Shown here in pieces: positions 1 through 64,000 of a stretch of DNA of 64,000 bases. Made by a program: the position numbers and the translations under genes. Each line of letters opens with the position of its first letter. Position 1 is the first letter of the stretch. Source of the stretch: Maribacter polysaccharolyticus (GTDB lineage: Bacteria > Bacteroidota > Bacteroidia > Flavobacteriales > Flavobacteriaceae); contig NZ_JARBUY010000001.1 of the NCBI RefSeq assembly GCF_028882255.1, forward strand, positions 1,332,344-1,396,343, read 5' to 3'. The notes under the pieces were generated by a model, which searched no databases, was not told the DNA's origin, and was given only the letters and a program-made list of their open reading frames with translations.

Positions 1-231
1 CAATATGGCAGCTTTACTCTTGCTAAGACTGTTAACGGGTATGAACCCGATAGAATTACAGAGGCAGAAATACCAGACACCATAGAATTTAGAATTGTCC
101 TTATTGAGGCTTCAAATACAACTTCTAGTAAATCGATCCGTCCAGACATACTAAACGAATTGAAGTCGGCTGAAGTAGATATCAACGATTATTATGCAGT
201 CTGTGACTATTATGGAATTTGTAAGAATTAA
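1..231 (+). CDS. 3' end of an unrecognised gene (partial)
   Basis: Frame 1 is open from the first base to a TAA at 229-231, giving the last 76 residues of a protein whose start lies outside the window. The piece is polar, with a Thr/Ser-rich middle and a C-terminus that carries two Cys residues six apart (AVCDYYGICKN). I do not recognise a family. It lies on the same strand as the secreted-protein cassette that follows, about 80 bases before the first leucine-rich-repeat lipoprotein, so it may be an earlier member of the same gene set. The paired C-terminal Cys recalls the Cys-containing tails of the next two proteins, but this is only an impression. Confidence 0.6.
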   Translation, partial: QYGSFTLAKTVNGYEPDRITEAEIPDTIEFRIVLIEASNTTSSKSIRPDILNELKSAEVDINDYYAVCDYYGICKN

Positions 232-310
232 ACTTAATGGCTTATTGGAATACTACGTACGATACTCCAATTGTCCTAGGAAGCCTTCTCTTGACTCAAA
301 ATTAAATCAT

Positions 311-2032
311 ATGGAAACAATAAAAACACTTTGGAAGAGCACCTACAAAATCCACCTCATCATTTACTTATTATTGGCCGTCGTGGTTACCCGGTGTAGC
401 AAAGATGATACTAAGGAGCCTGTTGTCATAGCAACCCCAGAAGAAGAACCAGAACTAAGCGATGCCAAAGAGATCACCAGTTTTGTGTTTTTACTTACCA
501 ATAACCCCATTGACATTAATGTAGTGGCAAACATAGATGAAGACAATAAGACCGTTACGGCCGCCATGCCCCCAGATACGGACATTACAGGGCTATTGCC
601 GGAAGTGAAAATATCTGAACTTTCAACTATTGACCATGATACAGCCCAAGACTTTACAGAGCCGATAGAGTATACCGTAACCGCAGAAGATGGTAGTACC
701 ACGGTTTATACCGTAACTATAACTAACCTGTTGACCCAACGGCAAATTTTACAGGCTATTCTAGATGCTAATCCGGGAAACATTCTCACTTGGAATCTAA
801 ATACAATCGAGAATTTAGGAGACTTAGACGGTGTAACGTTAAATACAGAAGGTGAAATTATTGAATTAAATATAGAATATGGGACTATTTCCACACTTCC
901 TAAAGAAATAGGGCAATTAACAAGCTTGGAATCTCTAAATCTAGCTCGCAACCAACTTGCAGCAATTCCTGCAGAGATAAAGCAATTGGTTCATTTGGAA
1001 TTTTTAAACGCAAGTAATAACGAACTTATGGTAATTCCTTCAGAAATAGGACAATTGACCAGTCTAATAGAATTAAACTTATTTGGATGTTATATTTCTC
1101 AAATACCCCCAGAAATTGGGCAATTGAAAAATTTAGAAAAATTGCATTTACACTGGAATAATATTACTTCGCTTCCTCCAGAAATAGGACAATTAACCAA
1201 TTTGGAACTATTAAGGTTAGATGATAACGAACTTACTGAAATACCCCCAGAAATAGGACGCTTGTCAAATTTAAAAATGTTACTGATAGGAAGTAACGAT
1301 TATACTGAATTACCTTCGGAAATAGGACAATTAACTAAATTAACAAGATTATCTTCAACCAATGGCCCACTAACTCACCTACCACCAGAAATAGGACAAT
1401 TAAGAAATTTAACAGAATTGGAGGTTTATAATACCCAACTTACTTCCTTACCTCCAGAAATAGGCTTTCTTCGTCAATTAGAAAGGATAGAATTATTCCA
1501 AATAAATAATATATCTGTATTACCTGAGTCAATCTCTTATTTAGTCGAATTGCGAGATCTGATTGTTTTATCAGATGATATGATTACTTACGAAACTACT
1601 TCACAAAAAGATGCTCTTATTAGTATATATAGTGCCAACCCCGGTAACACCTTAGGTTGGGGAGTAGATAACTATCCTGAAGTTTCATTTGATGACAATG
1701 GCAACCCTAAGGCCATTACTATGAATAATAGAAACTTAACTAGAATACCAGGAAATATTTCGTCTTTATCAAGTTTAGAAAGCTTTAATGTAAATAGCAA
1801 TAATCTGACAAGCTTACCATCTACGTTGGGCGATATAAATACATTAAGTGTAATAACAGCGGCGAGTAACAATCTAAGTACTGTCCCGTCAGAATTAGGG
1901 CAACTAAACAATTTAGCCCTATTGAGTTTGACCAACAACCCTATAAGTAGTATACCCCAAGAAGTATGTGAACTGCAAACAAATAGCGTCCCACTTACCC
2001 TACTTACAGATCCCGGTAAGGGTTGTGACTAA
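311..2032 (+). CDS. Leucine-rich-repeat lipoprotein, copy 1
   Basis: Predicted surface lipoprotein of 573 residues. The ATG at 311 is preferred because it is followed at once by a basic-hydrophobic signal ending at Cys29 (VVTRC-SKDD, a Bacteroidota-type export signal); an upstream in-frame ATG at 194 would lie inside the preceding gene. Residues about 50-140 form a beta-sandwich domain of the kind ending in YTVTAEDGST (DUF5018-like). Residues about 144-165 are a cap (ILQAILDANPGN), followed by about ten 23-residue leucine-rich repeats of the LPPEIGQLxNLxxL type. At about 433-455 a second cap (ALISIYSANPGNTLGW) opens a second block of about four repeats ending in VCELQ and a C-terminal GCD, probably a disulfide. 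The repeats suggest protein binding; the ligand is unknown. It is 42 bases upstream of a close paralogue. Confidence 0.88.
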   Translation: METIKTLWKSTYKIHLIIYLLLAVVVTRCSKDDTKEPVVIATPEEEPELSDAKEITSFVFLLTNNPIDINVVANIDEDNKTVTAAMPPDTDITGLLPEVKISELSTIDHDTAQDFTEPIEYTVTAEDGSTTVYTVTITNLLTQRQILQAILDANPGNILTWNLNTIENLGDLDGVTLNTEGEIIELNIEYGTISTLPKEIGQLTSLESLNLARNQLAAIPAEIKQLVHLEFLNASNNELMVIPSEIGQLTSLIELNLFGCYISQIPPEIGQLKNLEKLHLHWNNITSLPPEIGQLTNLELLRLDDNELTEIPPEIGRLSNLKMLLIGSNDYTELPSEIGQLTKLTRLSSTNGPLTHLPPEIGQLRNLTELEVYNTQLTSLPPEIGFLRQLERIELFQINNISVLPESISYLVELRDLIVLSDDMITYETTSQKDALISIYSANPGNTLGWGVDNYPEVSFDDNGNPKAITMNNRNLTRIPGNISSLSSLESFNVNSNNLTSLPSTLGDINTLSVITAASNNLSTVPSELGQLNNLALLSLTNNPISSIPQEVCELQTNSVPLTLLTDPGKGCD

Positions 2033-2074
2033 ATACCTTTTTATCAAATTAAAAAACGCTTTAAACATATAGTT

Positions 2075-3778
2075 ATGAAAACACGTACAACCCTTTATAA
2101 AAACATCTTTCCGATAAAGCTAATTGCCGTGCTCCTTTTAGTAACAAACACCATAGGATGTAGCAAAGATGATGACTCAGCCTCTAAGGAAATCACAAAA
2201 AGTAGCGAAAAGCAAATCACCAGTTTTGTTTTTCGATCAACCGTCACCTTTTTCCAAACCGATCTGGTGGCAACCATAGATGAAGAGAATAAAACGATCG
2301 ATGTCACCGTACCACCAGATGCGGACGTTTCAAACCTGTTACCCGAAATTATGATATCAGAGGCAGCCACTATAGATAAAACCACAGCCCAAAACTTTAC
2401 CCAGCCTGTTATGTACATGGTTACCGCCGAAGATGGGTCTACGGCCACATATACGATAACTGTTCATTTCCCATTAACACAACGTCAGGTTTTACAGGCC
2501 ATTTTAGATTTTAACCCCGGCAATACCATAACTTGGGATTTACAAAACACCAATGATTTAAATGATCTTGATGGCGTAGTTACAAATACAGAAGACAAAA
2601 TCACTCGTTTAAGCCTTGGAGAATTAGGCATAACTGCTTTACCCAAAGAAATTGGCCAATTAACCGATTTAACCTATTTATACCTTGGGGAATCCGAACT
2701 CAGGGAATTATCAAGTGAAATAGGGCAATTAACCAACTTGGAAGAATTGCATCTACATGATAACTTTCTTACCTCCTTACCCAAGGAAATTGGCAATTTA
2801 GCTTCTTTATTGTTTTTAGGTCTTGATGGAAACTCGCTGACAACATTACCTGATGAAATCAACAAGTTAAAAAACCTGGAAAAACTTTATTTAGGGGCCA
2901 ACCAGCTCACCGCTATACCAGCAAATATTAGTGAAATGGTAAATCTTACACAACTTATCCTATCCAGCAACCTATTAACCGAATTACCTATTGAACTATG
3001 TTCATTGGTGAATTTGACCATATTGGATTTGAGTATCAACGATATCATATCGGTGCCCCAAGAAATAGGGCAGCTGGTTCATTTAGAAAGGTTATTCTTG
3101 GCTGGAAATGAACTTACTACGATCCCAAAGGAATTGGGGAAATTGGTAAATCTTGAAATTCTGTCATTAAACAATAATCAACTTACTTCCGTTCCTCCTG
3201 AAATAGGGTTTCTCATAAACTTAAAGACATTGCGCTTATCCGAGAACAACATAACTACTTTACCATTATCGGTTTATTATATTAAGAATTTTCATAATCC
3301 TACAATGACCATCACCCATGATCTGGTCCAATTGGGAAATGACACACCAATAGACGCGCTCATTGGAATTTACACTGCTAACCCCGAAAATACCTTGGGT
3401 TGGAGCGTGGACCACTATCCTGAGGTTACATTTCATGACAATGGTAACCCTAAAACCATTACCATGAACAATAAAAACCTGACAAGAATACCTGAAAACA
3501 TCAACCGTATTAATTCCTTAGAGACTTTAAATGCAAACAACAATAATCTAGAAAGCCTACCCTCATCCCTTGGAAGTATAGAAACTTTAGCCGTTTTGAC
3601 TTTGGCCAGTAACCAACTTAATACAGTTCCGCCGGAGTTAGGACAGCTAAACAATTTAGCCTTACTGAGTATAACCAACAACCCTATAAGTAGCATACCC
3701 CAAGAGGTTTGTGATCTGCAAATATCGAACGGAGGCATACTTACCATCTTAACTGATTCTGGTGAAGGTTGTGATTAA
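2075..3778 (+). CDS. Leucine-rich-repeat lipoprotein, copy 2
   Basis: Paralogue (567 residues) of the preceding gene with the same order of parts: signal with lipobox Cys29 followed by SKDDD, a beta-sandwich domain ending in VTAEDGSTATYTITV, a cap with ILDFNPGN, a first block of leucine-rich repeats with the LPKEIGQLxxLxxL pattern, a second cap (ALIGIYTANPENTLGW), a short second repeat block, and a C-terminal VCDLQ...GCD. The last 130 residues are the most conserved between the two copies, while the individual repeats of the first block differ. This points to an old tandem duplication followed by change in the presumed binding face. It was probably co-transcribed with its neighbours; no terminator is seen in the 60 bases after it. 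Confidence 0.88.
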   Translation: MKTRTTLYKNIFPIKLIAVLLLVTNTIGCSKDDDSASKEITKSSEKQITSFVFRSTVTFFQTDLVATIDEENKTIDVTVPPDADVSNLLPEIMISEAATIDKTTAQNFTQPVMYMVTAEDGSTATYTITVHFPLTQRQVLQAILDFNPGNTITWDLQNTNDLNDLDGVVTNTEDKITRLSLGELGITALPKEIGQLTDLTYLYLGESELRELSSEIGQLTNLEELHLHDNFLTSLPKEIGNLASLLFLGLDGNSLTTLPDEINKLKNLEKLYLGANQLTAIPANISEMVNLTQLILSSNLLTELPIELCSLVNLTILDLSINDIISVPQEIGQLVHLERLFLAGNELTTIPKELGKLVNLEILSLNNNQLTSVPPEIGFLINLKTLRLSENNITTLPLSVYYIKNFHNPTMTITHDLVQLGNDTPIDALIGIYTANPENTLGWSVDHYPEVTFHDNGNPKTITMNNKNLTRIPENINRINSLETLNANNNNLESLPSSLGSIETLAVLTLASNQLNTVPPELGQLNNLALLSITNNPISSIPQEVCDLQISNGGILTILTDSGEGCD

Positions 3779-3838
3779 ATGAAGGGACAGAATGATCTTT
3801 AAAACAATACTATTTCAAAATCATATAAATCAAAAATC

Positions 3839-4465
3839 ATGTATACGGATATCACAGAAGGGCGTAAAAGAAATTTCATTTACTTAATTATATGTCTTTT
3901 GATATCCGTTTATCTTTCCCCTATACTCGCCCAAGATACACGCGATCATCGACCAAATAAAAAAGCCTTTGCCAGTCAAGTATTCTATTTTGATGAAGCT
4001 GATGCCATTTTTGGTAAAAGAACTGAGGTTAAAAAAGCATACCCCACATTTAAATATACGGGTAAGGTACCTACAATCAGGGTAACCCAAGCATTGAAGG
4101 ACGGGGTGAATTCGATTTATGGATTGAAGTCTGGCCACACCTTATATGCCATTGTACAAAAAGGAAAGATAATTCGATTTGAAGGGGCCAATGACGGGTC
4201 CTCCAATACATTACTTTTTTCAGAAACTGACAAAAACAAATCTTGCTTTACTTGTACAGAACTCTGTTTTAATACGGCAGATGGCAGCGTACAAGATTGC
4301 TGGACGATTTGCGAAACGGTTGATTGTTCAAAAGATTACAATGCCCAAAAACAAGGACAATCGGCACCAACACCAAAATCACCCCCATTACCAGTAGGAC
4401 CCATTCCCATACCCTATCCAAATAGCTCAAAGTTGGATAGCACGAACCGGTTTAACCCCAATTAA
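3839..4465 (+). CDS. Secreted Cys-rich protein with RDHR leader motif
   Basis: Exported protein of 208 residues, family not recognised. A hydrophobic signal (about 12-32) ends in PILAQ, and the mature protein would begin near Q32-DTRDHR; RDHR is at 35-38. The same motif sits in the same place in three further proteins of this cassette. The middle is mixed alpha/beta. The C-terminal third holds six Cys in the pattern C-x2-C-x3-C-x10-C-x3-C-x4-C, followed by a Pro-rich tail (SPPLPVGPIPIPYP). Six closely spaced Cys in an exported protein suggest a disulfide-knotted module. Function is unknown. Secretion and the motif are read from sequence; a role as a small matrix or binding protein is inference. 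Confidence 0.78.
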   Translation: MYTDITEGRKRNFIYLIICLLISVYLSPILAQDTRDHRPNKKAFASQVFYFDEADAIFGKRTEVKKAYPTFKYTGKVPTIRVTQALKDGVNSIYGLKSGHTLYAIVQKGKIIRFEGANDGSSNTLLFSETDKNKSCFTCTELCFNTADGSVQDCWTICETVDCSKDYNAQKQGQSAPTPKSPPLPVGPIPIPYPNSSKLDSTNRFNPN

Positions 4466-4546
4466 ATACGTGTAGGTCAAATACCTGCATTTTGATAAGG
4501 GGACTTTATTAAAATCTTAGAACAAATAAATTTAAAGTCAAATATC

Positions 4547-6151
4547 ATGAAGACAGCAACGATATTGAAGTTTATAAAGAACCCGATTTACCCATTTATC
4601 GTGTTTTTTACAACGGTTTGCATTTGGCCCGTTCAGGCGCAAACCGTTCGCGACCATAGAAATAAACCAAAAAAAACGGTGGTACGTGACCATAAAAACC
4701 AAACCACCTTTAAACCCTTAAACCATTATTGGAATGGTAGTAGAAAGGACAACCAGCTTACTGCAACAATCGAAGGTAAGAATGGGGCATTAGGCGCGGA
4801 CTATCGTTTTGTGCGACAAGATGGATATGTCTTGGAAAAAGCTTCTAGCATAGAAGGTCAAGCAGTACCCCTCTATTTGTACTACAGCGATGCACGAAAA
4901 GACAATTTTACAACTGCTACAACTGAAGGAATCAGGGCTGCTAAAGCGGCGGGATATAAAAAAGTAAGAGTCCAAGGTTATATTCTAAAAAATGTAAAAC
5001 CAAAATATCAACATTTATACAAGCCGCTTTGGTTGTATTACCATGACACACGAAAGGACAATTTCACAATTGCTACAGCAGAGGGGAGGAGCGTAGCAGA
5101 AGCAGACGGTTATAGAAAGGTACGAATTGAAGGTTATATTTTAAACGCTTTAGACAATAACCATCAAATAGAACTCACAACAGTACTAAGTGCAAGGTAC
5201 TTGAACAATTATCCAAGCGACCGAGGAAATGGTTGGAGTGACAAACTACAAGGTGTTGGCCATAACGATGCCAATTGGTTTTTTACGCAAAAGAAGCGGT
5301 TGTGGAAGTTTCCTATATCACACGACCTGAACAAACATATTAGTCGAAGTAATTTGCCCTCTGGAGTCAAAACCGTATCAATTCCAAATGTATTGAGTAG
5401 TAAAGGCTACAACCATTTTGGTGATCTGGTCGAATATAAGGGCTTTTTGTTTATCCCTTTGGAAGCTGAGCACAATAGCTATGGAAAAGTAGTTAGTTAT
5501 GTAGGTATTGAAGTAGACAGTCCTAAGAACGGAAAGAACCCATTAATTGCAGTATTTAGAGCCTCTGATTTATCTTATGTTGGTTCGGGTGCTTTACCAG
5601 CCCAGACCAAAGCTGGTTGGTGCGCTATTCACCCTCAAAATGGCATGTTGTATACGTCTAACAATAGTATGAATATCGACAATAAATTACTGGTCTATAC
5701 CATGGACTTAGAAGCTTTGAAAGAGAATAGGAAATGGCTAAAGTATAGTGGTTCTAAAGATTTGTTGGATGAGAATGGAAACATTATTACCATAAAAGAA
5801 TACATGCAGGGTGGGGAATTTTCAGATGACGGTAAATTTCTGTTCATCATAAATGGTAAAGGCACTGATTTCAATAAAAAAGATGGGGGTATATGGGTTT
5901 TCAATTTTAAAACTAGAAGAAAGGCACTAAAATCTGAAACCAGTGGAATTTTTAAATATGAATTTAATCCAGGTTATAATATGGAAGAACCGGAAGGTCT
6001 TACCTACTGGGATTTAGACAACTTAAACGCGCCAGGAATCAAGGGGAAGCTTCATGCTATCTTATTGAACAGCGATGCCACGAGTAGCGATGAATTTTGG
6101 TTTAAACATTATGATCTTAAATCAGTTAGAGTCTCTTTATATGGGAATTGA
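4547..6151 (+). CDS. Secreted RDHR-motif protein: triple repeat plus propeller-like domain
   Basis: Exported protein of 534 residues. The signal peptide ends WPVQAQ; RDHR follows at 35-38 and a second copy, RDHK, at 47-50. Residues about 57-198 are three tandem repeats of about 46 residues with the core YY-x-x-x-RKDNFTxAT-x-EG and ending GYRKVRIEGYIL, resembling the DUF5648 type repeat. Nearly the same triple block is found at the C-terminus of the astacin-like protease at 9516-11342. From about 215 to the end, the spacing of short beta-rich segments (WCAIHPQNGMLYTSN, FSDDGKFLFII, EPEGLTYWD) suggests a beta-propeller of the YncE or glutamine-cyclotransferase class. A binding or sensing role in the envelope or outside the cell is inferred. 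No enzyme motif is obvious. Confidence 0.82.
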   Translation: MKTATILKFIKNPIYPFIVFFTTVCIWPVQAQTVRDHRNKPKKTVVRDHKNQTTFKPLNHYWNGSRKDNQLTATIEGKNGALGADYRFVRQDGYVLEKASSIEGQAVPLYLYYSDARKDNFTTATTEGIRAAKAAGYKKVRVQGYILKNVKPKYQHLYKPLWLYYHDTRKDNFTIATAEGRSVAEADGYRKVRIEGYILNALDNNHQIELTTVLSARYLNNYPSDRGNGWSDKLQGVGHNDANWFFTQKKRLWKFPISHDLNKHISRSNLPSGVKTVSIPNVLSSKGYNHFGDLVEYKGFLFIPLEAEHNSYGKVVSYVGIEVDSPKNGKNPLIAVFRASDLSYVGSGALPAQTKAGWCAIHPQNGMLYTSNNSMNIDNKLLVYTMDLEALKENRKWLKYSGSKDLLDENGNIITIKEYMQGGEFSDDGKFLFIINGKGTDFNKKDGGIWVFNFKTRRKALKSETSGIFKYEFNPGYNMEEPEGLTYWDLDNLNAPGIKGKLHAILLNSDATSSDEFWFKHYDLKSVRVSLYGN

Positions 6152-6185
6152 AGGCAAGAATAAAATAATTCTAAAAATTAAAGTT

Positions 6186-7814
6186 ATGATACTAAAAACA
6201 AAATTAAAAAGAAACCTGATTTGCCTGATAATAGGCCTTTTTGTAACAGTCTATGTTTCGCCACTGCAAGCTCAAATTGTACGTGACCATAGAACAAAAA
6301 AAACAAGCGACCCTTTTACAAGGTTAAAGACCGAAGCAAAAAAAACGGCAGTACAGAAATCTAAAATGACCTCGGTTCAGATAACCGTAAACAATCCTAA
6401 TTGGAAAGGAACGTCAAAGACTAAAATTGAATTCGTACCATTTAAACTTGAAGATAAAAACGGAAATCCTATTCCGCCAAATAAGAGGGTTTCATTAAAA
6501 GATGGTAGAGTAATCACGGCACAACAGTATTTGAATGAAACCAATGCACTCGAAAAAAAACTAAATAGCCAAGGTTATAGTTTAAGGAACAATGGTGAAA
6601 AGGTTGTTTCTAGAACTGTCACAAATAAAAAATTTTTAGATGGGAGAAGAGCTTTGGCACCGAAATCCATAGGTGCTTTTAAAAAAGAAGCAGAAGTTAA
6701 AAAATTCATGAGTTTAGAACAAAGGGTTAAAGTGGTTGGGGCATCGCCAAACGGTAGGTCCCCGATGATCATGCTAAAGCCATATAGTAGCTATACACAA
6801 AGAGAGCGGGAAAAGATAAATATGTATAATTTTTCTAAAAGAGCAGGAACTGTCATAGCACAAAAAACAACAAAACAGCGACCTTTTAAGGACCTGAGGC
6901 CAAAAAAAATAGGCAACCTTTCAAAACTCTATGAATTCAATAAAACGAACAGTAAAAATTGGGGGTTTGGAAATCCAGATACATTTCAAGCAAGTCTAGA
7001 AGGATCTATTACCCGTTTTGTAAAAATTTACCCTTTTGACCCACAAAATACCGACAATAACAAGTCGGAGTTTAAAGTAAAAGCAACAAGCAAAGCAACA
7101 GGCTCACTTTTAGGAAAATCCATAGATGTTCTTAATGCGAGTTGTCAATTTTACGCACCTTCCAATGTGTCCAAAAAAATGAGTGCGACAATTTCGGTAA
7201 AAGCATTGGAAATGAACCTTTTTCCTCCAAAATCAACCACTTTTTCACAGCAAGAATCATTTTCTAAAACCTATGGTAGATCTTTTGATAAATCTTTTCC
7301 TTTACAGGTGCCAATTTTGCCAGGAATAGATTTTGTAGGCCTTATTGGTGTAAAAGGGGAAGTAGGATTTGAATATGAAGCAAAAATTGAAAGAACGGTA
7401 GCCTCCGTTCATGCCAAGCCTTTAATTGATCTAAAAGTCTACGGCGAAGGCGGTCTTAATCTTATAGGGGTCTTCGAAGGCGGTGTTGAGGCAGAATTAA
7501 CCTTTATCAAAGGTGAATTGGACTTAAATGCATTCGCAGGCATATTCAGTCAAAATTCTGAAAATATCGTGGTTGGCATCAATCATTATTTTGGATACGA
7601 CATTGAAATCTTAAGTGGTTCAATAAGTGCCTATGGTGAAGCCTGCTCCCCCATAGATATCCCCTTTATTGATGATTGTTATCGGAAAGAACATGAATTG
7701 TTCGAATGGAGTGGCTTTATGGATTCCGGAACCATAACTGAAGGTGGATTCGAACCTTTTACATTGAAAAACATCGCAAGATATGATGAAACCCCAGTGT
7801 TCACCCAAGATTAG
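6186..7814 (+). CDS. Secreted RDHR-motif beta-rich protein
   Basis: Exported protein of 542 residues; family not recognised. An open frame reaches back to 6075, but the ATG at 6186 gives a normal signal peptide (basic N-terminus, hydrophobic core, ending PLQAQ) and avoids a 77-base overlap with the previous gene. RDHR is at 33-36, directly after the cleavage site. The N-terminal half is very Lys-rich. The C-terminal half (about 310-500) alternates Gly and hydrophobic residues (GLIGVKGEVGFEYEAK, GGVEAELTFIKGELDLNA), which predicts long amphipathic beta-strands, and two Cys near the end could pair. It is 6 bases upstream of the HEAT-like lipoprotein, so the two are probably translated together. 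A lipid-binding or barrel-like fold is possible but is inference. Confidence 0.78.
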   Translation: MILKTKLKRNLICLIIGLFVTVYVSPLQAQIVRDHRTKKTSDPFTRLKTEAKKTAVQKSKMTSVQITVNNPNWKGTSKTKIEFVPFKLEDKNGNPIPPNKRVSLKDGRVITAQQYLNETNALEKKLNSQGYSLRNNGEKVVSRTVTNKKFLDGRRALAPKSIGAFKKEAEVKKFMSLEQRVKVVGASPNGRSPMIMLKPYSSYTQREREKINMYNFSKRAGTVIAQKTTKQRPFKDLRPKKIGNLSKLYEFNKTNSKNWGFGNPDTFQASLEGSITRFVKIYPFDPQNTDNNKSEFKVKATSKATGSLLGKSIDVLNASCQFYAPSNVSKKMSATISVKALEMNLFPPKSTTFSQQESFSKTYGRSFDKSFPLQVPILPGIDFVGLIGVKGEVGFEYEAKIERTVASVHAKPLIDLKVYGEGGLNLIGVFEGGVEAELTFIKGELDLNAFAGIFSQNSENIVVGINHYFGYDIEILSGSISAYGEACSPIDIPFIDDCYRKEHELFEWSGFMDSGTITEGGFEPFTLKNIARYDETPVFTQD

Positions 7815-7820
7815 GAAATA

Positions 7821-9476
7821 ATGAAAATCATCGGAAATTTAGGTACCCTACTTCTTTTATGTTCCTTTATTCATGGATGTATCGGGAGTAGAAGTACCCT
7901 TGGTCCAAACCGATCCCATTATACCTACAGTGCGGAAAATTTCGGGTATAGCGATATAAAAAAACTTTATAATCCTGATTCCGTAATTGCTGCCAATGAC
8001 TTTTTCGATAGTGAATCATTACAGTATTTGGAAATGACCCTTCAGAGCGATTTAGAAAAAACAATGCTGATAAAAACTAAGGACAGTATGTTGATCTGTT
8101 ATCAATTACAAAACCCGATACTGAATTTAAAGAACGAAGGAATTTCAATTGATCTACATCCGATTCTTCAAGAGTTGATAAAACCGGTATTTGTATATAC
8201 CGATACTTATGGAAAAATAGGAACTATACGATTTGATTCTCAATTGTCTGAAATAACAACGGGAATATACAAAGACATACTTAGTAGAATGCAATTTGTA
8301 AGGCCCATGGAAAATGCTAAAGATTGGCGAACGACCGAAGAGAATACCCAAGGGACCTATATTGCCGAATACCAAAGCGTGGATTCCCATAATTCCAATC
8401 CAATCTACAAAAAGAATGTGCTTATTTATCTAGCCTACAAATCGGAAAATGAAAATCAAAAAATAAACACGGATAGCAATACCATTATAGAAACTGATGC
8501 TACCGGGGCAATCAAGAAAATAAATATTTCCGAAGCCCAAATCGTGGTACGGGACAATGACACTTTGAGTGTACAAGGGGCTAAAGTGTCGGTCTTTATG
8601 CTTTTTGAAAAGCAAATGGAAAATATTGACATTTCACCTCTCTTAACGCTGGAAAAATCTTCTGCCTATAATCAGAAAACAACATTGAGTGAGGCTACCT
8701 CACTAGGGGAGATCAGAAGAACGGCCTATAAAGGAACTTTAGGTTCGGATAATTGGGAGGCCTTAATTCAAAAACTGTCAAAAGTAAATACCTTGAACGA
8801 AGCTTTGAAAGAAGATTTGATTTTAAAGTTTAGGGCTCTATTTTATCTGCAGCCGGAGTATTGCAGTAAGGCTGTTTCTTTCCTCGATAATCAATTAGCC
8901 ACCTCTAGTGAATTTGTCATATTAAGCAAAGCCTTAACCATTACCGAAACCCCTAGTGCCACAAATGCCTTGGCGTTGCTTATAGATAAGAACAAAAGTA
9001 ACGAAGACCTAGTGGGGGCATTGATTCCCGTACTGACCACCACAAAGTACCCTACAGGCAAAGCCATTGAAGTTTTAAAGAAAATAGCCTTTAAGGAAGA
9101 TGAATCCCTAGGATATTTTACAAAATCAACAGCACAACTCGCCTTAGGTGGTATGGCCAAACATCTAAGGCCTTCCGATAGTTTAGGATCCCAGGCACTG
9201 ACAAATTATCTTATTGAAAAAATGAAAACCGAAAAAGATACGATGCAGCATCTAATGGTATTGGGCAATACAGGATCTCCTGCAATCTTCCCATATATAA
9301 AATCTTTATTGGAAGACAAACATCCGTCAGAGGAAATAAAACTTGAAGCCGTTTCCACCTTGGGGCCCATAGATGACATGGAAGTATCCGTTTACTTAAA
9401 AAAATTGTTGCAGCATGCGAATGTGGCTATACAAAATAAGGCTAAGGAAGTTCTTGATTTTAAGATGGACAATTAG
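7821..9476 (+). CDS. HEAT-repeat lipoprotein, vitellogenin-N-like layout
   Basis: Predicted lipoprotein of 551 residues with lipobox FIHGC (Cys20). Residues about 60-280 are beta-rich; residues about 300-551 are alpha-helical repeats, the last ones reading LMVLGNTGSPAIFPYIKSLL and KLEAVSTLG in classic HEAT rhythm. A beta-sheet domain followed by a helical horseshoe containing LGNTGSP is the layout of the vitellogenin/lipophorin N-terminal lipid-transfer module. This likeness is by eye and needs a profile search. The start ATG is 6 bases after the preceding stop, which suggests the beta-rich protein and this lipoprotein act together. Otherwise it should be called a HEAT-repeat lipoprotein of unknown function. 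Confidence 0.78.
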   Translation: MKIIGNLGTLLLLCSFIHGCIGSRSTLGPNRSHYTYSAENFGYSDIKKLYNPDSVIAANDFFDSESLQYLEMTLQSDLEKTMLIKTKDSMLICYQLQNPILNLKNEGISIDLHPILQELIKPVFVYTDTYGKIGTIRFDSQLSEITTGIYKDILSRMQFVRPMENAKDWRTTEENTQGTYIAEYQSVDSHNSNPIYKKNVLIYLAYKSENENQKINTDSNTIIETDATGAIKKINISEAQIVVRDNDTLSVQGAKVSVFMLFEKQMENIDISPLLTLEKSSAYNQKTTLSEATSLGEIRRTAYKGTLGSDNWEALIQKLSKVNTLNEALKEDLILKFRALFYLQPEYCSKAVSFLDNQLATSSEFVILSKALTITETPSATNALALLIDKNKSNEDLVGALIPVLTTTKYPTGKAIEVLKKIAFKEDESLGYFTKSTAQLALGGMAKHLRPSDSLGSQALTNYLIEKMKTEKDTMQHLMVLGNTGSPAIFPYIKSLLEDKHPSEEIKLEAVSTLGPIDDMEVSVYLKKLLQHANVAIQNKAKEVLDFKMDN

Positions 9477-9515
9477 GAATAAGCACATAGAACAGTAACA
9501 CTAAAACCAAAAGCC

Positions 9516-11342
9516 ATGAATATTGCAATGAAGTCAAAAAACACTATTATTCTACTAACAATAAGCATCTTAGCTTTGTTGTATATTGTTCCGGCGTACG
9601 CCCAAAATATCCGTGATCATCGAAAAAAGAAAACGGCAGAAAAATCGGGAGTCGAAACATTCCATCCCCAAAGTACAGAACGCATTGCAAAAAAAGTCAA
9701 TGCATATTTACCTTTTCATCAAGAATCAAAACTTGTCGCTATGGAATTTGTGGATGGTATGGCGGTCATGGAAGGTGATATAGTATTGGGGCCAAGCCAT
9801 CTATATTCCGGTGAAAATCAATTTGCCGTTGTCATTGATGGTGATACATATCGCTGGAGAGATGGTATAATTCCCTTTACGATTGAAAGCGGACATCCCC
9901 AACGGGAATTAATCCTACAGGCCATTCAACATATTCATGAACAAACCAATCTTAAATTAGTTTCACGCACCATTGAAAATGATTATGTCACATTCATTAC
10001 AGGAGATGGTTGTTGGTCTAGAATAGGCAGATGTGGCGGAAAGCAAAGCATCAATATTGGGGCTTGTGGTTTTGGCAGTATTGTCCATGAAATTCTGCAC
10101 ACTGCAGGATTATGGCACGAACAGTCTCGCGAAGACCGGAATGAACATGTCACCATACTATGGGAGAATATAAAACCGGACAAAAAAAACAACTTTGAAA
10201 GACATATTTCTGATGGCATTGATATTGGACAATACGATTGTAACTCTATCATGCATTATCCGCCTTACGCTTTCAGTAAAAGTATTTTACCAACCATCAC
10301 GAGTACAAAATGCACCTCTTTTGGTCAACGCAGCGGCATGAGCTCGGGAGATAAAATGGCAATCAATGAATTGTATAAAGTTACAGTGCCTGAAAATCTC
10401 ACCAATAGGCCTTGGTATTTGGTGGCTAGGCATAGTGGTAAAGTAGTCAATATCCACGGGGGTCGCCTAAATCCTAAAGCCAATGTACTGCAATACGAAC
10501 TCATTCATAAAGATTCCCAAAAATTCCGTCTGCTTAAAGCTGGAGGCGGATATTACTATATCCAAAATATTAGGAGTAATCTAATACTGGATATTGAGGG
10601 TGGAAATGCCTCCCCTCCTTCAAATGTTTGGCAATATCCAAAAAATGGCACCGATGCCCAAAAATGGCAATTGATAGATGCCGGGAGTGATTACTTTTAT
10701 ATACGTTCGAAATTGGGTGACTTGAATTTAGATGTACAAGGAGGACTTACAAACAATGGGACAAATATCAGGGTAGCGGCTATCAAAGGAGGTCCGGCAC
10801 AACAGTTTAAACTTAAGGCAGCCCATAATTCCTCCCCACCAAGGGATAATTACGCCAAACCCTTAGAGCATTATTGGAACAGTAGCCGAAAAGATAACTT
10901 CACCACAGCTAGTGCCGAAGGTAAGAATAATGCCATAAACGGGAACTACAGATTTGTTCGCGTAGATGGTTATGTATTAAACAAACCTACTTCTTCCGAG
11001 GGTACGGTTGTACCCCTATACTTGTATTACAATAATTCAAGAAAGGATAATTTCACCACTGCCTCGGCCGATGGCATATGGGCTGCAGAAGCCGGGGGTT
11101 ATCGCAAAGCTGGCATTGAGGGCTATGTCTTGAGATCGGTAAAGCAGAAATACAAACACTTATACAAACCACTTTGGTTGTATTATCATGACAAACGAAA
11201 GGACAATTTTACCATTGCCACACCAGAAGGAATGCGAATTGCAGAAGCAGGCGGTTACCGTAAGGTAAGGATAGAGGGCTATGTTAGGATTGATATGACT
11301 TCAAATCTTGCAACAAACCAAAATACAAAAACAAAAAATTAG
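9516..11342 (+). CDS. Astacin-family metalloprotease with ricin-type lectin domain and triple repeat
   Basis: Secreted zinc endopeptidase (M12A) of 608 residues. Signal peptide ends VPAYAQ, then RDHR at 33-36. A propeptide follows with MEGDIVLG; Asp88 matches the aspartate switch that keeps astacin proenzymes latent. The catalytic domain has HEILHTAGLWHEQSREDR (His191, Glu192, His195, third His 201) and the Met-turn SIMHY (Met246). Residues about 290-435 form a ricin B-like trefoil with repeated Q-K/Q-F/W-x-L signatures, likely sugar binding. Residues about 448-598 are three RKDNFTxA repeats shared with the protein at 4547-6151. All active-site residues expected for astacins are present. It closes the cassette and is the only clear enzyme in it, so it may process or remodel the co-exported proteins or an external substrate (inference). 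Confidence 0.93.
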   Translation: MNIAMKSKNTIILLTISILALLYIVPAYAQNIRDHRKKKTAEKSGVETFHPQSTERIAKKVNAYLPFHQESKLVAMEFVDGMAVMEGDIVLGPSHLYSGENQFAVVIDGDTYRWRDGIIPFTIESGHPQRELILQAIQHIHEQTNLKLVSRTIENDYVTFITGDGCWSRIGRCGGKQSINIGACGFGSIVHEILHTAGLWHEQSREDRNEHVTILWENIKPDKKNNFERHISDGIDIGQYDCNSIMHYPPYAFSKSILPTITSTKCTSFGQRSGMSSGDKMAINELYKVTVPENLTNRPWYLVARHSGKVVNIHGGRLNPKANVLQYELIHKDSQKFRLLKAGGGYYYIQNIRSNLILDIEGGNASPPSNVWQYPKNGTDAQKWQLIDAGSDYFYIRSKLGDLNLDVQGGLTNNGTNIRVAAIKGGPAQQFKLKAAHNSSPPRDNYAKPLEHYWNSSRKDNFTTASAEGKNNAINGNYRFVRVDGYVLNKPTSSEGTVVPLYLYYNNSRKDNFTTASADGIWAAEAGGYRKAGIEGYVLRSVKQKYKHLYKPLWLYYHDKRKDNFTIATPEGMRIAEAGGYRKVRIEGYVRIDMTSNLATNQNTKTKN

Positions 11343-11491
11343 TATGCTGAAGGATGTGCTTGACCAAACCCATTCACAAATACTCCTAGAAGTTGCATGA
11401 ATGGTGAATGACTGTTCTTTAGTATTAAACTAGTATTGTATAAGCAAAATAATCAGTTGGGCCACAATCTCCTCCTAGCCACCCAACCCAA

Positions 11492-11505
11492 GCCTTTTAA
11501 AAGGC
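11492..11505. promoter_or_regulatory. 14-bp palindrome before mddA
   Basis: GCCTTTTAAAAGGC is a perfect palindrome ending 36 bases before the mddA start codon. It could be an operator or a weak hairpin in the leader. No T-tract follows, so a terminator is less likely. The 11343-11541 interval otherwise shows no coding signal. Confidence 0.35.
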
Positions 11506-11541
11506 ATAACCATTTATTTCAACAATCTAAAACCTAAAATC

Positions 11542-12276
11542 ATGAAAAAAATTCTTGTTATCCTTTACGGGATTGTCGCCTATGTTATTTTTTTAATCGC
11601 ATTCATATATGCCATTGGTTTTGTCGGCAATTTAGTGGTCCCAAAATCCATTGATTCGGGCGTTGAGGGGCCCTTACTGCAATCTATTTTAATTAACATT
11701 GGACTTCTTAGCATATTCGCCCTACAACATAGTGTTATGGCTCGACCTGCTTTTAAAAAATGGATCAAACGGTTTATCAATCCGGCTATTGAGAGAAGTA
11801 CTTATATTCTATTATCGAGCCTTGCACTTTTACTTATTTACTGGAAATGGCAACCCATGACCACAATAGTCTGGGAAACGGATGGTACAATAGCCTTGCT
11901 ATTGACCGTAGTTTTCTTTTTGGGTTGGCTGGTGGTATTCCTTTCCACCTTTATGATAAGCCATTTTGAGCTTTTTGGACTTACCCAGATCTATGAGAAT
12001 TTCAAGGATCAAAAATTGACGTATCCAAAATTCCAGACGAAGTGGTTCTATAAAATCGTAAGACATCCGATTATGTTAGGCTTTATTATCGCTTTTTGGG
12101 CAACACCGACAATGTCACTTGGGCATTTGTTGTTCACAGTAGTCACTACTGCATATATTTTGATAGCGGTCAAATTTTTGGAAGAAAAGGATTTGAAAAA
12201 GATAATTGGCAAAGAATATGAAGAATATCAAAAAAAGGTACCTATGATCGTACCATTTATGAAGGCCAAAGCATAG
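11542..12276 (+). CDS. mddA: Methanethiol S-methyltransferase (MddA-like)
   Basis: Integral membrane methyltransferase of 244 residues that would methylate methanethiol to dimethyl sulfide using S-adenosylmethionine. It belongs to the NnrU/isoprenylcysteine-methyltransferase-like group. The MddA pattern is visible along its whole length: AIGFVGNLVVPKSIDSG near the N-terminus, FALQHSVMARPAFK, IERSTYILLSSLALLL, FLGWLVVFLSTFMISHF-ELFGL, and the cofactor-site region VRHPIMLGFIIAFWATPTMS, followed by a C-terminal EEKDL...YEEYQKKVP. Five to six membrane segments are predicted. Length matches the family. It stands alone with a palindrome in its leader. A different small-molecule thiol methyltransferase remains possible, but the resemblance to MddA is strong. 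Confidence 0.85.
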   Translation: MKKILVILYGIVAYVIFLIAFIYAIGFVGNLVVPKSIDSGVEGPLLQSILINIGLLSIFALQHSVMARPAFKKWIKRFINPAIERSTYILLSSLALLLIYWKWQPMTTIVWETDGTIALLLTVVFFLGWLVVFLSTFMISHFELFGLTQIYENFKDQKLTYPKFQTKWFYKIVRHPIMLGFIIAFWATPTMSLGHLLFTVVTTAYILIAVKFLEEKDLKKIIGKEYEEYQKKVPMIVPFMKAKA

Positions 12277-12698
12277 CTAAAAAACATACAACAGGAAAAC
12301 CATTTATTTGCTGACTATACGTAATCAATGACAGATCGAACGTGAATTGTTCCCTGACATACAGATTACTGATTTATTCGGATTAAAAATGTTACATTAC
12401 AGCGATAACTATCTGTTTTTTAACAGCTTATTTATTATCAAACACTGCATCAACACCCCACGATCTTACTAAATACCGCAAGTAATTGCATACATAGTGG
12501 AGGTGATTCTTAGGGAAGAACATTAAAATTGTGACAATCGTATATAAAAGTGAATAACAACAATTTATGCTATTAAAAGTGTCCATTACCAAAAGTGCAG
12601 TTTAAATATTGACCATTACGCTTCCCTATCCCCACATTACCGCATGCTGGAAATAACAGCAATCGCTGTTATGAATGTTTAACTTAAAAATCATAATC
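12277..12698. other. Intergenic region, 422 bp, no gene seen
   Basis: AT-rich stretch between mddA and the cupin gene, with stops in all frames. The only structure noted is the 20-base inverted repeat at 12653-12672, described separately. No terminator with a T-tract is obvious after mddA. Confidence 0.5.
12653..12672. promoter_or_regulatory. Inverted repeat before the cupin gene
   Basis: ATAACAGCAATCGCTGTTAT is a perfect 8-base inverted repeat with a 4-base loop, 26 bases before the cupin start codon. Its size and position fit a dimeric repressor or activator site. A leader hairpin is the alternative. Confidence 0.4.
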
Positions 12699-13076
12699 AT
12701 GAAAATCAAAAAAGAAGACCTTCCAACAACGATGCAGGACGGAAATTTACACATGCGCGCACAATCCGATTGCGGAGGCATAACCATAGGGTACAACGAA
12801 CTACCGGCAGGGACCGATTTTACACCCCTGTTAAAAGGATTGATCAAAGACCTATGCCATTGTCCGCATTGGGGTTATGTCATAGAAGGAAAAATGCTGA
12901 TTATTTACGATGACGGAAAAGAAGAATTGGTAACCAAAGGTGATGTTTACTACTGGCCCGCCGGCCATACCGCCATTGTAAAGGAAGATCTGAAATTACT
13001 TGAATTCAGTCCCACAAAGGAGCTCAACGAAGTACTCGCCAATGTGGGAAAAAGAATGGCTGAAATGACGAAGTAA
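12699..13076 (+). CDS. Small cupin-like protein
   Basis: Cytoplasmic protein of 125 residues. The ATG at 12699 is chosen over an in-frame ATG at 12675 because the earlier one overlaps the region just after the inverted repeat and adds a non-conserved hydrophobic tail. The single beta-barrel pattern of a cupin is visible: HWGYVIEGKMLIIYDDGKE, then TKGDVYYWPAGHTAIV, then LEFSP. His and Glu residues in the first motif and the PAGH motif in the second could bind a metal. The substrate cannot be read from sequence. It is followed within 30 bases by the remains of a decarboxylase gene, so the pair may once have been functionally linked. Confidence 0.72.
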   Translation: MKIKKEDLPTTMQDGNLHMRAQSDCGGITIGYNELPAGTDFTPLLKGLIKDLCHCPHWGYVIEGKMLIIYDDGKEELVTKGDVYYWPAGHTAIVKEDLKLLEFSPTKELNEVLANVGKRMAEMTK

Positions 13077-13103
13077 GAATAACAATCCATTAACGAGTAT
13101 TTT

Positions 13104-13808
13104 ATGAGAAAAAAAGGGGAAACACCTATAGAAATCGAAAGAGAGGAATTCAAAAAATTGGGATATCAATTAGTAGATGCCTAAGCTGGATTTATGGATA
13201 ATATTGACGAATATCCGGTTACTAGAGGGGAATCCCCTTTGCAAAATCTTAATGTATTAGGGGATTCCTAATTTCCCAAGCACTGAAAAACGGCTCAAGA
13301 AATAGTAACCCGATCAACTGAATTATTATTGGATCATTCCTTGTTTAACGGTCATCCGAAGTTTCTGGGTTATATTACCTCCTCACCTGCCCCTATAGGT
13401 ATCCTGGCGGATATGCTTGCAGCCGCGGTAAACCAAAACCTAGGTGCCCAGATTTTAAGTCCTATGGCCACTGAAATAGAGAAACAAACCGTAAAATGGT
13501 TGGCCCAGTTCATTGGGGTATCACCGAGTTATGGGGGCATTTTGGTCAGTGGGGGCTATATGGCCAACTTTAACGCTTTTCTGGTCGCGAGGACCGCTAA
13601 GGCTTCTAAAACCCTAAATGAAGATGGACTCCTTGGCTCCAATTCAAAACTAATTGCCTATTGCTCTAAAACTACCCATACTTGTATAGAAAAAGCAGCC
13701 ATATTATTTGACCATGGATCCAAACAAATTCGTTGGATTCCCACTGATGCATCAAATAAATAATGCCATTCTAGGGCAAACCATTGAAAATGATATTAAA
13801 AAAGGGTG
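13104..13808 (+). pseudogene. Decayed PLP-dependent decarboxylase (aromatic-L-amino-acid decarboxylase type)
   Basis: One reading frame from an ATG at 13104 encodes an N-terminus typical of group II decarboxylases (EEFKKLGYQLVDA, then GFMDNIDEYPV), but it is interrupted by in-frame stops at 13182 and twice more before 13329. From 13329 to 13763 the frame is open and clearly homologous: GHPKFLGYITSSPAPIGILA, LSPMATEIEKQTVKWL, GILVSGGYMANFNAFLVAR, CSKTTHTCIEKAA, IRWIPTDA. It then stops, but the +1 frame continues as NNAILGQTIENDIKKG to about 13808. The C-terminal two thirds, with the PLP Lys, are missing. Several stops, a frameshift and truncation make this a pseudogene, not a sequencing error. 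An intact, only distantly related enzyme is at 31850-33220. Confidence 0.85.
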
Positions 13809-13863
13809 AGTCCAAATATATAAATTAGAAAATCATATCCATTGTTTAATATTTGGCCCATGT

Positions 13864-13931
13864 CTCCTCGAACACAGTCGAGAAGTCAATCATCAACCAT
13901 AAATTTCAGTAGGTCTCGACTGCGCTCGACC
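13864..13931. repeat. REP-like inverted pair
   Basis: Two related palindromic units face each other: CTCGAACACAGTCGAG at 13867-13882 and GGTCTCGACTGCGCTCGACC at 13912-13931. The reverse complement of the second closely matches the first (TCGA-x-C-x-CAGTCGAGA). Two inverted GC-richer units about 30 bases apart in an AT-rich spacer next to a pseudogene look like a REP/BIME-type element. Copy number elsewhere in the genome cannot be seen here. Confidence 0.6.
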
Positions 13932-13983
13932 AGACATATTCTTAATTGTATGAAATTAGAATGACCATATAGATCGGAAGTAA

Positions 13984-14254
13984 AAACATTCCTTTCATGA
14001 ATCCATTAAAAAATCACCTTCAGACACGATTCCTTTTCATAAAGTAGGCTACACAAGTGTTTTTGCTTCTATTTATGCTTCAAAGGAAATTCGCACGCTG
14101 CAGAATTCCCAACTTAACCTGTGTATTTTTCACAACCTCAATGCGAACCATAAGAGATTTTTGTTTTTCGACAATTCTATAAAAAAAGGACTGATTCCAA
14201 TCCATAAACCGACGATTGAAAATGGAAAATTCGGTATCTTGAAATCATTAAAAT
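13984..14254 (+). other. Open frame without start codon, possible gene remnant
   Basis: A 90-codon frame runs from just after a stop at 13981 to a TAA at 14252-14254 with no ATG. It reads IPFHKVGYTSVFASIYASKE and later KKGLIPIHKPTIENGK, which looks more protein-like than chance but matches no family I know. It may be the tail of a decayed gene, in keeping with the adjacent pseudogene and repeat. The rest of 13809-14262 holds only the REP-like pair. Confidence 0.25.
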
Positions 14255-14262
14255 AACCCACC

Positions 14263-16455
14263 ATGACCCGATATTTCTTTACCTTATTGTTTACCGTAAT
14301 TACGGGTGCGGTTGCCGCACAGACGAATATCATCGGATTCACTTCCGAGAACACCAAAAAACAACTAGAGCTCGAAAAGTCATTCGAATCCAAGCTCAAC
14401 CCTAAAAACTTAGATGAATGGATGCAGAAAATGTCGGCCCAACCCCATTGGGTAGGTACCGAGTTTGGACGCAAGAATGCCGAGTGGATACAAAAACAAT
14501 TCAAATCCTGGGGATATGATGCCAAAATCGAAACTTACCATGTGCTGTTCCCCTATCCAAAAATAAGGGTTGTGGAAATGACCGCGCCCACAACCTATAC
14601 GGCAAAATTGACTGCCGTACCTGTTGATGGCGATGAATTCACCGCTCAGGGAGATGCCCTACTACCCAGCTATAATGCCTTTTCGACCGATGGGGACGTA
14701 GAAGCTGAATTGGTGTTTGTGAATTATGGCATTCCTGCAGACTATGAGGAATTGGACAAATTGGGCATTTCTGTCGAAGGGAAGATCGTTATTGCCAAAT
14801 ATGCCGGATCGTGGCGGGGCATAAAACCTAAATTGGCCGCAGAACATGGTGCCATCGGTTGTTTGATTTACTCAGACCCTAAAGATGATGGATATGTTCG
14901 TGGCGATGTATATCCAAAAGGCGCATTTAAAAACAAAACTGGCGTGCAACGTGGTTCCGTAATGGATATGCCAACATATCCAGGGGATGTGTTGACACCG
15001 GGCTACGGGGCAACAAAAGACGCCAAGCGCTTAAATCGCGAAGATGCCCCAACCATCACAAAAATACCGGTATTACCTATTTCTAATGAAGATGCCCAAC
15101 CTTTACTACAGGCATTGGACGGCCAAGTGGTACCGAATTCTTGGAAAGGTGGATTACCTATTACCTATCATATCGGTCCGGGACCTGCCAAAGTACATCT
15201 GAAATTGGAATTTGACTGGCAACTAAAACCCGCCCACAATGTTATTGCCACCATGAAAGGCACCGATTTTCCTGACCAGTGGGTTATGCGTGGCAACCAC
15301 CATGATGCTTGGGTACATGGAGCCAACGACCCTATCAGCGGTATGGTGGCCCTTATGGAAGAAGCCCGGGCGGTTGGGGAATTGGCAAAAAAAGGCCATA
15401 AGCCCAAGCGCACCTTAATCTATTGCGCATGGGATGCCGAAGAACCCGGACTTATAGGTTCTACCGAATGGGTAGAAGACCATAAGGCAGAGTTACAACA
15501 AAAGGTAGTCGCTTATATCAATACCGATGGCAATGGCCGTGGATTTTTGGGTGCCGGGGGCTCCCATTCCCTTCAGGCTATGGTAAGTGAGGTGGCCGGA
15601 ACCGTAATAGATCCGCAAAAAGGCGTTTCGGTGAAAGAAAGGAAAAGTGCCTTGAACAGGGTCAATGGAGGTGAAAAGGACTTTGGTCTTTATGCTTTGG
15701 GATCGGGTTCGGACTATACCCCGTTTATCCAACATGCCGGAATTGCAGCCTTGAATTTGGGGTTTGGCGGTGAAAATGCAGGGGGAGAGTACCATACCAT
15801 TTATGATACTTATCCCCATTATAAAAGATTCAAAGATCCCGAGTTCGCTTATGGGGTCGCCCTTGCCAATACCGCAGGTCGAATATCCCTACGACTGGCC
15901 AATGCCGATGTATTACCCTTTGAATATGAACAATGGCACCAAACGGTTTCGACCTATTTGCAGGAGGTTATAAATACCAGCGAAACCATGCGAAGAGAAG
16001 TTGAAAAACACAATAAAATGGTCGATGAAAATATATATGAGCTGGCTGCCGACCCTAGAAAACCATTTAAAAAACCGGTCAAAGAAGAAGAAATACCTTA
16101 TTTGAATTTCGCTCCCTTGCAGAATGCGATGGCGGCCATGGAAACAAGTATAGCTGCTTTTTCTAAAATCGATATTTCCAAATTATCAGCTGCCAAACGC
16201 GATGACCTCAACAATAAACTGATGCTCGCAGAGCATGTCCTTACCTCAGAAGAAGGATTACCTAGAAGGGGTTGGTACAAACACCAAATATATGCCCCTG
16301 GTTTTTATACCGGTTATGGGGTAAAGACCTTACCGGGTGTACGGGAGGCGATAGAACAAAAAAATTGGACGGAAGCCCAGGAACAGATCAATAAGTTGGC
16401 CGACACCTTTAATGCCTTCAATACCTATATTCAAAAAATGAGCCCCTTAAATTAG
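14263..16455 (+). CDS. M28 peptidase, glutamate carboxypeptidase II-like
   Basis: Secreted zinc aminopeptidase/carboxypeptidase of 730 residues with the three-part layout of human glutamate carboxypeptidase II. A signal peptide ends GAVAAQ. A protease-associated domain (about 130-290; VFVNYGIPADYEELDKLGI, GCLIYSDPKDDG) is set before an M28 catalytic domain (about 320-560) and a helical dimerisation domain (about 600-730). Metal ligands and the general base are present: NHHDAWVHGANDP (His347, the bridging Asp further on), DAEEPGLIGS (Glu393 catalytic, Glu394 ligand), YINTDGNG (Asp) and EYHTIYDTY (His). It would trim peptides or release C-terminal glutamate in the periplasm. It is transcribed alone. 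Substrate preference is not readable. Confidence 0.93.
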   Translation: MTRYFFTLLFTVITGAVAAQTNIIGFTSENTKKQLELEKSFESKLNPKNLDEWMQKMSAQPHWVGTEFGRKNAEWIQKQFKSWGYDAKIETYHVLFPYPKIRVVEMTAPTTYTAKLTAVPVDGDEFTAQGDALLPSYNAFSTDGDVEAELVFVNYGIPADYEELDKLGISVEGKIVIAKYAGSWRGIKPKLAAEHGAIGCLIYSDPKDDGYVRGDVYPKGAFKNKTGVQRGSVMDMPTYPGDVLTPGYGATKDAKRLNREDAPTITKIPVLPISNEDAQPLLQALDGQVVPNSWKGGLPITYHIGPGPAKVHLKLEFDWQLKPAHNVIATMKGTDFPDQWVMRGNHHDAWVHGANDPISGMVALMEEARAVGELAKKGHKPKRTLIYCAWDAEEPGLIGSTEWVEDHKAELQQKVVAYINTDGNGRGFLGAGGSHSLQAMVSEVAGTVIDPQKGVSVKERKSALNRVNGGEKDFGLYALGSGSDYTPFIQHAGIAALNLGFGGENAGGEYHTIYDTYPHYKRFKDPEFAYGVALANTAGRISLRLANADVLPFEYEQWHQTVSTYLQEVINTSETMRREVEKHNKMVDENIYELAADPRKPFKKPVKEEEIPYLNFAPLQNAMAAMETSIAAFSKIDISKLSAAKRDDLNNKLMLAEHVLTSEEGLPRRGWYKHQIYAPGFYTGYGVKTLPGVREAIEQKNWTEAQEQINKLADTFNAFNTYIQKMSPLN

Positions 16456-16781
16456 CCCAATGCCCTGAACGTATTGAATGAAGTGTTCAAACCACGGGTT
16501 ACGGTAATTGCCCTTATGCATTACAGTTGAAGAAGTAAAATCGACAAACGCGATCGATTTCGTTTATATAGGTTCAAAAGTATGTTCCCAATAGGCTCGT
16601 TGTTTTCAATTTTAGGGGTCTTTTGCCTAGTATTCCCTATAACCAATTCAACCTTGACCCTGAACGGGCCGATTAGGCTAAATAAATAAGCGGCGTCTTT
16701 GGGTACCGAAGAAGAAGATAAGAAGCTATTGATCGCATTGAAAGGAATATTAAAAATCCCTTACAGACCCAAGCATTCGAT
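16456..16781. other. Intergenic region between convergent genes, 326 bp
   Basis: The space between the M28 peptidase stop and the convergent flavin oxidoreductase stop. All frames contain stops and I see no clear hairpin with a T-tract, no RNA gene and no repeat. Confidence 0.45.
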
Positions 16782-17723
16782 TTATAATTGGCTTACCTTC
16801 TTTTTTGCGGCTTCAAATTCGGCTACAATTTCGGAAACGATCTCGGCGGCCGGTTTTATATCATGTATTAAAGCGGATACCTGACCGATTTCAAGTTCCC
16901 CCTCTTCCATATCCCCCTCAAACATCCCTTTTTTGGCCCGTGCCCTACCCAAAAGTTCTTTCAACTGTTCTTTGTCCGCACCCTTTCCGTAGGCTTCCTG
17001 TACATCGTGGTAGAACTTGTTCTTGATCAATCGAACCGGTGTCAATTCTTTAAGGGTCAATTGGGTATCCCCTTCCCCGGCTTCAACCACTTTCTGTTTG
17101 AACAATTCATGGGAAGATGCTTCGCAACTGGCTACAAATCGACTCCCGATTTGCACCCCTTCCGCACCCAACACCATGCTGGCCAACATAGCCTTTCCGG
17201 TGGCAATGCCACCTGCAGCGATTACGGGAATATCGATTTTTTCCTTAACTGCAGGAATCAGTACGAGGGTAGTGGTCTCGTCGCGTCCATTATGACCACC
17301 CGCTTCAAATCCTTCGGCCACAATAGCATCTACCCCCGCCTCTTGGGCCTTTAGTGCAAATTTGACACTACTGACCACATGCACCACAGTTATGCCATGG
17401 GATTTTAAATGCCCTGTCCATGTTTTGGGATTACCAGCAGCGGTAAAGACGATTTTGACCCCCATATCAATAATGAGCTCCATTAGCTCATCAATATTGG
17501 GATACAACATGGGAATATTTACCCCAAAAGGGCGATCAGTTGCTTTTTGGCATTTTTGAATATGTTCCCGTAAAACATCGGGATACATGCTCCCGGCCCC
17601 GATCAGTCCCAAACCACCTGCATTCGAAACTGCGGAAGCCAAGCGCCAACCGCTGGCCCAAACCATTCCTGCTTGTATAATGGGATATTCAATCCCGAAA
17701 AGTTCGGTAATTCTGTTTTTCAT
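16782..17723 (-). CDS. Nitronate monooxygenase / FabK-like flavin oxidoreductase
   Basis: FMN-dependent TIM-barrel enzyme of 313 residues. The start is set at MKNRITELFGIEYPIIQAGM, the usual N-terminus of this family; the open frame continues 7 codons further up. Recognisable parts are the FMN/substrate-binding QAGMVWASG, SNAGGLGLIGAG, the AEGFEAGGHNGRDE motif with the His used as base in the class, IPVIAAGGIATG and GAEGVQIGSRFVAS for phosphate binding. Members either oxidise nitronates or, as FabK, reduce enoyl-ACP. The short length and C-terminus do not decide between them, and the native substrate is open. The mnmA stop lies about 50 bases upstream, so the two may be co-transcribed. Confidence 0.82.
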   Translation of the reverse strand: MKNRITELFGIEYPIIQAGMVWASGWRLASAVSNAGGLGLIGAGSMYPDVLREHIQKCQKATDRPFGVNIPMLYPNIDELMELIIDMGVKIVFTAAGNPKTWTGHLKSHGITVVHVVSSVKFALKAQEAGVDAIVAEGFEAGGHNGRDETTTLVLIPAVKEKIDIPVIAAGGIATGKAMLASMVLGAEGVQIGSRFVASCEASSHELFKQKVVEAGEGDTQLTLKELTPVRLIKNKFYHDVQEAYGKGADKEQLKELLGRARAKKGMFEGDMEEGELEIGQVSALIHDIKPAAEIVSEIVAEFEAAKKKVSQL

Positions 17724-17775
17724 TATAACTGGGTATATTAGCACCTCCCGATTAGGTTCGAAAGGAAATGATCAA

Positions 17776-18966
17776 TTAAGAAATAACCCCTGAGCCGATC
17801 AACTCATCCCCATCATACCAAGCCACGAATTGTCCCTCGGTAATGGCCGATTGTTTTTCATCAAAATCCACATAAAGTCCATTCCCGACCTTATATAAGG
17901 TTGCTTTTTGCAAAGGTTGTCGATAGCGTATCCTTGCCATAACCTCCATGGTTTCCCCTTCCTGTAAAGCTAAATCCGTACGTATCCAATGCAACTCATC
18001 ATTGGTAACGAACAAGGTCCTACGATATAATCCCGGATGTGATTTTCCTTGACCGGTATAGATGATATTCGCATCCACATCGGTTTCTATGACATACAAT
18101 GGCTCTTTAGTGCCCCCAACATCCAAACCTTTTCGTTGGCCTTTGGTAAAATAATGCGCTCCTTGGTGTTCCCCAACGGTCTTACCGTCTTTAGCCGAAT
18201 AAATAGGCTTTTTTGAATAAAACGCCAATTCATCTTCCTTTTTCGTAAACTCCGGAATCCTTTCCATATAAGGCCCCGCCGATGCATCGACTTCAACGAT
18301 CACCCCCTTTTTGGGCTTTAATTTCTGCTGAAGAAATTCGGGCAACCTTACCTTACCGATAAAGCAAAGCCCTTGGGAATCTTTTTTATCGGCCGTGATC
18401 AAGTCATTGTCCGCAGCGATGCGTCGAACTTCCGGTTTTGTGAGTTCCCCGATCGGAAATAGTGTTCTAGACAACTGTTCTTGGGAAAGTTGGCATAAAA
18501 AATAGGATTGGTCCTTATTCCCATCAATACCCGACAAAAGCCGAAAGGTTTCCTTTCCATTCCCATCCATGAAGGAATCTTTACGACAGTAATGCCCTGT
18601 CGCAACATAATCGGCCCCCAATTCGATCGCGATCTTCATAAACACATCGAACTTTATTTCGCGATTACACAATACATCAGGGTTTGGGGTCCGCCCTTTT
18701 TCGTATTCATCGAACATATAATCCACGATACGTTCCTTGTACTCCTCACTCAAATCTACCGTTTGGAACGGAATTCCCAATTTATCGGCAACGATCATGG
18801 CATCATTACTATCTTCCAACCAAGGACATTCTTCTGAAATGGTCACGGAATCATCGTGCCAATTTTTCATAAAAAGGCCTATGACATCATATCCCTGTTC
18901 TTTCAATAGATATGCGGCCACACTCGAATCAACGCCTCCCGAAAGTCCTATAACTACTTTGTCCAT
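17776..18966 (-). CDS. mnmA: tRNA 2-thiouridine(34) synthase MnmA
   Basis: Cytoplasmic tRNA-specific 2-thiouridylase of 396 residues that installs sulfur at wobble uridine 34 of Lys, Glu and Gln tRNAs. The ATP pyrophosphatase loop GLSGGVDSS is at 7-15. The two catalytic cysteines are Cys100 ([13 protein letters not shown]) and Cys201 ([11 protein letters not shown]), which form the persulfide/disulfide pair of the bacterial enzyme. C-terminal beta-barrel sequences ([17 protein letters not shown]) are present. Length is slightly above the usual 360-370 residues because of small insertions. TAnnTTTG-like boxes lie just upstream at 18985-19000 (reverse strand), divergent from the FAS1 gene. Confidence 0.97.
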
Positions 18967-19047
18967 ATTTTTTTAAAAAGAGTACAAAAATACAAAATTA
19001 GGTTATGGGATGGCATAGTTGGGCATCACCATCCCATTGATCCCATT

Positions 19048-19055
19048 TATTTTTG
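19048..19055 (+). promoter_or_regulatory. Possible -7 box of the FAS1 gene
   Basis: TATTTTTG fits the Bacteroidota TAnnTTTG box 112 bases before the start codon. A TTG lies 26 bases upstream (19019-19021), further than the usual 19-23, so this is a weak candidate. Confidence 0.3.
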
Positions 19056-19166
19056 TTAAACTTTTTCTAATTATAGTTAAACAAGAAGTAATCTTTCGTA
19101 TAATTGTTTAATCTTTTATTGCATTTCCTAAACAAAACAATTTTTAACCTTTAAAATCTACTAGAA

Positions 19167-21071
19167 ATGAAAACAAAATTCTTAAATCGATTTATGCTGT
19201 TGCTATTGGCAACATTTGTACTGGCCTGTTCCGATGATGATGACAATGGTGTTGATCACAATGACGATCCCGACATGATTGAATTGAACATTGTGGAAAC
19301 GGCCCAAGCTACGGAAAGTGTAAGCATTTTAGTTTCTGCCTTGGCAAAGGCCGATGAAAGTTCGTCAAATGATTTAATTTCAACGCTTAGTGATGAAACC
19401 ACCGATTTTACGGTTTTAGCCCCTACCAACGATGCCTTTACCGATTTATTGGAACGTTTGGACGGTTTTGACTCGCTTGATGATTTCAACGACGAACAAT
19501 TACAGGATCTTCTGGCTACTATTTTAACCTATCACGTGGTTGCAGGTGCCTCAGTTACCTCGGGAGACCTTTCCGAAGGTCAGGTCATTACTACGGTTCA
19601 GGGTGAGGATTTAATGGTCAGTTTGACCGGTGGGGTATATTTTACCGATGCAGCAGGGGAATCCGCGCAAGTTACTTTAGCCGATGTGGAAACCAATAAT
19701 GGCGTGATCCATTTAATAGATAAGGTTCTTTTACCACAGGCAGCCATTGATGCCTTGGCCGATGTACTACTTTATTCCATTACCGATTTGGCGATTGCCA
19801 CCCCAACTTTGAGCAATCTGGTTGCGGCCCTTCAAGCGGCTGATGGTGACCTTCCTACGGTTTTGGCAGGCGACGGACCGTTTACGGTTTTTGCACCGAC
19901 AGATGATGCTTTTGAAACCTTTTTATCCGATAATGGATTTGCTAGTTTAAGTGATGTGCCGGTAGACGTATTGACGCAAGTACTTTTAAACCATGTTATC
20001 AGCGGGGCGAATTTCTCCACTGATTTAACGGCAGGTTATATTTCCACCTTATCCACGGCAGGGGTAGATGGTAACAATTTGAGTATGTTGGTGGATCTTT
20101 CCAGTGGCGTTACCCTAAACGGAGTATCCTCGGTCTCAACGGCTGATGTCAAAGCCTTGAACGGAGTGGTACATATCGTGGATGCCGTAATCGGTTTACC
20201 CAATATCGTTGACCATGCGGTGGCGAATTCGGATTTGACCGAATTAGTAGGTGCCTTGACTGCTGAGGGGAATACCACCTTTACCGATTTATTGTCAGAC
20301 AGTACTACTGATTTTACGGTATTTGCACCTGTTAATACAGCCTTTACCGCATTTACCAATCCTAATTCCAATGCATTGGATGCCATATTATCGAACCATG
20401 TAATCGTTGGTACCGCGGCATTCTCTGCCAGCTTGACCAATTCCTATGTAACCACGGCCGCCACGAATTCCGATGGTGATGCCCTAAGTATGTATATCAA
20501 TACCGATGATGGGGTTACCCTTAATGGAGGCAGTATGGTTGCTGCCGCCGATATCGTAGCGACCAATGGGGTCATACATGCCGTAGATGCCGTAATTGAC
20601 CTACCGACCATCGTGACGTTCGCCGTTGCCGATCCCACATTCAGCACTTTGGTGACCGCATTGACAGAATTGACACCTGAAACGGATTTCGCCGGAATCC
20701 TATCGCGTTCGGAAGGAGGAAACACCGACGGGATAAATCCCGATTTCACGGTTTTCGCACCCACAAATGATGCCTTTGCCGCCTTGGCCTCCATTCCGGA
20801 AGAAGATGTCTTGACCCAAGTGTTATTGCATCATGTAGTGGCCGGAGCCAATGTCCGTTCCACCGATTTAACCCAGGAGGGCGATACAATGGCCACAACG
20901 TTGGAGGGTGATAGTATGACGATAACACTTCCTGGAACCGGTACGAATATAGCCGATGTAACCGATGGATCGGGAACTACCGGAATTGGCATTATCGCAG
21001 TGGACGTACAAGCCAACAACGGTGTGATCCACGTTTTGAACCAAGTAATGATACCGGATACCACGAATTAA
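19167..21071 (+). CDS. Fasciclin (FAS1) lipoprotein with four domains
   Basis: Cell-surface lipoprotein of 634 residues, lipobox VLACSDDDD (Cys21) with an acidic export signal. Four FAS1 domains are arranged in tandem at about 45-190, 195-335, 340-475 and 480-630. Each has the hallmark F-T-V-F-A-P-T/V-N/D-D/T-A-F motif (first copy FTVLAPTNDAF; later FTVFAPTDDAF, FTVFAPVNTAF, FTVFAPTNDAF) and the closing H-V-V or NGVIH(V/A)(V/L)DAV motif. FAS1 domains mediate adhesion or binding to matrix and small ligands. Domains 2 and 3 are most alike (NGV-S/V-S/N... then NGVVHIVDAVI / NGVIHAVDAVI), suggesting internal duplication. A strong terminator follows directly. Confidence 0.93.
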   Translation: MKTKFLNRFMLLLLATFVLACSDDDDNGVDHNDDPDMIELNIVETAQATESVSILVSALAKADESSSNDLISTLSDETTDFTVLAPTNDAFTDLLERLDGFDSLDDFNDEQLQDLLATILTYHVVAGASVTSGDLSEGQVITTVQGEDLMVSLTGGVYFTDAAGESAQVTLADVETNNGVIHLIDKVLLPQAAIDALADVLLYSITDLAIATPTLSNLVAALQAADGDLPTVLAGDGPFTVFAPTDDAFETFLSDNGFASLSDVPVDVLTQVLLNHVISGANFSTDLTAGYISTLSTAGVDGNNLSMLVDLSSGVTLNGVSSVSTADVKALNGVVHIVDAVIGLPNIVDHAVANSDLTELVGALTAEGNTTFTDLLSDSTTDFTVFAPVNTAFTAFTNPNSNALDAILSNHVIVGTAAFSASLTNSYVTTAATNSDGDALSMYINTDDGVTLNGGSMVAAADIVATNGVIHAVDAVIDLPTIVTFAVADPTFSTLVTALTELTPETDFAGILSRSEGGNTDGINPDFTVFAPTNDAFAALASIPEEDVLTQVLLHHVVAGANVRSTDLTQEGDTMATTLEGDSMTITLPGTGTNIADVTDGSGTTGIGIIAVDVQANNGVIHVLNQVMIPDTTN

Positions 21072-21084
21072 TTTAACTTAAATA

Positions 21085-21117
21085 GGAAAAGTCGTCTTTA
21101 TCGGCTTTTCCTTTTTT
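21085..21117 (+). terminator. Terminator after the FAS1 gene
   Basis: GGAAAAGTCG and CGGCTTTTCC pair around a short loop (one G-U pair) and are followed by six T, 14 bases after the stop codon. Confidence 0.85.
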
Positions 21118-21498
21118 GTATGCATGCAATACCTGAACATCCGGAAGCAGGAAGACCGCAAGGGAAACGAGAAAAAAATAACCGAAAGAAGGAGGCCAAT
21201 ACCTTTTCGAATATGGGCTATAATGGCTTTTGACCGACATCTTAAGGTATTCTATTATGTGATCGATGAATGGGTTATTTAAACTTCCATGATTAAAATC
21301 TGAAGCTGTTTCAGATTTGGACTTGGGAGTTTTTTTATAGTCCCAATCCTTTATTCAGGAACGAACTGACGCGCTAACTACATTACACGCCCCGTTAGCA
21401 TACAAAACCCCATACTTTACAACTTTTAATTCGGTAATTCACTATGATCCCCCATCTTTATAATCCCAAATCTTACCAAACTAAACCAAGCTAATGCT
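21118..21498. other. Non-coding interval with two small hairpins
   Basis: No coding frame is credible here. AAATCTGAA and TTCAGATTT form a perfect 9-base stem with a 5-base loop at 21296-21318. It is followed by a second imperfect hairpin (TTGGGA...TCCCAA) enclosing a run of seven T. A small RNA ending at the terminator at 21499-21532 is possible, but no promoter with both boxes was identified. Confidence 0.4.
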
Positions 21499-21532
21499 AA
21501 AAGCCCCGACTTCATGTCAGGGCTTTTTGTTT
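21499..21532 (+). terminator. Strong hairpin terminator between convergent units
   Basis: AAAGCCCCGAC and GTCAGGGCTTT pair (one mismatch), followed by TTGTTTT. The T-tract favours + strand termination, yet the preceding gene already has its own terminator. It may serve an unannotated + transcript, or act in both directions for yidC. Confidence 0.7.
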
Positions 21533-21595
21533 TATATCCATTTGGTATTCATCGGAAACCAAAATCAGCAATCCGATCTATTACGTCTAAGACAC

Positions 21596-23455
21596 CTATC
21601 GCTTACCTGTCTTTTTCTGCTCTTCGGCCTGCTCCATCATTTCGCGCATCCTACGCTGAAATTTATTCTCTTTCTTAGGCTTCTGTTTGTTCTCCTGGAT
21701 TTGGGCATGGATCTTTTCATCATCCAAGATGAATTTCTTAATCACCAACATGATTCCTATGGTAATCAAGTTCGATACAAAATAGTACAAACTTAAACCA
21801 CTGGCGTAGTTATTAAAGAAGAACAGCATCATGAAAGGCATTAAGTACATAATGAATTTCATATTGGGCATTCCTGGCTGCTGCGGCATATTCTGCCCAG
21901 TGGTCATCATCATATAAAAGAAGATGGCGATAGAGGCCAAAATCGGGAATAAACTAACATGATCCCCGTAAAAAGGAATTGAAAAACCTTCCGGGAACTG
22001 ATAAATGGCATCAAATGAAGAAAGGTCATCTGCCCATAGGAATGATTTTTGGCGCAATGCGAAAGATGTAGGGAAAAACATGAACAAAGCATAGAATATG
22101 GGCATCTGTAAAAATGCGGGCACACAACCACTCATGGGACTGACCCCTGCTTTGTTGTATAGCTTCATGGTCTCTTGCTGCTTTTTCATGGCATTATCCT
22201 TGTACTTCTCACCCAACTCCGTAATCTCCGGTTTCAAGACCTTCATTTTGGCTTGGGACAGATAGGACTTATAGGTGACCGGTGACATGGCCAAACGAAC
22301 CAAAATCGTCATGATCACAATGGCAATCCCATAAGGGAAGTACGTACTTAAAAAGGTATAGAATGGGGTGAACACATATCTATTGATCCAACCGAAAATA
22401 CCCCAACCGAAAGGAATCGAATCCGCAAGGCCCAAATCCTTATAATGCTCGAGCACGTCAACATCGGTAGGACCGTAAAACCAGTGCATGTTTTGTGAAA
22501 TTTCGCCCCCTTTCAACTCCAAAGGTACCTTGGATTCGTAAACCTTTGTAAAACCAAAGGTCCTACTTTCTTCCTCTACCAAATTCTTGGAAGACAATTC
22601 GGCGGTTTTGAAATTCTCTTTGGTAGCCAGGATCGAACTGAAGAAATGTTGCCGGTACGATAACCATTTCACATCCTCTTCGGTTTCCTCATCATCACTA
22701 CCTTCAGAAAGCTTACTTATTTTACCATCTTCATGGTTATAAGTCAATCGTGTATACCTATTTTCATATTGGATACTTTTTGAATGGCGTATCCCTTTTA
22801 ATTTCCATTCCAATTGAACCGGCTTACTGCTATTGATAACTCCACTCAAGCCTTGGGAGCGGATCGTAAAGTCGACCAGATAATCATCGGGCTTCATTTC
22901 GTACCGGAATTCCAAAAATTTATCGGGTGCCACTTTGGCTTTCATGGAAAGGACTTGGTTTTCCCCATTTTTACCCATAGCGGGTTCAAAATAAAGATCC
23001 TTGGTGTTGAGGACCCGGTTATCTGATGTGGTAAAATCCAAACCAAAAGAAGCGTTACCATCCTTTACCAAATACACCGGTACGGAGTCATAGGTTACAA
23101 AATCCCTCATTTTGGCTTCGATAATCTGACCTCCTTTATTGTCGATCTTAAGGGTAACCAGTTCATTCTCCAATGTGGTAACACCTTCTGTCGGGGTAGT
23201 AAAACCAAATGCACCTATGGCCCCTTTATAATTCGCAATCGCCGTAGAATCCTGAAGATCAATGACATTCGAGCTTTCCTCTTCCGTTATTGATGGTGTT
23301 TCTTCCTTGGCTTGGGCCTCCACCTGTTCTTGTGCGGCTTTCTCCGCTTCAAGTTCTTCTGGAGTAGGTCTGTTTTGGTAAAACATAAAAATAAGTATCC
23401 CAAAAATCAGAACAAATCCTATTATAGAATTAATATCTAACTTCTTTTCTTCCAT
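21596..23455 (-). CDS. yidC: Membrane protein insertase YidC
   Basis: Inner-membrane insertase of 619 residues that places membrane proteins into the bilayer alone or with Sec. A first membrane segment (about 8-22, IIGFVLIFGILIFMF) is followed by an acidic linker, a large periplasmic beta-domain (about 65-345) and the conserved five-helix Oxa1 core (about 370-590) with YGIAIVIMTILVRLAMSPVT, the cytoplasmic helix pair MKVLKPEITELGEKYK, and GCVPAFLQMPIFYALFMFF. The positively charged C-terminal tail (KKENKFQRRMREMMEQ) is a ribosome-binding feature. It lies 110 bases downstream of pyrG and has its own TATATTTG box at 23542-23549 (reverse strand). Confidence 0.97.
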   Translation of the reverse strand: MEEKKLDINSIIGFVLIFGILIFMFYQNRPTPEELEAEKAAQEQVEAQAKEETPSITEEESSNVIDLQDSTAIANYKGAIGAFGFTTPTEGVTTLENELVTLKIDNKGGQIIEAKMRDFVTYDSVPVYLVKDGNASFGLDFTTSDNRVLNTKDLYFEPAMGKNGENQVLSMKAKVAPDKFLEFRYEMKPDDYLVDFTIRSQGLSGVINSSKPVQLEWKLKGIRHSKSIQYENRYTRLTYNHEDGKISKLSEGSDDEETEEDVKWLSYRQHFFSSILATKENFKTAELSSKNLVEEESRTFGFTKVYESKVPLELKGGEISQNMHWFYGPTDVDVLEHYKDLGLADSIPFGWGIFGWINRYVFTPFYTFLSTYFPYGIAIVIMTILVRLAMSPVTYKSYLSQAKMKVLKPEITELGEKYKDNAMKKQQETMKLYNKAGVSPMSGCVPAFLQMPIFYALFMFFPTSFALRQKSFLWADDLSSFDAIYQFPEGFSIPFYGDHVSLFPILASIAIFFYMMMTTGQNMPQQPGMPNMKFIMYLMPFMMLFFFNNYASGLSLYYFVSNLITIGIMLVIKKFILDDEKIHAQIQENKQKPKKENKFQRRMREMMEQAEEQKKTGKR

Positions 23456-23565
23456 TTAATTATTTATCAATATTAAGTACTGCATTAAATTTTCGGCCCA
23501 ACTTTCTATATTCCCAAGAGCCCAAAAAATTTATCAGTCTGCAAATATATGCCCAAATAAGTAGA

Positions 23566-25266
<1,701 letters not shown>

Positions 25267-25503
25267 TTAGCGGGGAAATTCTTTTTGAATTTTACGGATA
25301 AGGGGTTCTAAACCATTGATTTTTATCTCCAGCATCGATCGCAACAGAATCCCTAGCTTTCCTTCAGGAAAACCTTTTTGTTGAAACCACACCAAATAAG
25401 GCTCTGGCAGGTCTACCAAATAACGGTTTTTGAACTTTCCCATAGGCATTTTATAATGGGCCAATTCAATAAGTTGCTTATAATCGGGGCCAGCCTCCAT
25501 CAT
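25267..25503 (-). CDS. DUF3820 family protein
   Basis: Small cytoplasmic protein of 78 residues. It shows the DUF3820 core: MPMGKFKNRYLVDLPEPYLVWF followed by KGFPEGKLGILL (given here in two pieces). Homologues were named putative quorum-sensing-regulated virulence factors, but the biochemical role is not established. No catalytic motif is evident. It lies between pyrG and a DUF922 gene on the same strand. Confidence 0.8.
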   Translation of the reverse strand: MMEAGPDYKQLIELAHYKMPMGKFKNRYLVDLPEPYLVWFQQKGFPEGKLGILLRSMLEIKINGLEPLIRKIQKEFPR

Positions 25504-25568
25504 TTAATATTTTCTAAAGTGGATATCGAATTTAAAGTATTTTCTTAGGATACCGGTACCAATACCCC

Positions 25569-26096
25569 TCAATTTTGCAATGCTTCCTTTATGCGGGTGT
25601 TCCATAAGGCCTGTTGCACCTTATCCCTCGAAAAATCGGTTTCCCTATCGTATTGACCTTGATACGCTTCCAGTTCCTTCAGGATTTCACGATAGATCGT
25701 TTTAACTTCTTGCTTTATATTTTGGGTAAACGTGCTTTGGGCCAAACAAGCGCCCAATTTACGGGCATAGAGTTCGGAAATATCAAAATGGAGTTGTTCA
25801 TGGCTTAGAATCGTTGAATCGCATAAATGGGGGCGGTACCACGATTTATCGGGATAAAAATACGCCGAGACCTTAAAATCGACATTTAATTTACCGCTGG
25901 TATAGGAGGTGGAAAACCCGTAGGATATTCCGCTTGCCGTAACTGCTGCCGCCCTGTCATTTTGCGGGGCCCGACCTTTAAAGTCATCCCAGGATAGGCG
26001 ATGATCTGGGCTCCATGCGATTTCAGGGTCTTCCTGGGCATGACCTAAGCCCATACCCACAAGGAACAACGGTAAAATATACTTTAAAGCACCCAA
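25569..26096 (-). CDS. DUF922 family predicted metalloprotease
   Basis: Exported protein of 175 residues with a cleavable signal ending LGHAQ. The WSPDHRLSWDDFKG segment near the N-terminus and SHEQLHFDISELYARKL identify DUF922; His99, Glu100 and His103 form a HExxH zinc motif, so peptidase activity is plausible. The start codon overlaps the end of the OsmC gene by 13 bases, which implies translational coupling. The function in Bacteroidota is not established. Confidence 0.8.
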   Translation of the reverse strand: MGALKYILPLFLVGMGLGHAQEDPEIAWSPDHRLSWDDFKGRAPQNDRAAAVTASGISYGFSTSYTSGKLNVDFKVSAYFYPDKSWYRPHLCDSTILSHEQLHFDISELYARKLGACLAQSTFTQNIKQEVKTIYREILKELEAYQGQYDRETDFSRDKVQQALWNTRIKEALQN

Positions 26097-26488
26097 TTGA
26101 AGGAAATCACTTTCTCAATTTCAGGATTCAGGCTGTAAAGTACCGGACAGGTTCTGGCCGTATTTTCCAAAATTTTGCGATGCTTGTCGGATAGCGTTGA
26201 AGGCAATTTTAATTCCACTTCGATTTTACCGATCCTTCGGGGGTCGGTTGCCATATGTTTGGTTACCTCAGCCGTAGTATCGCCCAAATCGATTTCCAAA
26301 TCCCGCGCTTTGATCCCCATCATGGTGATCATGCAACTGGCCAAACCCGTCGCAACGGTATCGGTGGGTGAAAAAGCCGCTCCCAACCCATTGTTATCAA
26401 CGGGCGCATCGGTAATAAAAGCATCTCCAGATCGTTCGTGCTCACAAATTGTCCTTAGATTTCCCGTATAGGTTACTTTTGAGGTCAT
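26084..26488 (-). CDS. OsmC/Ohr family peroxiredoxin
   Basis: Thiol-dependent hydroperoxide-reducing protein of 134 residues. The two redox cysteines of the family are present: Cys52 in ATGLASCMITMMG and Cys114 in ARTCPVLYSL. The N-terminal beta-strands and GLGAAFSPTD match OsmC proteins; the overall pattern is closer to the YhfA/OsmC branch than to Ohr. Its stop overlaps the downstream DUF922 start, and it begins two bases from the end of the LysM gene. It would detoxify organic peroxides in the cytoplasm. Confidence 0.88.
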   Translation of the reverse strand: MTSKVTYTGNLRTICEHERSGDAFITDAPVDNNGLGAAFSPTDTVATGLASCMITMMGIKARDLEIDLGDTTAEVTKHMATDPRRIGKIEVELKLPSTLSDKHRKILENTARTCPVLYSLNPEIEKVISFNWVL

Positions 26489-26489
26489 A

Positions 26490-28685
26490 CTATTTATTTG
26501 CTTGGATTACCCTTAGGCTATCGATAGCCATAATATAGGAGGCTTGGTTAAAATATCCGGAGTTTAAATCCTTTTCGTAAGAAAATTTATTCCCGGTATA
26601 CTCCGTTTCCCCGATAATTTTGGAAACATCCATTAAATCGTTTTTATAGGCCAGTTTCAAAAGTAGGTCATAGGTTAAATCAAAACCTCTTACCGCGTAC
26701 CGATCCGGAACATCACCAAAACGTTTCGAATAACTCTTTACAAAAGCATTGTTTTCCACTTCACGATGTACCGAAGGATAAGTGAAATGAAGGTTCGATA
26801 AATGGGTACTGGAAATAATATCATTGTCGAACGCCTTGTTCTTGTTCGTCGTGAACATACGTACTTTGACCTTTTCCTCACTCGTTTCCGAATCCAGGAA
26901 AGAGCCCTCAAAAGCATTTAAGATGGAAACCACACTGGAGGTCAATTTAAAGTTCTCGGTTTCCACAAATACCCAATTTTCGACTTCTTCCGACAACAAG
27001 GATGCCAATTTATCCCTATTGATCCCAATATTTTCTTTTTCCTCTATGACCCCGAGTACTTTCGCGTTAGGGAATTTTCGTAAAATCAAGGCCTTGGCCT
27101 CTTTACTTTTTTCATCGGCGATGATGATGATGTTCTCATTCGTTAACTTTTCTTCTACGAACGACAACATCCTTTCACGTAAAACCTCATCAGAGGTATA
27201 CGAAAAATACACATTACCCAAACTCAGATCGCTATTGGCGGGTATTGGGGCAATTACGGGAACATTATAGGTCGAAGCCCGGACAGCAACTTCCTTCAGG
27301 GAAGGAAGATCCAATGGCCCCACGATCGCACTTACGTCGGCCAGGTTCTCCTTGAGCAGTATCTCTTTGGTCTTTGCAAGATCCAATTGATTGTCAAAGG
27401 TTTTTACATCGACCGAAACACCCAACTTCGCTACGGAATCAATGGCCATTAAGGCCCCTGAATACAGCCCCAAGCTATACTTTAGACTATTTCTGCCTTC
27501 AATGGTTTCCTTTACCCCTTCCTTATCCTTTAAATCCAGACGATCCAAACGAAAGGGCAACAGGAACATCAATTTCGGACGGTTTAAGGTATTGATACTG
27601 TCCAACAGGTCGATTTTATCGAGAACCAAAGAATTCCGAACTTCAAAATTACCTGTATGGTCCTTGGGCAATTTCAATACCATCCCGGCTTTTAGCCCTT
27701 CTTTTAAATCCGGGTTCAACGCCAAAAGCTCTTTATAGGTAACCCCTAATTTACGGGTCAAGGAAAATTCGGTCTGTTTTGGTTTTACCTCGTAAAAGAT
27801 ATAATTATCGGTATTGACTTCCCCCGGGTCGATCTTCTGCACCGGAATTCGGATGACCATTCCCTCCTTTAATCCTCCCCGTTCCGCTATTTCAGGATTC
27901 AATCGAACGATTTCGTCCGATTTTACATTGAACTGTTTTTCCAAACGGTAAAAATTCATCTTTGGAGGAACGGTATAGGACTGGAACAACTGTGTTTCCT
28001 GATCTTCGATCGTACTTCCGGGAAGCTTAGGCATCCTCAACTCCTGACCACTGGCCAAATAATCCGTAGTCTTGGAAAGTCCGGGATTCAACACCACCAT
28101 ACTATCTATGGTAATACCAAACTTATTGGCAATACTCCATCGTGTCTCTTTTGGAGCAACGGTATATATTTCAAAATCCTCCTCATTAAAAGTTGAACCC
28201 TCCTCGGGATCCACCCTTTTATACTTGGGTATTTTAAGCCGCATCCCTTTTTTGAGTTGGGAAGAGTACAATTCGGAATTGTATCGCTTTAAGTCATCCT
28301 CGGTAATATGATAACGCTGGGAAATTCCGTAGAGGGTTTCCCGTTTTCTAACTTTATGAACGGTAAAACCCATGGGTTTTTCCTGTACCGGTTCCGCTTT
28401 TTCAAAAAGGGCAACCGGTTTTTCCCCTTGAGGTCGTACGGTATCCCCGGGAACCCCTGCCGCTATCGGAATCACCAAAATAGTATTCTCTTTAATAGCC
28501 TCACCCCGTTTTATTTCCTTATTATAGGTAAGGATCGTGTTCGGACTAACTTCGTATTGCTTGGAAATACCCTCCAATGTCTCCCCTTTTTTCACCGCAT
28601 GTGTGGTAAATTTTTGAGCCATTGCCGATCCTCCCAAAAAGATAAAAAGAAGCAATACAATACTATTCTTGAAAAACTGATTCAT
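26490..28685 (-). CDS. LysM repeat protein fused to a type 1 periplasmic-binding domain
   Basis: Exported protein of 731 residues. The start is set at MNQFFKNSIVLLLF (28685), two bases after the guaA stop; an ATG four codons earlier would overlap guaA. After a signal ending GGSAMAQ come five LysM units at about 25-70, 105-150, 160-210, 220-270 and 280-325. The first two are canonical (VKKGETLEGISKQY, VRKRETLYGISQRY), the last three degenerate. Residues about 370-730 resemble a leucine/amino-acid receptor of the PBP1 class (VSAIVGPLDLPSLKEVA, VPVIAPIPANSDL, RYAVRGFDLTYDLLLKLA). No ABC transporter genes are adjacent. It probably anchors to peptidoglycan and senses a ligand or acts in wall assembly (inference). 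Confidence 0.85.
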   Translation of the reverse strand: MNQFFKNSIVLLLFIFLGGSAMAQKFTTHAVKKGETLEGISKQYEVSPNTILTYNKEIKRGEAIKENTILVIPIAAGVPGDTVRPQGEKPVALFEKAEPVQEKPMGFTVHKVRKRETLYGISQRYHITEDDLKRYNSELYSSQLKKGMRLKIPKYKRVDPEEGSTFNEEDFEIYTVAPKETRWSIANKFGITIDSMVVLNPGLSKTTDYLASGQELRMPKLPGSTIEDQETQLFQSYTVPPKMNFYRLEKQFNVKSDEIVRLNPEIAERGGLKEGMVIRIPVQKIDPGEVNTDNYIFYEVKPKQTEFSLTRKLGVTYKELLALNPDLKEGLKAGMVLKLPKDHTGNFEVRNSLVLDKIDLLDSINTLNRPKLMFLLPFRLDRLDLKDKEGVKETIEGRNSLKYSLGLYSGALMAIDSVAKLGVSVDVKTFDNQLDLAKTKEILLKENLADVSAIVGPLDLPSLKEVAVRASTYNVPVIAPIPANSDLSLGNVYFSYTSDEVLRERMLSFVEEKLTNENIIIIADEKSKEAKALILRKFPNAKVLGVIEEKENIGINRDKLASLLSEEVENWVFVETENFKLTSSVVSILNAFEGSFLDSETSEEKVKVRMFTTNKNKAFDNDIISSTHLSNLHFTYPSVHREVENNAFVKSYSKRFGDVPDRYAVRGFDLTYDLLLKLAYKNDLMDVSKIIGETEYTGNKFSYEKDLNSGYFNQASYIMAIDSLRVIQANK

Positions 28686-28687
28686 AA

Positions 28688-30220
28688 CTATTCCCATTCT
28701 ATGGTAGCCGGGGGTTTTGAACTTATATCATAAACCACTCTGTTCACTCCCGGAACTTTATTTATTATCTCATTAGAGATTTTTTGCAAAAACTCATAGG
28801 GTAAATCCACCCAATCGGCAGTCATCCCATCAGTACTTTCAACGGCCCGTAAAGCCACACATTTTTCATAGGTTCGTTCATCGCCCATTACCCCTACACT
28901 ATTTACGGGTAAAAGCATGGCTCCGGCCTGCCAAATCTTATCATAAAGGCCCCATTCCCTCAAACCATCAATGAAAATGGCATCAACTTCCTGTAAAATG
29001 ACCACTTTTTCACGGGTGACATCGCCCAAAATCCTAATGGCCAGTCCTGGACCCGGGAATGGATGCCGGCCCAAACGTTCACCGGTGATCTTTAAACTTG
29101 CCCCTACTCTACGAACTTCGTCCTTAAACAGCATTTTTAGCGGCTCTACCACTTTCAATTTCATATAATCCGGCAATCCACCAACATTGTGATGGCTCTT
29201 AATTGTTGCCGAAGGCCCTCCTGTCACTGAAACGGACTCAATGACATCGGGATATATCGTACCCTGTGCCAACCATTTGGCATCTTTGACCAAATGCGCT
29301 TCATCATCAAAAACATCGATAAAGACCTTTCCGATGATCTTTCGTTTTTTCTCGGGATCACTCTCTCCGGCCAATGCATCCAAAAAGCGTGCCGAAGCAT
29401 CCACCCCTTTGACATTAAGCCCCATATTCTCATATTGATCCAATACTTCCTGGAATTCGTTTTTACGCAACAATCCATTGTTCACGAAAATACAATAAAG
29501 GTTTTTTCCAATGGCTTTGTTCAATAATACGGCAGCAACGGTCGAATCCACACCCCCAGACAATCCCAGGATCACCCTATCATCACCGATCTTTTCCTTT
29601 AATTCAGAAATCGTCCTTTCCGCAAAGGCATCCGGGGTCCAGGTTTGCTCCAATCCCGCAATATGCACAAGGAAGTTCTGCAATATTATTTTACCCTGAC
29701 TTGTATGGTAAACTTCCGGGTGAAACTGGATGGCATAGGTATCTTCCCCTTCAATCCTGAATGCGGCGTTTTTCACATCTATGGTATTCGCAAGGACCAC
29801 GGCGTTCTTCGGCAATTCCTGGATGGTATCGCTATGGCTCATCCAAACTTGGGAGCCACCTATGATCCCATAAAAGAAGGGTTCATCCCCTTTGATGTTC
29901 GTTAACCGGGCCCGACCATACTCCCTCGTATTGGAAGGCTCTACCTTTCCGCCATTAAAATGGGCCAAGTACTGGGCACCGTAACACACCCCCAGCAAGG
30001 GGATCTTTCCTTTGATTTGGGAAAGATCAGGGTGCGGTGCTTCTTCGGATCGCACTGAAAACGGTGAACCGGATAGGATCACAGCCTTATAAATCGACAG
30101 ATCTTTAGGTAATTTATTGTACGGTTTGATTTCACAGAATATATTGAGTTCCCTAACCCTCCTAGCGATGAGTTGTGTATACTGGGAACCAAAATCGAGT
30201 ATTAGGACGTTATTTTGCAT
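28688..30220 (-). CDS. guaA: GMP synthase (glutamine-hydrolysing)
   Basis: Converts XMP to GMP; 510 residues from the ATG at 30220 ([12 protein letters not shown]), preferred over a TTG two codons upstream. The class I amidotransferase domain has Cys79 ([11 protein letters not shown]) and the FHPE motif (QFHPEVYHT). The ATP pyrophosphatase loop [12 protein letters not shown] follows, and the C-terminal dimerisation domain ends in [17 protein letters not shown] (reverse TATTTTTG) box lies immediately upstream at 30223-30230. Its stop is two bases from the LysM gene start, so the two are almost certainly co-transcribed. Confidence 0.98.
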
Positions 30221-30595
30221 GGGCAAAAATAATAAAATGCAAATTTTAAGAAAGGGTCTTGGGCGGATATTTATTCAAGAATTTCAAAACTTATAAACAG
30301 ATCGTACGGGACCACAACCCAAACATCAAGATTTAACCGTAAAAGCACCATGGTAAAAGTAATGAATATGGATTCGGGAAAATTCGGAAAAACCCTGATA
30401 ATTCCTTTTCAGACACAAGGAATTTTACCTAAAATCCCTTATCTTTATATACACATCATCCTTTGGCAATACACCTTAATGGTTTAGTATCCAATGTATT
30501 TGAATTGAAATCGGTGCAAGGCACAAGATGCTTGTTAAGGAATTCTGCCAAGTCGGGAAGAAGACAAATTAGTTATAACTATAAAACTAAATAAT
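30221..30595. other. Intergenic region between divergent genes, 375 bp
   Basis: Holds the probable guaA promoter close to 30223-30230 (reverse) and the leader of the small + strand gene at 30596. No coding frame, RNA gene or well-formed riboswitch was recognised. The leader from about 30480 is purine-rich with only short imperfect stems. Confidence 0.45.
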
Positions 30596-30976
30596 ATGCA
30601 GACAGAAGCAGTATATTCAAGCGACCTTAAATTCAACTTGGAGATTTGGAAAAGGGAATTGAAATTCCATTTGTCCGAGATGGACTTGTTTCAAAAAAAG
30701 CTGGAAGAAATCGCGGGCAGGGAAGATATCGACACCTCTTCGTTAGAGCTGGAAGGATTTCAGAACAGGATTTTACTGGAACGGGATGCCATAAACAAAT
30801 TATTACATCGTTGTCGCTCTAAATTGGGAAATCTACATAGTGCCGACCAATACATAAACATAGACGGTCAGCTACACTACGAAAAACGTTCGTTATACGA
30901 AGACTTAAAACATTACATCAAATTACATTACGATTTTAAGGAAGAAATCATGGACTTCTTTTCCAAATGGCTATAA
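30596..30976 (+). CDS. Small helical protein of unknown function
   Basis: Soluble protein of 126 residues, no family recognised. It is rich in Glu, Lys, Leu and His and predicts long amphipathic helices with heptad spacing (LEIWKRELKFHLSEMDLFQKKL, shown in part; later SLYEDLKHYIKLHYDFKEEI), so it may form a helical bundle or coiled coil. Single Cys. It stands alone on the + strand with a strong terminator 35 bases after its stop, which supports it being a real transcribed gene. Confidence 0.75.
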   Translation: MQTEAVYSSDLKFNLEIWKRELKFHLSEMDLFQKKLEEIAGREDIDTSSLELEGFQNRILLERDAINKLLHRCRSKLGNLHSADQYINIDGQLHYEKRSLYEDLKHYIKLHYDFKEEIMDFFSKWL

Positions 30977-31010
30977 ATCAATATCCCATTCATACGACCT
31001 ATTTAAAATT

Positions 31011-31039
31011 AAAGCCTCGACCCTACATCGAGGCTTTTT
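31011..31039 (+). terminator. Terminator after the small helical protein
   Basis: AAAGCCTCGA and TCGAGGCTTT form a perfect 10-base stem with a 7-base loop, followed by T residues. The remaining 250 bases up to 31291 are AT-rich leader with no gene that I can support. Confidence 0.92.
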
Positions 31040-31291
31040 CTTAATCAAAAATCAACCTAAACACATGAACGAATTGATTGCAATTTAAATTTTCAACTCA
31101 TAGCTATTTGGGTATAGAACAACACACGCCCTAAAAACCCTACCTTTTTTTTCAAAAAAAATTTCCCGCCCGCAACGGAATTCGTTCAAAACCCTTGAAA
31201 TCCGCTCATTGCACCCTAAGAATTCGATTATTATGGGGGTTTTTACAGGGTCTTTTTTTATCTTTATGAGTACGAAAACAATCATACACCC

Positions 31292-31843
31292 ATGAAGGTC
31301 GATTTTGAGGAAATACTAACGGAATTGGAAAAAGGAGCCAAGGATAAGAAACATCCCTTCCATTATTTCACCATAGCCACGTTGGGGGTAGATAAATTCG
31401 CCCGTTTGCGGTTAGTGGCCCTTAGAAATGTGTCCAAGGATCTCAAATTGACCTTTTTCACGGATAAACGTTCGAAAAAAGTCCTTCATATAAAAGAAAA
31501 TCCCAGGGTCAGTCTTTTGTTCTACCATCCGGGAAAACTCTTACAATTACGTATCGAAGCGATGGCCACCATAAATTCGGACCAGTTCCAAATTCAAAAA
31601 ACCTGGGAAATGATCGATGACGAATCCCGAAAGGACTACCTTACTACCGAGGCTCCGGGAACATCGATTACACATCCGGACTCCGTGGAATATTTAAAAG
31701 AAGGGGATTACTTTTCCATCGTGGATATTGAACCTTTTCGCATAGAACGATTGCAACTTAATCCTGAAGGGCATAAAAAAATCAAATATTTCAAGCAAGA
31801 CCAAAACCAAAAAGAATGGTCTAGTGAATATTTGGTTCCTTAA
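31292..31843 (+). CDS. Pyridoxamine 5'-phosphate oxidase-like flavoprotein
   Basis: Flavin-binding split-barrel protein of 183 residues. It shows PNPOx-type motifs: ARLRLVALRNVSKD, LTFFTDKRSKKVLHIKENP and VSLLFYHPGKLLQLRIEA, with a C-terminal FRIERLQLNPEGHKK close to the PNPOx dimerisation region. It is somewhat shorter than true PdxH (about 210-220) and belongs more likely to the Alr4036-like group that binds FMN with unknown substrate. It converges with the decarboxylase gene, whose stop is 6 bases away. Confidence 0.8.
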   Translation: MKVDFEEILTELEKGAKDKKHPFHYFTIATLGVDKFARLRLVALRNVSKDLKLTFFTDKRSKKVLHIKENPRVSLLFYHPGKLLQLRIEAMATINSDQFQIQKTWEMIDDESRKDYLTTEAPGTSITHPDSVEYLKEGDYFSIVDIEPFRIERLQLNPEGHKKIKYFKQDQNQKEWSSEYLVP

Positions 31844-31849
31844 TCCTTT

Positions 31850-33220
31850 TTATTCCATGGATTGCAAAATCGCGACAATATCCTCTATGGTCGTATGCGG
31901 ATTGATAAAACAAAACCTTGCCACGGTTTCCGATGTACCTTGGGTTTTCCATTTCGTTGGCGTCACCAATGCAAATCCTTCCTCATGGTTTTTATAGGTC
32001 CATGACCTATAGTCATCAGGCGACCACCCTTTACGCCTAAAAAGCACACATGAGAGACTAGGTTCCCTCACCAATTCCAAATCGTCATGGTCGGCGATAA
32101 GCTCCCCGGCCAAATTCGCCAATTTTATTCCCTCTTCCACGGCCCATTTATATTTATCGGTCCCGTGCATTGCCAAGGAAAACCATAAAGGCAGTCCCCG
32201 CACCCGTCGTGTAAGTTGAATTTGATAATCGGAAGGATTGAACCCCCTGGCCCCTTCATCTTTAAAGATATCCAAATAAGAACCTTCTTGCTCATGGGCT
32301 TCTTTCGCCAATTCCGGATTCTTATATATCACTGCCCCACAATCGTAAGGGGAAAAAAGCCATTTATGCGGATCTATCGTAATACTATCGGCCTTTTCGA
32401 TTCCTTTGAACAAATGCCGCGCCGAATCCGATGCCAAAGCACCCCCTCCATACGCTGCATCAACATGAAACCATAATTCTTCCTGGGCACAAACTTCGGC
32501 CACCCCTTCAAGGTCATCAATAATTCCCGCATTTGTAGTACCTCCTGTTGCGACGACAGCAAATAACCTTTTGCGCTGAGCGGGATCCAAACCGGCAATT
32601 TTCGCTTTCAACATGTCAGCGGTCATCAAATCCTCAGTCTCTACCAAAAGTACATCGGCATCGATGACTTTTGCCATCGATTTAATAGAGGAATGGGCAC
32701 CTTCCGAGGTAATGACCAACGCCTTTACATTGCGGTTTTCCGGATTCTTTCTCCAATTTTCCCGGGCCGTCACCATCGCGGACAGGTTGGCCGCCGTACC
32801 TCCACTGGTAAATACACCGAATGCCCCTTTTGGCAACCCTGTAAGGGATACCAGCCATTTCATGGCCTCATTCTCACAAAATATGCCCCCTGCACCTTCC
32901 ATCCAATAGGCTCCATGGATACTGGAAGCCGAGGTTACCAAGTCGAACATGATCGCAGCCCTAGTAGGCGATGCCGGAACAAAGGCCAAATGCCTGGGGT
33001 GATCTATGGGCACGGTAGCCTTTACCAATACGTCCTTAAAGAGACCAAAGGCACTTTCACCTCCTATTCCTTCGGGAGTTATGGTCTCGCCCACCAATTC
33101 GCGAAGATCCTCCTCACTTTTAGGTTTTCCCAACTCCGGTGAGGAATGGGTGATTCGACTAATGGCGTATTTCATGACATCCAAGGTCATTTCCACTACT
33201 TCAATATCTATGTTGTGCAT
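31850..33220 (-). CDS. PLP-dependent group II decarboxylase
   Basis: Cytoplasmic amino-acid decarboxylase of 456 residues. PLP contacts are visible: SGGTAANLSAMVTAR for the phosphate, His176 (SEGAHSSI) stacking on the ring, Asp254 (FHVDAAYGGG) binding the ring nitrogen and Lys286 (TIDPHKWLFSPYDCG) forming the Schiff base. The substrate could be an aromatic amino acid, glutamate or 2,4-diaminobutyrate; sequence alone does not decide. It lies 17 bases downstream of the GT39-like gene, so the three genes 31850-36254 form a minus-strand run. It is a remote homologue of the pseudogene at 13104-13808. Confidence 0.88.
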   Translation of the reverse strand: MHNIDIEVVEMTLDVMKYAISRITHSSPELGKPKSEEDLRELVGETITPEGIGGESAFGLFKDVLVKATVPIDHPRHLAFVPASPTRAAIMFDLVTSASSIHGAYWMEGAGGIFCENEAMKWLVSLTGLPKGAFGVFTSGGTAANLSAMVTARENWRKNPENRNVKALVITSEGAHSSIKSMAKVIDADVLLVETEDLMTADMLKAKIAGLDPAQRKRLFAVVATGGTTNAGIIDDLEGVAEVCAQEELWFHVDAAYGGGALASDSARHLFKGIEKADSITIDPHKWLFSPYDCGAVIYKNPELAKEAHEQEGSYLDIFKDEGARGFNPSDYQIQLTRRVRGLPLWFSLAMHGTDKYKWAVEEGIKLANLAGELIADHDDLELVREPSLSCVLFRRKGWSPDDYRSWTYKNHEEGFALVTPTKWKTQGTSETVARFCFINPHTTIEDIVAILQSME

Positions 33221-33237
33221 TAAATCAAAATTAATAT

Positions 33238-34647
33238 TTACTTTTTCGTACGGGCATGCCCGTTCCCTTTACGTTCCACTATAAATAAGGCACTCCTTTC
33301 TTTTCCGAAATCAGAAATACTATCGAGCACTTTCCGTTCTTTCACCAAATCTTTTCCCAGTACTACTTCAACACCTTTAAAATTCAGGAATTTCGATTTC
33401 GGGTAGGAAAAATCGTCTTTGGAAACAATCTCCTTTTCAGGATCCAGTAGCCTGATATTACCTCCATAGGTAACATCGGGAAGCATCCAATCCTTACCCC
33501 CATAATCTTTGCGCAAGGTATTGTAAATTGGTCCAAAATCAAAATGCACCGAAGACGGTATACCCAATACTTTTTCGGCCGGGGTCCGTACCACCTGAAA
33601 GCCGATTACGGTTAAAAAAAGGACAAAACCATAAGTCGACCATTTACTTACCGATTTGAATTCGATAGTCCGTACCAACACTATCACAAAAGGCAACACC
33701 AGAGGCATCAACCAACGTTCTTCCACTTTTTGCACATTCAGCACCACAAAGAACAGGACCAGGACCACCATTTGCGCTATAGCCATTTTTACAAACCAGT
33801 CCATTTTCAGGGTTTGCCACCGTAATTTCCTCAACAGCGTTCCCAATCCCAGGACCACTGCCAAGGGGAGTATCAACCGTAACAAATTCAAAAGCAAGGA
33901 AAACAACGGTCCGATGACGTATAGGCCATTACCGGAAACATTTTCCGTTTTTTCAGCTATGCTTTGCTGCAATTCCGTCAAATAACCTTCAGGCCCTAAA
34001 AGCCAATGAAAATGGGGGAATGAAACCGCAACCACAAGCAGCACGGTCAAAAATATCTTTTTATGGCATACGACTTTTTGAACAGGGGCATCAAAAAACA
34101 TCGTAAGTCCCAAAGCGGCCAAAAAGAATGCATAATTGTATTTGGATAAGAGCCCAATACCGACAACAAGACCAAAAAGGGCGTAATTACCCCATGTTCT
34201 TCGATGCATCAACCGTTCCAAAATAAGATAAGAAGCAAGGACCGCCGCACACAATAAGGAGGTATGGGAAAGTCTTCTAAATGTAAAATCGATAAAGACC
34301 GGTAACAGCACCAACCCCAATATGGCCAGTTCGACCTTATTAGTATCCTTGATCATTTTATGGGCAAATCGCCACATCAACAGTAATATACTTGCAAAAA
34401 TAGCTCCCCGTAACAATGAAAAAGATACCTTATGGCTACCGAATACCTGATTTACGCCATATTGCAACCACGTATACAATGGGGGTTGGTCATCGTAGCC
34501 CCAACGCAACCATTGGGTATAATAAGCCTGTTCCGCATCTTCAAGTTCCAATGCCGCTTTGAATAAGGTAATACCGGTGATGGCCGCAAAGGAAACCACG
34601 GAAAGAAGAACGGGTCTTTTTACAAAGAGCTTCTTTCCCCAAACCAT
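33238..34647 (-). CDS. GT39/ArnT-like membrane glycosyltransferase
   Basis: Polytopic membrane protein of 469 residues with about ten to eleven membrane segments. The first periplasmic loop carries the acidic motif ELEDAEQAYYTQWLRWGYDDQ region (Asp-Ala-Glu being the catalytic pair expected in lipid-phosphate-sugar-dependent transferases), followed by PPLYTWLQ and the FRRLSHTSLL segment typical of the dolichol-phosphate-mannose/undecaprenyl-sugar superfamily. The acceptor may be lipid A, a glycan or protein. It starts two bases from the bshC stop. Confidence 0.82.
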   Translation of the reverse strand: MVWGKKLFVKRPVLLSVVSFAAITGITLFKAALELEDAEQAYYTQWLRWGYDDQPPLYTWLQYGVNQVFGSHKVSFSLLRGAIFASILLLMWRFAHKMIKDTNKVELAILGLVLLPVFIDFTFRRLSHTSLLCAAVLASYLILERLMHRRTWGNYALFGLVVGIGLLSKYNYAFFLAALGLTMFFDAPVQKVVCHKKIFLTVLLVVAVSFPHFHWLLGPEGYLTELQQSIAEKTENVSGNGLYVIGPLFSLLLNLLRLILPLAVVLGLGTLLRKLRWQTLKMDWFVKMAIAQMVVLVLFFVVLNVQKVEERWLMPLVLPFVIVLVRTIEFKSVSKWSTYGFVLFLTVIGFQVVRTPAEKVLGIPSSVHFDFGPIYNTLRKDYGGKDWMLPDVTYGGNIRLLDPEKEIVSKDDFSYPKSKFLNFKGVEVVLGKDLVKERKVLDSISDFGKERSALFIVERKGNGHARTKK

Positions 34648-34649
34648 TG

Positions 34650-36254
34650 CTATTCTGCAGTAAGTATGGCAAATTCCAGTTGAAGCGGATCTAGTCTTTT
34701 AAAGAGCATAGGCAGTAATGCCTCCCCGTATTCGAGATATAATTCCGAAAAATTAAGGTTTCGTTCTTGTAATGATCGTCCTGGGAAGAGTTCATCCTGT
34801 ATTTGGGTCATTCGCCCCACATGATCCTTTAATTTTCTTTTTTGGGCTTTCAGCAATCGTTTTTCCAAGTGGTCCAATCCTTTCAATTGCTTTACTTCCT
34901 GGGCTTTTACCGCCCCTAAAAAAGAAGCGTCGGTTTTTGAGGCAATGTCGTACATGGATTTGAAGTGCTCTTGCAAAAAACGCCTCTGGGGAGAAAAATC
35001 TATCTCTATATTCGAGATTTCCCTTATTTTCTTATTGATGAAACTGTTTCGTTTTAAAAACAGATCAGCTATGGACACCTTCATTTTGTCCAATTTCAAT
35101 TGCTGTTTTTCCGATAGGACCAAGGCCGAATTCCGTGGTAAGAGTATGGGGAAAGTAACTTCCATAGCCTCGAAAGAAGCCTTCAGTTCCAACCAATACG
35201 CAAGTTCCCCTCCACCTCCGATATAACAGAGATTGGGAAGAATGATTTCTTGATAAAGGGGTCTGGCAATTACATTGGGTGAAAACCGTTCGGGGTGGTT
35301 TTCCAATTCATTCAGAATTTCGTCCTTTGTAAAAACCATTTCGGTATCATGTACATGAAACTTACCGTTCCTGTGTACAATACGTTCCCGAAGTCCATCC
35401 TTTAAATAAAAATAGTTTATTTCCCTAGGATTGACTTGAATTTTGTACGTATCGGAAACCTCTCGCAATTGGGAAATAGACTCGGTAACCTTGTTGAACG
35501 AAACCCTATCGATGATATCCTTTTTGATATAGGGGACCAACAACTTTTTCAAACTTTCATCATCCCCATCGACAATTACGAGTCCGTATGGCCCAAACAG
35601 TTCATTGGCAAGATAGCGGGTGGCGCCTGCCAAGGTATCATGTTCCAGATACGCCTTTCTGAAAAGGGTCTTTAAGGTCTCCGCATTCGCCCCTCCTCCC
35701 AGTTCGTGGGCAAAGGTTTCATATATATCTTCCAGACCCTTGGTATGCAACCTACCTACGGCCCCGGAGGCATCCTTATTCCATTGGATTTTTTTGCTCT
35801 TAAAATTAAAGTAATTGATTTCCTCGAAATCATGGTCTTCGGTAGCCATCCAATAAATGGGCACAAAATTGAATCTTGGGTATTGTTTTTTTAAGGCAAT
35901 GGTGAGGTTTATGGTCGAGATGATCTTGTATAAAAAATAGAGCGGTCCTGTAAATAAATTGAGTTGATGCCCTGTAACTATCGTAAATGTAATGGGTTCC
36001 TTAAGCTGTATCAGGTGCTCCCCCGTACTTTCGGAAACCGGGACACCTTGGTATTGTCGCTGAAGGGCCTCATATAGGATCGATCGATGCTTCTCAGGAT
36101 AATTGCTCGATTTTTCCTCCAGTTGCCCCTTAAAGTTTACGATTTTCGGATATCGATTATAAAACGGCCCTAAACCTTCCTTTCCACCAATATAATCACA
36201 AATCAAATCGGAAAAATATCCCGTATCCTTAAAGGGTAAACAATCAATATCCAT
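34650..36254 (-). CDS. bshC: Bacillithiol biosynthesis cysteine-adding enzyme BshC
   Basis: Predicted to add cysteine to glucosaminyl-malate in the last step of bacillithiol synthesis; 534 residues, the family length. The ATG at 36254 (MDIDCLPFKDTGYF) fits homologues, while the open frame extends 29 codons further up. Motifs include VTGHQLNLFTGPLYFLYKI, PIYWMATEDHDFEEINYF, GPYGLVIVDGDD and the C-terminal coiled region with LKRKLKDHV-like sequence. Its presence says the organism uses bacillithiol rather than glutathione as main thiol. bshA and bshB are not in the window. Confidence 0.95.
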   Translation of the reverse strand: MDIDCLPFKDTGYFSDLICDYIGGKEGLGPFYNRYPKIVNFKGQLEEKSSNYPEKHRSILYEALQRQYQGVPVSESTGEHLIQLKEPITFTIVTGHQLNLFTGPLYFLYKIISTINLTIALKKQYPRFNFVPIYWMATEDHDFEEINYFNFKSKKIQWNKDASGAVGRLHTKGLEDIYETFAHELGGGANAETLKTLFRKAYLEHDTLAGATRYLANELFGPYGLVIVDGDDESLKKLLVPYIKKDIIDRVSFNKVTESISQLREVSDTYKIQVNPREINYFYLKDGLRERIVHRNGKFHVHDTEMVFTKDEILNELENHPERFSPNVIARPLYQEIILPNLCYIGGGGELAYWLELKASFEAMEVTFPILLPRNSALVLSEKQQLKLDKMKVSIADLFLKRNSFINKKIREISNIEIDFSPQRRFLQEHFKSMYDIASKTDASFLGAVKAQEVKQLKGLDHLEKRLLKAQKRKLKDHVGRMTQIQDELFPGRSLQERNLNFSELYLEYGEALLPMLFKRLDPLQLEFAILTAE

Positions 36255-36420
36255 ATAGCTATAAAAAATAGAGGTAAAGATAAAACTCTTCGATTTTCTT
36301 GTTCCTAAAAATACGTTAATTACTTCAGCCCTTGATCCCAAAAATGGACCGGTCGAAAAAAGTTAGGCCGATCTATCGTTTTTATCATTAAATTGGCTCC
36401 TGCCAAACCAAAATAAGACC

Positions 36421-38874
36421 ATGAAGCATTTTTTTTACCTTTTCATTACGATTTTCACCTATAGTTTAACGGCCCAAGATTTAAAATCCCCGTCCGAATT
36501 TCTAGGATACGAACTTGGCACACAATTCACAAGACACCACGAGGTTGTGGATTATTACGAATATCTGGCGAATAGTGCCCCAGACCGTGTTTTGCTTCAA
36601 GAATACGGGAAGACGAACGAGCGAAGACCCCTACTTTTGGCCATCGTGTCAACTGCCGCGAATATCGGCAATCTCGAAAAAATACGGACCGAACACCTAA
36701 AAAGCACCACGGGTGAAGGTAATCCTACAAAAGCCATCGTTTGGCTGAGCTATAATGTACACGGCAATGAGAGTGTAAGTACCGAAGCTTCCATGCAAAC
36801 CATTTATGAACTACTTACACAAAAAAGCGACTATCTCGAGGACACCATCGTTCTTTTGGATCCCTGTATCAATCCCGATGGCCGGGACCGATATGTAAAC
36901 TGGTACAACCAATACAAGAACACTCCGAACAACATCGACCCCAATAGCAAGGAACACCATGAAGGTTGGTGGAACGGAAGAAGCAATCACTATATGTTCG
37001 ACCTTAACAGGGATTGGGCATGGCTCACCCAAGTCGAAAGTCAGAATAGATTGAAGGTCTACAACAAATGGCTCCCCCACATACATGTCGATTTTCACGA
37101 GCAAAATGTTGATAGCCCTTATTATTTTGCCCCTGCGGCAGAACCCTATCATGAGGTCATTACTCCTTTCCAAAGAGAGTTTCAATCGACCATAGGTAAG
37201 AACCACGCCAAATACTTCGATGCCAATGGCTGGTTTTATTTTACCAAGGAGGTCTTTGACCTATTGTATCCAAGTTATGGGGACACCTATCCCATTTACA
37301 ATGGAGGTATCGGCATGACCTACGAACAAGGAGGAAGTGGAAGGGCCGGTTTGGGCATTGAGACCCAAATTGGAGACACACTAACCCTAAAGGACAGGAT
37401 CGACCACCATAGGACCACTGGCCTATCGACGGTGGAAGTCGCTTCCCAAAACATCCAAAAATTGAATGAAGAGTTCAAGAAGTTCTATACGAATAAAAAT
37501 TACGTCTATAATAGCTATGTCTTGAACGGCGATCCCGACCGCATCAATGCATTGACGCAATTATTGGACAAACATGAAATCGAATATGGAAAAGTAAAAC
37601 CAACTACCCTAAAAGGTTTTAAATACGGTACCAGTAAAACCGGTAACATGAATATTTCCGAAAATAATTTGGTAATCAACATGGACCAACCAAAAAGCAC
37701 TTTGGTGAAGGTGTTGTTCGAACCTAGGACAAAATTAAGTGATTCGGTCACCTATGATATTACCGCCTGGTCATTGCCTTACGCCTATGGCCTGGATGCG
37801 TTGGCCACAGAGCGTATGGTCGCCAAAGTCCCTTTTGACAAGCAAAAAGACATCCAAGAACCTTTGAATCCCAATTCCTATGCCTATGTCACGGAATGGA
37901 ACAGTTTTAAGGATGCAAAGTTCTTAGCCGAATTATTGGAAAACAGGATAAAGGTCCGTTATACATACAAGCCTTTTTCACTGGAAGGAAAATCCTATGA
38001 CAGGGGTAGTTTGATCATAACCAATGGAGATAACAGGAACAATTCAACTTTCTTGAAGACCTTAAATAAAATAGCCTCCGATCATGGGATAAAACTGACC
38101 TCCACAACTACCGGTTTTGTGGATTCGGGAAAAGATTTTGGTTCCGATTACGTAAAAATGATCAAGGCCCCTAAGGTCGCCATACTTTCGGGAAAACCAA
38201 CATCCACTTTGAAGTTCGGCGAAATCTGGCATTATTTTGAACAACAGCTCCACTATCCGATTACCGTGATCGACACGGATTATATGGGCCGTGTGGACCT
38301 TTCTTCCTATGACATCCTTATCCTGCCCGATGGTCGGGGGTACCGCTCATTCCTTGATGGGGATAAAAAGGAAGACTTGAAAAATTGGGTATCACATGGT
38401 GGTAAATTGATTGCCATGGGTGGCGCGATCGATGGCCTTACCGGAGAAAACGGTTTCAAGATCAAATCCAAGGAAGCCCCTAAAGACTCAACAATGAATC
38501 TTCAGGTATTCGATGAAACCGAAAGGGAATCGATCAAAAAGAACATCACCGGGGCCATCTTCAAAGCGAAGGTAGACAACACCCACCCTTTGGCCTATGG
38601 ATACAAGAACACGTATTTCACGTTAAAAAACGGATCGGCCGCTTATGACTATCTAAAAAATGGTTCCGTTGTTTATCTAGAAGAAAACCAAAACGTTCCC
38701 ATCGCCGGGTTTGCGGGCAGTGAAGCGCAAAAGAAAATAGCGAACACCTTGGTTTTCGGGGTAGAATACTTTGGCAGGGGCCAAGTAGTTTATATGGTCG
38801 ACGACCCTTTGTTCAGGGGCTTTTGGGAAAATGGAAAACTATTGTTCTCCAATGCGCTCTTTATGGTGGATTGA
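36421..38874 (+). CDS. M14-family zinc carboxypeptidase
   Basis: Secreted metallocarboxypeptidase of 817 residues. Signal peptide ends YSLTAQ. The zinc motif HxxE is YNVHGNESVSTEASM (His114, Glu117), and the third ligand lies in LPHIHVDFHEQN. The substrate-site segment FDLNRDWAWLTQVESQ supplies Asn-Arg. The long C-terminal half (about 380-817) has a class I glutamine-amidotransferase-like fold region (PKVAILSGKP, DILILPDGRGYR, LKNWVSHGGKLIAMGG), a combination seen in large Bacteroidota M14 proteins. It probably digests external peptides. It is divergent from bshC and converges with gntP. Confidence 0.92.
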   Translation: MKHFFYLFITIFTYSLTAQDLKSPSEFLGYELGTQFTRHHEVVDYYEYLANSAPDRVLLQEYGKTNERRPLLLAIVSTAANIGNLEKIRTEHLKSTTGEGNPTKAIVWLSYNVHGNESVSTEASMQTIYELLTQKSDYLEDTIVLLDPCINPDGRDRYVNWYNQYKNTPNNIDPNSKEHHEGWWNGRSNHYMFDLNRDWAWLTQVESQNRLKVYNKWLPHIHVDFHEQNVDSPYYFAPAAEPYHEVITPFQREFQSTIGKNHAKYFDANGWFYFTKEVFDLLYPSYGDTYPIYNGGIGMTYEQGGSGRAGLGIETQIGDTLTLKDRIDHHRTTGLSTVEVASQNIQKLNEEFKKFYTNKNYVYNSYVLNGDPDRINALTQLLDKHEIEYGKVKPTTLKGFKYGTSKTGNMNISENNLVINMDQPKSTLVKVLFEPRTKLSDSVTYDITAWSLPYAYGLDALATERMVAKVPFDKQKDIQEPLNPNSYAYVTEWNSFKDAKFLAELLENRIKVRYTYKPFSLEGKSYDRGSLIITNGDNRNNSTFLKTLNKIASDHGIKLTSTTTGFVDSGKDFGSDYVKMIKAPKVAILSGKPTSTLKFGEIWHYFEQQLHYPITVIDTDYMGRVDLSSYDILILPDGRGYRSFLDGDKKEDLKNWVSHGGKLIAMGGAIDGLTGENGFKIKSKEAPKDSTMNLQVFDETERESIKKNITGAIFKAKVDNTHPLAYGYKNTYFTLKNGSAAYDYLKNGSVVYLEENQNVPIAGFAGSEAQKKIANTLVFGVEYFGRGQVVYMVDDPLFRGFWENGKLLFSNALFMVD

Positions 38875-38875
38875 T

Positions 38876-40201
38876 TCAATCCACCATAAAAATGCTGAAG
38901 CCATAAATGACCATAAAGGCCGAGACCCCAAGAATCAATGTTCCCAAGGTCAAGGTTTTATTCCCTTGTTTTACATCCATACCGGTCAATTGGGTAAACA
39001 CCCAAAAGAAACTATCATTGGCATGGGACACGACTAAGGAACCCGCACCAATGGCCAAAACGGTCATGGTAGCCATCGTGCTTCCGTCTAAACCCAAAGC
39101 GGGCATTATGGGAGCAATAATTGAAGCTGTCGTAATCAACGCCACGGTCGAAGAGCCTTGTGTCGTTTTCAAACAAGCTGCCAGTAAGAAAGGCAATAAG
39201 AGGCCGACGCCCATATCCGGAAAATTATCGGTAATGAGATCTGCAATACCCGAACCCTGTAACATCTTCCCAAAAATACCCCCAGCACCCGTAATCAACA
39301 GTATCGGTGCAGCAGATTTTACGGCATCCCCAAACCAACCTGTGGCCGAGTATACCTTTTCATCCAGCTTCCTTGGCAACATCAGGGAAAGGGCCACCCC
39401 TATCAACAAAGCAATTACCGGAGTGCCCAAAAAAGAAATCACGGGATAAAGGGCATTCGTTGTCAATGCGGCATCGGGATACTCAAAAACCGATTTAAGG
39501 ACAATCAGGACTATAGGCACAAGAATGGATAATAACGACACCCATAGTTTGGGCCTATATTCCTTTTCTTTTACCACTTCCAATAGAATGGGTATTTTCG
39601 TTTTAGAGGCGATTTGGGTTGCAAAAAAATAACTGGGGACCAATGCGATCGAACTTACTATGACTCCCCATAAAATGACATCCCCTAAATCTGCCTTCAA
39701 AATTCCGGCAGCTGCAATAGGCCCGGGTGTTGGGGGAACCATAACATGGGTCGCGAACAGTCCCAATCCCAGGGCAACCGATGTACCTGCAAATGATTTC
39801 CCTGCCTGATCGGACAAAGCTTTGTTCAACGAATTCAACATGATAAATGCACTATCCGCAAATACCGGAATGGAAACCAGATACCCTGTAAGCAACATGG
39901 CCAAATGGATCGATTTCTCCCCGATAATCTTGATCATACGTACCGAGATTACCATGGCTCCCCCGGATTTTTCCAAAACCGTACCTATGACCACCCCAAA
40001 AAATATGATCAGGCCTATTTTGCCCATCAAGCCACCAAAACCGTCATTGATAGCACTTAAGATATCCGAAATGTCCATCCCTTTTATAAATCCGTAGGCG
40101 ATGGCCGCAATAAGCAATACAAAAAACGGATGTATTTTCCATTTCACGATTCCCAATACAATAAAGGCCAAGGAAAGTACTAAAGCGAAGATATACAACA
40201 T
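38876..40201 (-). CDS. Gluconate:proton symporter family permease (GntP)
   Basis: Inner-membrane transporter of 441 residues with about twelve membrane segments. GntP-family signatures are seen: GKIGLIIFFGVVIGTVLEKSGGA (shown in part), SIPVFADSAFIML, GLFATHVMVPPTPGPIAAA, and KTTQGSSTVALITTASI. Substrates in the family are gluconate and related sugar acids; the exact one here is open because no sugar-acid catabolic genes are adjacent. Its stop is one base from that of the M14 gene on the other strand. Confidence 0.9.
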   Translation of the reverse strand: MLYIFALVLSLAFIVLGIVKWKIHPFFVLLIAAIAYGFIKGMDISDILSAINDGFGGLMGKIGLIIFFGVVIGTVLEKSGGAMVISVRMIKIIGEKSIHLAMLLTGYLVSIPVFADSAFIMLNSLNKALSDQAGKSFAGTSVALGLGLFATHVMVPPTPGPIAAAGILKADLGDVILWGVIVSSIALVPSYFFATQIASKTKIPILLEVVKEKEYRPKLWVSLLSILVPIVLIVLKSVFEYPDAALTTNALYPVISFLGTPVIALLIGVALSLMLPRKLDEKVYSATGWFGDAVKSAAPILLITGAGGIFGKMLQGSGIADLITDNFPDMGVGLLLPFLLAACLKTTQGSSTVALITTASIIAPIMPALGLDGSTMATMTVLAIGAGSLVVSHANDSFFWVFTQLTGMDVKQGNKTLTLGTLILGVSAFMVIYGFSIFMVD

Positions 40202-40319
40202 GGTAAGTGGTCGGGATTAGATAATACCTAATCCTAAAAATAGGGATTATTTTTGTTCCCGCCCTATATGATCTTCCATTTGGATTGGGTCCAACCCAAA
40301 ATCGCCATGGGATATTTAC

Positions 40320-41624
40320 TTATGAAACAGGCACACCGTATAGATCGAAATCAGCAGCTTCCACGATTTTGATCATCGCAAATTCGCCCTGTTTCAAATA
40401 AAATTGAGTAGCATCTATCAATACCTCGTTATCCACATCCGGCGAATCGAATTCGGTCCTACCCACAAAATAGTTGCCTTCTTTACGATCGATGATACAT
40501 CGGAACGTTTTCCCTATTTTTTCTTGGTTCAGCTCCCATGAAATCTGTGATTGTATCTCCATGATCTCATTGGCACGTTCTTGCTTTACTTCCTCAGGAA
40601 CATTATCCTCTAGATTATAGGCATGGGTATTTTCCTCATGACTGTAGGTAAAACAACCCAAGCGCTCAAAACGCATGGCTTGCACCCAATCTTTCAAGGT
40701 TTGGAAATCTTCCTCGGTTTCTCCGGGATACCCAACGATCAAGGTGGTCCTGATCGCCATATTGGGGACATACTCCCTAAAATCGGAAATAAGTTTGGTG
40801 GTTTTCTGCTGGGTAGTCCCACGACGCATACTCTTTAGAATGCTGTCCGAGATATGTTGTAATGGTATATCGAGGTAATTACAGACCTTGGGTTCTTTGT
40901 TCATAACGTCAAGAACATCCATGGGGAATCCGGTAGGAAATGCATAATGCAAACGGATCCACTCAATTCCCTCAACCTTCACCAACGCTTGGAGCAATTC
41001 GGCCAAATTCCGCTTTTTATAAATATCCAAACCGTAGTAGGTAAGGTCTTGGGCAATCAAAATCAACTCCTTGACCCCCTTTACAGCCAACTTTTCGGCT
41101 TCAATGACCAAGTCCTCAATAGGTTTGCTTTTATGCTTGCCTCGCATTAGGGGGATAGCACAAAAAGAACAAGGCCTATCACACCCCTCAGCTATTTTTA
41201 GGTAGGCATAATTTTTCGGGGTCGTCGTCAAACGTTCCCCAATCAACTCATGCTTATAATCAGCCCCTAAGGCTTTTAACAAATTGGGCAATTCACTGGT
41301 TCCGAAATAAGCATCTACATTGGGGATTTCCTTTTGAAGATCGGGCTTATACCGTTCACTTAAACACCCGGTCACAAAAACCTTGTCCACTATACCGCTC
41401 TCTTTCTTTTCGACATATTCCAATATGGTATTCACACTTTCCTCTTTGGCATTATCAATAAAGCCACAGGTATTGATGACGACCACATTGCCCTCCTCCT
41501 CATGTACAACCTCCTTCTCATTGGCCTTTAACTGCCCCATGAGCACTTCGGAATCGTACACATTTTTGGAGCAGCCCAAGGTTACTACATTGATTTTGTT
41601 CTTCTTAAGTGATTTTGTTCGCAT
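40320..41624 (-). CDS. rimO: Ribosomal protein uS12 methylthiotransferase RimO
   Basis: Radical SAM enzyme of 434 residues that methylthiolates an aspartate of ribosomal protein S12. The start MRTKSLKKNKINVVTLGCSKN at 41624 is chosen; an upstream in-frame ATG adds an unconserved 15 residues. The N-terminal UPF0004 domain holds the auxiliary cluster Cys residues (TLGCSKN, NTCGFIDNAK, VTGCLSERY). The radical SAM motif is EGCDRPCSFCAIP. A C-terminal TRAM domain follows. RimO rather than MiaB is indicated by LGCSKNVYDSEVLMG and PLMRGKHKSK. A TATTTTTG box lies on the reverse strand at 41643-41650. Confidence 0.96.
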   Translation of the reverse strand: MRTKSLKKNKINVVTLGCSKNVYDSEVLMGQLKANEKEVVHEEEGNVVVINTCGFIDNAKEESVNTILEYVEKKESGIVDKVFVTGCLSERYKPDLQKEIPNVDAYFGTSELPNLLKALGADYKHELIGERLTTTPKNYAYLKIAEGCDRPCSFCAIPLMRGKHKSKPIEDLVIEAEKLAVKGVKELILIAQDLTYYGLDIYKKRNLAELLQALVKVEGIEWIRLHYAFPTGFPMDVLDVMNKEPKVCNYLDIPLQHISDSILKSMRRGTTQQKTTKLISDFREYVPNMAIRTTLIVGYPGETEEDFQTLKDWVQAMRFERLGCFTYSHEENTHAYNLEDNVPEEVKQERANEIMEIQSQISWELNQEKIGKTFRCIIDRKEGNYFVGRTEFDSPDVDNEVLIDATQFYLKQGEFAMIKIVEAADFDLYGVPVS

Positions 41625-41749
41625 AGCTTTTTTAATGGGATGCAAAAATACAACTTGACACAGGAACAATCGGAATTAAAGACGATTTCTTGACTTTTTT
41701 CGTTACAACATTAACTGATCTTAGCAATAAACCTTAAATCATTGGCAGA

Positions 41750-42856
41750 ATGAGACCAATACCACTGACTTTTATTTCCTTTTTTCTTACCCTGATTATT
41801 GGGTGCAACGGCGATTCGGACGAAATTGACATTGAGAATGAAGAACCCATTCCGTTGAACATGTACTTTCCGCCATTGGAAGGCACTACCTGGGAAACGG
41901 TAACCGCGTCCCAATTACAGTGGAATACCGAAAATGAAACCGCTTTGAACGATTACCTTGAAGAAACCAACTCCAAAGGTTTCATTGTCTTAAAGAATGG
42001 GAGGATCGTCTTCGAAAAATACTTTAACGGCCATGATATCAATGCGGAATGGACCTGGTACTCCGCCGCTAAAAGTTTGACTGCGACATTCGTGGGCATC
42101 GCCCAAGATGAAGGCATCTTGGACATCAACAATAAAACTTCGGATTATTTAGGCGATGATTGGAGCCAATTGACCCCTGAAAAGCAGGATTTGATTACCG
42201 TAAGACATCATTTGACCATGACCACCGGACTTACCCCCCATTTGGGCGATTATATCCCTTGGATATGCACTTTACCGGCATGTCTTGATTATACGGCCGA
42301 TGCAGGTACGAGTTGGGCCTATCATCAAGGAGCCTATATGCTGCTCCAAAATATGATAACACAAAGCTCGGGAATCTCATTTCAGGACTATTGCAAAACC
42401 AAAGTCTCCGACAAAATAGGAATGCAAGGCAATTGGACCAGCACCTTAGGACTTAATGTATACAACAGCAACACACGAAGTATGGCCCGTTTTGGCCTCT
42501 TAATATTGAATGAAGGAAAATGGGACGGTACGACAATAGTGGGTAAATCCTATTTTGATGAGATGACCAACACTTCACAGGAGATTAATGAATCCTATGG
42601 GTATTTATGGTGGTTGAACGGAAAAGAGACGGTTGTAGGTACATCCTCAACAGAAATTCTTTCTGGCCCATTGGTACCGAATGCCCCGGAAGATATGATT
42701 GCCGCCCTTGGGGCCAACGACCAAAAAATCTATGTTGTCCCCAGTCAAGAACTGGTTGTGGTACGCTGCGGTGAAAGTGCCGGGGAAATGCAATTGGGGC
42801 CTTCGAGCTTTGACAATGAATTATGGGCCAAGATCAACGCTGTTATCGACCAATAA
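41750..42856 (+). CDS. Serine hydrolase of the beta-lactamase/esterase family
   Basis: Lipoprotein of 368 residues, lipobox LIIGC (Cys19). Catalytic SxxK motif at Ser105-Ala-Ala-Lys108 (WYSAAKSL). The second motif, usually Tyr-x-Asn, reads Tyr191-His-Gln193 (SWAYHQGAYMLL). A MARFGLLILNEG helix and a GYLWWLNG strand are typical of class C-like esterases and penicillin-binding-like hydrolases (family S12). The role is likely hydrolysis of a small ester or peptide at the cell surface; true beta-lactamase activity is not implied. The Gln in place of Asn is unusual. Confidence 0.85.
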   Translation: MRPIPLTFISFFLTLIIGCNGDSDEIDIENEEPIPLNMYFPPLEGTTWETVTASQLQWNTENETALNDYLEETNSKGFIVLKNGRIVFEKYFNGHDINAEWTWYSAAKSLTATFVGIAQDEGILDINNKTSDYLGDDWSQLTPEKQDLITVRHHLTMTTGLTPHLGDYIPWICTLPACLDYTADAGTSWAYHQGAYMLLQNMITQSSGISFQDYCKTKVSDKIGMQGNWTSTLGLNVYNSNTRSMARFGLLILNEGKWDGTTIVGKSYFDEMTNTSQEINESYGYLWWLNGKETVVGTSSTEILSGPLVPNAPEDMIAALGANDQKIYVVPSQELVVVRCGESAGEMQLGPSSFDNELWAKINAVIDQ

Positions 42857-42880
42857 CAGCACATGGATCAAACCCGGGAT

Positions 42881-43297
42881 TTAAGACAAGAAAAGATAAA
42901 GTGCAAATAATAGTACCGGAAGCACTACCAGCAAAGAAAGAACAATGACATTGGTCTTGAATTTCTTAAGCGTAACGGCATCAAAACCCTTCAAATCAAT
43001 TGGATTGGGGTATTTGTCCATATAGTGCTTTTTCAGATACCTTATAATCCCAAAAACCAAAACCAAAAACCCAATGATAATATACCATCGGTACGGTCCA
43101 AGACTGAATTTCATTTTGATACCGGACACCGTATTGAGGACGACCAAGACAATATTCATCAGATAGAAAAACAGTACGACCATACAAGACACCAATTTAT
43201 AAATAGCCGTGCCCACATGCTTTTTATGGACGATGCCTTTCTTTTGCAACCCTTCGATTACATAAAAACTTAAAAATAGTTTATCCATGGGTTTCAT
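42881..43297 (-). CDS. Small membrane protein of unknown function
   Basis: Protein of 138 residues with three predicted membrane helices (about 33-58, 69-89 and 113-137) separated by basic loops. No family recognised. Its start codon lies two bases from the stop of the DUF2911 gene, so it is the last gene of the ftsY-DUF2911 run. Confidence 0.7.
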   Translation of the reverse strand: MKPMDKLFLSFYVIEGLQKKGIVHKKHVGTAIYKLVSCMVVLFFYLMNIVLVVLNTVSGIKMKFSLGPYRWYIIIGFLVLVFGIIRYLKKHYMDKYPNPIDLKGFDAVTLKKFKTNVIVLSLLVVLPVLLFALYLFLS

Positions 43298-43299
43298 TT

Positions 43300-44169
43300 T
43301 TATTCTTCAATTTTAACGGGCGGAATTGCCTTCCAAAGCCTTATGTTTTTTTCATTCATTCGAACAAACTCGTCTTTACCTTCCTGCCTTGCGAGTTTCA
43401 ATGATTTTTGGGCCGAGATGACAGCTGCCCCATAATCGCCCAAGGCCGCCTCTACCATTGATTTGACCCTATGGAAATAATACGTGTCCCCTCCAATTTC
43501 AATGGCTTTATCCAAATAAGACAAAGCCGTCTTCAATTTCACCCCTTCTTCCTGATAATACCTTGCAGCTTCATAATAGGTCTGTGCCGACGGATTTTCC
43601 TTTAATTGCCTGCCGATTTCCTCTTCCATGATACCCTGTGTATCAACTTGTATGGGGACACGGACCTGGGTATGTGCCCAATGCCAAACCATCTGCGCCG
43701 AATTATGGCCTATGCTATCGAAACCGATAAAAAAGTTCTCTTGGAAATCCGCTGATGTCACCGGTGCCACCTGCACACGTAAGGCATCTTCGGCAGGATT
43801 ATAATCTTTTCGCCCATCACCCCAATGGGCAGTGTTTTTATGAAAGACCACTTCCCAACTATCGGCTTCGGGAAAAGCATAAAGGGCATAGGTCCCTTTT
43901 TGCAGGGTACTGCCATTGATGATGACATCGTTACTGAAAGTAATCTTGGTTGATTCATTGGCCCCTACACGCCAAATACGGCCATAAGGAACCAAATCGC
44001 CGAATATTTTTCTACCACGGACCGCCGGTCTGGAATATGCAACCTTGATATTGGCCAACCCCACATCCTGACTAAGGGTCGTAAACGGACTAGCTTTAGG
44101 ATGTTTTATTTGTGCAGATGGGATCAGCACCGTAAATAAGCAAACAACAAAGAGGATGCCTTTAACCAT
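43300..44169 (-). CDS. DUF2911 protein with C-terminal TPR-like helices
   Basis: Exported protein of 289 residues with signal ending IPSAQ. The DUF2911 domain (about 20-165) is clear: VGLANIKVAYSRPAVRGRKIFG, VPYGRIWRVGANESTKITFS and GTYALYAFPE (shown in part). Residues about 180-285 contain helical pairs (AARYYQEEG, ALSYLDKAIEIGG, AALGDYGAAVISAQKSL) that look like tetratricopeptide repeats. The molecular role is not established. The start overlaps the ftsY stop by one base, so translation is coupled. Confidence 0.85.
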   Translation of the reverse strand: MVKGILFVVCLFTVLIPSAQIKHPKASPFTTLSQDVGLANIKVAYSRPAVRGRKIFGDLVPYGRIWRVGANESTKITFSNDVIINGSTLQKGTYALYAFPEADSWEVVFHKNTAHWGDGRKDYNPAEDALRVQVAPVTSADFQENFFIGFDSIGHNSAQMVWHWAHTQVRVPIQVDTQGIMEEEIGRQLKENPSAQTYYEAARYYQEEGVKLKTALSYLDKAIEIGGDTYYFHRVKSMVEAALGDYGAAVISAQKSLKLARQEGKDEFVRMNEKNIRLWKAIPPVKIEE

Positions 44170-45125
44170 TACATAGTGAAAAAGGAATCTACGAACTCGT
44201 ATTTATTGAAGATTTGAAGATCTTCGATACCTTCCCCAACACCAATATATTTAACAGGAATCTGAAACTGATCCGATATTCCGATCACCACACCGCCTTT
44301 TGCGGTACCGTCCAATTTGGTTACTGCCAAGGAAGTGACCTCCGTGGCCTTGGTGAATTGTTTTGCCTGCTCAAAGGCATTTTGACCGGTTGAACCATCC
44401 AATACCAATAAAACGTCGTGCGGGGTATCGGCGACCACTTTTTGCATTACCCGTTTTACCTTGGTCAATTCATTCATTAAATTGACTTTATTATGTAACC
44501 GACCGGCGGTATCTATGATTACGACGTCTGCATCTTGGGTTACCGCCGAACTTAAGGTATCGAAGGCAACGGAAGCGGGATCGCTGCCCATTTTTTGTTT
44601 TATGATGGGGACATCCACACGATCGGCCCAAACCTGTAATTGATCGATCGCTGCCGCCCTAAACGTATCGGCCGCACCAAGGACCACTTTGAGTCCTTGT
44701 TTCTTGAATTGATAGGCCAACTTACCTATAGTAGTGGTTTTACCCACCCCATTAACACCAACGACCATGATCACATAGGGTTTTTTATCTTTTGGGATAC
44801 TAAATTCGGTATCCTCCCCAACATTGGTTTCCGAAAGGAGCCCGGCGATTTCTTCCCTTAAGATCTTATTCAGCTCCTCAGTACCCATATATTTATCCTT
44901 GGCAACACGCGCTTCAATCCGATCAATGATCTTTAAGGTGGTATCAACACCCACATCCGAAGTAACCAGTACCTCCTCCAGATTATCGAGCACCTCATCA
45001 TCTACCTTGGACTTGCCGGCAACGGCCTTGCTTAACTTTGAGAAAAAAGTGGTTTTGGTCTTTTCCAACCCTTTATCCAAGGATTCTTTTTTCTGAGAGG
45101 AAAATATATTTTTGAATAAACTCAT
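44169..45125 (-). CDS. ftsY: Signal recognition particle receptor FtsY
   Basis: SRP receptor GTPase of 318 residues that docks ribosome-SRP complexes at the inner membrane. The short A region and N domain (VTSDVGVDTTLKIIDRI) precede the NG core with P-loop GVNGVGKTTTIGKLA, GAADTFRAAAIDQL, DTAGRLHNK, TKLDGTAKGG and the closing GVGEGIEDLQIF. The long acidic A domain of enterobacterial FtsY is absent, as usual in this phylum. A terminator hairpin separates it from the upstream ribosomal protein genes, so it probably receives read-through or has its own promoter. Confidence 0.97.
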   Translation of the reverse strand: MSLFKNIFSSQKKESLDKGLEKTKTTFFSKLSKAVAGKSKVDDEVLDNLEEVLVTSDVGVDTTLKIIDRIEARVAKDKYMGTEELNKILREEIAGLLSETNVGEDTEFSIPKDKKPYVIMVVGVNGVGKTTTIGKLAYQFKKQGLKVVLGAADTFRAAAIDQLQVWADRVDVPIIKQKMGSDPASVAFDTLSSAVTQDADVVIIDTAGRLHNKVNLMNELTKVKRVMQKVVADTPHDVLLVLDGSTGQNAFEQAKQFTKATEVTSLAVTKLDGTAKGGVVIGISDQFQIPVKYIGVGEGIEDLQIFNKYEFVDSFFTM

Positions 45126-45154
45126 AATTTCTTGACAATTTTAACCAAAGATAT

Positions 45155-45190
45155 AAAATAAAAAAGCTCCTTTCTTTCAAAAGGAGCTTT
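45155..45190 (-). terminator. Terminator between DUF4295 and ftsY
   Basis: Read on the minus strand, AAAGCTCCTTT and AAAGGAGCTTT form an 11-base stem with a 5-base loop, followed by a T-rich tract. It lies after the small DUF4295 gene and before ftsY. Confidence 0.85.
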
Positions 45191-45213
45191 GACGAATTGA
45201 TTATCTCAATCCA

Positions 45214-45366
45214 TTATTTTTTCGCAAGCCATTCATTGACAACTTCAGGAGCCATAACGGACTCTTGGAAAATGTATGCCCCACTCTTTGGAGACTTAAC
45301 CATTTTAATTGCCTTGGTTAATCTTTTTGAACTTGTTTGTAAACTTGCTACCGTCTTCTTTGCCAT
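45214..45366 (-). CDS. DUF4295 protein
   Basis: Basic protein of 50 residues: MAKKTVASLQTSSKRL at the N-terminus and EVVNEWLAKK at the C-terminus. It is a DUF4295 member, a Bacteroidota-specific small protein encoded with rpmB and rpmG. Its charge, size and constant linkage suggest a ribosome-associated protein (inference). It was found by reading the minus strand directly and is too short for ordinary gene finders with a 60-residue cut-off. Confidence 0.93.
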   Translation of the reverse strand: MAKKTVASLQTSSKRLTKAIKMVKSPKSGAYIFQESVMAPEVVNEWLAKK

Positions 45367-45412
45367 GACCTTATACGTTATTTGACATTTTCACAGATTG
45401 CGAATGCCTTAA

Positions 45413-45595
45413 TTACTTAATTTCTTTATGAACAGTCATTCTCTTAAGGATAGGATTGAATTTCTTGATTTCCATCCTTTCCGGAGTGTTCTTTTTGTTT
45501 TTCGTGGTAATATACCTAGAAGTCCCTGGTTGTCCAGATGCTTTGTGCTCTGTACACTCCAATATAACTTGAACTCTATTTCCTTTTTTTGCCAT
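45413..45595 (-). CDS. rpmG: 50S ribosomal protein L33
   Basis: Protein of 60 residues with the L33 pattern: [38 protein letters not shown] and [14 protein letters not shown]. Only one Cys remains, so this is the zinc-free (C-) form. It sits between rpmB and the DUF4295 gene on the minus strand. Confidence 0.97.
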
Positions 45596-45615
45596 TGTAA
45601 TCTATCTTTTTAGGA

Positions 45616-45852
45616 TTATTTTACCAACCCTTGTGCTTTAGCCTCTTTTAAAACAGCAGAAATGCCTTTCTTATTTATGCTTTTCAACGCCTTGGCAGAT
45701 ACCTTTAGCGTAATCCAGCGGTCTTCCTCTGGAATATAAAAGCGCTTTTTAGAAAGATTCACATTAAATCTTCTCCTGGTTTTATTGATGGAAAACGATA
45801 CGTTGTTTCCAAACATCGCTCTCTTTCCCGTAATTTCACAAACTTTTGACAT
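45616..45852 (-). CDS. rpmB: 50S ribosomal protein L28
   Basis: Protein of 78 residues, standard length, with CEITGKRAMFGNNVSFS, RRRFNVNL and the C-terminal SAKALKSINKKGISAVL. The first gene of the rpmB-rpmG-DUF4295 unit, preceded by a strong promoter at 45883-45914. Confidence 0.97.
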   Translation of the reverse strand: MSKVCEITGKRAMFGNNVSFSINKTRRRFNVNLSKKRFYIPEEDRWITLKVSAKALKSINKKGISAVLKEAKAQGLVK

Positions 45853-45882
45853 CGCGCCTAATTTTTCATTTTAAACAGGCTG

Positions 45883-45914
45883 CAAATTTATATCTTTTTT
45901 ATGTGATGGACAAA
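45883..45914 (-). promoter_or_regulatory. Promoter of the rpmB unit
   Basis: On the minus strand TTTG (45914-45911), 20 bases, then TAAATTTG (45890-45883), a full match to the Bacteroidota sigma-A consensus. The start codon of rpmB is 30 bases further down. Confidence 0.7.
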
Positions 45915-45922
45915 ATTCTACT

Positions 45923-47170
45923 TCAGATTTTTGAAATTTCTTTTAGAATCAATTCAAACGCCTTATTTACAGCCTTTTGTACAATCCTAAAACGCTGTTT
46001 CCCAAAGACGAACTTCTCCACGATCACTTCTTTGGGGGTTGCAATGGCAATATATACCGTTCCTACCTCTGCATCCGAATCCCCTTTTGTGGGTCCGGCA
46101 TTCCCTGTCGTGGCGACCGCAAAATCCGCATTCATCATCGTCTTCACATTCAAGGCCATGGCCTTTGCCACCTCGGCACTGACTACGGAATGTTTGTCGA
46201 TCAGTGTTTTTGGCACATTCAGTACATTGATTTTAGTTTCGGTGGCATAACTCACGACAGTACCCTTATAATAGGCGGAAGCCCCGGGCAGGGCCGTAAT
46301 TTGTTCCGCGATCTTTCCTCCCGTACAGCTTTCCGCGGTGGCCAAGGTCATTCTTTTGGCCGTAAATGATTTCGCGACCTGCTCTTCGACGGTTTCTTCA
46401 TCCTCGGTACCATATAATATATCACCGATCAATAGTTGCAATTTTGCGATTTGCGCTTCCATGGCATCGACCAACATTTGCCGATCCTCCCCTTTTGCGC
46501 TTAAACGCAACCTGACTTTCCCTAAATTGGGCAAATAGGCCAATTTTATGAATGAAGGCAGATTATCTTCCCAATCCTCGATTTTTTCAGCCAAAGCACT
46601 TTCCCCCATCCCATACGTTACCAAGGTTTTGTGAATGATGTACGGCCTTTTGAATTCCTTGACGATCTTTGGTATCACCTGACCTACGATCAAGGCTTTC
46701 ATTTCAAAGGGTACTCCCGGTAGGGAAACGAAAGCCACACCATCCGATTGCATCCACATTCCCGGTGCGGTGCCATTGGCATTATGCAAAACCGTCGCCT
46801 TTGCCGGCACCATGGCCTGTTGCCTATTGATCTCGGAAATAGGCGCTGCGATGACACCTTCGAAATAATGCTCTATATGCTGAAGTACCGACTTGTCCCG
46901 AACCAACTTATCTTCAAAAAATTCACAAAAAACCTCTTTTGTTATATCGTCTTTGGTGGGTCCCAACCCTCCTGTGACAATAACGATTTGAGCTCTGGAC
47001 TTGGCTTCCGATAGTGCATTGAGAATATGTTGCCTATCGTCCTGTACCGAAGTAATCTGATAAACCAATACACCTATCTTATTCAGCTCTTTGGCGATAA
47101 AAGCCGAATTGGTATCAATAACCTGACCGATGAGGATCTCATCGCCAATGGTGATTATCTCTGCGAACAT
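45923..47170 (-). CDS. cinA: CinA family nicotinamide-nucleotide amidohydrolase
   Basis: Protein of 415 residues with both CinA domains. The N-terminal COG1058 (molybdopterin-binding-like) domain has ITIGDEILIGQVIDTNS and VIVTGGLGPTKDD. The C-terminal PncC-like deamidase domain has LATAESCTGGKIAEQIT, GTVVSYATETK and ATTGNAGPTKGDSDAEVGTV (cut here to within limits). It recycles NMN to NaMN and is linked to pyridine-nucleotide repair. Its start overlaps the upstream Hpt gene stop by one base. Confidence 0.95.
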   Translation of the reverse strand: MFAEIITIGDEILIGQVIDTNSAFIAKELNKIGVLVYQITSVQDDRQHILNALSEAKSRAQIVIVTGGLGPTKDDITKEVFCEFFEDKLVRDKSVLQHIEHYFEGVIAAPISEINRQQAMVPAKATVLHNANGTAPGMWMQSDGVAFVSLPGVPFEMKALIVGQVIPKIVKEFKRPYIIHKTLVTYGMGESALAEKIEDWEDNLPSFIKLAYLPNLGKVRLRLSAKGEDRQMLVDAMEAQIAKLQLLIGDILYGTEDEETVEEQVAKSFTAKRMTLATAESCTGGKIAEQITALPGASAYYKGTVVSYATETKINVLNVPKTLIDKHSVVSAEVAKAMALNVKTMMNADFAVATTGNAGPTKGDSDAEVGTVYIAIATPKEVIVEKFVFGKQRFRIVQKAVNKAFELILKEISKI

Positions 47171-47508
47171 TACAGATTGAAATCATTTTTCAGTTCTGCA
47201 ACCACTTGGTGGATATCTTTTTTCAATAAGGGAAATACAGTTCGGATCTCACTCATATTGGCAGAATTTTTACCCAAAGTTTCAATTTGAAGCGCTACCG
47301 CCCTGGTCTGTTCCATTCCCAACAAATCCACATTGGGTTTTATTTTATGGGCGAGCTGGTACACCTGTTGATGATCTTGTTCTTCCAAGGCCTTTTCAAG
47401 CCCTTCAAGATCCTGGGGGACTTCGTCAAGGAACACGGATATCACAGAATTGATGAAATCCTCATCACCCTCTGCCATTTCATTTATTTTATCAAGATTG
47501 TATATCAT
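47170..47508 (-). CDS. Hpt domain protein (histidine phosphotransfer)
   Basis: Single-domain four-helix phosphotransfer protein of 112 residues. His54 in YQLAHKIKPNVDLLGM is the expected phosphoryl-accepting residue with the family H-K/x-x-K/x-P-x context. No kinase or response regulator lies nearby, so its partner is elsewhere. It overlaps both neighbours by one base, in a cinA-Hpt-FAH-exonuclease run. Confidence 0.88.
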   Translation of the reverse strand: MIYNLDKINEMAEGDEDFINSVISVFLDEVPQDLEGLEKALEEQDHQQVYQLAHKIKPNVDLLGMEQTRAVALQIETLGKNSANMSEIRTVFPLLKKDIHQVVAELKNDFNL

Positions 47509-48119
47509 TATTTTATTTTTAAAGAAAAAATTTCCTGTCCCTCCAACTTACCCGAAAGATAATCATTTGCCACAATCTGACCAACCCCCGCCGGTGTTCC
47601 CGTAAACAAAACATCTCCCTTTTTCAAGGTAAAATAGGTAGAGACATAGGCAATGAGTTCATCTATCTTCCAAAGCATCAAATTCGTATTGCCCCGCTGC
47701 ACGGTCTTACCGTTTTGCTCAAGGGTAAAATTCAAATTTTGAAGATCCTTAAAATCGGATTTCGGCAGCCATTTACCTATAACCGCAGAGCCATCGAAAC
47801 CCTTGGCTTTTTCCCAGGGCAATCCTTTCGCTTTCAATTGCGATTGGATGTCCCGAGCCGTAAAATCGATTCCCAATCCTATTTCGTTATAATATTTATG
47901 CGCAAAGTCTACCCCGATGTGCTTACCTACCTTACATATCTTAACCAAGACCTCGACCTCATAATGTACATTTTGGGTAAAATCGGGAATGTAAAAGTCC
48001 TGTTCTTTGGATAATACCGCAGAGTCCGGTTTTATGAACACCACGGGATCTTTGGGTCGTTCATTCTCCAATTCCGCTATATGCGCCGCATAATTCCTCC
48101 CTATACAAACAATCTTCAT
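47508..48119 (-). CDS. Fumarylacetoacetate hydrolase family protein
   Basis: Protein of 203 residues with the FAH fold: MKIVCIGRNYAAHIAELEN (N-terminal), VHYEVEVLVKICKVG with the metal-binding E-x-E, GLGIDFTARDIQSQ, and FTGTPAGVGQI. Members hydrolyse or decarboxylate acylpyruvates and oxaloacetate. The short length matches the acylpyruvase/FAHD1 branch. It is seven bases from the downstream-facing exonuclease gene. Confidence 0.9.
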   Translation of the reverse strand: MKIVCIGRNYAAHIAELENERPKDPVVFIKPDSAVLSKEQDFYIPDFTQNVHYEVEVLVKICKVGKHIGVDFAHKYYNEIGLGIDFTARDIQSQLKAKGLPWEKAKGFDGSAVIGKWLPKSDFKDLQNLNFTLEQNGKTVQRGNTNLMLWKIDELIAYVSTYFTLKKGDVLFTGTPAGVGQIVANDYLSGKLEGQEIFSLKIK

Positions 48120-48126
48120 ATCGCGG

Positions 48127-48903
48127 TCAATCCAATTTATTGTTCAATCTGCTCAGCTTTATCTGGGTCAGGACCTTTTTAGTATAAAGGGGAAAATCGG
48201 CATTCAATATCCAACCAAAATAACCGGGTTCTTTGTCCAAAACCTCCAATACTTTTTTCCCTTTATGCTTTCCAAAAGCAAAAACCTCCTCTTCTTCTTC
48301 ATCCAAGGCAATGAAACCGGCAAAATCGACCATTTTCCTGTGGGTTGAAAACTCCGCCAACTTTTTAACGTTGTTCTCCAATTCGGGGTAACGCTCCAAT
48401 TGGGACAAAAGTACCTCATAAGTCGCCATAGTATCCGCCTCAGCACTATGTGCATCGGTCAGATCTTTATCGCAATAGAACTTATAGGCCGCCTCCAAGG
48501 TTCTTTTTTCCATTTTATGAAAGATGGTCTGTACATCTATCGAGACCATATTCTTCATATCAAAATCAACATCGGCACGTAACATTTCCTCCGCCAACAA
48601 AGGAATGTCAAAGCGATCGGAATTGAAGCCTCCCAGATCACTATCCTTGATCATTGCATAAATTTCCTTTGACAACTCCTTGAAAGTGGGCTCATTAGCC
48701 ACTTTTTCATTGGAAATACCATGGATTTTCACGACCTCATCAGGGATCGGGACCCCAGGATTCACCAACCAGGTCTTACTTTCCTTATTGCCATTCGGAT
48801 ACACTTTTAAAATAGATATCTCTACGATCCTATCCTGAGCGACATTGGTTCCTGTCGTCTCCAAATCAAAAAAGCAAATCGGTCTTGTCAGTTTTAATTC
48901 CAT
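48127..48903 (-). CDS. DnaQ-like 3'-5' exonuclease
   Basis: Protein of 258 residues from the ATG at 48903 (MELKLTRPICFFDLETTGTN), which brings the first DEDDh motif to residues 13-15. Further motifs are GGFNSDRFDIPLL (second Asp) and TDAHSAEADTMATYEVL (His and last Asp). The C-terminal 80 residues carry FGKHKGKKVLEVLDKEPGYFGWIL, a small domain also found after exonuclease modules in Bacteroidota and similar in character to the DUF3820 core. It is either a polymerase III epsilon-like subunit or a stand-alone repair exonuclease; the extra domain favours the latter. Confidence 0.9.
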   Translation of the reverse strand: MELKLTRPICFFDLETTGTNVAQDRIVEISILKVYPNGNKESKTWLVNPGVPIPDEVVKIHGISNEKVANEPTFKELSKEIYAMIKDSDLGGFNSDRFDIPLLAEEMLRADVDFDMKNMVSIDVQTIFHKMEKRTLEAAYKFYCDKDLTDAHSAEADTMATYEVLLSQLERYPELENNVKKLAEFSTHRKMVDFAGFIALDEEEEEVFAFGKHKGKKVLEVLDKEPGYFGWILNADFPLYTKKVLTQIKLSRLNNKLD

Positions 48904-49116
48904 TCCTTCTATAAATTTGAACAAAGATAAGTTTTAGGGGTCTCCAACCGAACGAATACACCCAATAATTGTCCATGGTTTTTTTTTTGATACTATTTTT
49001 AAGGTAGCCCAATCGTTGTACAGTGACCCGACAATCCTCGGTTTTAAAGTCAATAACTTCCGATGCCGTAAAAATCACCATTCCCAAATACCCTCCACGT
49101 ATAGGAACCGGTCATT

Positions 49117-50466
49117 TTACACCTCGCGACTTACATCCCAAGCTTCTAAATAATCGGCCACGGCCTTTACGAACATACTGCCTAAAGCCCCATTCACAAC
49201 CCTATGGTCATAACTATGGGAAAGATACATCTTACTTCGGACACCTATAAAATCACCTTCAGGGGTTTCTATTACCGAAGGCACTTTCCTAATAGCCCCC
49301 AAGGCCAAGATACCCACTTGGGGCTGATTGATTATGGGCGTACCGAATACACTTCCGAAAGTACCGACATTGGTAACCGTATATGTGCCATCTTGCACTT
49401 CATCGGGCTTCAATTGGTTGTTTCGTGAGCGTTCCGCAAGATCGTTGACAACCTTGGTCATCCCCACTAGGTTCAATTGATCGGCATTTTTAATGACAGG
49501 AACGATCAAATTACCATCGGGAAGGGCCGCGGCCATCCCGATATTGATATTTTTTTTCTTCAATATCGTATCGCCCTCGACCGATATATTCATCAGCGGA
49601 TATTTCTTCAAAGCCTTGGCTACCGCCTCCATAAAAATTGGGGTATAGGTCAATTTCTCCCCTTCAGCGGCATAAAATACATCCTTGACCTTGTTCCTCC
49701 ACTTGACGATATTGGTTACATCAACCTCAATAAAACTCTGGACATGGGCCGAAGTTGAAACACTTTCGCTCATATGTTTGGCAATGAGTTTCCCCATTCG
49801 CGACATTTCAACCACTTCAACACCATCGACCGATTCCCTCGGCATGGGCTTTGGTTTTTCAATTACAGGTGGCAAGGTATTTTCGACTACTGCGGGTTCC
49901 TTTTTTTGTACCCTAGGCTGTGCATCGGGCATACCTGAGGATTTTCTTGAGGCAACGAATTTCAAGATATCATCTTTTGTCACCCTTCCTTCCAGCCCGG
50001 TACCAAGTATGCTATCCAATTCAGACATGGAAATTCCTTCCTGTTTGGCAATATTTTTTACCAAAGGGGAATAAAACCGATCTGAGGAGCCTTGGATCTG
50101 TTTCGCACTACCCGCGGTTTCCTTGGCCAAAACTACGGTTTCCGAAATTTCTTCAACCACTTGGACCGGCACCTCGGGCACTTCTTCTTCAACAGCCCCT
50201 TCTTCAGGAGCAGCATCCATTTCCCCTTCTACTTCGATGATCGCCACCGTATCACCGACTTTGACCACATCATCAACATTGAATAATTTTTCGACCAATA
50301 CACCATCCACTTCGCTAGGTACTTCAGAATCTACCTTGTCCGTAGCTATTTCAAAAACAGCTTCATCCATTTCGATGGCATCACCTACTTCTTTCAACCA
50401 CGAGGTCAATGTTGCTTCGGCAACACTCTCTCCCATTCGCGGTAATTTCAATTCAAATTTTGACAT
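49117..50466 (-). CDS. 2-oxo acid dehydrogenase E2, dihydrolipoyl acyltransferase
   Basis: Core acyltransferase of a branched-chain or pyruvate-type dehydrogenase, 449 residues. The lipoyl domain (1-80) has Lys44 in FEIATDKVDSEVP. An Ala/Pro/Glu-rich linker leads to the E3-binding domain (YSPLVKNIAKQEGI, GTGLEGRVTKDDIL) and the catalytic domain (about 220-449). The active-site motif reads SHSYDHRVVNGALG with His421; the usual Asp of DHRxxDG is Asn425. One lipoyl domain fits the branched-chain type. E1 and E3 are not adjacent. Confidence 0.92.
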   Translation of the reverse strand: MSKFELKLPRMGESVAEATLTSWLKEVGDAIEMDEAVFEIATDKVDSEVPSEVDGVLVEKLFNVDDVVKVGDTVAIIEVEGEMDAAPEEGAVEEEVPEVPVQVVEEISETVVLAKETAGSAKQIQGSSDRFYSPLVKNIAKQEGISMSELDSILGTGLEGRVTKDDILKFVASRKSSGMPDAQPRVQKKEPAVVENTLPPVIEKPKPMPRESVDGVEVVEMSRMGKLIAKHMSESVSTSAHVQSFIEVDVTNIVKWRNKVKDVFYAAEGEKLTYTPIFMEAVAKALKKYPLMNISVEGDTILKKKNINIGMAAALPDGNLIVPVIKNADQLNLVGMTKVVNDLAERSRNNQLKPDEVQDGTYTVTNVGTFGSVFGTPIINQPQVGILALGAIRKVPSVIETPEGDFIGVRSKMYLSHSYDHRVVNGALGSMFVKAVADYLEAWDVSREV

Positions 50467-50548
50467 ATTGTTAATTTGTATACTATATTCGGTAGATTAT
50501 TTGCAAAATAAATAAAAAATAAAGCAAATCAATCCATTAGTTGCAACC

Positions 50549-51169
50549 TTAATTTGTTTTTAATGATTTTTCAAACGGAATTCGATTCAGGATACTACGC
50601 CCCAAGGTCACCTCATCTGCATATTCCAATTCATCCCCAATGGCAATGCCACGGGCAATGGTCGATGTCGCAATTTCCAGACCTTCAAGCTGTTTGTAGA
50701 TATAGAAATTGGTGGTATCCCCTTCCATCGTCGAACTTAAGGCAAAAATCAACTCTTTGATCTCTCCTTCTTTGGCCTTGTTCACCAAGGATGAAATGGT
50801 CAGCTCTTGTGGGCCGACACCCTCCATTGGTGAAATCTTTCCACCCAAAACATGATAAAGTCCATTGAACTGACCTGTATTCTCTATGGCCATTACATCG
50901 CGAATATCCTCCACCACACAAACCACGGTTTCATCACGATTGGGATTCGTGCATATTTCACAGACCTCAACGTCTGAAATATTATGGCATCGGTTACAAA
51001 ATTTCACCGAGTTCCGAAGGTCTTCCAACGCAGATGCCAACCGCATGGTTTGACTATTGGGTTGTTTTAATAAATGAAGTACCAACCGCAAAGCAGTCCG
51101 TTTTCCTATACCGGGCAACTGCGACATTTCATGAACGGCGTTCTCCAAAAGTTTTGACGAAAAATCCAT
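50549..51169 (-). CDS. recR: Recombination protein RecR
   Basis: Recombination mediator of 206 residues, start at [12 protein letters not shown] (51169); the open frame continues six codons up. Helix-hairpin-helix [17 protein letters not shown], zinc finger CNRCHN...CEIC, Toprim segment [15 protein letters not shown] and the Walker-B like C-terminus ([19 protein letters not shown]) are all present. Acts with RecO and RecF in daughter-strand gap repair. Divergent from the symporter gene, with about 58 bases between the starts. Confidence 0.96.
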
Positions 51170-51227
51170 AACAACAAAATTACACACTATTTTTGCTTTA
51201 TGTACTTTGCATTTGAATAAAATTTAT

Positions 51228-52685
51228 ATGACAGCAACCCACATTCTGCTTCTTATCGGGGCCTATTTCATTGTACTTTTATTAATATCCCATTTTACCG
51301 GCAAAAACGATTCCAATGTCGATTTCTTCAAAGCAGGCAAACAATCACCTTGGTATTTGGTCGCCTTTGGTATGATCGGGGCTTCCCTTTCAGGGGTAAC
51401 TTTCATTTCCGTTCCAGGTTGGGTAGAAGCTTCCGAATTCAGTTATATGCAAGTGGTTTTCGGTTATTCCCTGGGGTATATAGTGGTTGCTTATGTACTT
51501 CTCCCCATATACTATAAGCAGAATGTTACATCGATTTATGAATACCTCGATGAACGATTTGGATTTGTCAGTTATAAAGTAGGTGCGATTTCATTTTTTG
51601 TTTCCCGTGTGTTGGGGGCTGCGTTTCGGCTTTTCTTGGTAGCCATAGTCTTGCAGCAATTCGTGTTCGACACATGGAATGTTCCTTTTGAACTTACCGT
51701 TACCCTGTCTATTTTACTTATTTGGATCTACACCTTTAAAGGAGGTATAAAAACCATTGTTTGGACAGATACCCTACAGACGTTGTTCATGTTGGTATCC
51801 GTTGGACTTTCCATCTTTTTTATCCTTAAGCAACTGGATTGGAGTTTTATGGATTTTTTATCTTCCTCCGAACTGAAACAATACAACAAAACTTGGTTCT
51901 TGGATGATTTTTCAGCAAAGAACCATTTGATAAAATCCTTTTTGGGCGGCATGTTCATTACCATTTGTATGACAGGTTTGGATCAGGACATGATGCAAAA
52001 AAACCTGACCTGCAAAACCTTGAAAGACGCACAAAAGAACATGATAAGTTTCAGCATTGTCTTGGTTGCCGTCACCTTCATTTTCATGCTACTGGGGGCT
52101 TTACTGTTTATTTTTGCCGAAAAATCGCAAATCCAAGTCCCTTTAATGGACGGCAAACCAAAACCCGACCTTCTTTTTCCAGAGATCGCCCTAAACAGCG
52201 GATTGGGTATGACCGTCGCCACAACCTTCATCCTAGGCCTTATCGCGGCGGCATATAGTAGTGCCGACAGTGCATTGACCTCATTGACCACCTCTTTTTG
52301 TGTGGACTTTTTGGGCATAGGCCACAAACCGGAAAACAAAAGAAAGAAAATACGAAAGATCACCCACATTGGCATGAGCCTTTTATTGATCCTTGTCGTT
52401 ATCGCCTTTAAACATATCTTGGACACCAATGTGATCGACGGACTTTTACAAGTAGCCTCTTATACCTATGGCCCTTTACTGGGCCTATTCGCCTTTGGTA
52501 TCTTTACCAAGTACCAAATCAAGGATAAATATGTGTGGATCGTCGCCTTGGTATCCGTCGCCATTTGTTATATCTTAGGAAAACTGCCACCCGAAAATCT
52601 AGGCGGATATGTCTTTGGTTATGAACTGCTCCCTTTGAACGGCCTTATTACCTTTATAGGCTTGCTGTTGCTAAGAAGGAAATGA
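51228..52685 (+). CDS. Sodium:solute symporter
   Basis: SSS-family transporter of 485 residues, start at [14 protein letters not shown] (51228). Thirteen membrane segments are predicted. Family motifs are [49 protein letters not shown] (shown in part), [15 protein letters not shown] and [19 protein letters not shown], the last carrying the Ser residues of the second sodium site. The substrate is not readable; close groups carry sugars, sialic acid or iodide. A TATTTTTG box is 33 bases before the start. Confidence 0.9.
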
Positions 52686-52688
52686 ACC

Positions 52689-53048
52689 TTAATACTTATC
52701 AATTGCCAAAAGCACCAAAGTACAGGCGACGGTGACCTCAATTCCGTTTTTTTCCAATAATCCATAAAATTCAGGATTTTCCGTCCCTGGATTAAAAATC
52801 ACCCGCTTTGGCCGTAAGTTGATGATGTCATTGTAATATTCTTTTTGTCTTTTTGCATTTAAATACAAAGTAATCGTATGTATATTTTGGAAATCATTCA
52901 AATTGGTCTTAATTTGTACACCGTGAATTACTCCTACTTGTATTCCGTATGCTTGAGTCGCAATTTTTTTGCCAACCAGTCTTTCAATGGCTAAATTGCT
53001 GTAACGGTCAGGTTTCAATGAAGCCCCAAAAACGAGTGTGTCTTTCAT
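52689..53048 (-). CDS. CoA-binding domain protein (YccU-like)
   Basis: Rossmann-type protein of 119 residues with the CoA_binding_2 pattern: TLVFGASLKPDRYSNLA, GVIHGVQIKTN, TITLYLNAKRQKEYYN and RVIFNPGTENPEF. Usual length for the family; function unknown beyond presumed CoA binding. It converges on the symporter gene, three bases from its stop. Confidence 0.88.
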   Translation of the reverse strand: MKDTLVFGASLKPDRYSNLAIERLVGKKIATQAYGIQVGVIHGVQIKTNLNDFQNIHTITLYLNAKRQKEYYNDIINLRPKRVIFNPGTENPEFYGLLEKNGIEVTVACTLVLLAIDKY

Positions 53049-53196
53049 ATGTTAATACAGTTGACTATTTGTAAATTTTGCAATGATAATACGTCTAATA
53101 TATAACATAAAGAGTATTGCAATATAATATTAGGTCGTTGATGAAGCTATATGTTTATAGTTAATGGTTAGTGTTTAGTATAGCATATCAGCGAAA

Positions 53197-53230
53197 AGGG
53201 CCCTGATGGAAACATCAGGGCCTATTTTTT
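53197..53230 (+). terminator. Terminator-like hairpin
   Basis: AGGGCCCTGATG and CATCAGGGCCT pair around GAAA, a stable tetraloop, followed by ATTTTTT. No gene precedes it on the + strand nearer than the symporter (500 bases away), so its transcript is not clear. Confidence 0.75.
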
Positions 53231-53935
53231 CCCCCAACCTTTTATTCCCTAAAGATCCCCTTTTATTATCCAATAGTACCCAAAAATTGGAATAAGGATG
53301 GATCGTACTGTTTTTTTTGCGGTTTTAAGAATCTTCGAATTCTTTGTTTGTTCATGGAAACCAAAGAAGGACACTGTTTTTAAGCGCTATAGTTTAACGG
53401 TGCAAGGGAACGACCCATTTCCAGTTTCAATGTAAATCAAGTAGCTTCCACCTTGGACATCGATAGTCCTCCCTTACAATAAGTAAACGCCCATAGGACA
53501 TTCCATCCGAGATAAAACATTGCCGAATGGCTTCGATGCCCTTCATCATACATATTGGTCAACTGGACAGGGCTACGGCCGGCTACGCTTAACCAAGGTG
53601 CGGCACTTGGTATTCGGCCTTGGCCATTATAAAGCTATGTAAATATGAACGGAACAAACTCCGGGATGGTTTATACTTACTTTTTTCAATTCACACAAGG
53701 TTCGGGGTTGCCCCTCACAAAGCCTTTAGTCAATTCCTTTTTAAAGCTGAAAAATAGATTCAACCCTAAACTGAAAAAAAATCACCCAAAAACGAAAAAA
53801 TCCTGTTCTGGAGCATTGGTTCCAAAGTTAAAATAGTGCCTAAGTCCACTAAATTATCCTGATTGTACTCAATATTACCCCTTAATATTAAGTTAACCTA
53901 CCGAAGTGATAATATACCATATAAATTAGAGAATC
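53231..53935. other. Long non-coding interval, 705 bp
   Basis: Between the CoA-binding gene and the first two-domain exported protein. It has no convincing gene. The only frame with protein-like character is the minus-strand stretch at 53437-53634, given separately. A + strand 63-codon frame at 53645-53836 is Lys/Asn-rich and looks like chance. Confidence 0.5.
53437..53634 (-). other. Orphan open frame, possibly a repeat-borne or decayed sequence
   Basis: Sixty-five codons are open on the minus strand after a stop at 53637, without an ATG at the start. The translation (APWLSVAGRSPVQLTNMYDE, HSAMFYLGWNVLWAFTYCKG) is richer in Trp, Tyr, Cys and Gly than random AT-rich DNA would give, and the DNA is GC-richer than its surroundings. 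I do not recognise it. It could be a gene remnant or a conserved non-coding element that happens to be open. Confidence 0.3.
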
Positions 53936-53972
53936 GTGATGTAGTAGCCGCTGTTTTGTCGCCGTATGTTTG
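53936..53972 (+). promoter_or_regulatory. Conserved promoter block, copy A
   Basis: GTGATGTAGT (53936-53945), 19 bases, then TATGTTTG (53965-53972). The same arrangement precedes the two paralogous genes at 61804 and 62899 (minus strand). Upstream, GTTAACC and AATATACCATATAAA are also shared among the copies. Confidence 0.65.
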
Positions 53973-54045
53973 CCCTGTAATTAGTTATTGAAAAAAAAGC
54001 GAAAAAGAAAATTAAAAATTGATTAACCCTCTAAATCTAAAAGTT

Positions 54046-54633
54046 ATGAAAAGAATCATGAAAATCACCCTTAGCATCGCCTTCCTATTCATCAGTGCAT
54101 TAGGTATGGCCAACGAAATGGATTTAAGAATCATTTCAAAAAATGAAAGCAAGACCTTATTGTTCAACTATGACAACTCCGCTACCGATGCGCAACTAAG
54201 ATTCGTGGATGTTGAAGGTAACGTCATTTTTACCGAAAGCCTTGAGGACAATTCGGAATACTCCAAAAAATTCAATTTGAGTAGCCTTGAGTCCGGTATC
54301 TACTTTTTAGAAGTGGAAGATGCGGTAAAACAAACTGCCTTTACCATTAATGTAGAAGACACCAATGTGGAGATTAAAAGCAAGTCTGAAAAGACCAAGC
54401 CTTTTTTCAGAAAAAAAGATGGAATGGTTTATCTTAACCTATTGAACTTGGACAAGGAAGAAGTTACGATTTCCGTTTTTGATGGACATGAAAGAATTGT
54501 CACAAGTGAACTATTGGAAAACAAAGAAATCGTGGAAAAAGCGTTCAACTTCAAGAATGCCCACGAAGGACTTTATATCATTAAGGTAAAGAAAGGTTTC
54601 GAAACCTATTACGAAAACATTCAAATCGATTAA
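54046..54633 (+). CDS. Exported two-domain beta protein, copy A
   Basis: Secreted protein of 195 residues, start at MKRIMKITLS (54046). Signal ends ALGMANE. Two tandem beta-sandwich units of about 75 residues follow: ESKTLLFNYDN...GIYFLEVEDA and GMVYLNLLNLDKEEV...GLYIIKVKKG. Each has the G-x-Y-x-x-x-V ending of small Ig-like or T9SS-tail-like domains, though no type 9 sorting signal is clear. Two paralogues with the same layout are at 61804-62391 and 62899-63486. Function unknown; abundance in the envelope is suggested by strong matched promoters and terminators. The second domain is the least conserved. Confidence 0.8.
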   Translation: MKRIMKITLSIAFLFISALGMANEMDLRIISKNESKTLLFNYDNSATDAQLRFVDVEGNVIFTESLEDNSEYSKKFNLSSLESGIYFLEVEDAVKQTAFTINVEDTNVEIKSKSEKTKPFFRKKDGMVYLNLLNLDKEEVTISVFDGHERIVTSELLENKEIVEKAFNFKNAHEGLYIIKVKKGFETYYENIQID

Positions 54634-54660
54634 TTCGTTTTAATTCTATTCTAGGAGAAA

Positions 54661-54689
54661 AGAGAGCTTTACGGCTCTCTTTTTTTTTG
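54661..54689 (+). terminator. Terminator of copy A
   Basis: AGAGAGC and GCTCTCT pair around a short loop, followed by nine T. The bases before it (TTCTATTCTAGGAGA) recur before the terminators of both other copies. Confidence 0.88.
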
Positions 54690-54703
54690 CCTTTCATTTG
54701 GGC

Positions 54704-55057
54704 TTACAAATAAGAATACGCCCAATAGATGAGTGCGAATTGAAGCGGTATCCTTAAAATCAAAATCCATCGAGGTATACCCGCTCCGGCTTTTTTACTG
54801 CTGAGCATATAAAAATGGACCAGGAAAAAAATGGTGAGCATGGCAATGATCAAGTATATGGCATATACCTTGGTAAACGAAAAACAAAGACCTACTCCCA
54901 AAAGAATCTCCGCCACACCACTTATGCCTACCAATAGTTTGGGCCAAGGTAGATATGCAGGCATAATTCGAAGATACATTTTTGGTCGGACGAAGTGCAT
55001 GATACCGGCAATGACGTACATCGCAGCCATGATCAAAAGATGCCAAGGAGCTTTCAT
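54704..55057 (-). CDS. DoxX-like membrane protein
   Basis: Membrane protein of 117 residues with four predicted helices. The DoxX family pattern is seen in VIAGIMHFVRPKMYLRIMP and ISGVAEILLGVGL. DoxX-like proteins are quinone-linked or of unknown role. It lies in convergent position to copy A, and 24 bases downstream of the MOSC gene on the same strand. Confidence 0.82.
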   Translation of the reverse strand: MKAPWHLLIMAAMYVIAGIMHFVRPKMYLRIMPAYLPWPKLLVGISGVAEILLGVGLCFSFTKVYAIYLIIAMLTIFFLVHFYMLSSKKAGAGIPRWILILRIPLQFALIYWAYSYL

Positions 55058-55081
55058 ATTTTCGGATTTATTACCCTTTGA

Positions 55082-55714
55082 TTAAAGGTACTTTCTAAAC
55101 CTTTCACGTTTGTATTCGGGAAGCGCTTTGTTTTCCACAGCCAATTTAACAAGGGTAAGGTCTTTTTGTTTTGCGTATAAAAGGTTGAAAAACTGTTGTA
55201 CCGTAAGTTGGTTTTCAGATTTTTCAACTAAGATCAATGGCGTATTTTCGGTTATTTCCCCCGATTCAAGTACCCGCACATAGGTGCCGGGACGACCATG
55301 GTCTATGAACTGCTTCAATATTTCTTGGGAACCAAAACGAATACCCAGCTTGTAGCAAGGCTCCCTAGGTTGCGACACCTGAACCAATGCTGAGCCAATA
55401 CGGTAGATATCCCCAATGCATATTTTGGTCTCATCCAGTCCTTCAACAGTTAGGTTTTCACCGAACATACCCCAATCCCATTCTAAATTAGGGTATTTGG
55501 CCTTCCAATACGGATATTGATCCGCAGAAAACAAATAACAGGCCTTATTCGCACCTCCGTGATGCTTTCTGTCTATTACCGCATCGTTATAAACATCGGT
55601 ATCCCCTAAAACAATGGCATCTTGGGTGGGATATTTATAAATCCCGGTCAGTTCTTCCCTTCCATTCCATAAAATGGTGGTGGGTTTTCCGATATTGGTT
55701 GCGATTACCTTCAT
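55082..55714 (-). CDS. MOSC domain protein (YiiM-like)
   Basis: Molybdenum-cofactor sulfurase C-terminal domain protein of 210 residues. Recognisable: DRKHHGGANKACYLFSADQY, WGMFGENLTVEGL, QVSQPREPCYKLGIRF with the conserved Cys120, and GRPGTYVRVLESG. A C-terminal helical (3-alpha) segment matches YiiM. YiiM-type enzymes reduce N-hydroxylated compounds with molybdenum cofactor. No cofactor genes are adjacent. Confidence 0.9.
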   Translation of the reverse strand: MKVIATNIGKPTTILWNGREELTGIYKYPTQDAIVLGDTDVYNDAVIDRKHHGGANKACYLFSADQYPYWKAKYPNLEWDWGMFGENLTVEGLDETKICIGDIYRIGSALVQVSQPREPCYKLGIRFGSQEILKQFIDHGRPGTYVRVLESGEITENTPLILVEKSENQLTVQQFFNLLYAKQKDLTLVKLAVENKALPEYKRERFRKYL

Positions 55715-55727
55715 ACCTTAAAAATAT

Positions 55728-55755
55728 AAAACCACTGTGGATCCACAGTGGTTTT
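55728..55755 (-). terminator. Perfect palindromic terminator
   Basis: A 28-base perfect palindrome, left arm AAAACCACTGTGGA, lies between the DUF2141 gene and the MOSC gene. The T-run in both directions means it could end transcription on either strand; here it probably closes the DUF2141 transcript. Confidence 0.8.
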
Positions 55756-55836
55756 ATAAAATTATTTCCTGCCTTTGTTTAGGCTTTGTATTCAATTTGA
55801 CATAAAACAGAATACCTGAAACCCCTTATTCCGTCC

Positions 55837-56250
55837 TTACAGATAGAACAGATTGATTTTTATGGTTTTATCTTGGGACAAGCTAATAATTGATTTTTTA
55901 AAACTGGGTATCCCTTTATGGTTGTTTGAATTGCCTACACCTTCCTTAGGCATTCCAAACCAATTGGTTTTCAGTTTATTGTCATCATCCTCATCATGAA
56001 ATACCATTACGGCATAGTCCCCATTGGGGAGGTCCAAATCAATATCGGCTTCACCATTTTTAATAGGGGCCAATCCTTTTTCGATGGCTTTATCCACATC
56101 ACTGGGGAAACCCGATTTATCGGAAAATATGGTATATAGTATTTTACCTTTTTCGGACTGTATGCCTTCTATCTTAATATTGAGATGTGCCTCTTGGGCA
56201 AATGAGAAGCACCCCAAAAGGAGTGCTGTCCCTAATATTACATTCTTCAT
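55837..56250 (-). CDS. DUF2141 exported protein
   Basis: Secreted protein of 137 residues with signal ending CFSFAQ. The DUF2141 pattern includes LNIKIEGIQSEKGKILYTIF, GDYAVMVFHDEDDDNKLKTN and WFGMPKEGVGNSN. Function is unknown. It lies just after htpG on the same strand with 33 bases between. Confidence 0.88.
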   Translation of the reverse strand: MKNVILGTALLLGCFSFAQEAHLNIKIEGIQSEKGKILYTIFSDKSGFPSDVDKAIEKGLAPIKNGEADIDLDLPNGDYAVMVFHDEDDDNKLKTNWFGMPKEGVGNSNNHKGIPSFKKSIISLSQDKTIKINLFYL

Positions 56251-56283
56251 CCTTCGACGTTGGTTTGACCAAATTTAACCAAA

Positions 56284-58170
56284 CTATTTGACCATTTCGT
56301 AACTCCTCTTAATAAATTTGGTCAATTCCTCTCCTTTCAGAAGTCCTTTTGACAATCTGGCTAAATCCAACGATTGGTTGATCAACCGTTCCCGTTTTTT
56401 AGCCGTTTTGGTATTTAGGATTTCCCCGACCAACTCATGGTTGGTATTAACGATAAGATTGTACATTTCCGGCATATTGCCCATACCGAACATTCCTCCA
56501 CCCCCGGTTTGTTGCATTTCTTTCATTCTACGCATGAACTCCGGTTCGGTAATGATGAATGGCGATGCATCGCTGTCCATCGCTTCCATCTGAATGGTAT
56601 AACCCTTACCGGTAATGACCTCTTCCAAATTGGTTTTGAGCTTTTCCTTTTCTTCGTCTGAAAGTTTTGAAATCTGAGTATCTTCTTTTTTGATCAAGTT
56701 GTCCAAATGATCGGCATCGACCCTTGCAAATGATAGGTTTTCCTTAGAAGTTTCCAATTTTTGCATTAAGTGGGCAATGATGGGGGAGTCCATCAACAAC
56801 ACTTCATATCCTTTCGCTTTGGCAGCTTCAATATAGCTGTGTTGCGCTTCTTTGTCGGAAGCATAAAGTACCACCAGTTTATCGTCTTTATCGGTCTGGT
56901 TTTCCTTTAAGGCCTCTTTCAATTCATCAAAAGTGTAGTATTTACCATCAATCGTAGGGTAAAGGGCAAATTTGTCAGCTTTCTCGAAGAATTTCTCTTC
57001 GGAAAGCATACCGTATTCAATGACGATCTTAATGTCATTCCATTTCGCCTCGAATTCTTCACGATTGTTCTTGAACAGGGAATTCAATTTGTCAGCAACC
57101 TTTCTGGTAATATAGGACGATATTTTCTTAACCGCGCCATCGGCCTGTAAATAGGAACGGGAAACGTTCAATGGAATATCAGGGGAATCAATGACCCCTC
57201 TTAGCATGGTCAAGAATTCAGGAACGATACCTTCAACATTGTCAGTTACGTAAACTTGGTTTTGATACAATTGGATCCTGTCTTTCTGTATACTAAGGTC
57301 ATTGGTCAATTTAGGGAAATACAGAATTCCCGTTAGATTGAAGGGATAATCAACATTCAAGTGAATGTGGAATAATGGTTCCTCAAATTGCATTGGGTAC
57401 AATTCCCTGTAAAAGTTTTTGTAATCCTCATCCTTTAAATCGGCCGGTTGTTTGGTCCAAGCCGGGTTTGGATTATTAATGATATTATCCACCTCTTTCG
57501 TTGGGGCCGGATCTTCTTCTTTGGCGCCTTCCGGTTTGGGCAAGGTTTCGGTCTTTGTTCCGAATTTAATCGGAATAGGCATGAATTTATTGTACTTTTT
57601 CAACAATTCGGAAATTCTGCCTTCTTCTAAAAATTCCGTGGAATCCTCAGAAATATGAAGAATGATTTCGGTACCCCTTTCTTTTTTATCACTCTCTTGT
57701 AGTGAAAATTCGGGGGAACCGTCGCACGACCAGTGGACGGCAGGTTCCTCTTTATAACTCTTGGTAATGATCTCTACCTTATCGGCAACCATAAAAGAGG
57801 AATAAAAACCAAGTCCGAAGTGTCCTATGATACCGGCTTCCTTACCTGCATCCTTATATTTGTCCAAAAACTCTTCTGCACCTGAAAAAGCCACTTCATT
57901 GATATATTTTTTCACCTCTTCTTCGGTCATTCCAAGGCCCTGATCAATGATATGCAATTTTTTCCCCTCCTTATCAGCCTTGATTTCAATCTTGGGGTCA
58001 CCGTATTCAACCTTGGCCTCACCAATCGATGTCAGGTGTTTTAATTTAAGGGTTGCATCCGTAGCATTGGAAATAAGCTCTCGTAGAAAGATTTCGTGGT
58101 CACTGTATAAAAACTTCTTTATTAAAGGAAAAATATTATCAACTGAAACATTGATTTTGCCTGTTGCCAT
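56284..58170 (-). CDS. htpG: Molecular chaperone HtpG (Hsp90)
   Basis: ATP-dependent chaperone of 628 residues, normal bacterial length. The N-terminal GHKL ATPase has ELISNATDATLKLKHL (ligand Asn), IDQGLGMTEEE, and IGHFGLGFYSSFMVADKV. The middle-domain catalytic loop Arg lies in NVSRSYLQAD. The C-terminal dimerisation domain ends in RSYEMVK. A Gly-rich insert GGGGMFGMGNMPE occurs near 570. AT-rich leader upstream without a recognised heat-shock element. Confidence 0.97.
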   Translation of the reverse strand: MATGKINVSVDNIFPLIKKFLYSDHEIFLRELISNATDATLKLKHLTSIGEAKVEYGDPKIEIKADKEGKKLHIIDQGLGMTEEEVKKYINEVAFSGAEEFLDKYKDAGKEAGIIGHFGLGFYSSFMVADKVEIITKSYKEEPAVHWSCDGSPEFSLQESDKKERGTEIILHISEDSTEFLEEGRISELLKKYNKFMPIPIKFGTKTETLPKPEGAKEEDPAPTKEVDNIINNPNPAWTKQPADLKDEDYKNFYRELYPMQFEEPLFHIHLNVDYPFNLTGILYFPKLTNDLSIQKDRIQLYQNQVYVTDNVEGIVPEFLTMLRGVIDSPDIPLNVSRSYLQADGAVKKISSYITRKVADKLNSLFKNNREEFEAKWNDIKIVIEYGMLSEEKFFEKADKFALYPTIDGKYYTFDELKEALKENQTDKDDKLVVLYASDKEAQHSYIEAAKAKGYEVLLMDSPIIAHLMQKLETSKENLSFARVDADHLDNLIKKEDTQISKLSDEEKEKLKTNLEEVITGKGYTIQMEAMDSDASPFIITEPEFMRRMKEMQQTGGGGMFGMGNMPEMYNLIVNTNHELVGEILNTKTAKKRERLINQSLDLARLSKGLLKGEELTKFIKRSYEMVK

Positions 58171-58312
58171 TTTATATATTTTTTAAAATTAACAGAATAT
58201 CCCTTTCAAAAAAAATACCATAGTCACAAAGGGTGACAAACTGACACTTACTGGAAATCAAACTTTAACAAAAGTTTTGTTTAATTTTTTACCAAAAACT
58301 TTAAACATGATT

Positions 58313-58320
58313 TATATTTG
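58313..58320 (+). promoter_or_regulatory. Possible -7 box of the TetR-ABC1 pair
   Basis: TATATTTG fits TAnnTTTG, 160 bases before the TetR start codon. No TTTG was found at the proper distance upstream, so the call is tentative. Confidence 0.35.
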
Positions 58321-58479
58321 TGATGATTGGGAATTGATTTTGCTATAAAAAATCATGCATATCCAATTACTGCCAGATTCTAGTGGTTAGGTTGTTTGAA
58401 AACGTGTTTTCCCAGGAAGGCACGTTTTTTAAACATTCGCCATAACATAGGTTTGGACCGTATCAAAAACACAACTACT

Positions 58480-59133
58480 ATGGGAGCAAAAAAAAAGAAA
58501 CTTACCGAAAATGAGGTGATTACCATGTATATGGATGATGTGCTGGAGAATGGAACCACACCAAGATCCGTCTATAAATTCTGTAAAAGGCATTCGATTA
58601 CCGAAGCCGATTTCTATGGGATATTTGGTTCCCTGGAAGCGATTCCGAAACGAATCTGGAATTTGTTCTATGAGAACACCGAAGATTTATTACTAAAGAA
58701 CAAGGAGTTCGAAAGCTTTTCCAACAAAGATAAAATGCTGACTTTTTTCTATTCGTTTTTTGAACTTTTGACCTTAAATCGCAGTTATGTGCTGTTTGCT
58801 TTGCATCAAGAGGGAAATCCTTTAAAAAATTTAGAGCAATTGAAAGGATTGAGGAAACGGATCAAAAAATTCGCAACCGACCTAATTGCGGACGGGAATA
58901 CCGGAAAAACTTTGAAAATTACCAAATTCAATCCCAAGTTGTTCTCCGAGGGCGCATGGTTTCATTTTTTGTTTTTACTCAAATTTTGGAAAGAGGATGA
59001 ATCCAAAGATTTTGAAAAAACCGATATGGCCATAGAGAAGTCGGTAAATACCATTTTCGATGTTTTTGATACTACCCCTTTGGAAAACATCATTGATTTC
59101 GGGAAATTCCTTTACAAGGAAACCTCTATTTAA
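58480..59133 (+). CDS. TetR family transcriptional regulator
   Basis: DNA-binding protein of 217 residues, start at MGAKKKKLTENEVI (58480). The N-terminal helix-turn-helix (VYKFCKRHSITEADFYGIFGSLEAI) is a TetR type in which the usual KGxxYxHF ending is replaced by ADFYGIFG. The C-terminal domain (FYSFFELLTLNRSYVLF, SEGAWFHFLFLLKFW) is the variety seen in Bacteroidota TetR proteins next to ABC1-kinase genes. The ABC1 gene starts 25 bases after its stop, and the two are surely one unit. Confidence 0.85.
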   Translation: MGAKKKKLTENEVITMYMDDVLENGTTPRSVYKFCKRHSITEADFYGIFGSLEAIPKRIWNLFYENTEDLLLKNKEFESFSNKDKMLTFFYSFFELLTLNRSYVLFALHQEGNPLKNLEQLKGLRKRIKKFATDLIADGNTGKTLKITKFNPKLFSEGAWFHFLFLLKFWKEDESKDFEKTDMAIEKSVNTIFDVFDTTPLENIIDFGKFLYKETSI

Positions 59134-59158
59134 CCCTTTACCTTAATCCGATAGCATA

Positions 59159-60469
59159 TTGAAAACACTTGATAAAATACCCACGGGAAAGATAGAACGA
59201 GCAAGTAAGCTGGTACAAACCGGTGTAAAGATAGGGGGCAATTATGCCAAGTATTACGGAAAGAAATTGGTAAACCCCTTACATACCAAAGACGAACTTA
59301 ATGAGGACAATGCAGGGGATATTTATGACGGACTGAAAAGCCTTAAGGGCAGTGCCTTGAAGGTTGCCCAAATGTTGAGTATGGAGAAAAATCTACTCCC
59401 CAGTGCCTATGTCGAAAAATTTTCGCTTTCACAGTTTTCGGTACCCCCCCTTTCGGCGCCTTTGGTACGTAAAACCTTTAAAAAATACCTGGGTAAATAT
59501 CCTGAAGAACTTTTCGATACGTTCGATCGCGACTCGATTAACGCCGCAAGCATTGGACAGGTACATAAAGCCACAAAGGATGGGAAAGAATTGGCCGTAA
59601 AGATCCAGTATCCCGGTGTGGCGGAGAGTATAAGCAGTGATTTGGCCTTGGTAAAGCCCATAGCCATACGCATGTTCAACCTTCAAGGTAAGGATTCCGA
59701 TAAATATTTTAAAGAGATGGAGTACAAATTGGTTGAGGAAACCGATTATTTACTGGAGTTGGAGCAGAGTATGGAAATTACCGAATCCTGTGCGTGTATC
59801 CCCAATATGGAATTTCCCGGATATTATAAAAACCTGTCCAGTGATCGTATCATTACCATGGACTGGATGCACGGTGTTCATTTAAGTGAATTTACAAAGA
59901 CCGATTTTACCAAGGAACAAGGCGATAAAATCGGGCAGACCTTATGGGATTTCTATATGTTCCAAATCCATGGTTTGCGCAAGGTACATGCAGACCCCCA
60001 TCCGGGAAATTTTCTGATTGGTGAAGAAAAAACCCTTATCGCTTTGGATTTTGGCTGTATAAAAGTGATTCCCGATGAATTTTACATCCCTTATTTTGAA
60101 TTATCCGATAAAGAAAACATTTCAAACGATGCCATTTTTACCGAGAAGTTGTATGCGTTGGAAATCTTGACGTCTACCGATACCCAGGAAGAATTTGATT
60201 TCTTCAAGGAGTTGTTCAAGGAAATGTTGACCCTGTTCACTTCGCCCTTCAATGAGGAGGTTTTCGATTTCGGGGCAGATGCATTTTGGCAAAAAATAGC
60301 CGATTTGGGCCAACGTTATTCCACAGACCCACAAATACGTAAAATGAATGGGAATCGGGGTTCTAAACATTTCCTGTACATGAACCGAACCTTTTTTGGG
60401 TTATTCAATCTTTTACATGATTTAAAAGCTACAGTTCGGGTCAATGATTTTAGAAAATATTTGGGGTAG
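59159..60469 (+). CDS. ABC1/AarF/UbiB atypical kinase
   Basis: UbiB-family protein of 436 residues. The start codon is TTG at 59159; no ATG lies at a plausible position, and MKTLDKIPTGKIERASKLVQ fits known N-termini. The family's N-terminal KxGQ motif reads SALKVAQML with Ala in place of Gly. The Ala-rich nucleotide loop is NAASIGQVHKA (128-138), the catalytic DPHPGNFLI and the metal-binding ALDFGCIKV follow. Members act in quinone or lipid metabolism. Regulated probably by the TetR gene upstream. Confidence 0.88.
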   Translation: MKTLDKIPTGKIERASKLVQTGVKIGGNYAKYYGKKLVNPLHTKDELNEDNAGDIYDGLKSLKGSALKVAQMLSMEKNLLPSAYVEKFSLSQFSVPPLSAPLVRKTFKKYLGKYPEELFDTFDRDSINAASIGQVHKATKDGKELAVKIQYPGVAESISSDLALVKPIAIRMFNLQGKDSDKYFKEMEYKLVEETDYLLELEQSMEITESCACIPNMEFPGYYKNLSSDRIITMDWMHGVHLSEFTKTDFTKEQGDKIGQTLWDFYMFQIHGLRKVHADPHPGNFLIGEEKTLIALDFGCIKVIPDEFYIPYFELSDKENISNDAIFTEKLYALEILTSTDTQEEFDFFKELFKEMLTLFTSPFNEEVFDFGADAFWQKIADLGQRYSTDPQIRKMNGNRGSKHFLYMNRTFFGLFNLLHDLKATVRVNDFRKYLG

Positions 60470-60589
60470 TTTAAAATCAAATACCTCCTTACAACTGTTG
60501 ATTTAGATTTTGATTTAAAGCGGGGCAATCACTACCTTGCACCTTAATAGATCGTTGAGATCTATGCACAAACCAAAACGACTTCAAAA

Positions 60590-61597
60590 ATGTACAATTC
60601 TAAAATTACGGGCCTCGGGTACTTTGTACCCGAAAACGTTGTCACCAATGATGATTTAGCCAAAGTAATGGACACCAATGATGAATGGATTCAAGAACGA
60701 ACCGGGATCCAAGAGCGCAGACACGTTATAAAAGGAGAGGATACCACCATGAGCATGGGGGTGAAAGCTGCAAAAATAGCTATTGAAAGGGCGGGTATAG
60801 ACAAAAACGATATCGATTTCATCGTCTTTGCGACGCTTAGTCCGGATTATTACTTTCCGGGGCCCGGGGTAATGGTACAGCGGGAATTGGGAATAAAAAC
60901 CGTTGGAGCCTTAGATGTAAGAAACCAATGTTCCGGTTTTGTATATGGCATTTCAGTTGCCGATCAGTATATAAAGACCGGTATGTATAAAAACGTATTG
61001 GTCATCGGTTCTGAAGTACATTCAACTGGATTGGATTTCAGCACAAGGGGAAGAGGGGTCACCGTGATTTTCGGTGATGGTGCCGGTGCGGCGGTTCTTT
61101 CAAGGGAAGAAGACAATTCGAAAGGGATACTTTCAACCCATTTACATTCCGAAGGCGAACACGCCGAAGAACTTTCATTGGTTGCACCCGGTATGGGTAA
61201 AAGGTGGATTACCGATATCATCAAGGACAATAACCCGGAAGAAACCTCATATTACCCTTATATGAACGGTCAATTTGTTTTTAAAAATGCCGTTGTCCGT
61301 TTTAGTGAGGTGATCATGGAGGGTTTAATGGCCAATGGATTAACGGAAAAAGATATTGACCTATTGATCCCGCATCAGGCGAACTTGAGAATCTCACAAT
61401 TCGTCCAAAGGAAGTTTGGTTTGAACGATGATCAAGTATACAACAATATCATGAAATACGGTAATACTACAGCGGCCTCCATTCCCATAGCCTTGACCGA
61501 AGCTTGGGAGCAAGGTAAGGTAAAAGATGGCGACTTGGTCGTTCTTGCTGCTTTTGGTAGTGGATTTACCTGGGGGAGTGTCATTATCAGGTGGTAA
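60590..61597 (+). CDS. fabH: 3-oxoacyl-ACP synthase III (FabH)
   Basis: Condenses acetyl-CoA or branched acyl-CoA with malonyl-ACP to begin fatty acid synthesis; 335 residues. The active-site triad is present: Cys114 (DVRNQCSGFVYGI), His in LLIPHQANLRI and Asn in YGNTTAASIP. The ERTGIQERR and GRGVTVIFGDGAGA motifs also match. The gene is not near plsX, rpmF or other fab genes, so it may be a second copy with a special substrate. A strong terminator follows. Confidence 0.94.
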   Translation: MYNSKITGLGYFVPENVVTNDDLAKVMDTNDEWIQERTGIQERRHVIKGEDTTMSMGVKAAKIAIERAGIDKNDIDFIVFATLSPDYYFPGPGVMVQRELGIKTVGALDVRNQCSGFVYGISVADQYIKTGMYKNVLVIGSEVHSTGLDFSTRGRGVTVIFGDGAGAAVLSREEDNSKGILSTHLHSEGEHAEELSLVAPGMGKRWITDIIKDNNPEETSYYPYMNGQFVFKNAVVRFSEVIMEGLMANGLTEKDIDLLIPHQANLRISQFVQRKFGLNDDQVYNNIMKYGNTTAASIPIALTEAWEQGKVKDGDLVVLAAFGSGFTWGSVIIRW

Positions 61598-61620
61598 TGG
61601 TTTCCCAAAGGGGAATAATA

Positions 61621-61652
61621 AAAAAACCCTGTCCATAACGGCAGGGTTTTTT
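61621..61652 (+). terminator. Terminator after fabH
   Basis: AAAAAACCCTG and CAGGGTTTTTT form a perfect 11-base stem around a 10-base loop, 23 bases after the fabH stop. It could also act on the minus strand. Confidence 0.92.
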
Positions 61653-61749
61653 CTTGTCAAACCTTTTTTTTGGGAAGGGAACATCAACACAATTTCCCAA
61701 TAGGAATTCGCCATTTCATTAAATCGGAAATTCCCAAATAGGTACAAAC

Positions 61750-61780
61750 AAAAAAAGAGAGCTTTTCAGCCCTCTTCTCT
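61750..61780 (-). terminator. Terminator of copy B
   Basis: On the minus strand AGAGGGCT and AGCTCTCT pair around GAAA (one G-U pair), then a run of seven T. The CTCCTAGAATAAAATTAAAA bases before it are shared with copy C. Confidence 0.85.
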
Positions 61781-61803
61781 CCTAGAATAAAATTAAAACT
61801 AAC

Positions 61804-62391
61804 TTAATCAATATTAATCCCTTCATAAAAGGTATCAATTCCTTTTTTAACTTTAATGGTGTACTGTCCCTTGTGGGCATCCTTAAAGTTAAATGCTTTT
61901 TTTACGATTGCCTCGTTCCCTGAAATGGTCTTCACAACAGCCCTTTCGTTGATATCGTAAACCGAAACGGTAATATCTTCTTGCTCCAAGTTCAATAAGT
62001 TTAGGTAAACCATACCTTCTTTTTCATAGAATACGGGCTTGGTCTTCTCTGACCTGCTTTTGATGGCAACCGTCGAATCTTCCAAAGTAATGGTGAACTC
62101 GGTCTCCTTGATGGCATCTTCCACTTCAAGGAAATAAACACCGGACTCAAGGCTGGCCAAATTGAATTTTTTGGAGTATTCCGAATTGTCCTCAAGGCTT
62201 TCGGTAAAAATGACGTTACCTTCACCGTCTACGAACCTTAGTTCGGCATCTGTTGTTGAATTGGTATAATTGAACAATAAGGTCTTACTTTCTTTATTAG
62301 GGCTTATTCTCAAATCCATTTCGTTGGCCATACCTATAGTGGTAAAAAATAGGAAGGCGGCACTTAGGGAAATTTTCATTATTCTTTTCAT
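61804..62391 (-). CDS. Exported two-domain beta protein, copy B
   Basis: Paralogue of 195 residues with start at MKRIMKISLS (62391). The open frame extends 19 codons up into the leader, but the start at 62391 matches copy A. Signal ends IGMANE, then RISPNKESKTLLFNYTNS. The stretch NVIFTESLEDNSEYSKKFNL is identical in all three copies, whereas the second domain (GMVYLNLLNLEQEDITVSVY) varies. It shares promoter and terminator with the other copies. Function unknown. Confidence 0.82.
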   Translation of the reverse strand: MKRIMKISLSAAFLFFTTIGMANEMDLRISPNKESKTLLFNYTNSTTDAELRFVDGEGNVIFTESLEDNSEYSKKFNLASLESGVYFLEVEDAIKETEFTITLEDSTVAIKSRSEKTKPVFYEKEGMVYLNLLNLEQEDITVSVYDINERAVVKTISGNEAIVKKAFNFKDAHKGQYTIKVKKGIDTFYEGINID

Positions 62392-62463
62392 AACTTTTTG
62401 ATTTAAAGGATCAATCAATTTTGATTTTCTCTTTCGCTTTTTTTTCAATAACTAATTACAGGG

Positions 62464-62500
62464 CAAACTTACGGCGGCTATTTAGCCCTGACTACATCAA
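62464..62500 (-). promoter_or_regulatory. Conserved promoter block, copy B
   Basis: On the minus strand TTGATGTAGT (62500-62491), 19 bases, then TAAGTTTG (62471-62464). Identical spacing to copies A and C. GTTAACCCAGTAGGG lies further upstream. Confidence 0.65.
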
Positions 62501-62842
62501 GTTTTTCCATTTTGTATGCTATTTTACCACCCTACTGGGTTAACTAAACGTTAAGGGTTAATTTGGAATACATTTTAGGCAATTTAGTGAAGTTTGGCCT
62601 TTTTCGTCTTTCCTGAACAAGGTGAAAAAAAATAAATTCACACACGTTAACAAGCACTTGTTCGCCCGATCGGTGAAACCTGATTTAGACCTAATATTGA
62701 CCATTATTGAAATACCGGATTATCTTTAGTAGGCTTAGCTCCCTTCATCGAACGATCGCTAAAACTTATAATAACCTTAAGGGTTCCGAAATAAGCCAAC
62801 TCCTTTCTGACGAATTTTTTTATGATCGGTTAAATTCCATTC
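62501..62842. other. Intergenic region between copies B and C
   Basis: Contains the upstream part of the copy B promoter block to about 62570. The remaining 270 bases are AT-rich with stops in every frame and no repeat or RNA structure that I can support. Confidence 0.45.
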
Positions 62843-62870
62843 ATAAAAAAAGAGGGCTTAAAAGCCCTCT
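62843..62870 (-). terminator. Terminator of copy C
   Basis: AGAGGGCT and AGCCCTCT form a perfect 8-base stem with a 4-base loop on the minus strand, followed by T residues. Confidence 0.88.
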
Positions 62871-62898
62871 TCTCTCCTAGAATAAAATTAAAACTAAC

Positions 62899-63486
62899 TT
62901 AATCAACATTAATTTCTTCATAAAAGGTATCATTACCCTTCTTTACTTTAATCGTATAATGACCTCTGTGGGCTTCCTTAAAATTGAATGCTTTCTCGAT
63001 AACCTGCTCGTTTTCCACAATTTTACTGGCAACCATTCTTTCATCTTCATCATATACCGCGATAGCAACATCTTCTTTTTCCAAATTCAAAAGGTTAAGA
63101 TACACCATATGGTCTTTTGTCCTAAATACAGGTTTGGTCCTTTCAGACTTGTTTTTGATGGCTACGGTGTAATCTTCCAAGGTAATGGTGAATTCGGTCT
63201 CCTTGATGGCATCTTCCACCTCAAGGGTATAAACACCCGACTCAAGGTTTCCTAAATTGAACTTTTTTGAGTATTCCGAATTGTCCTCAAGGCTTTCGGT
63301 AAAAATGACATTCCCTTCACCGTCAACGAACCTAAGTTCAGCATCCGTGGAAGAATTGGTATAATTGAACAACAGGGTCTTGCTTTCCTTATCGGTAAAG
63401 ATCCTTAAATCCATTTCGTTGGCCATGCCAAAAGCAGAGATAAATAAAAAAGCCGTGCTTAGGGTAAGTTTCTTAATCGTTTTCAT
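62899..63486 (-). CDS. Exported two-domain beta protein, copy C
   Basis: Third paralogue, 195 residues, signal MKTIKKLTLSTAFLFISAFG ending at GMANE. The first domain (ESKTLLFNYTNSSTDAELRF, GVYTLEVEDAIKETEFTITL) is nearly identical to copy B, and the second (MVYLNLLNLEKEDVAIAVYD) diverges. B and C are in tandem, so a recent local duplication is likely, with A about 8 kb away in the opposite orientation. An AraC-type regulator gene is divergent from it. Confidence 0.82.
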   Translation of the reverse strand: MKTIKKLTLSTAFLFISAFGMANEMDLRIFTDKESKTLLFNYTNSSTDAELRFVDGEGNVIFTESLEDNSEYSKKFNLGNLESGVYTLEVEDAIKETEFTITLEDYTVAIKNKSERTKPVFRTKDHMVYLNLLNLEKEDVAIAVYDEDERMVASKIVENEQVIEKAFNFKEAHRGHYTIKVKKGNDTFYEEINVD

Positions 63487-63563
63487 AACATTTTGTTTTT
63501 TAGGTTAATGTAGAACGCGCTTTACTTTTCTTTTTCTTTTTCGATCTGTAATCAATTACACTA

Positions 63564-63600
63564 CAAACTTAGCACCACCTTACCTCCCTTACTACATCAA
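63564..63600 (-). promoter_or_regulatory. Conserved promoter block, copy C
   Basis: On the minus strand TTGATGTAGT (63600-63591), 19 bases, then TAAGTTTG (63571-63564). The shared upstream motif TTAACC and ATATAACATATAAA follow at about 63608-63650. Confidence 0.65.
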
Positions 63601-63713
63601 GATTTACAGGTTTATATGTTATATTACCATTTAATTAGGTTAATTAAATGTTAAGTGGTAATTTTGCATACTATTGAGGTAATTTTACAGAGTTCAGTTA
63701 ATTACACCCTTGC

Positions 63714-63721
63714 TAACTTTG
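63714..63721 (+). promoter_or_regulatory. Probable -7 box of the AraC gene
   Basis: TAACTTTG fits TAnnTTTG, 20 bases before the start codon, which would give a very short leader. A matching TTG at the -33 distance is not clear. Confidence 0.4.
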
Positions 63722-63741
63722 TTCCTTGAAAAAGAAATGCT

Positions 63742-64000
63742 ATGCTAAAACAGAAACCTACTTTTGAAGTCATTGAACCTAATTTTGGACATTCATATAC
63801 GTACCAAAAATTCGATGCCAACACGAACAATAAAAACAATAAATGGCACTATCATCCCGAAATTGAACTGGTATACGTCAATGGAGGAGCCGGTAAAAGG
63901 CAAATTGGCAGCAACCTATCTTATTATACCAACGGTACCCTAATACTTGTACCCAGTAATTTACCCCATTGCGGATTTACCGATACCTTAACCGGGAATA
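63742..64000 (+). CDS. AraC family regulator, N-terminal part (partial)
   Basis: The first 86 codons of a gene that runs off the window. The start is the ATG at 63742; an ATG five bases earlier meets a stop after two codons. The visible part is a cupin-like sensor domain: NNKWHYHPEIELVYVNGGAG, then GTLILVPSNLPHCGF, the arrangement found in AraC-type sugar-responsive regulators of Bacteroidota. The DNA-binding domain would lie beyond the window. It is divergent from copy C and about 255 bases away, so regulation of the three-copy family is possible. Confidence 0.85.
   Translation, partial: MLKQKPTFEVIEPNFGHSYTYQKFDANTNNKNNKWHYHPEIELVYVNGGAGKRQIGSNLSYYTNGTLILVPSNLPHCGFTDTLTGN

Follow-up and report, generated by a model that had tools for sequence, protein, structure and literature searches.

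A transferable N-terminal leader with an RDHR motif on exported proteins of Maribacter polysaccharolyticus and other Flavobacteriaceae

Four exported proteins encoded in one gene cluster of Maribacter polysaccharolyticus begin with the same leader, a hydrophobic signal peptide followed by A-Q-x-x-RDHR. Comparison of the sequences shows this leader to be a transferable N-terminal module: it precedes different bodies, is restricted to one cluster in this genome, has conserved motif residues and repeated motif copies, and in one case can be seen to have been exchanged. The best explanation that we can offer, tentatively and with rather less than even confidence, is that RDHR may be an N-terminal docking or address motif bound by an envelope component encoded elsewhere.

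The tagged genes of the window

The window is the whole stretch of DNA analysed, 64,000 nucleotides of contig NZ_JARBUY010000001.1. The cluster is on its + strand and includes two lipoproteins with DUF5018 and LRR domains, at 194..2032 (CSKDDT behind a hydrophobic stretch) and 2075..3778 (CSKDDDS, likewise behind a hydrophobic stretch). Protein A (3839..4465) has the leader AQDTRDHR and a small Cys-rich body with no family above cut-off; homologues are found at L079, L081, L118 and L127. Protein B (4547..6151) has the leader AQTVRDHR..RDHK, DUF5648 and an unclassified body, and protein C (6186..7814) has AQIVRDHR and a large body with no Pfam or NCBIfam match. Protein D (7821..9476) is a lipoprotein (GCIGSRST) with a helical domain of the Vitellogenin_N/HEAT type and is untagged, having no RDHR. 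Protein E (9516..11342) has AQNIRDHR, a pro-segment with MEGD, an astacin domain, a ricin-type lectin and DUF5648.

The RDHR codons are at 3941..3952 in A, 4649..4660 in B, 6282..6293 in C and 9612..9623 in E, all on the + strand, as is the second copy in B, at 4685..4696. The first residue of RDHR is residue 35 in A and B and 33 in C and E (with C numbered from the ATG at 6186, the longest ORF opening at 6075), in each case two residues past A-Q, and the residues behind it are PNKK (A), NKPK (B), TKKT (C) and KKKT (E). The ORFs and leaders thus confirm the claim of an earlier note on this DNA that four secreted proteins have the motif directly after the predicted signal cleavage site. The ending x-(K/N)-K that it gave for the motif is found in A, C and E, but B has N-K-P, and the second copy that it saw in B does exist, at residue 47, but reads RDHK (RDHR in the G005 orthologue). 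The two LRR lipoproteins and the HEAT-type lipoprotein that it described are all present. It had also described the gene set as uninterrupted by terminators; we counted 12 terminator-like sites against 10.2 expected from shuffles, and those on the + strand are absent from the short intergenic gaps.

A search of the 4.76-Mb genome for Q-x-x-[R/S]-D-H-[R/S] gives 10 places, of which four, those in A, B, C and E, lie behind a signal peptide. A profile built from the four leaders finds them with E values of 1.2e-25 to 9.4e-23, and the next of its 15 matches in the genome has an E value of 0.018. The four of ten places behind a signal peptide and the gap in E values rule out a chance origin of the motif, and neither the pattern nor the profile search of the 4.76-Mb genome gave a fifth protein with a signal peptide and A-Q-x-x-RDHR. 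Judged from the sequences, the tagged leaders did not arise by chance, and secreted proteins of this genome do not have them in general.

With regard to the bodies, when A, B, C and E of the window were compared without their first 60 residues the only BLAST pair at E 1 or better was B with E, through DUF5648. The earlier note's description of the bodies as different therefore holds for A and C, which have no BLAST match to each other or to the others, but not fully for B and E.

Elsewhere in the window, at 54019-54633, 61804-62448 and 62899-63486, there are three related small exported proteins with ANEMDLRI... past the signal peptide, which form a local paralogue family.

Occurrence, exchange and neighbours of the leader

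Tagged leaders were found in eight genomes of Flavobacteriaceae. These are the window's own; G005 (which matches Maribacter aquimaris, L055), G008 and G010 from the same genus; G236 and G264 from the same family; G430 (Aureibaculum flavum, L043); and G429 (Aequorivita capsosiphonis, L050), the three named species all being Flavobacteriaceae. Leaders are present in 4 of 12 genomes of the window's genus, in at least 4 of 393 sampled genomes of the family (15 matched the profile at E 0.001, the remaining 11 without RDHR) and in at least 2 of 395 sampled genomes of the class (three matched at E 1e-4, the third without RDHR). The family and class counts are lower bounds, with at most 18 first-look candidates scored per genome, and the genus, family and class samples overlap. 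The weak profile matches, in 11 family genomes and one class genome, are ordinary signal peptides with no RDHR.

A strict pattern search of a collection with one genome per species gave leaders in 3 of 18 matched stretches, the other 15 being outside a signal-peptide context (upstream frame, judged by eye), and a looser pattern, which occurs at 29 places in 397 family genomes, marks leaders at seven of these. A scan of viral contigs gave one matching stretch, with the motif within an ORF and no signal peptide before it. The random scatter through unrelated genomes that the earlier note had named as a ground for dropping its proposal was thus not what we found, as pattern matches in other taxa lie outside a signal-peptide context and the leaders in the sampled genomes are all from Flavobacteriaceae. 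In the portions of the open-licence literature covered by our search there was no paper on an RDHR motif behind a signal peptide.

Across the eight genomes five bodies bear the leader (A, B, C, E and F), and a sixth, X, bears a degenerate one (RNQR). When trimmed of their leaders, A, B, C, E, F and X gave no cross-match at E 0.5 or better apart from DUF5648 in B and E, and up to E 1 the only further hits are weak ones above E 0.5. The B body has DUF5648 in the window and lacks it in Aequorivita (31% identity over 344 residues), and the F body occurs both with and without it. In Aequorivita the protein at L125:9140-10951 combines a DUF5648-like part with an F body, has no N-terminal motif and has IRDHRTD at its C-terminal end; the DUF5648-like part is below the cut-off of 25 bits (E 8e-5, 23.3 bits) and shares 61-66% identity with DUF5648 in B and E. 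Protein C is rare, being found in 4 of 395 sampled family genomes; its predicted structure has a mean pLDDT of 33, and in the PDB sequence searches the best E values were 0.11 for the protein C profile and 0.012 for protein B.

The exchange is seen in G005. In both its upstream DNA and the start of its signal peptide, the third tagged gene there is close to gene C of the window; the motif comes next, and behind it an astacin body. Neither the C body nor D is present at this site, and the switch in similarity falls within the leader, around the motif codons. A C-type leader is thus joined to an astacin body in a sister species, which indicates that the leader can be swapped.

A hybrid two-component regulator is found upstream of the cluster in seven of the eight genomes. 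In Aequorivita there is none in the 9.1 kb from the contig start to the pair, where an AraC-type gene is present. In all seven regulators scanned a single protein carries Y_Y_Y, HisKA, HATPase, receiver and AraC-type HTH domains, and six of the seven have a Reg_prop propeller, that of the window genome having none listed at E 0.01. The regulators, at L078:13694-17749, L079:5366-9439, L081:8850-12920, L118:5809-9870, L083:5023-9078, L127:8645-12736 and L133:2254-6333, fall into two sensor classes, one in the window genome, G010 and G264 (33-36% mutual identity) and the other in G005, G008, G430 and G236 (55-72%). Between the classes identity is 17-23%; the boundary, near HisKA, is sharp, and all the kinase/receiver/AraC halves beyond it share 56-82% identity. 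Thus identity between the regulators of the window genome and G005 is 19% on the N-terminal side of residue 820 and 72% on its C-terminal side, and the tagged proteins of the same two genomes are 94% (A), 93% (B) and 87% (E) identical. These comparisons mean that the sensor half of the regulator is exchanged between species, and the change of sensor beside conserved outputs makes the locus a natural experiment on change of input in these regulators. Since the sensor class changes and the tag stays, we reject the regulator sensor as a likely receptor of the tag.

The earlier note had suggested looking for clustering near LRR lipoproteins and astacins. LRR lipoproteins are in four of the eight tagged clusters (window, G005, G010 and G236) and an astacin is in two; C and D are in six and the regulator in seven, and no gene is common to all eight. 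A partner of the tag, if there is one, would thus be encoded elsewhere or be something other than a protein.

Possible roles of the motif

Our comparison of 18 leaders includes window and G005 orthologues and leaves out X; the clusters are related, so the leaders are not independent. Where signal peptidase I is predicted to cut, all 18 read [A/S]-Q, cleavage being judged by eye from the sequence. Q, R and D are invariant (18/18), 15 leaders have H, and the motif ends in R in 16 and in K in 2. The motif is present in one to three copies per leader and is mostly followed by T or N and K. B, C of G008, F of G264 and the B-type protein of Aequorivita each have two copies, and C of G264 has three (RDQR, RDHR, RDQR). 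Recognition by a partner is favoured by the constancy of the tag while the bodies change, by its repetition and by the one C-terminal copy; the last two are easier to reconcile with a binding motif than with a site for processing alone.

The leader would then consist of a signal peptide and, behind it, one to three copies of a basic linear tag, Q-x-x-R-D-H-R. Recombination would have joined this leader to exported proteins that are unrelated to each other and are encoded in a single cluster of co-oriented genes, in most cases with the hybrid regulator upstream. After removal of the signal peptide by signal peptidase I the Q would be expected to cyclise, following the Q-rule of Bacteroidetes, and the exposed RDHR may then hold or route the tagged proteins at the envelope by binding a component encoded outside the cluster. 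Several observations count against such docking, among them the lack of a gene common to all eight clusters. In degenerate form the tag reads RDGK, then REHR, in A of G008, RDKK in A of G010 and RNQR in X, so that protein A can lose it. The tag of E lies in front of the pro-segment with MEGD, which we take to be an aspartate-switch-like motif, and the activated astacin would probably shed it.

Charge could account for anchoring without any sequence specificity, if LPS or an anionic polymer of the surface is bound by the basic segments. Over the first 18 residues of the mature protein, net charge averages +3.0 for 16 leaders, compared with -1.1 for 38 other Q-type N-termini from these genomes (Mann-Whitney p 9e-8, uncorrected for relatedness, with the window C leader left out and some lipoproteins and membrane proteins in the comparison set), and there are lysines behind the motif. 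However the lysines drift, whereas the D and the R-D-H-R spacing are kept, and as charge alone would not keep D or H we think this explanation rather unlikely.

The motif might instead be a processing site, at which a protease cuts R-x-x-R or R-D and so trims or activates the proteins. It is in a suitable position, just past the signal peptide, and R-x-x-R resembles dibasic cleavage sites. The earlier note had put forward the astacin of the cluster as the protease, and E does have the zinc motif HExxHxxGxxHE and the SxMHY Met-turn of astacins (M12A). However a search with PF01400 matched 3 of 12 genomes, with only G000 and G005 above the cut-off and no match in the other six tag-bearing genomes, and we therefore reject an astacin as general processor of the tag. 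Flavastacin, a flavobacterial astacin, is reported to cut before Asp, as cited in PMC5595805, and this would have suited the R-D of the motif, but the excerpts of that paper do not themselves confirm the Asp specificity. The repeated copies and the C-terminal copy also argue against processing, which we consider unlikely.

We are equally doubtful of a third explanation, that the leader was duplicated with the genes and kept for its working signal peptide, RDHR having no role. The signal peptides do look homologous: taken alone, those of the four window leaders have a mean pair score of 26.3, and none of 20000 sets drawn at random, from a pool that included 30 further signal peptides from these genomes, scored as high. 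The likeness is uneven, B with E scoring -3, and 25 of 82 pairs of leaders on different bodies are above the 99% level of leader-to-other pairs (highest leader-to-other value 47). The exchange through the leader and the loss of RDHR from two A proteins are also in keeping with this explanation. However the signal-peptide columns have diverged, most agreeing in 10-32% of pairs (53% at -3 and 44% at -1), whereas Q, R and D agree in 100%, and the motif is repeated in several proteins. Identical motif residues have the same codon about as often as identical residues in other columns, so Q, R and D are fixed despite codon variation and selection is probably on the protein, although the leaders are related. 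Constraint on the motif at the amino-acid level is probably the simplest reading.

Protein D directly follows C in all six clusters with C. Its helical domain matches Vitellogenin_N (PF01347) and aligns with microsomal triglyceride transfer protein, and equally with designed helical repeats; a PDB sequence search with the D profile gave no match at E 0.1. Large lipid transfer proteins have an N-terminal lipid-binding beta barrel, and the part of D where it would be expected, residues 1-310, is modelled at pLDDT below 50. C and D are possibly a lipid-transfer-like pair. That the D solenoid is the receptor of the basic tag is very improbable, and as an obligatory receptor it is rejected, for although it accompanies C and designed armadillo proteins with bound Arg/Lys peptides are high among its solenoid matches (a likeness that shows no function and that we do not take as evidence of binding), the net charge of its helical half is -4 to +6 across six D proteins and it was not found in G005 and G429 (one of the searches being without a positive-control genome), both of which keep the tag.

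Going beyond docking itself, one may speculate that RDHR serves as docking code in an undescribed surface assembly of the tag-and-dock kind in marine flavobacteria, in which cargo is swapped behind a constant tag and the regulator swaps its sensor, the locus being a polymorphic cassette for recognition or niche sensing. We regard this wider proposal as unlikely as it stands. If the tag is an address, it would also be a predictor of exported proteins that are assembled together.

Comparison with known systems

The PEXEL and RxLR motifs of parasites and oomycetes are similar in being short Arg motifs downstream of the signal peptide in many unrelated proteins. However RDHR has no Leu and does not fit their R-x-L consensus, it is in other organisms, and there is no evidence of delivery to a host. 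The C-terminal domain of type IX secretion is likewise a sorting module shared by unrelated bodies, but the tag discussed here is N-terminal, and none of the seven window proteins has such a C-terminal domain in Pfam and NCBIfam scans at E up to 0.1. The lipoprotein export signal of Bacteroidetes belongs to lipoproteins, whereas the tagged A, B, C and E have A-Q at the leader and no lipobox Cys. The likeness to that signal, as given in the excerpts of PMC5080379, is that a short mature N-terminal sequence decides location.

The tagged leaders agree with the Q-rule of Bacteroidetes, as described in the excerpts of PMC5837995, in having Q at +1 of the predicted signal peptidase I site (18/18). 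The rule concerns Q alone and RDHR is additional, and in those excerpts the logos flanking Q have no clear difference between proteins with demonstrated and undetermined cyclisation. The pyroglutamate suggested in the earlier note has its Q at +1, but this is generic to Bacteroidetes and not specific to the tag; what survives of its reading of the motif as a tag is the conserved, shared motif at the predicted mature N-terminus, the astacin having been dropped. If the tag is an address, it would represent an N-terminal sorting or docking code in Bacteroidota that is distinct from both the lipoprotein export signal and the type IX domain.
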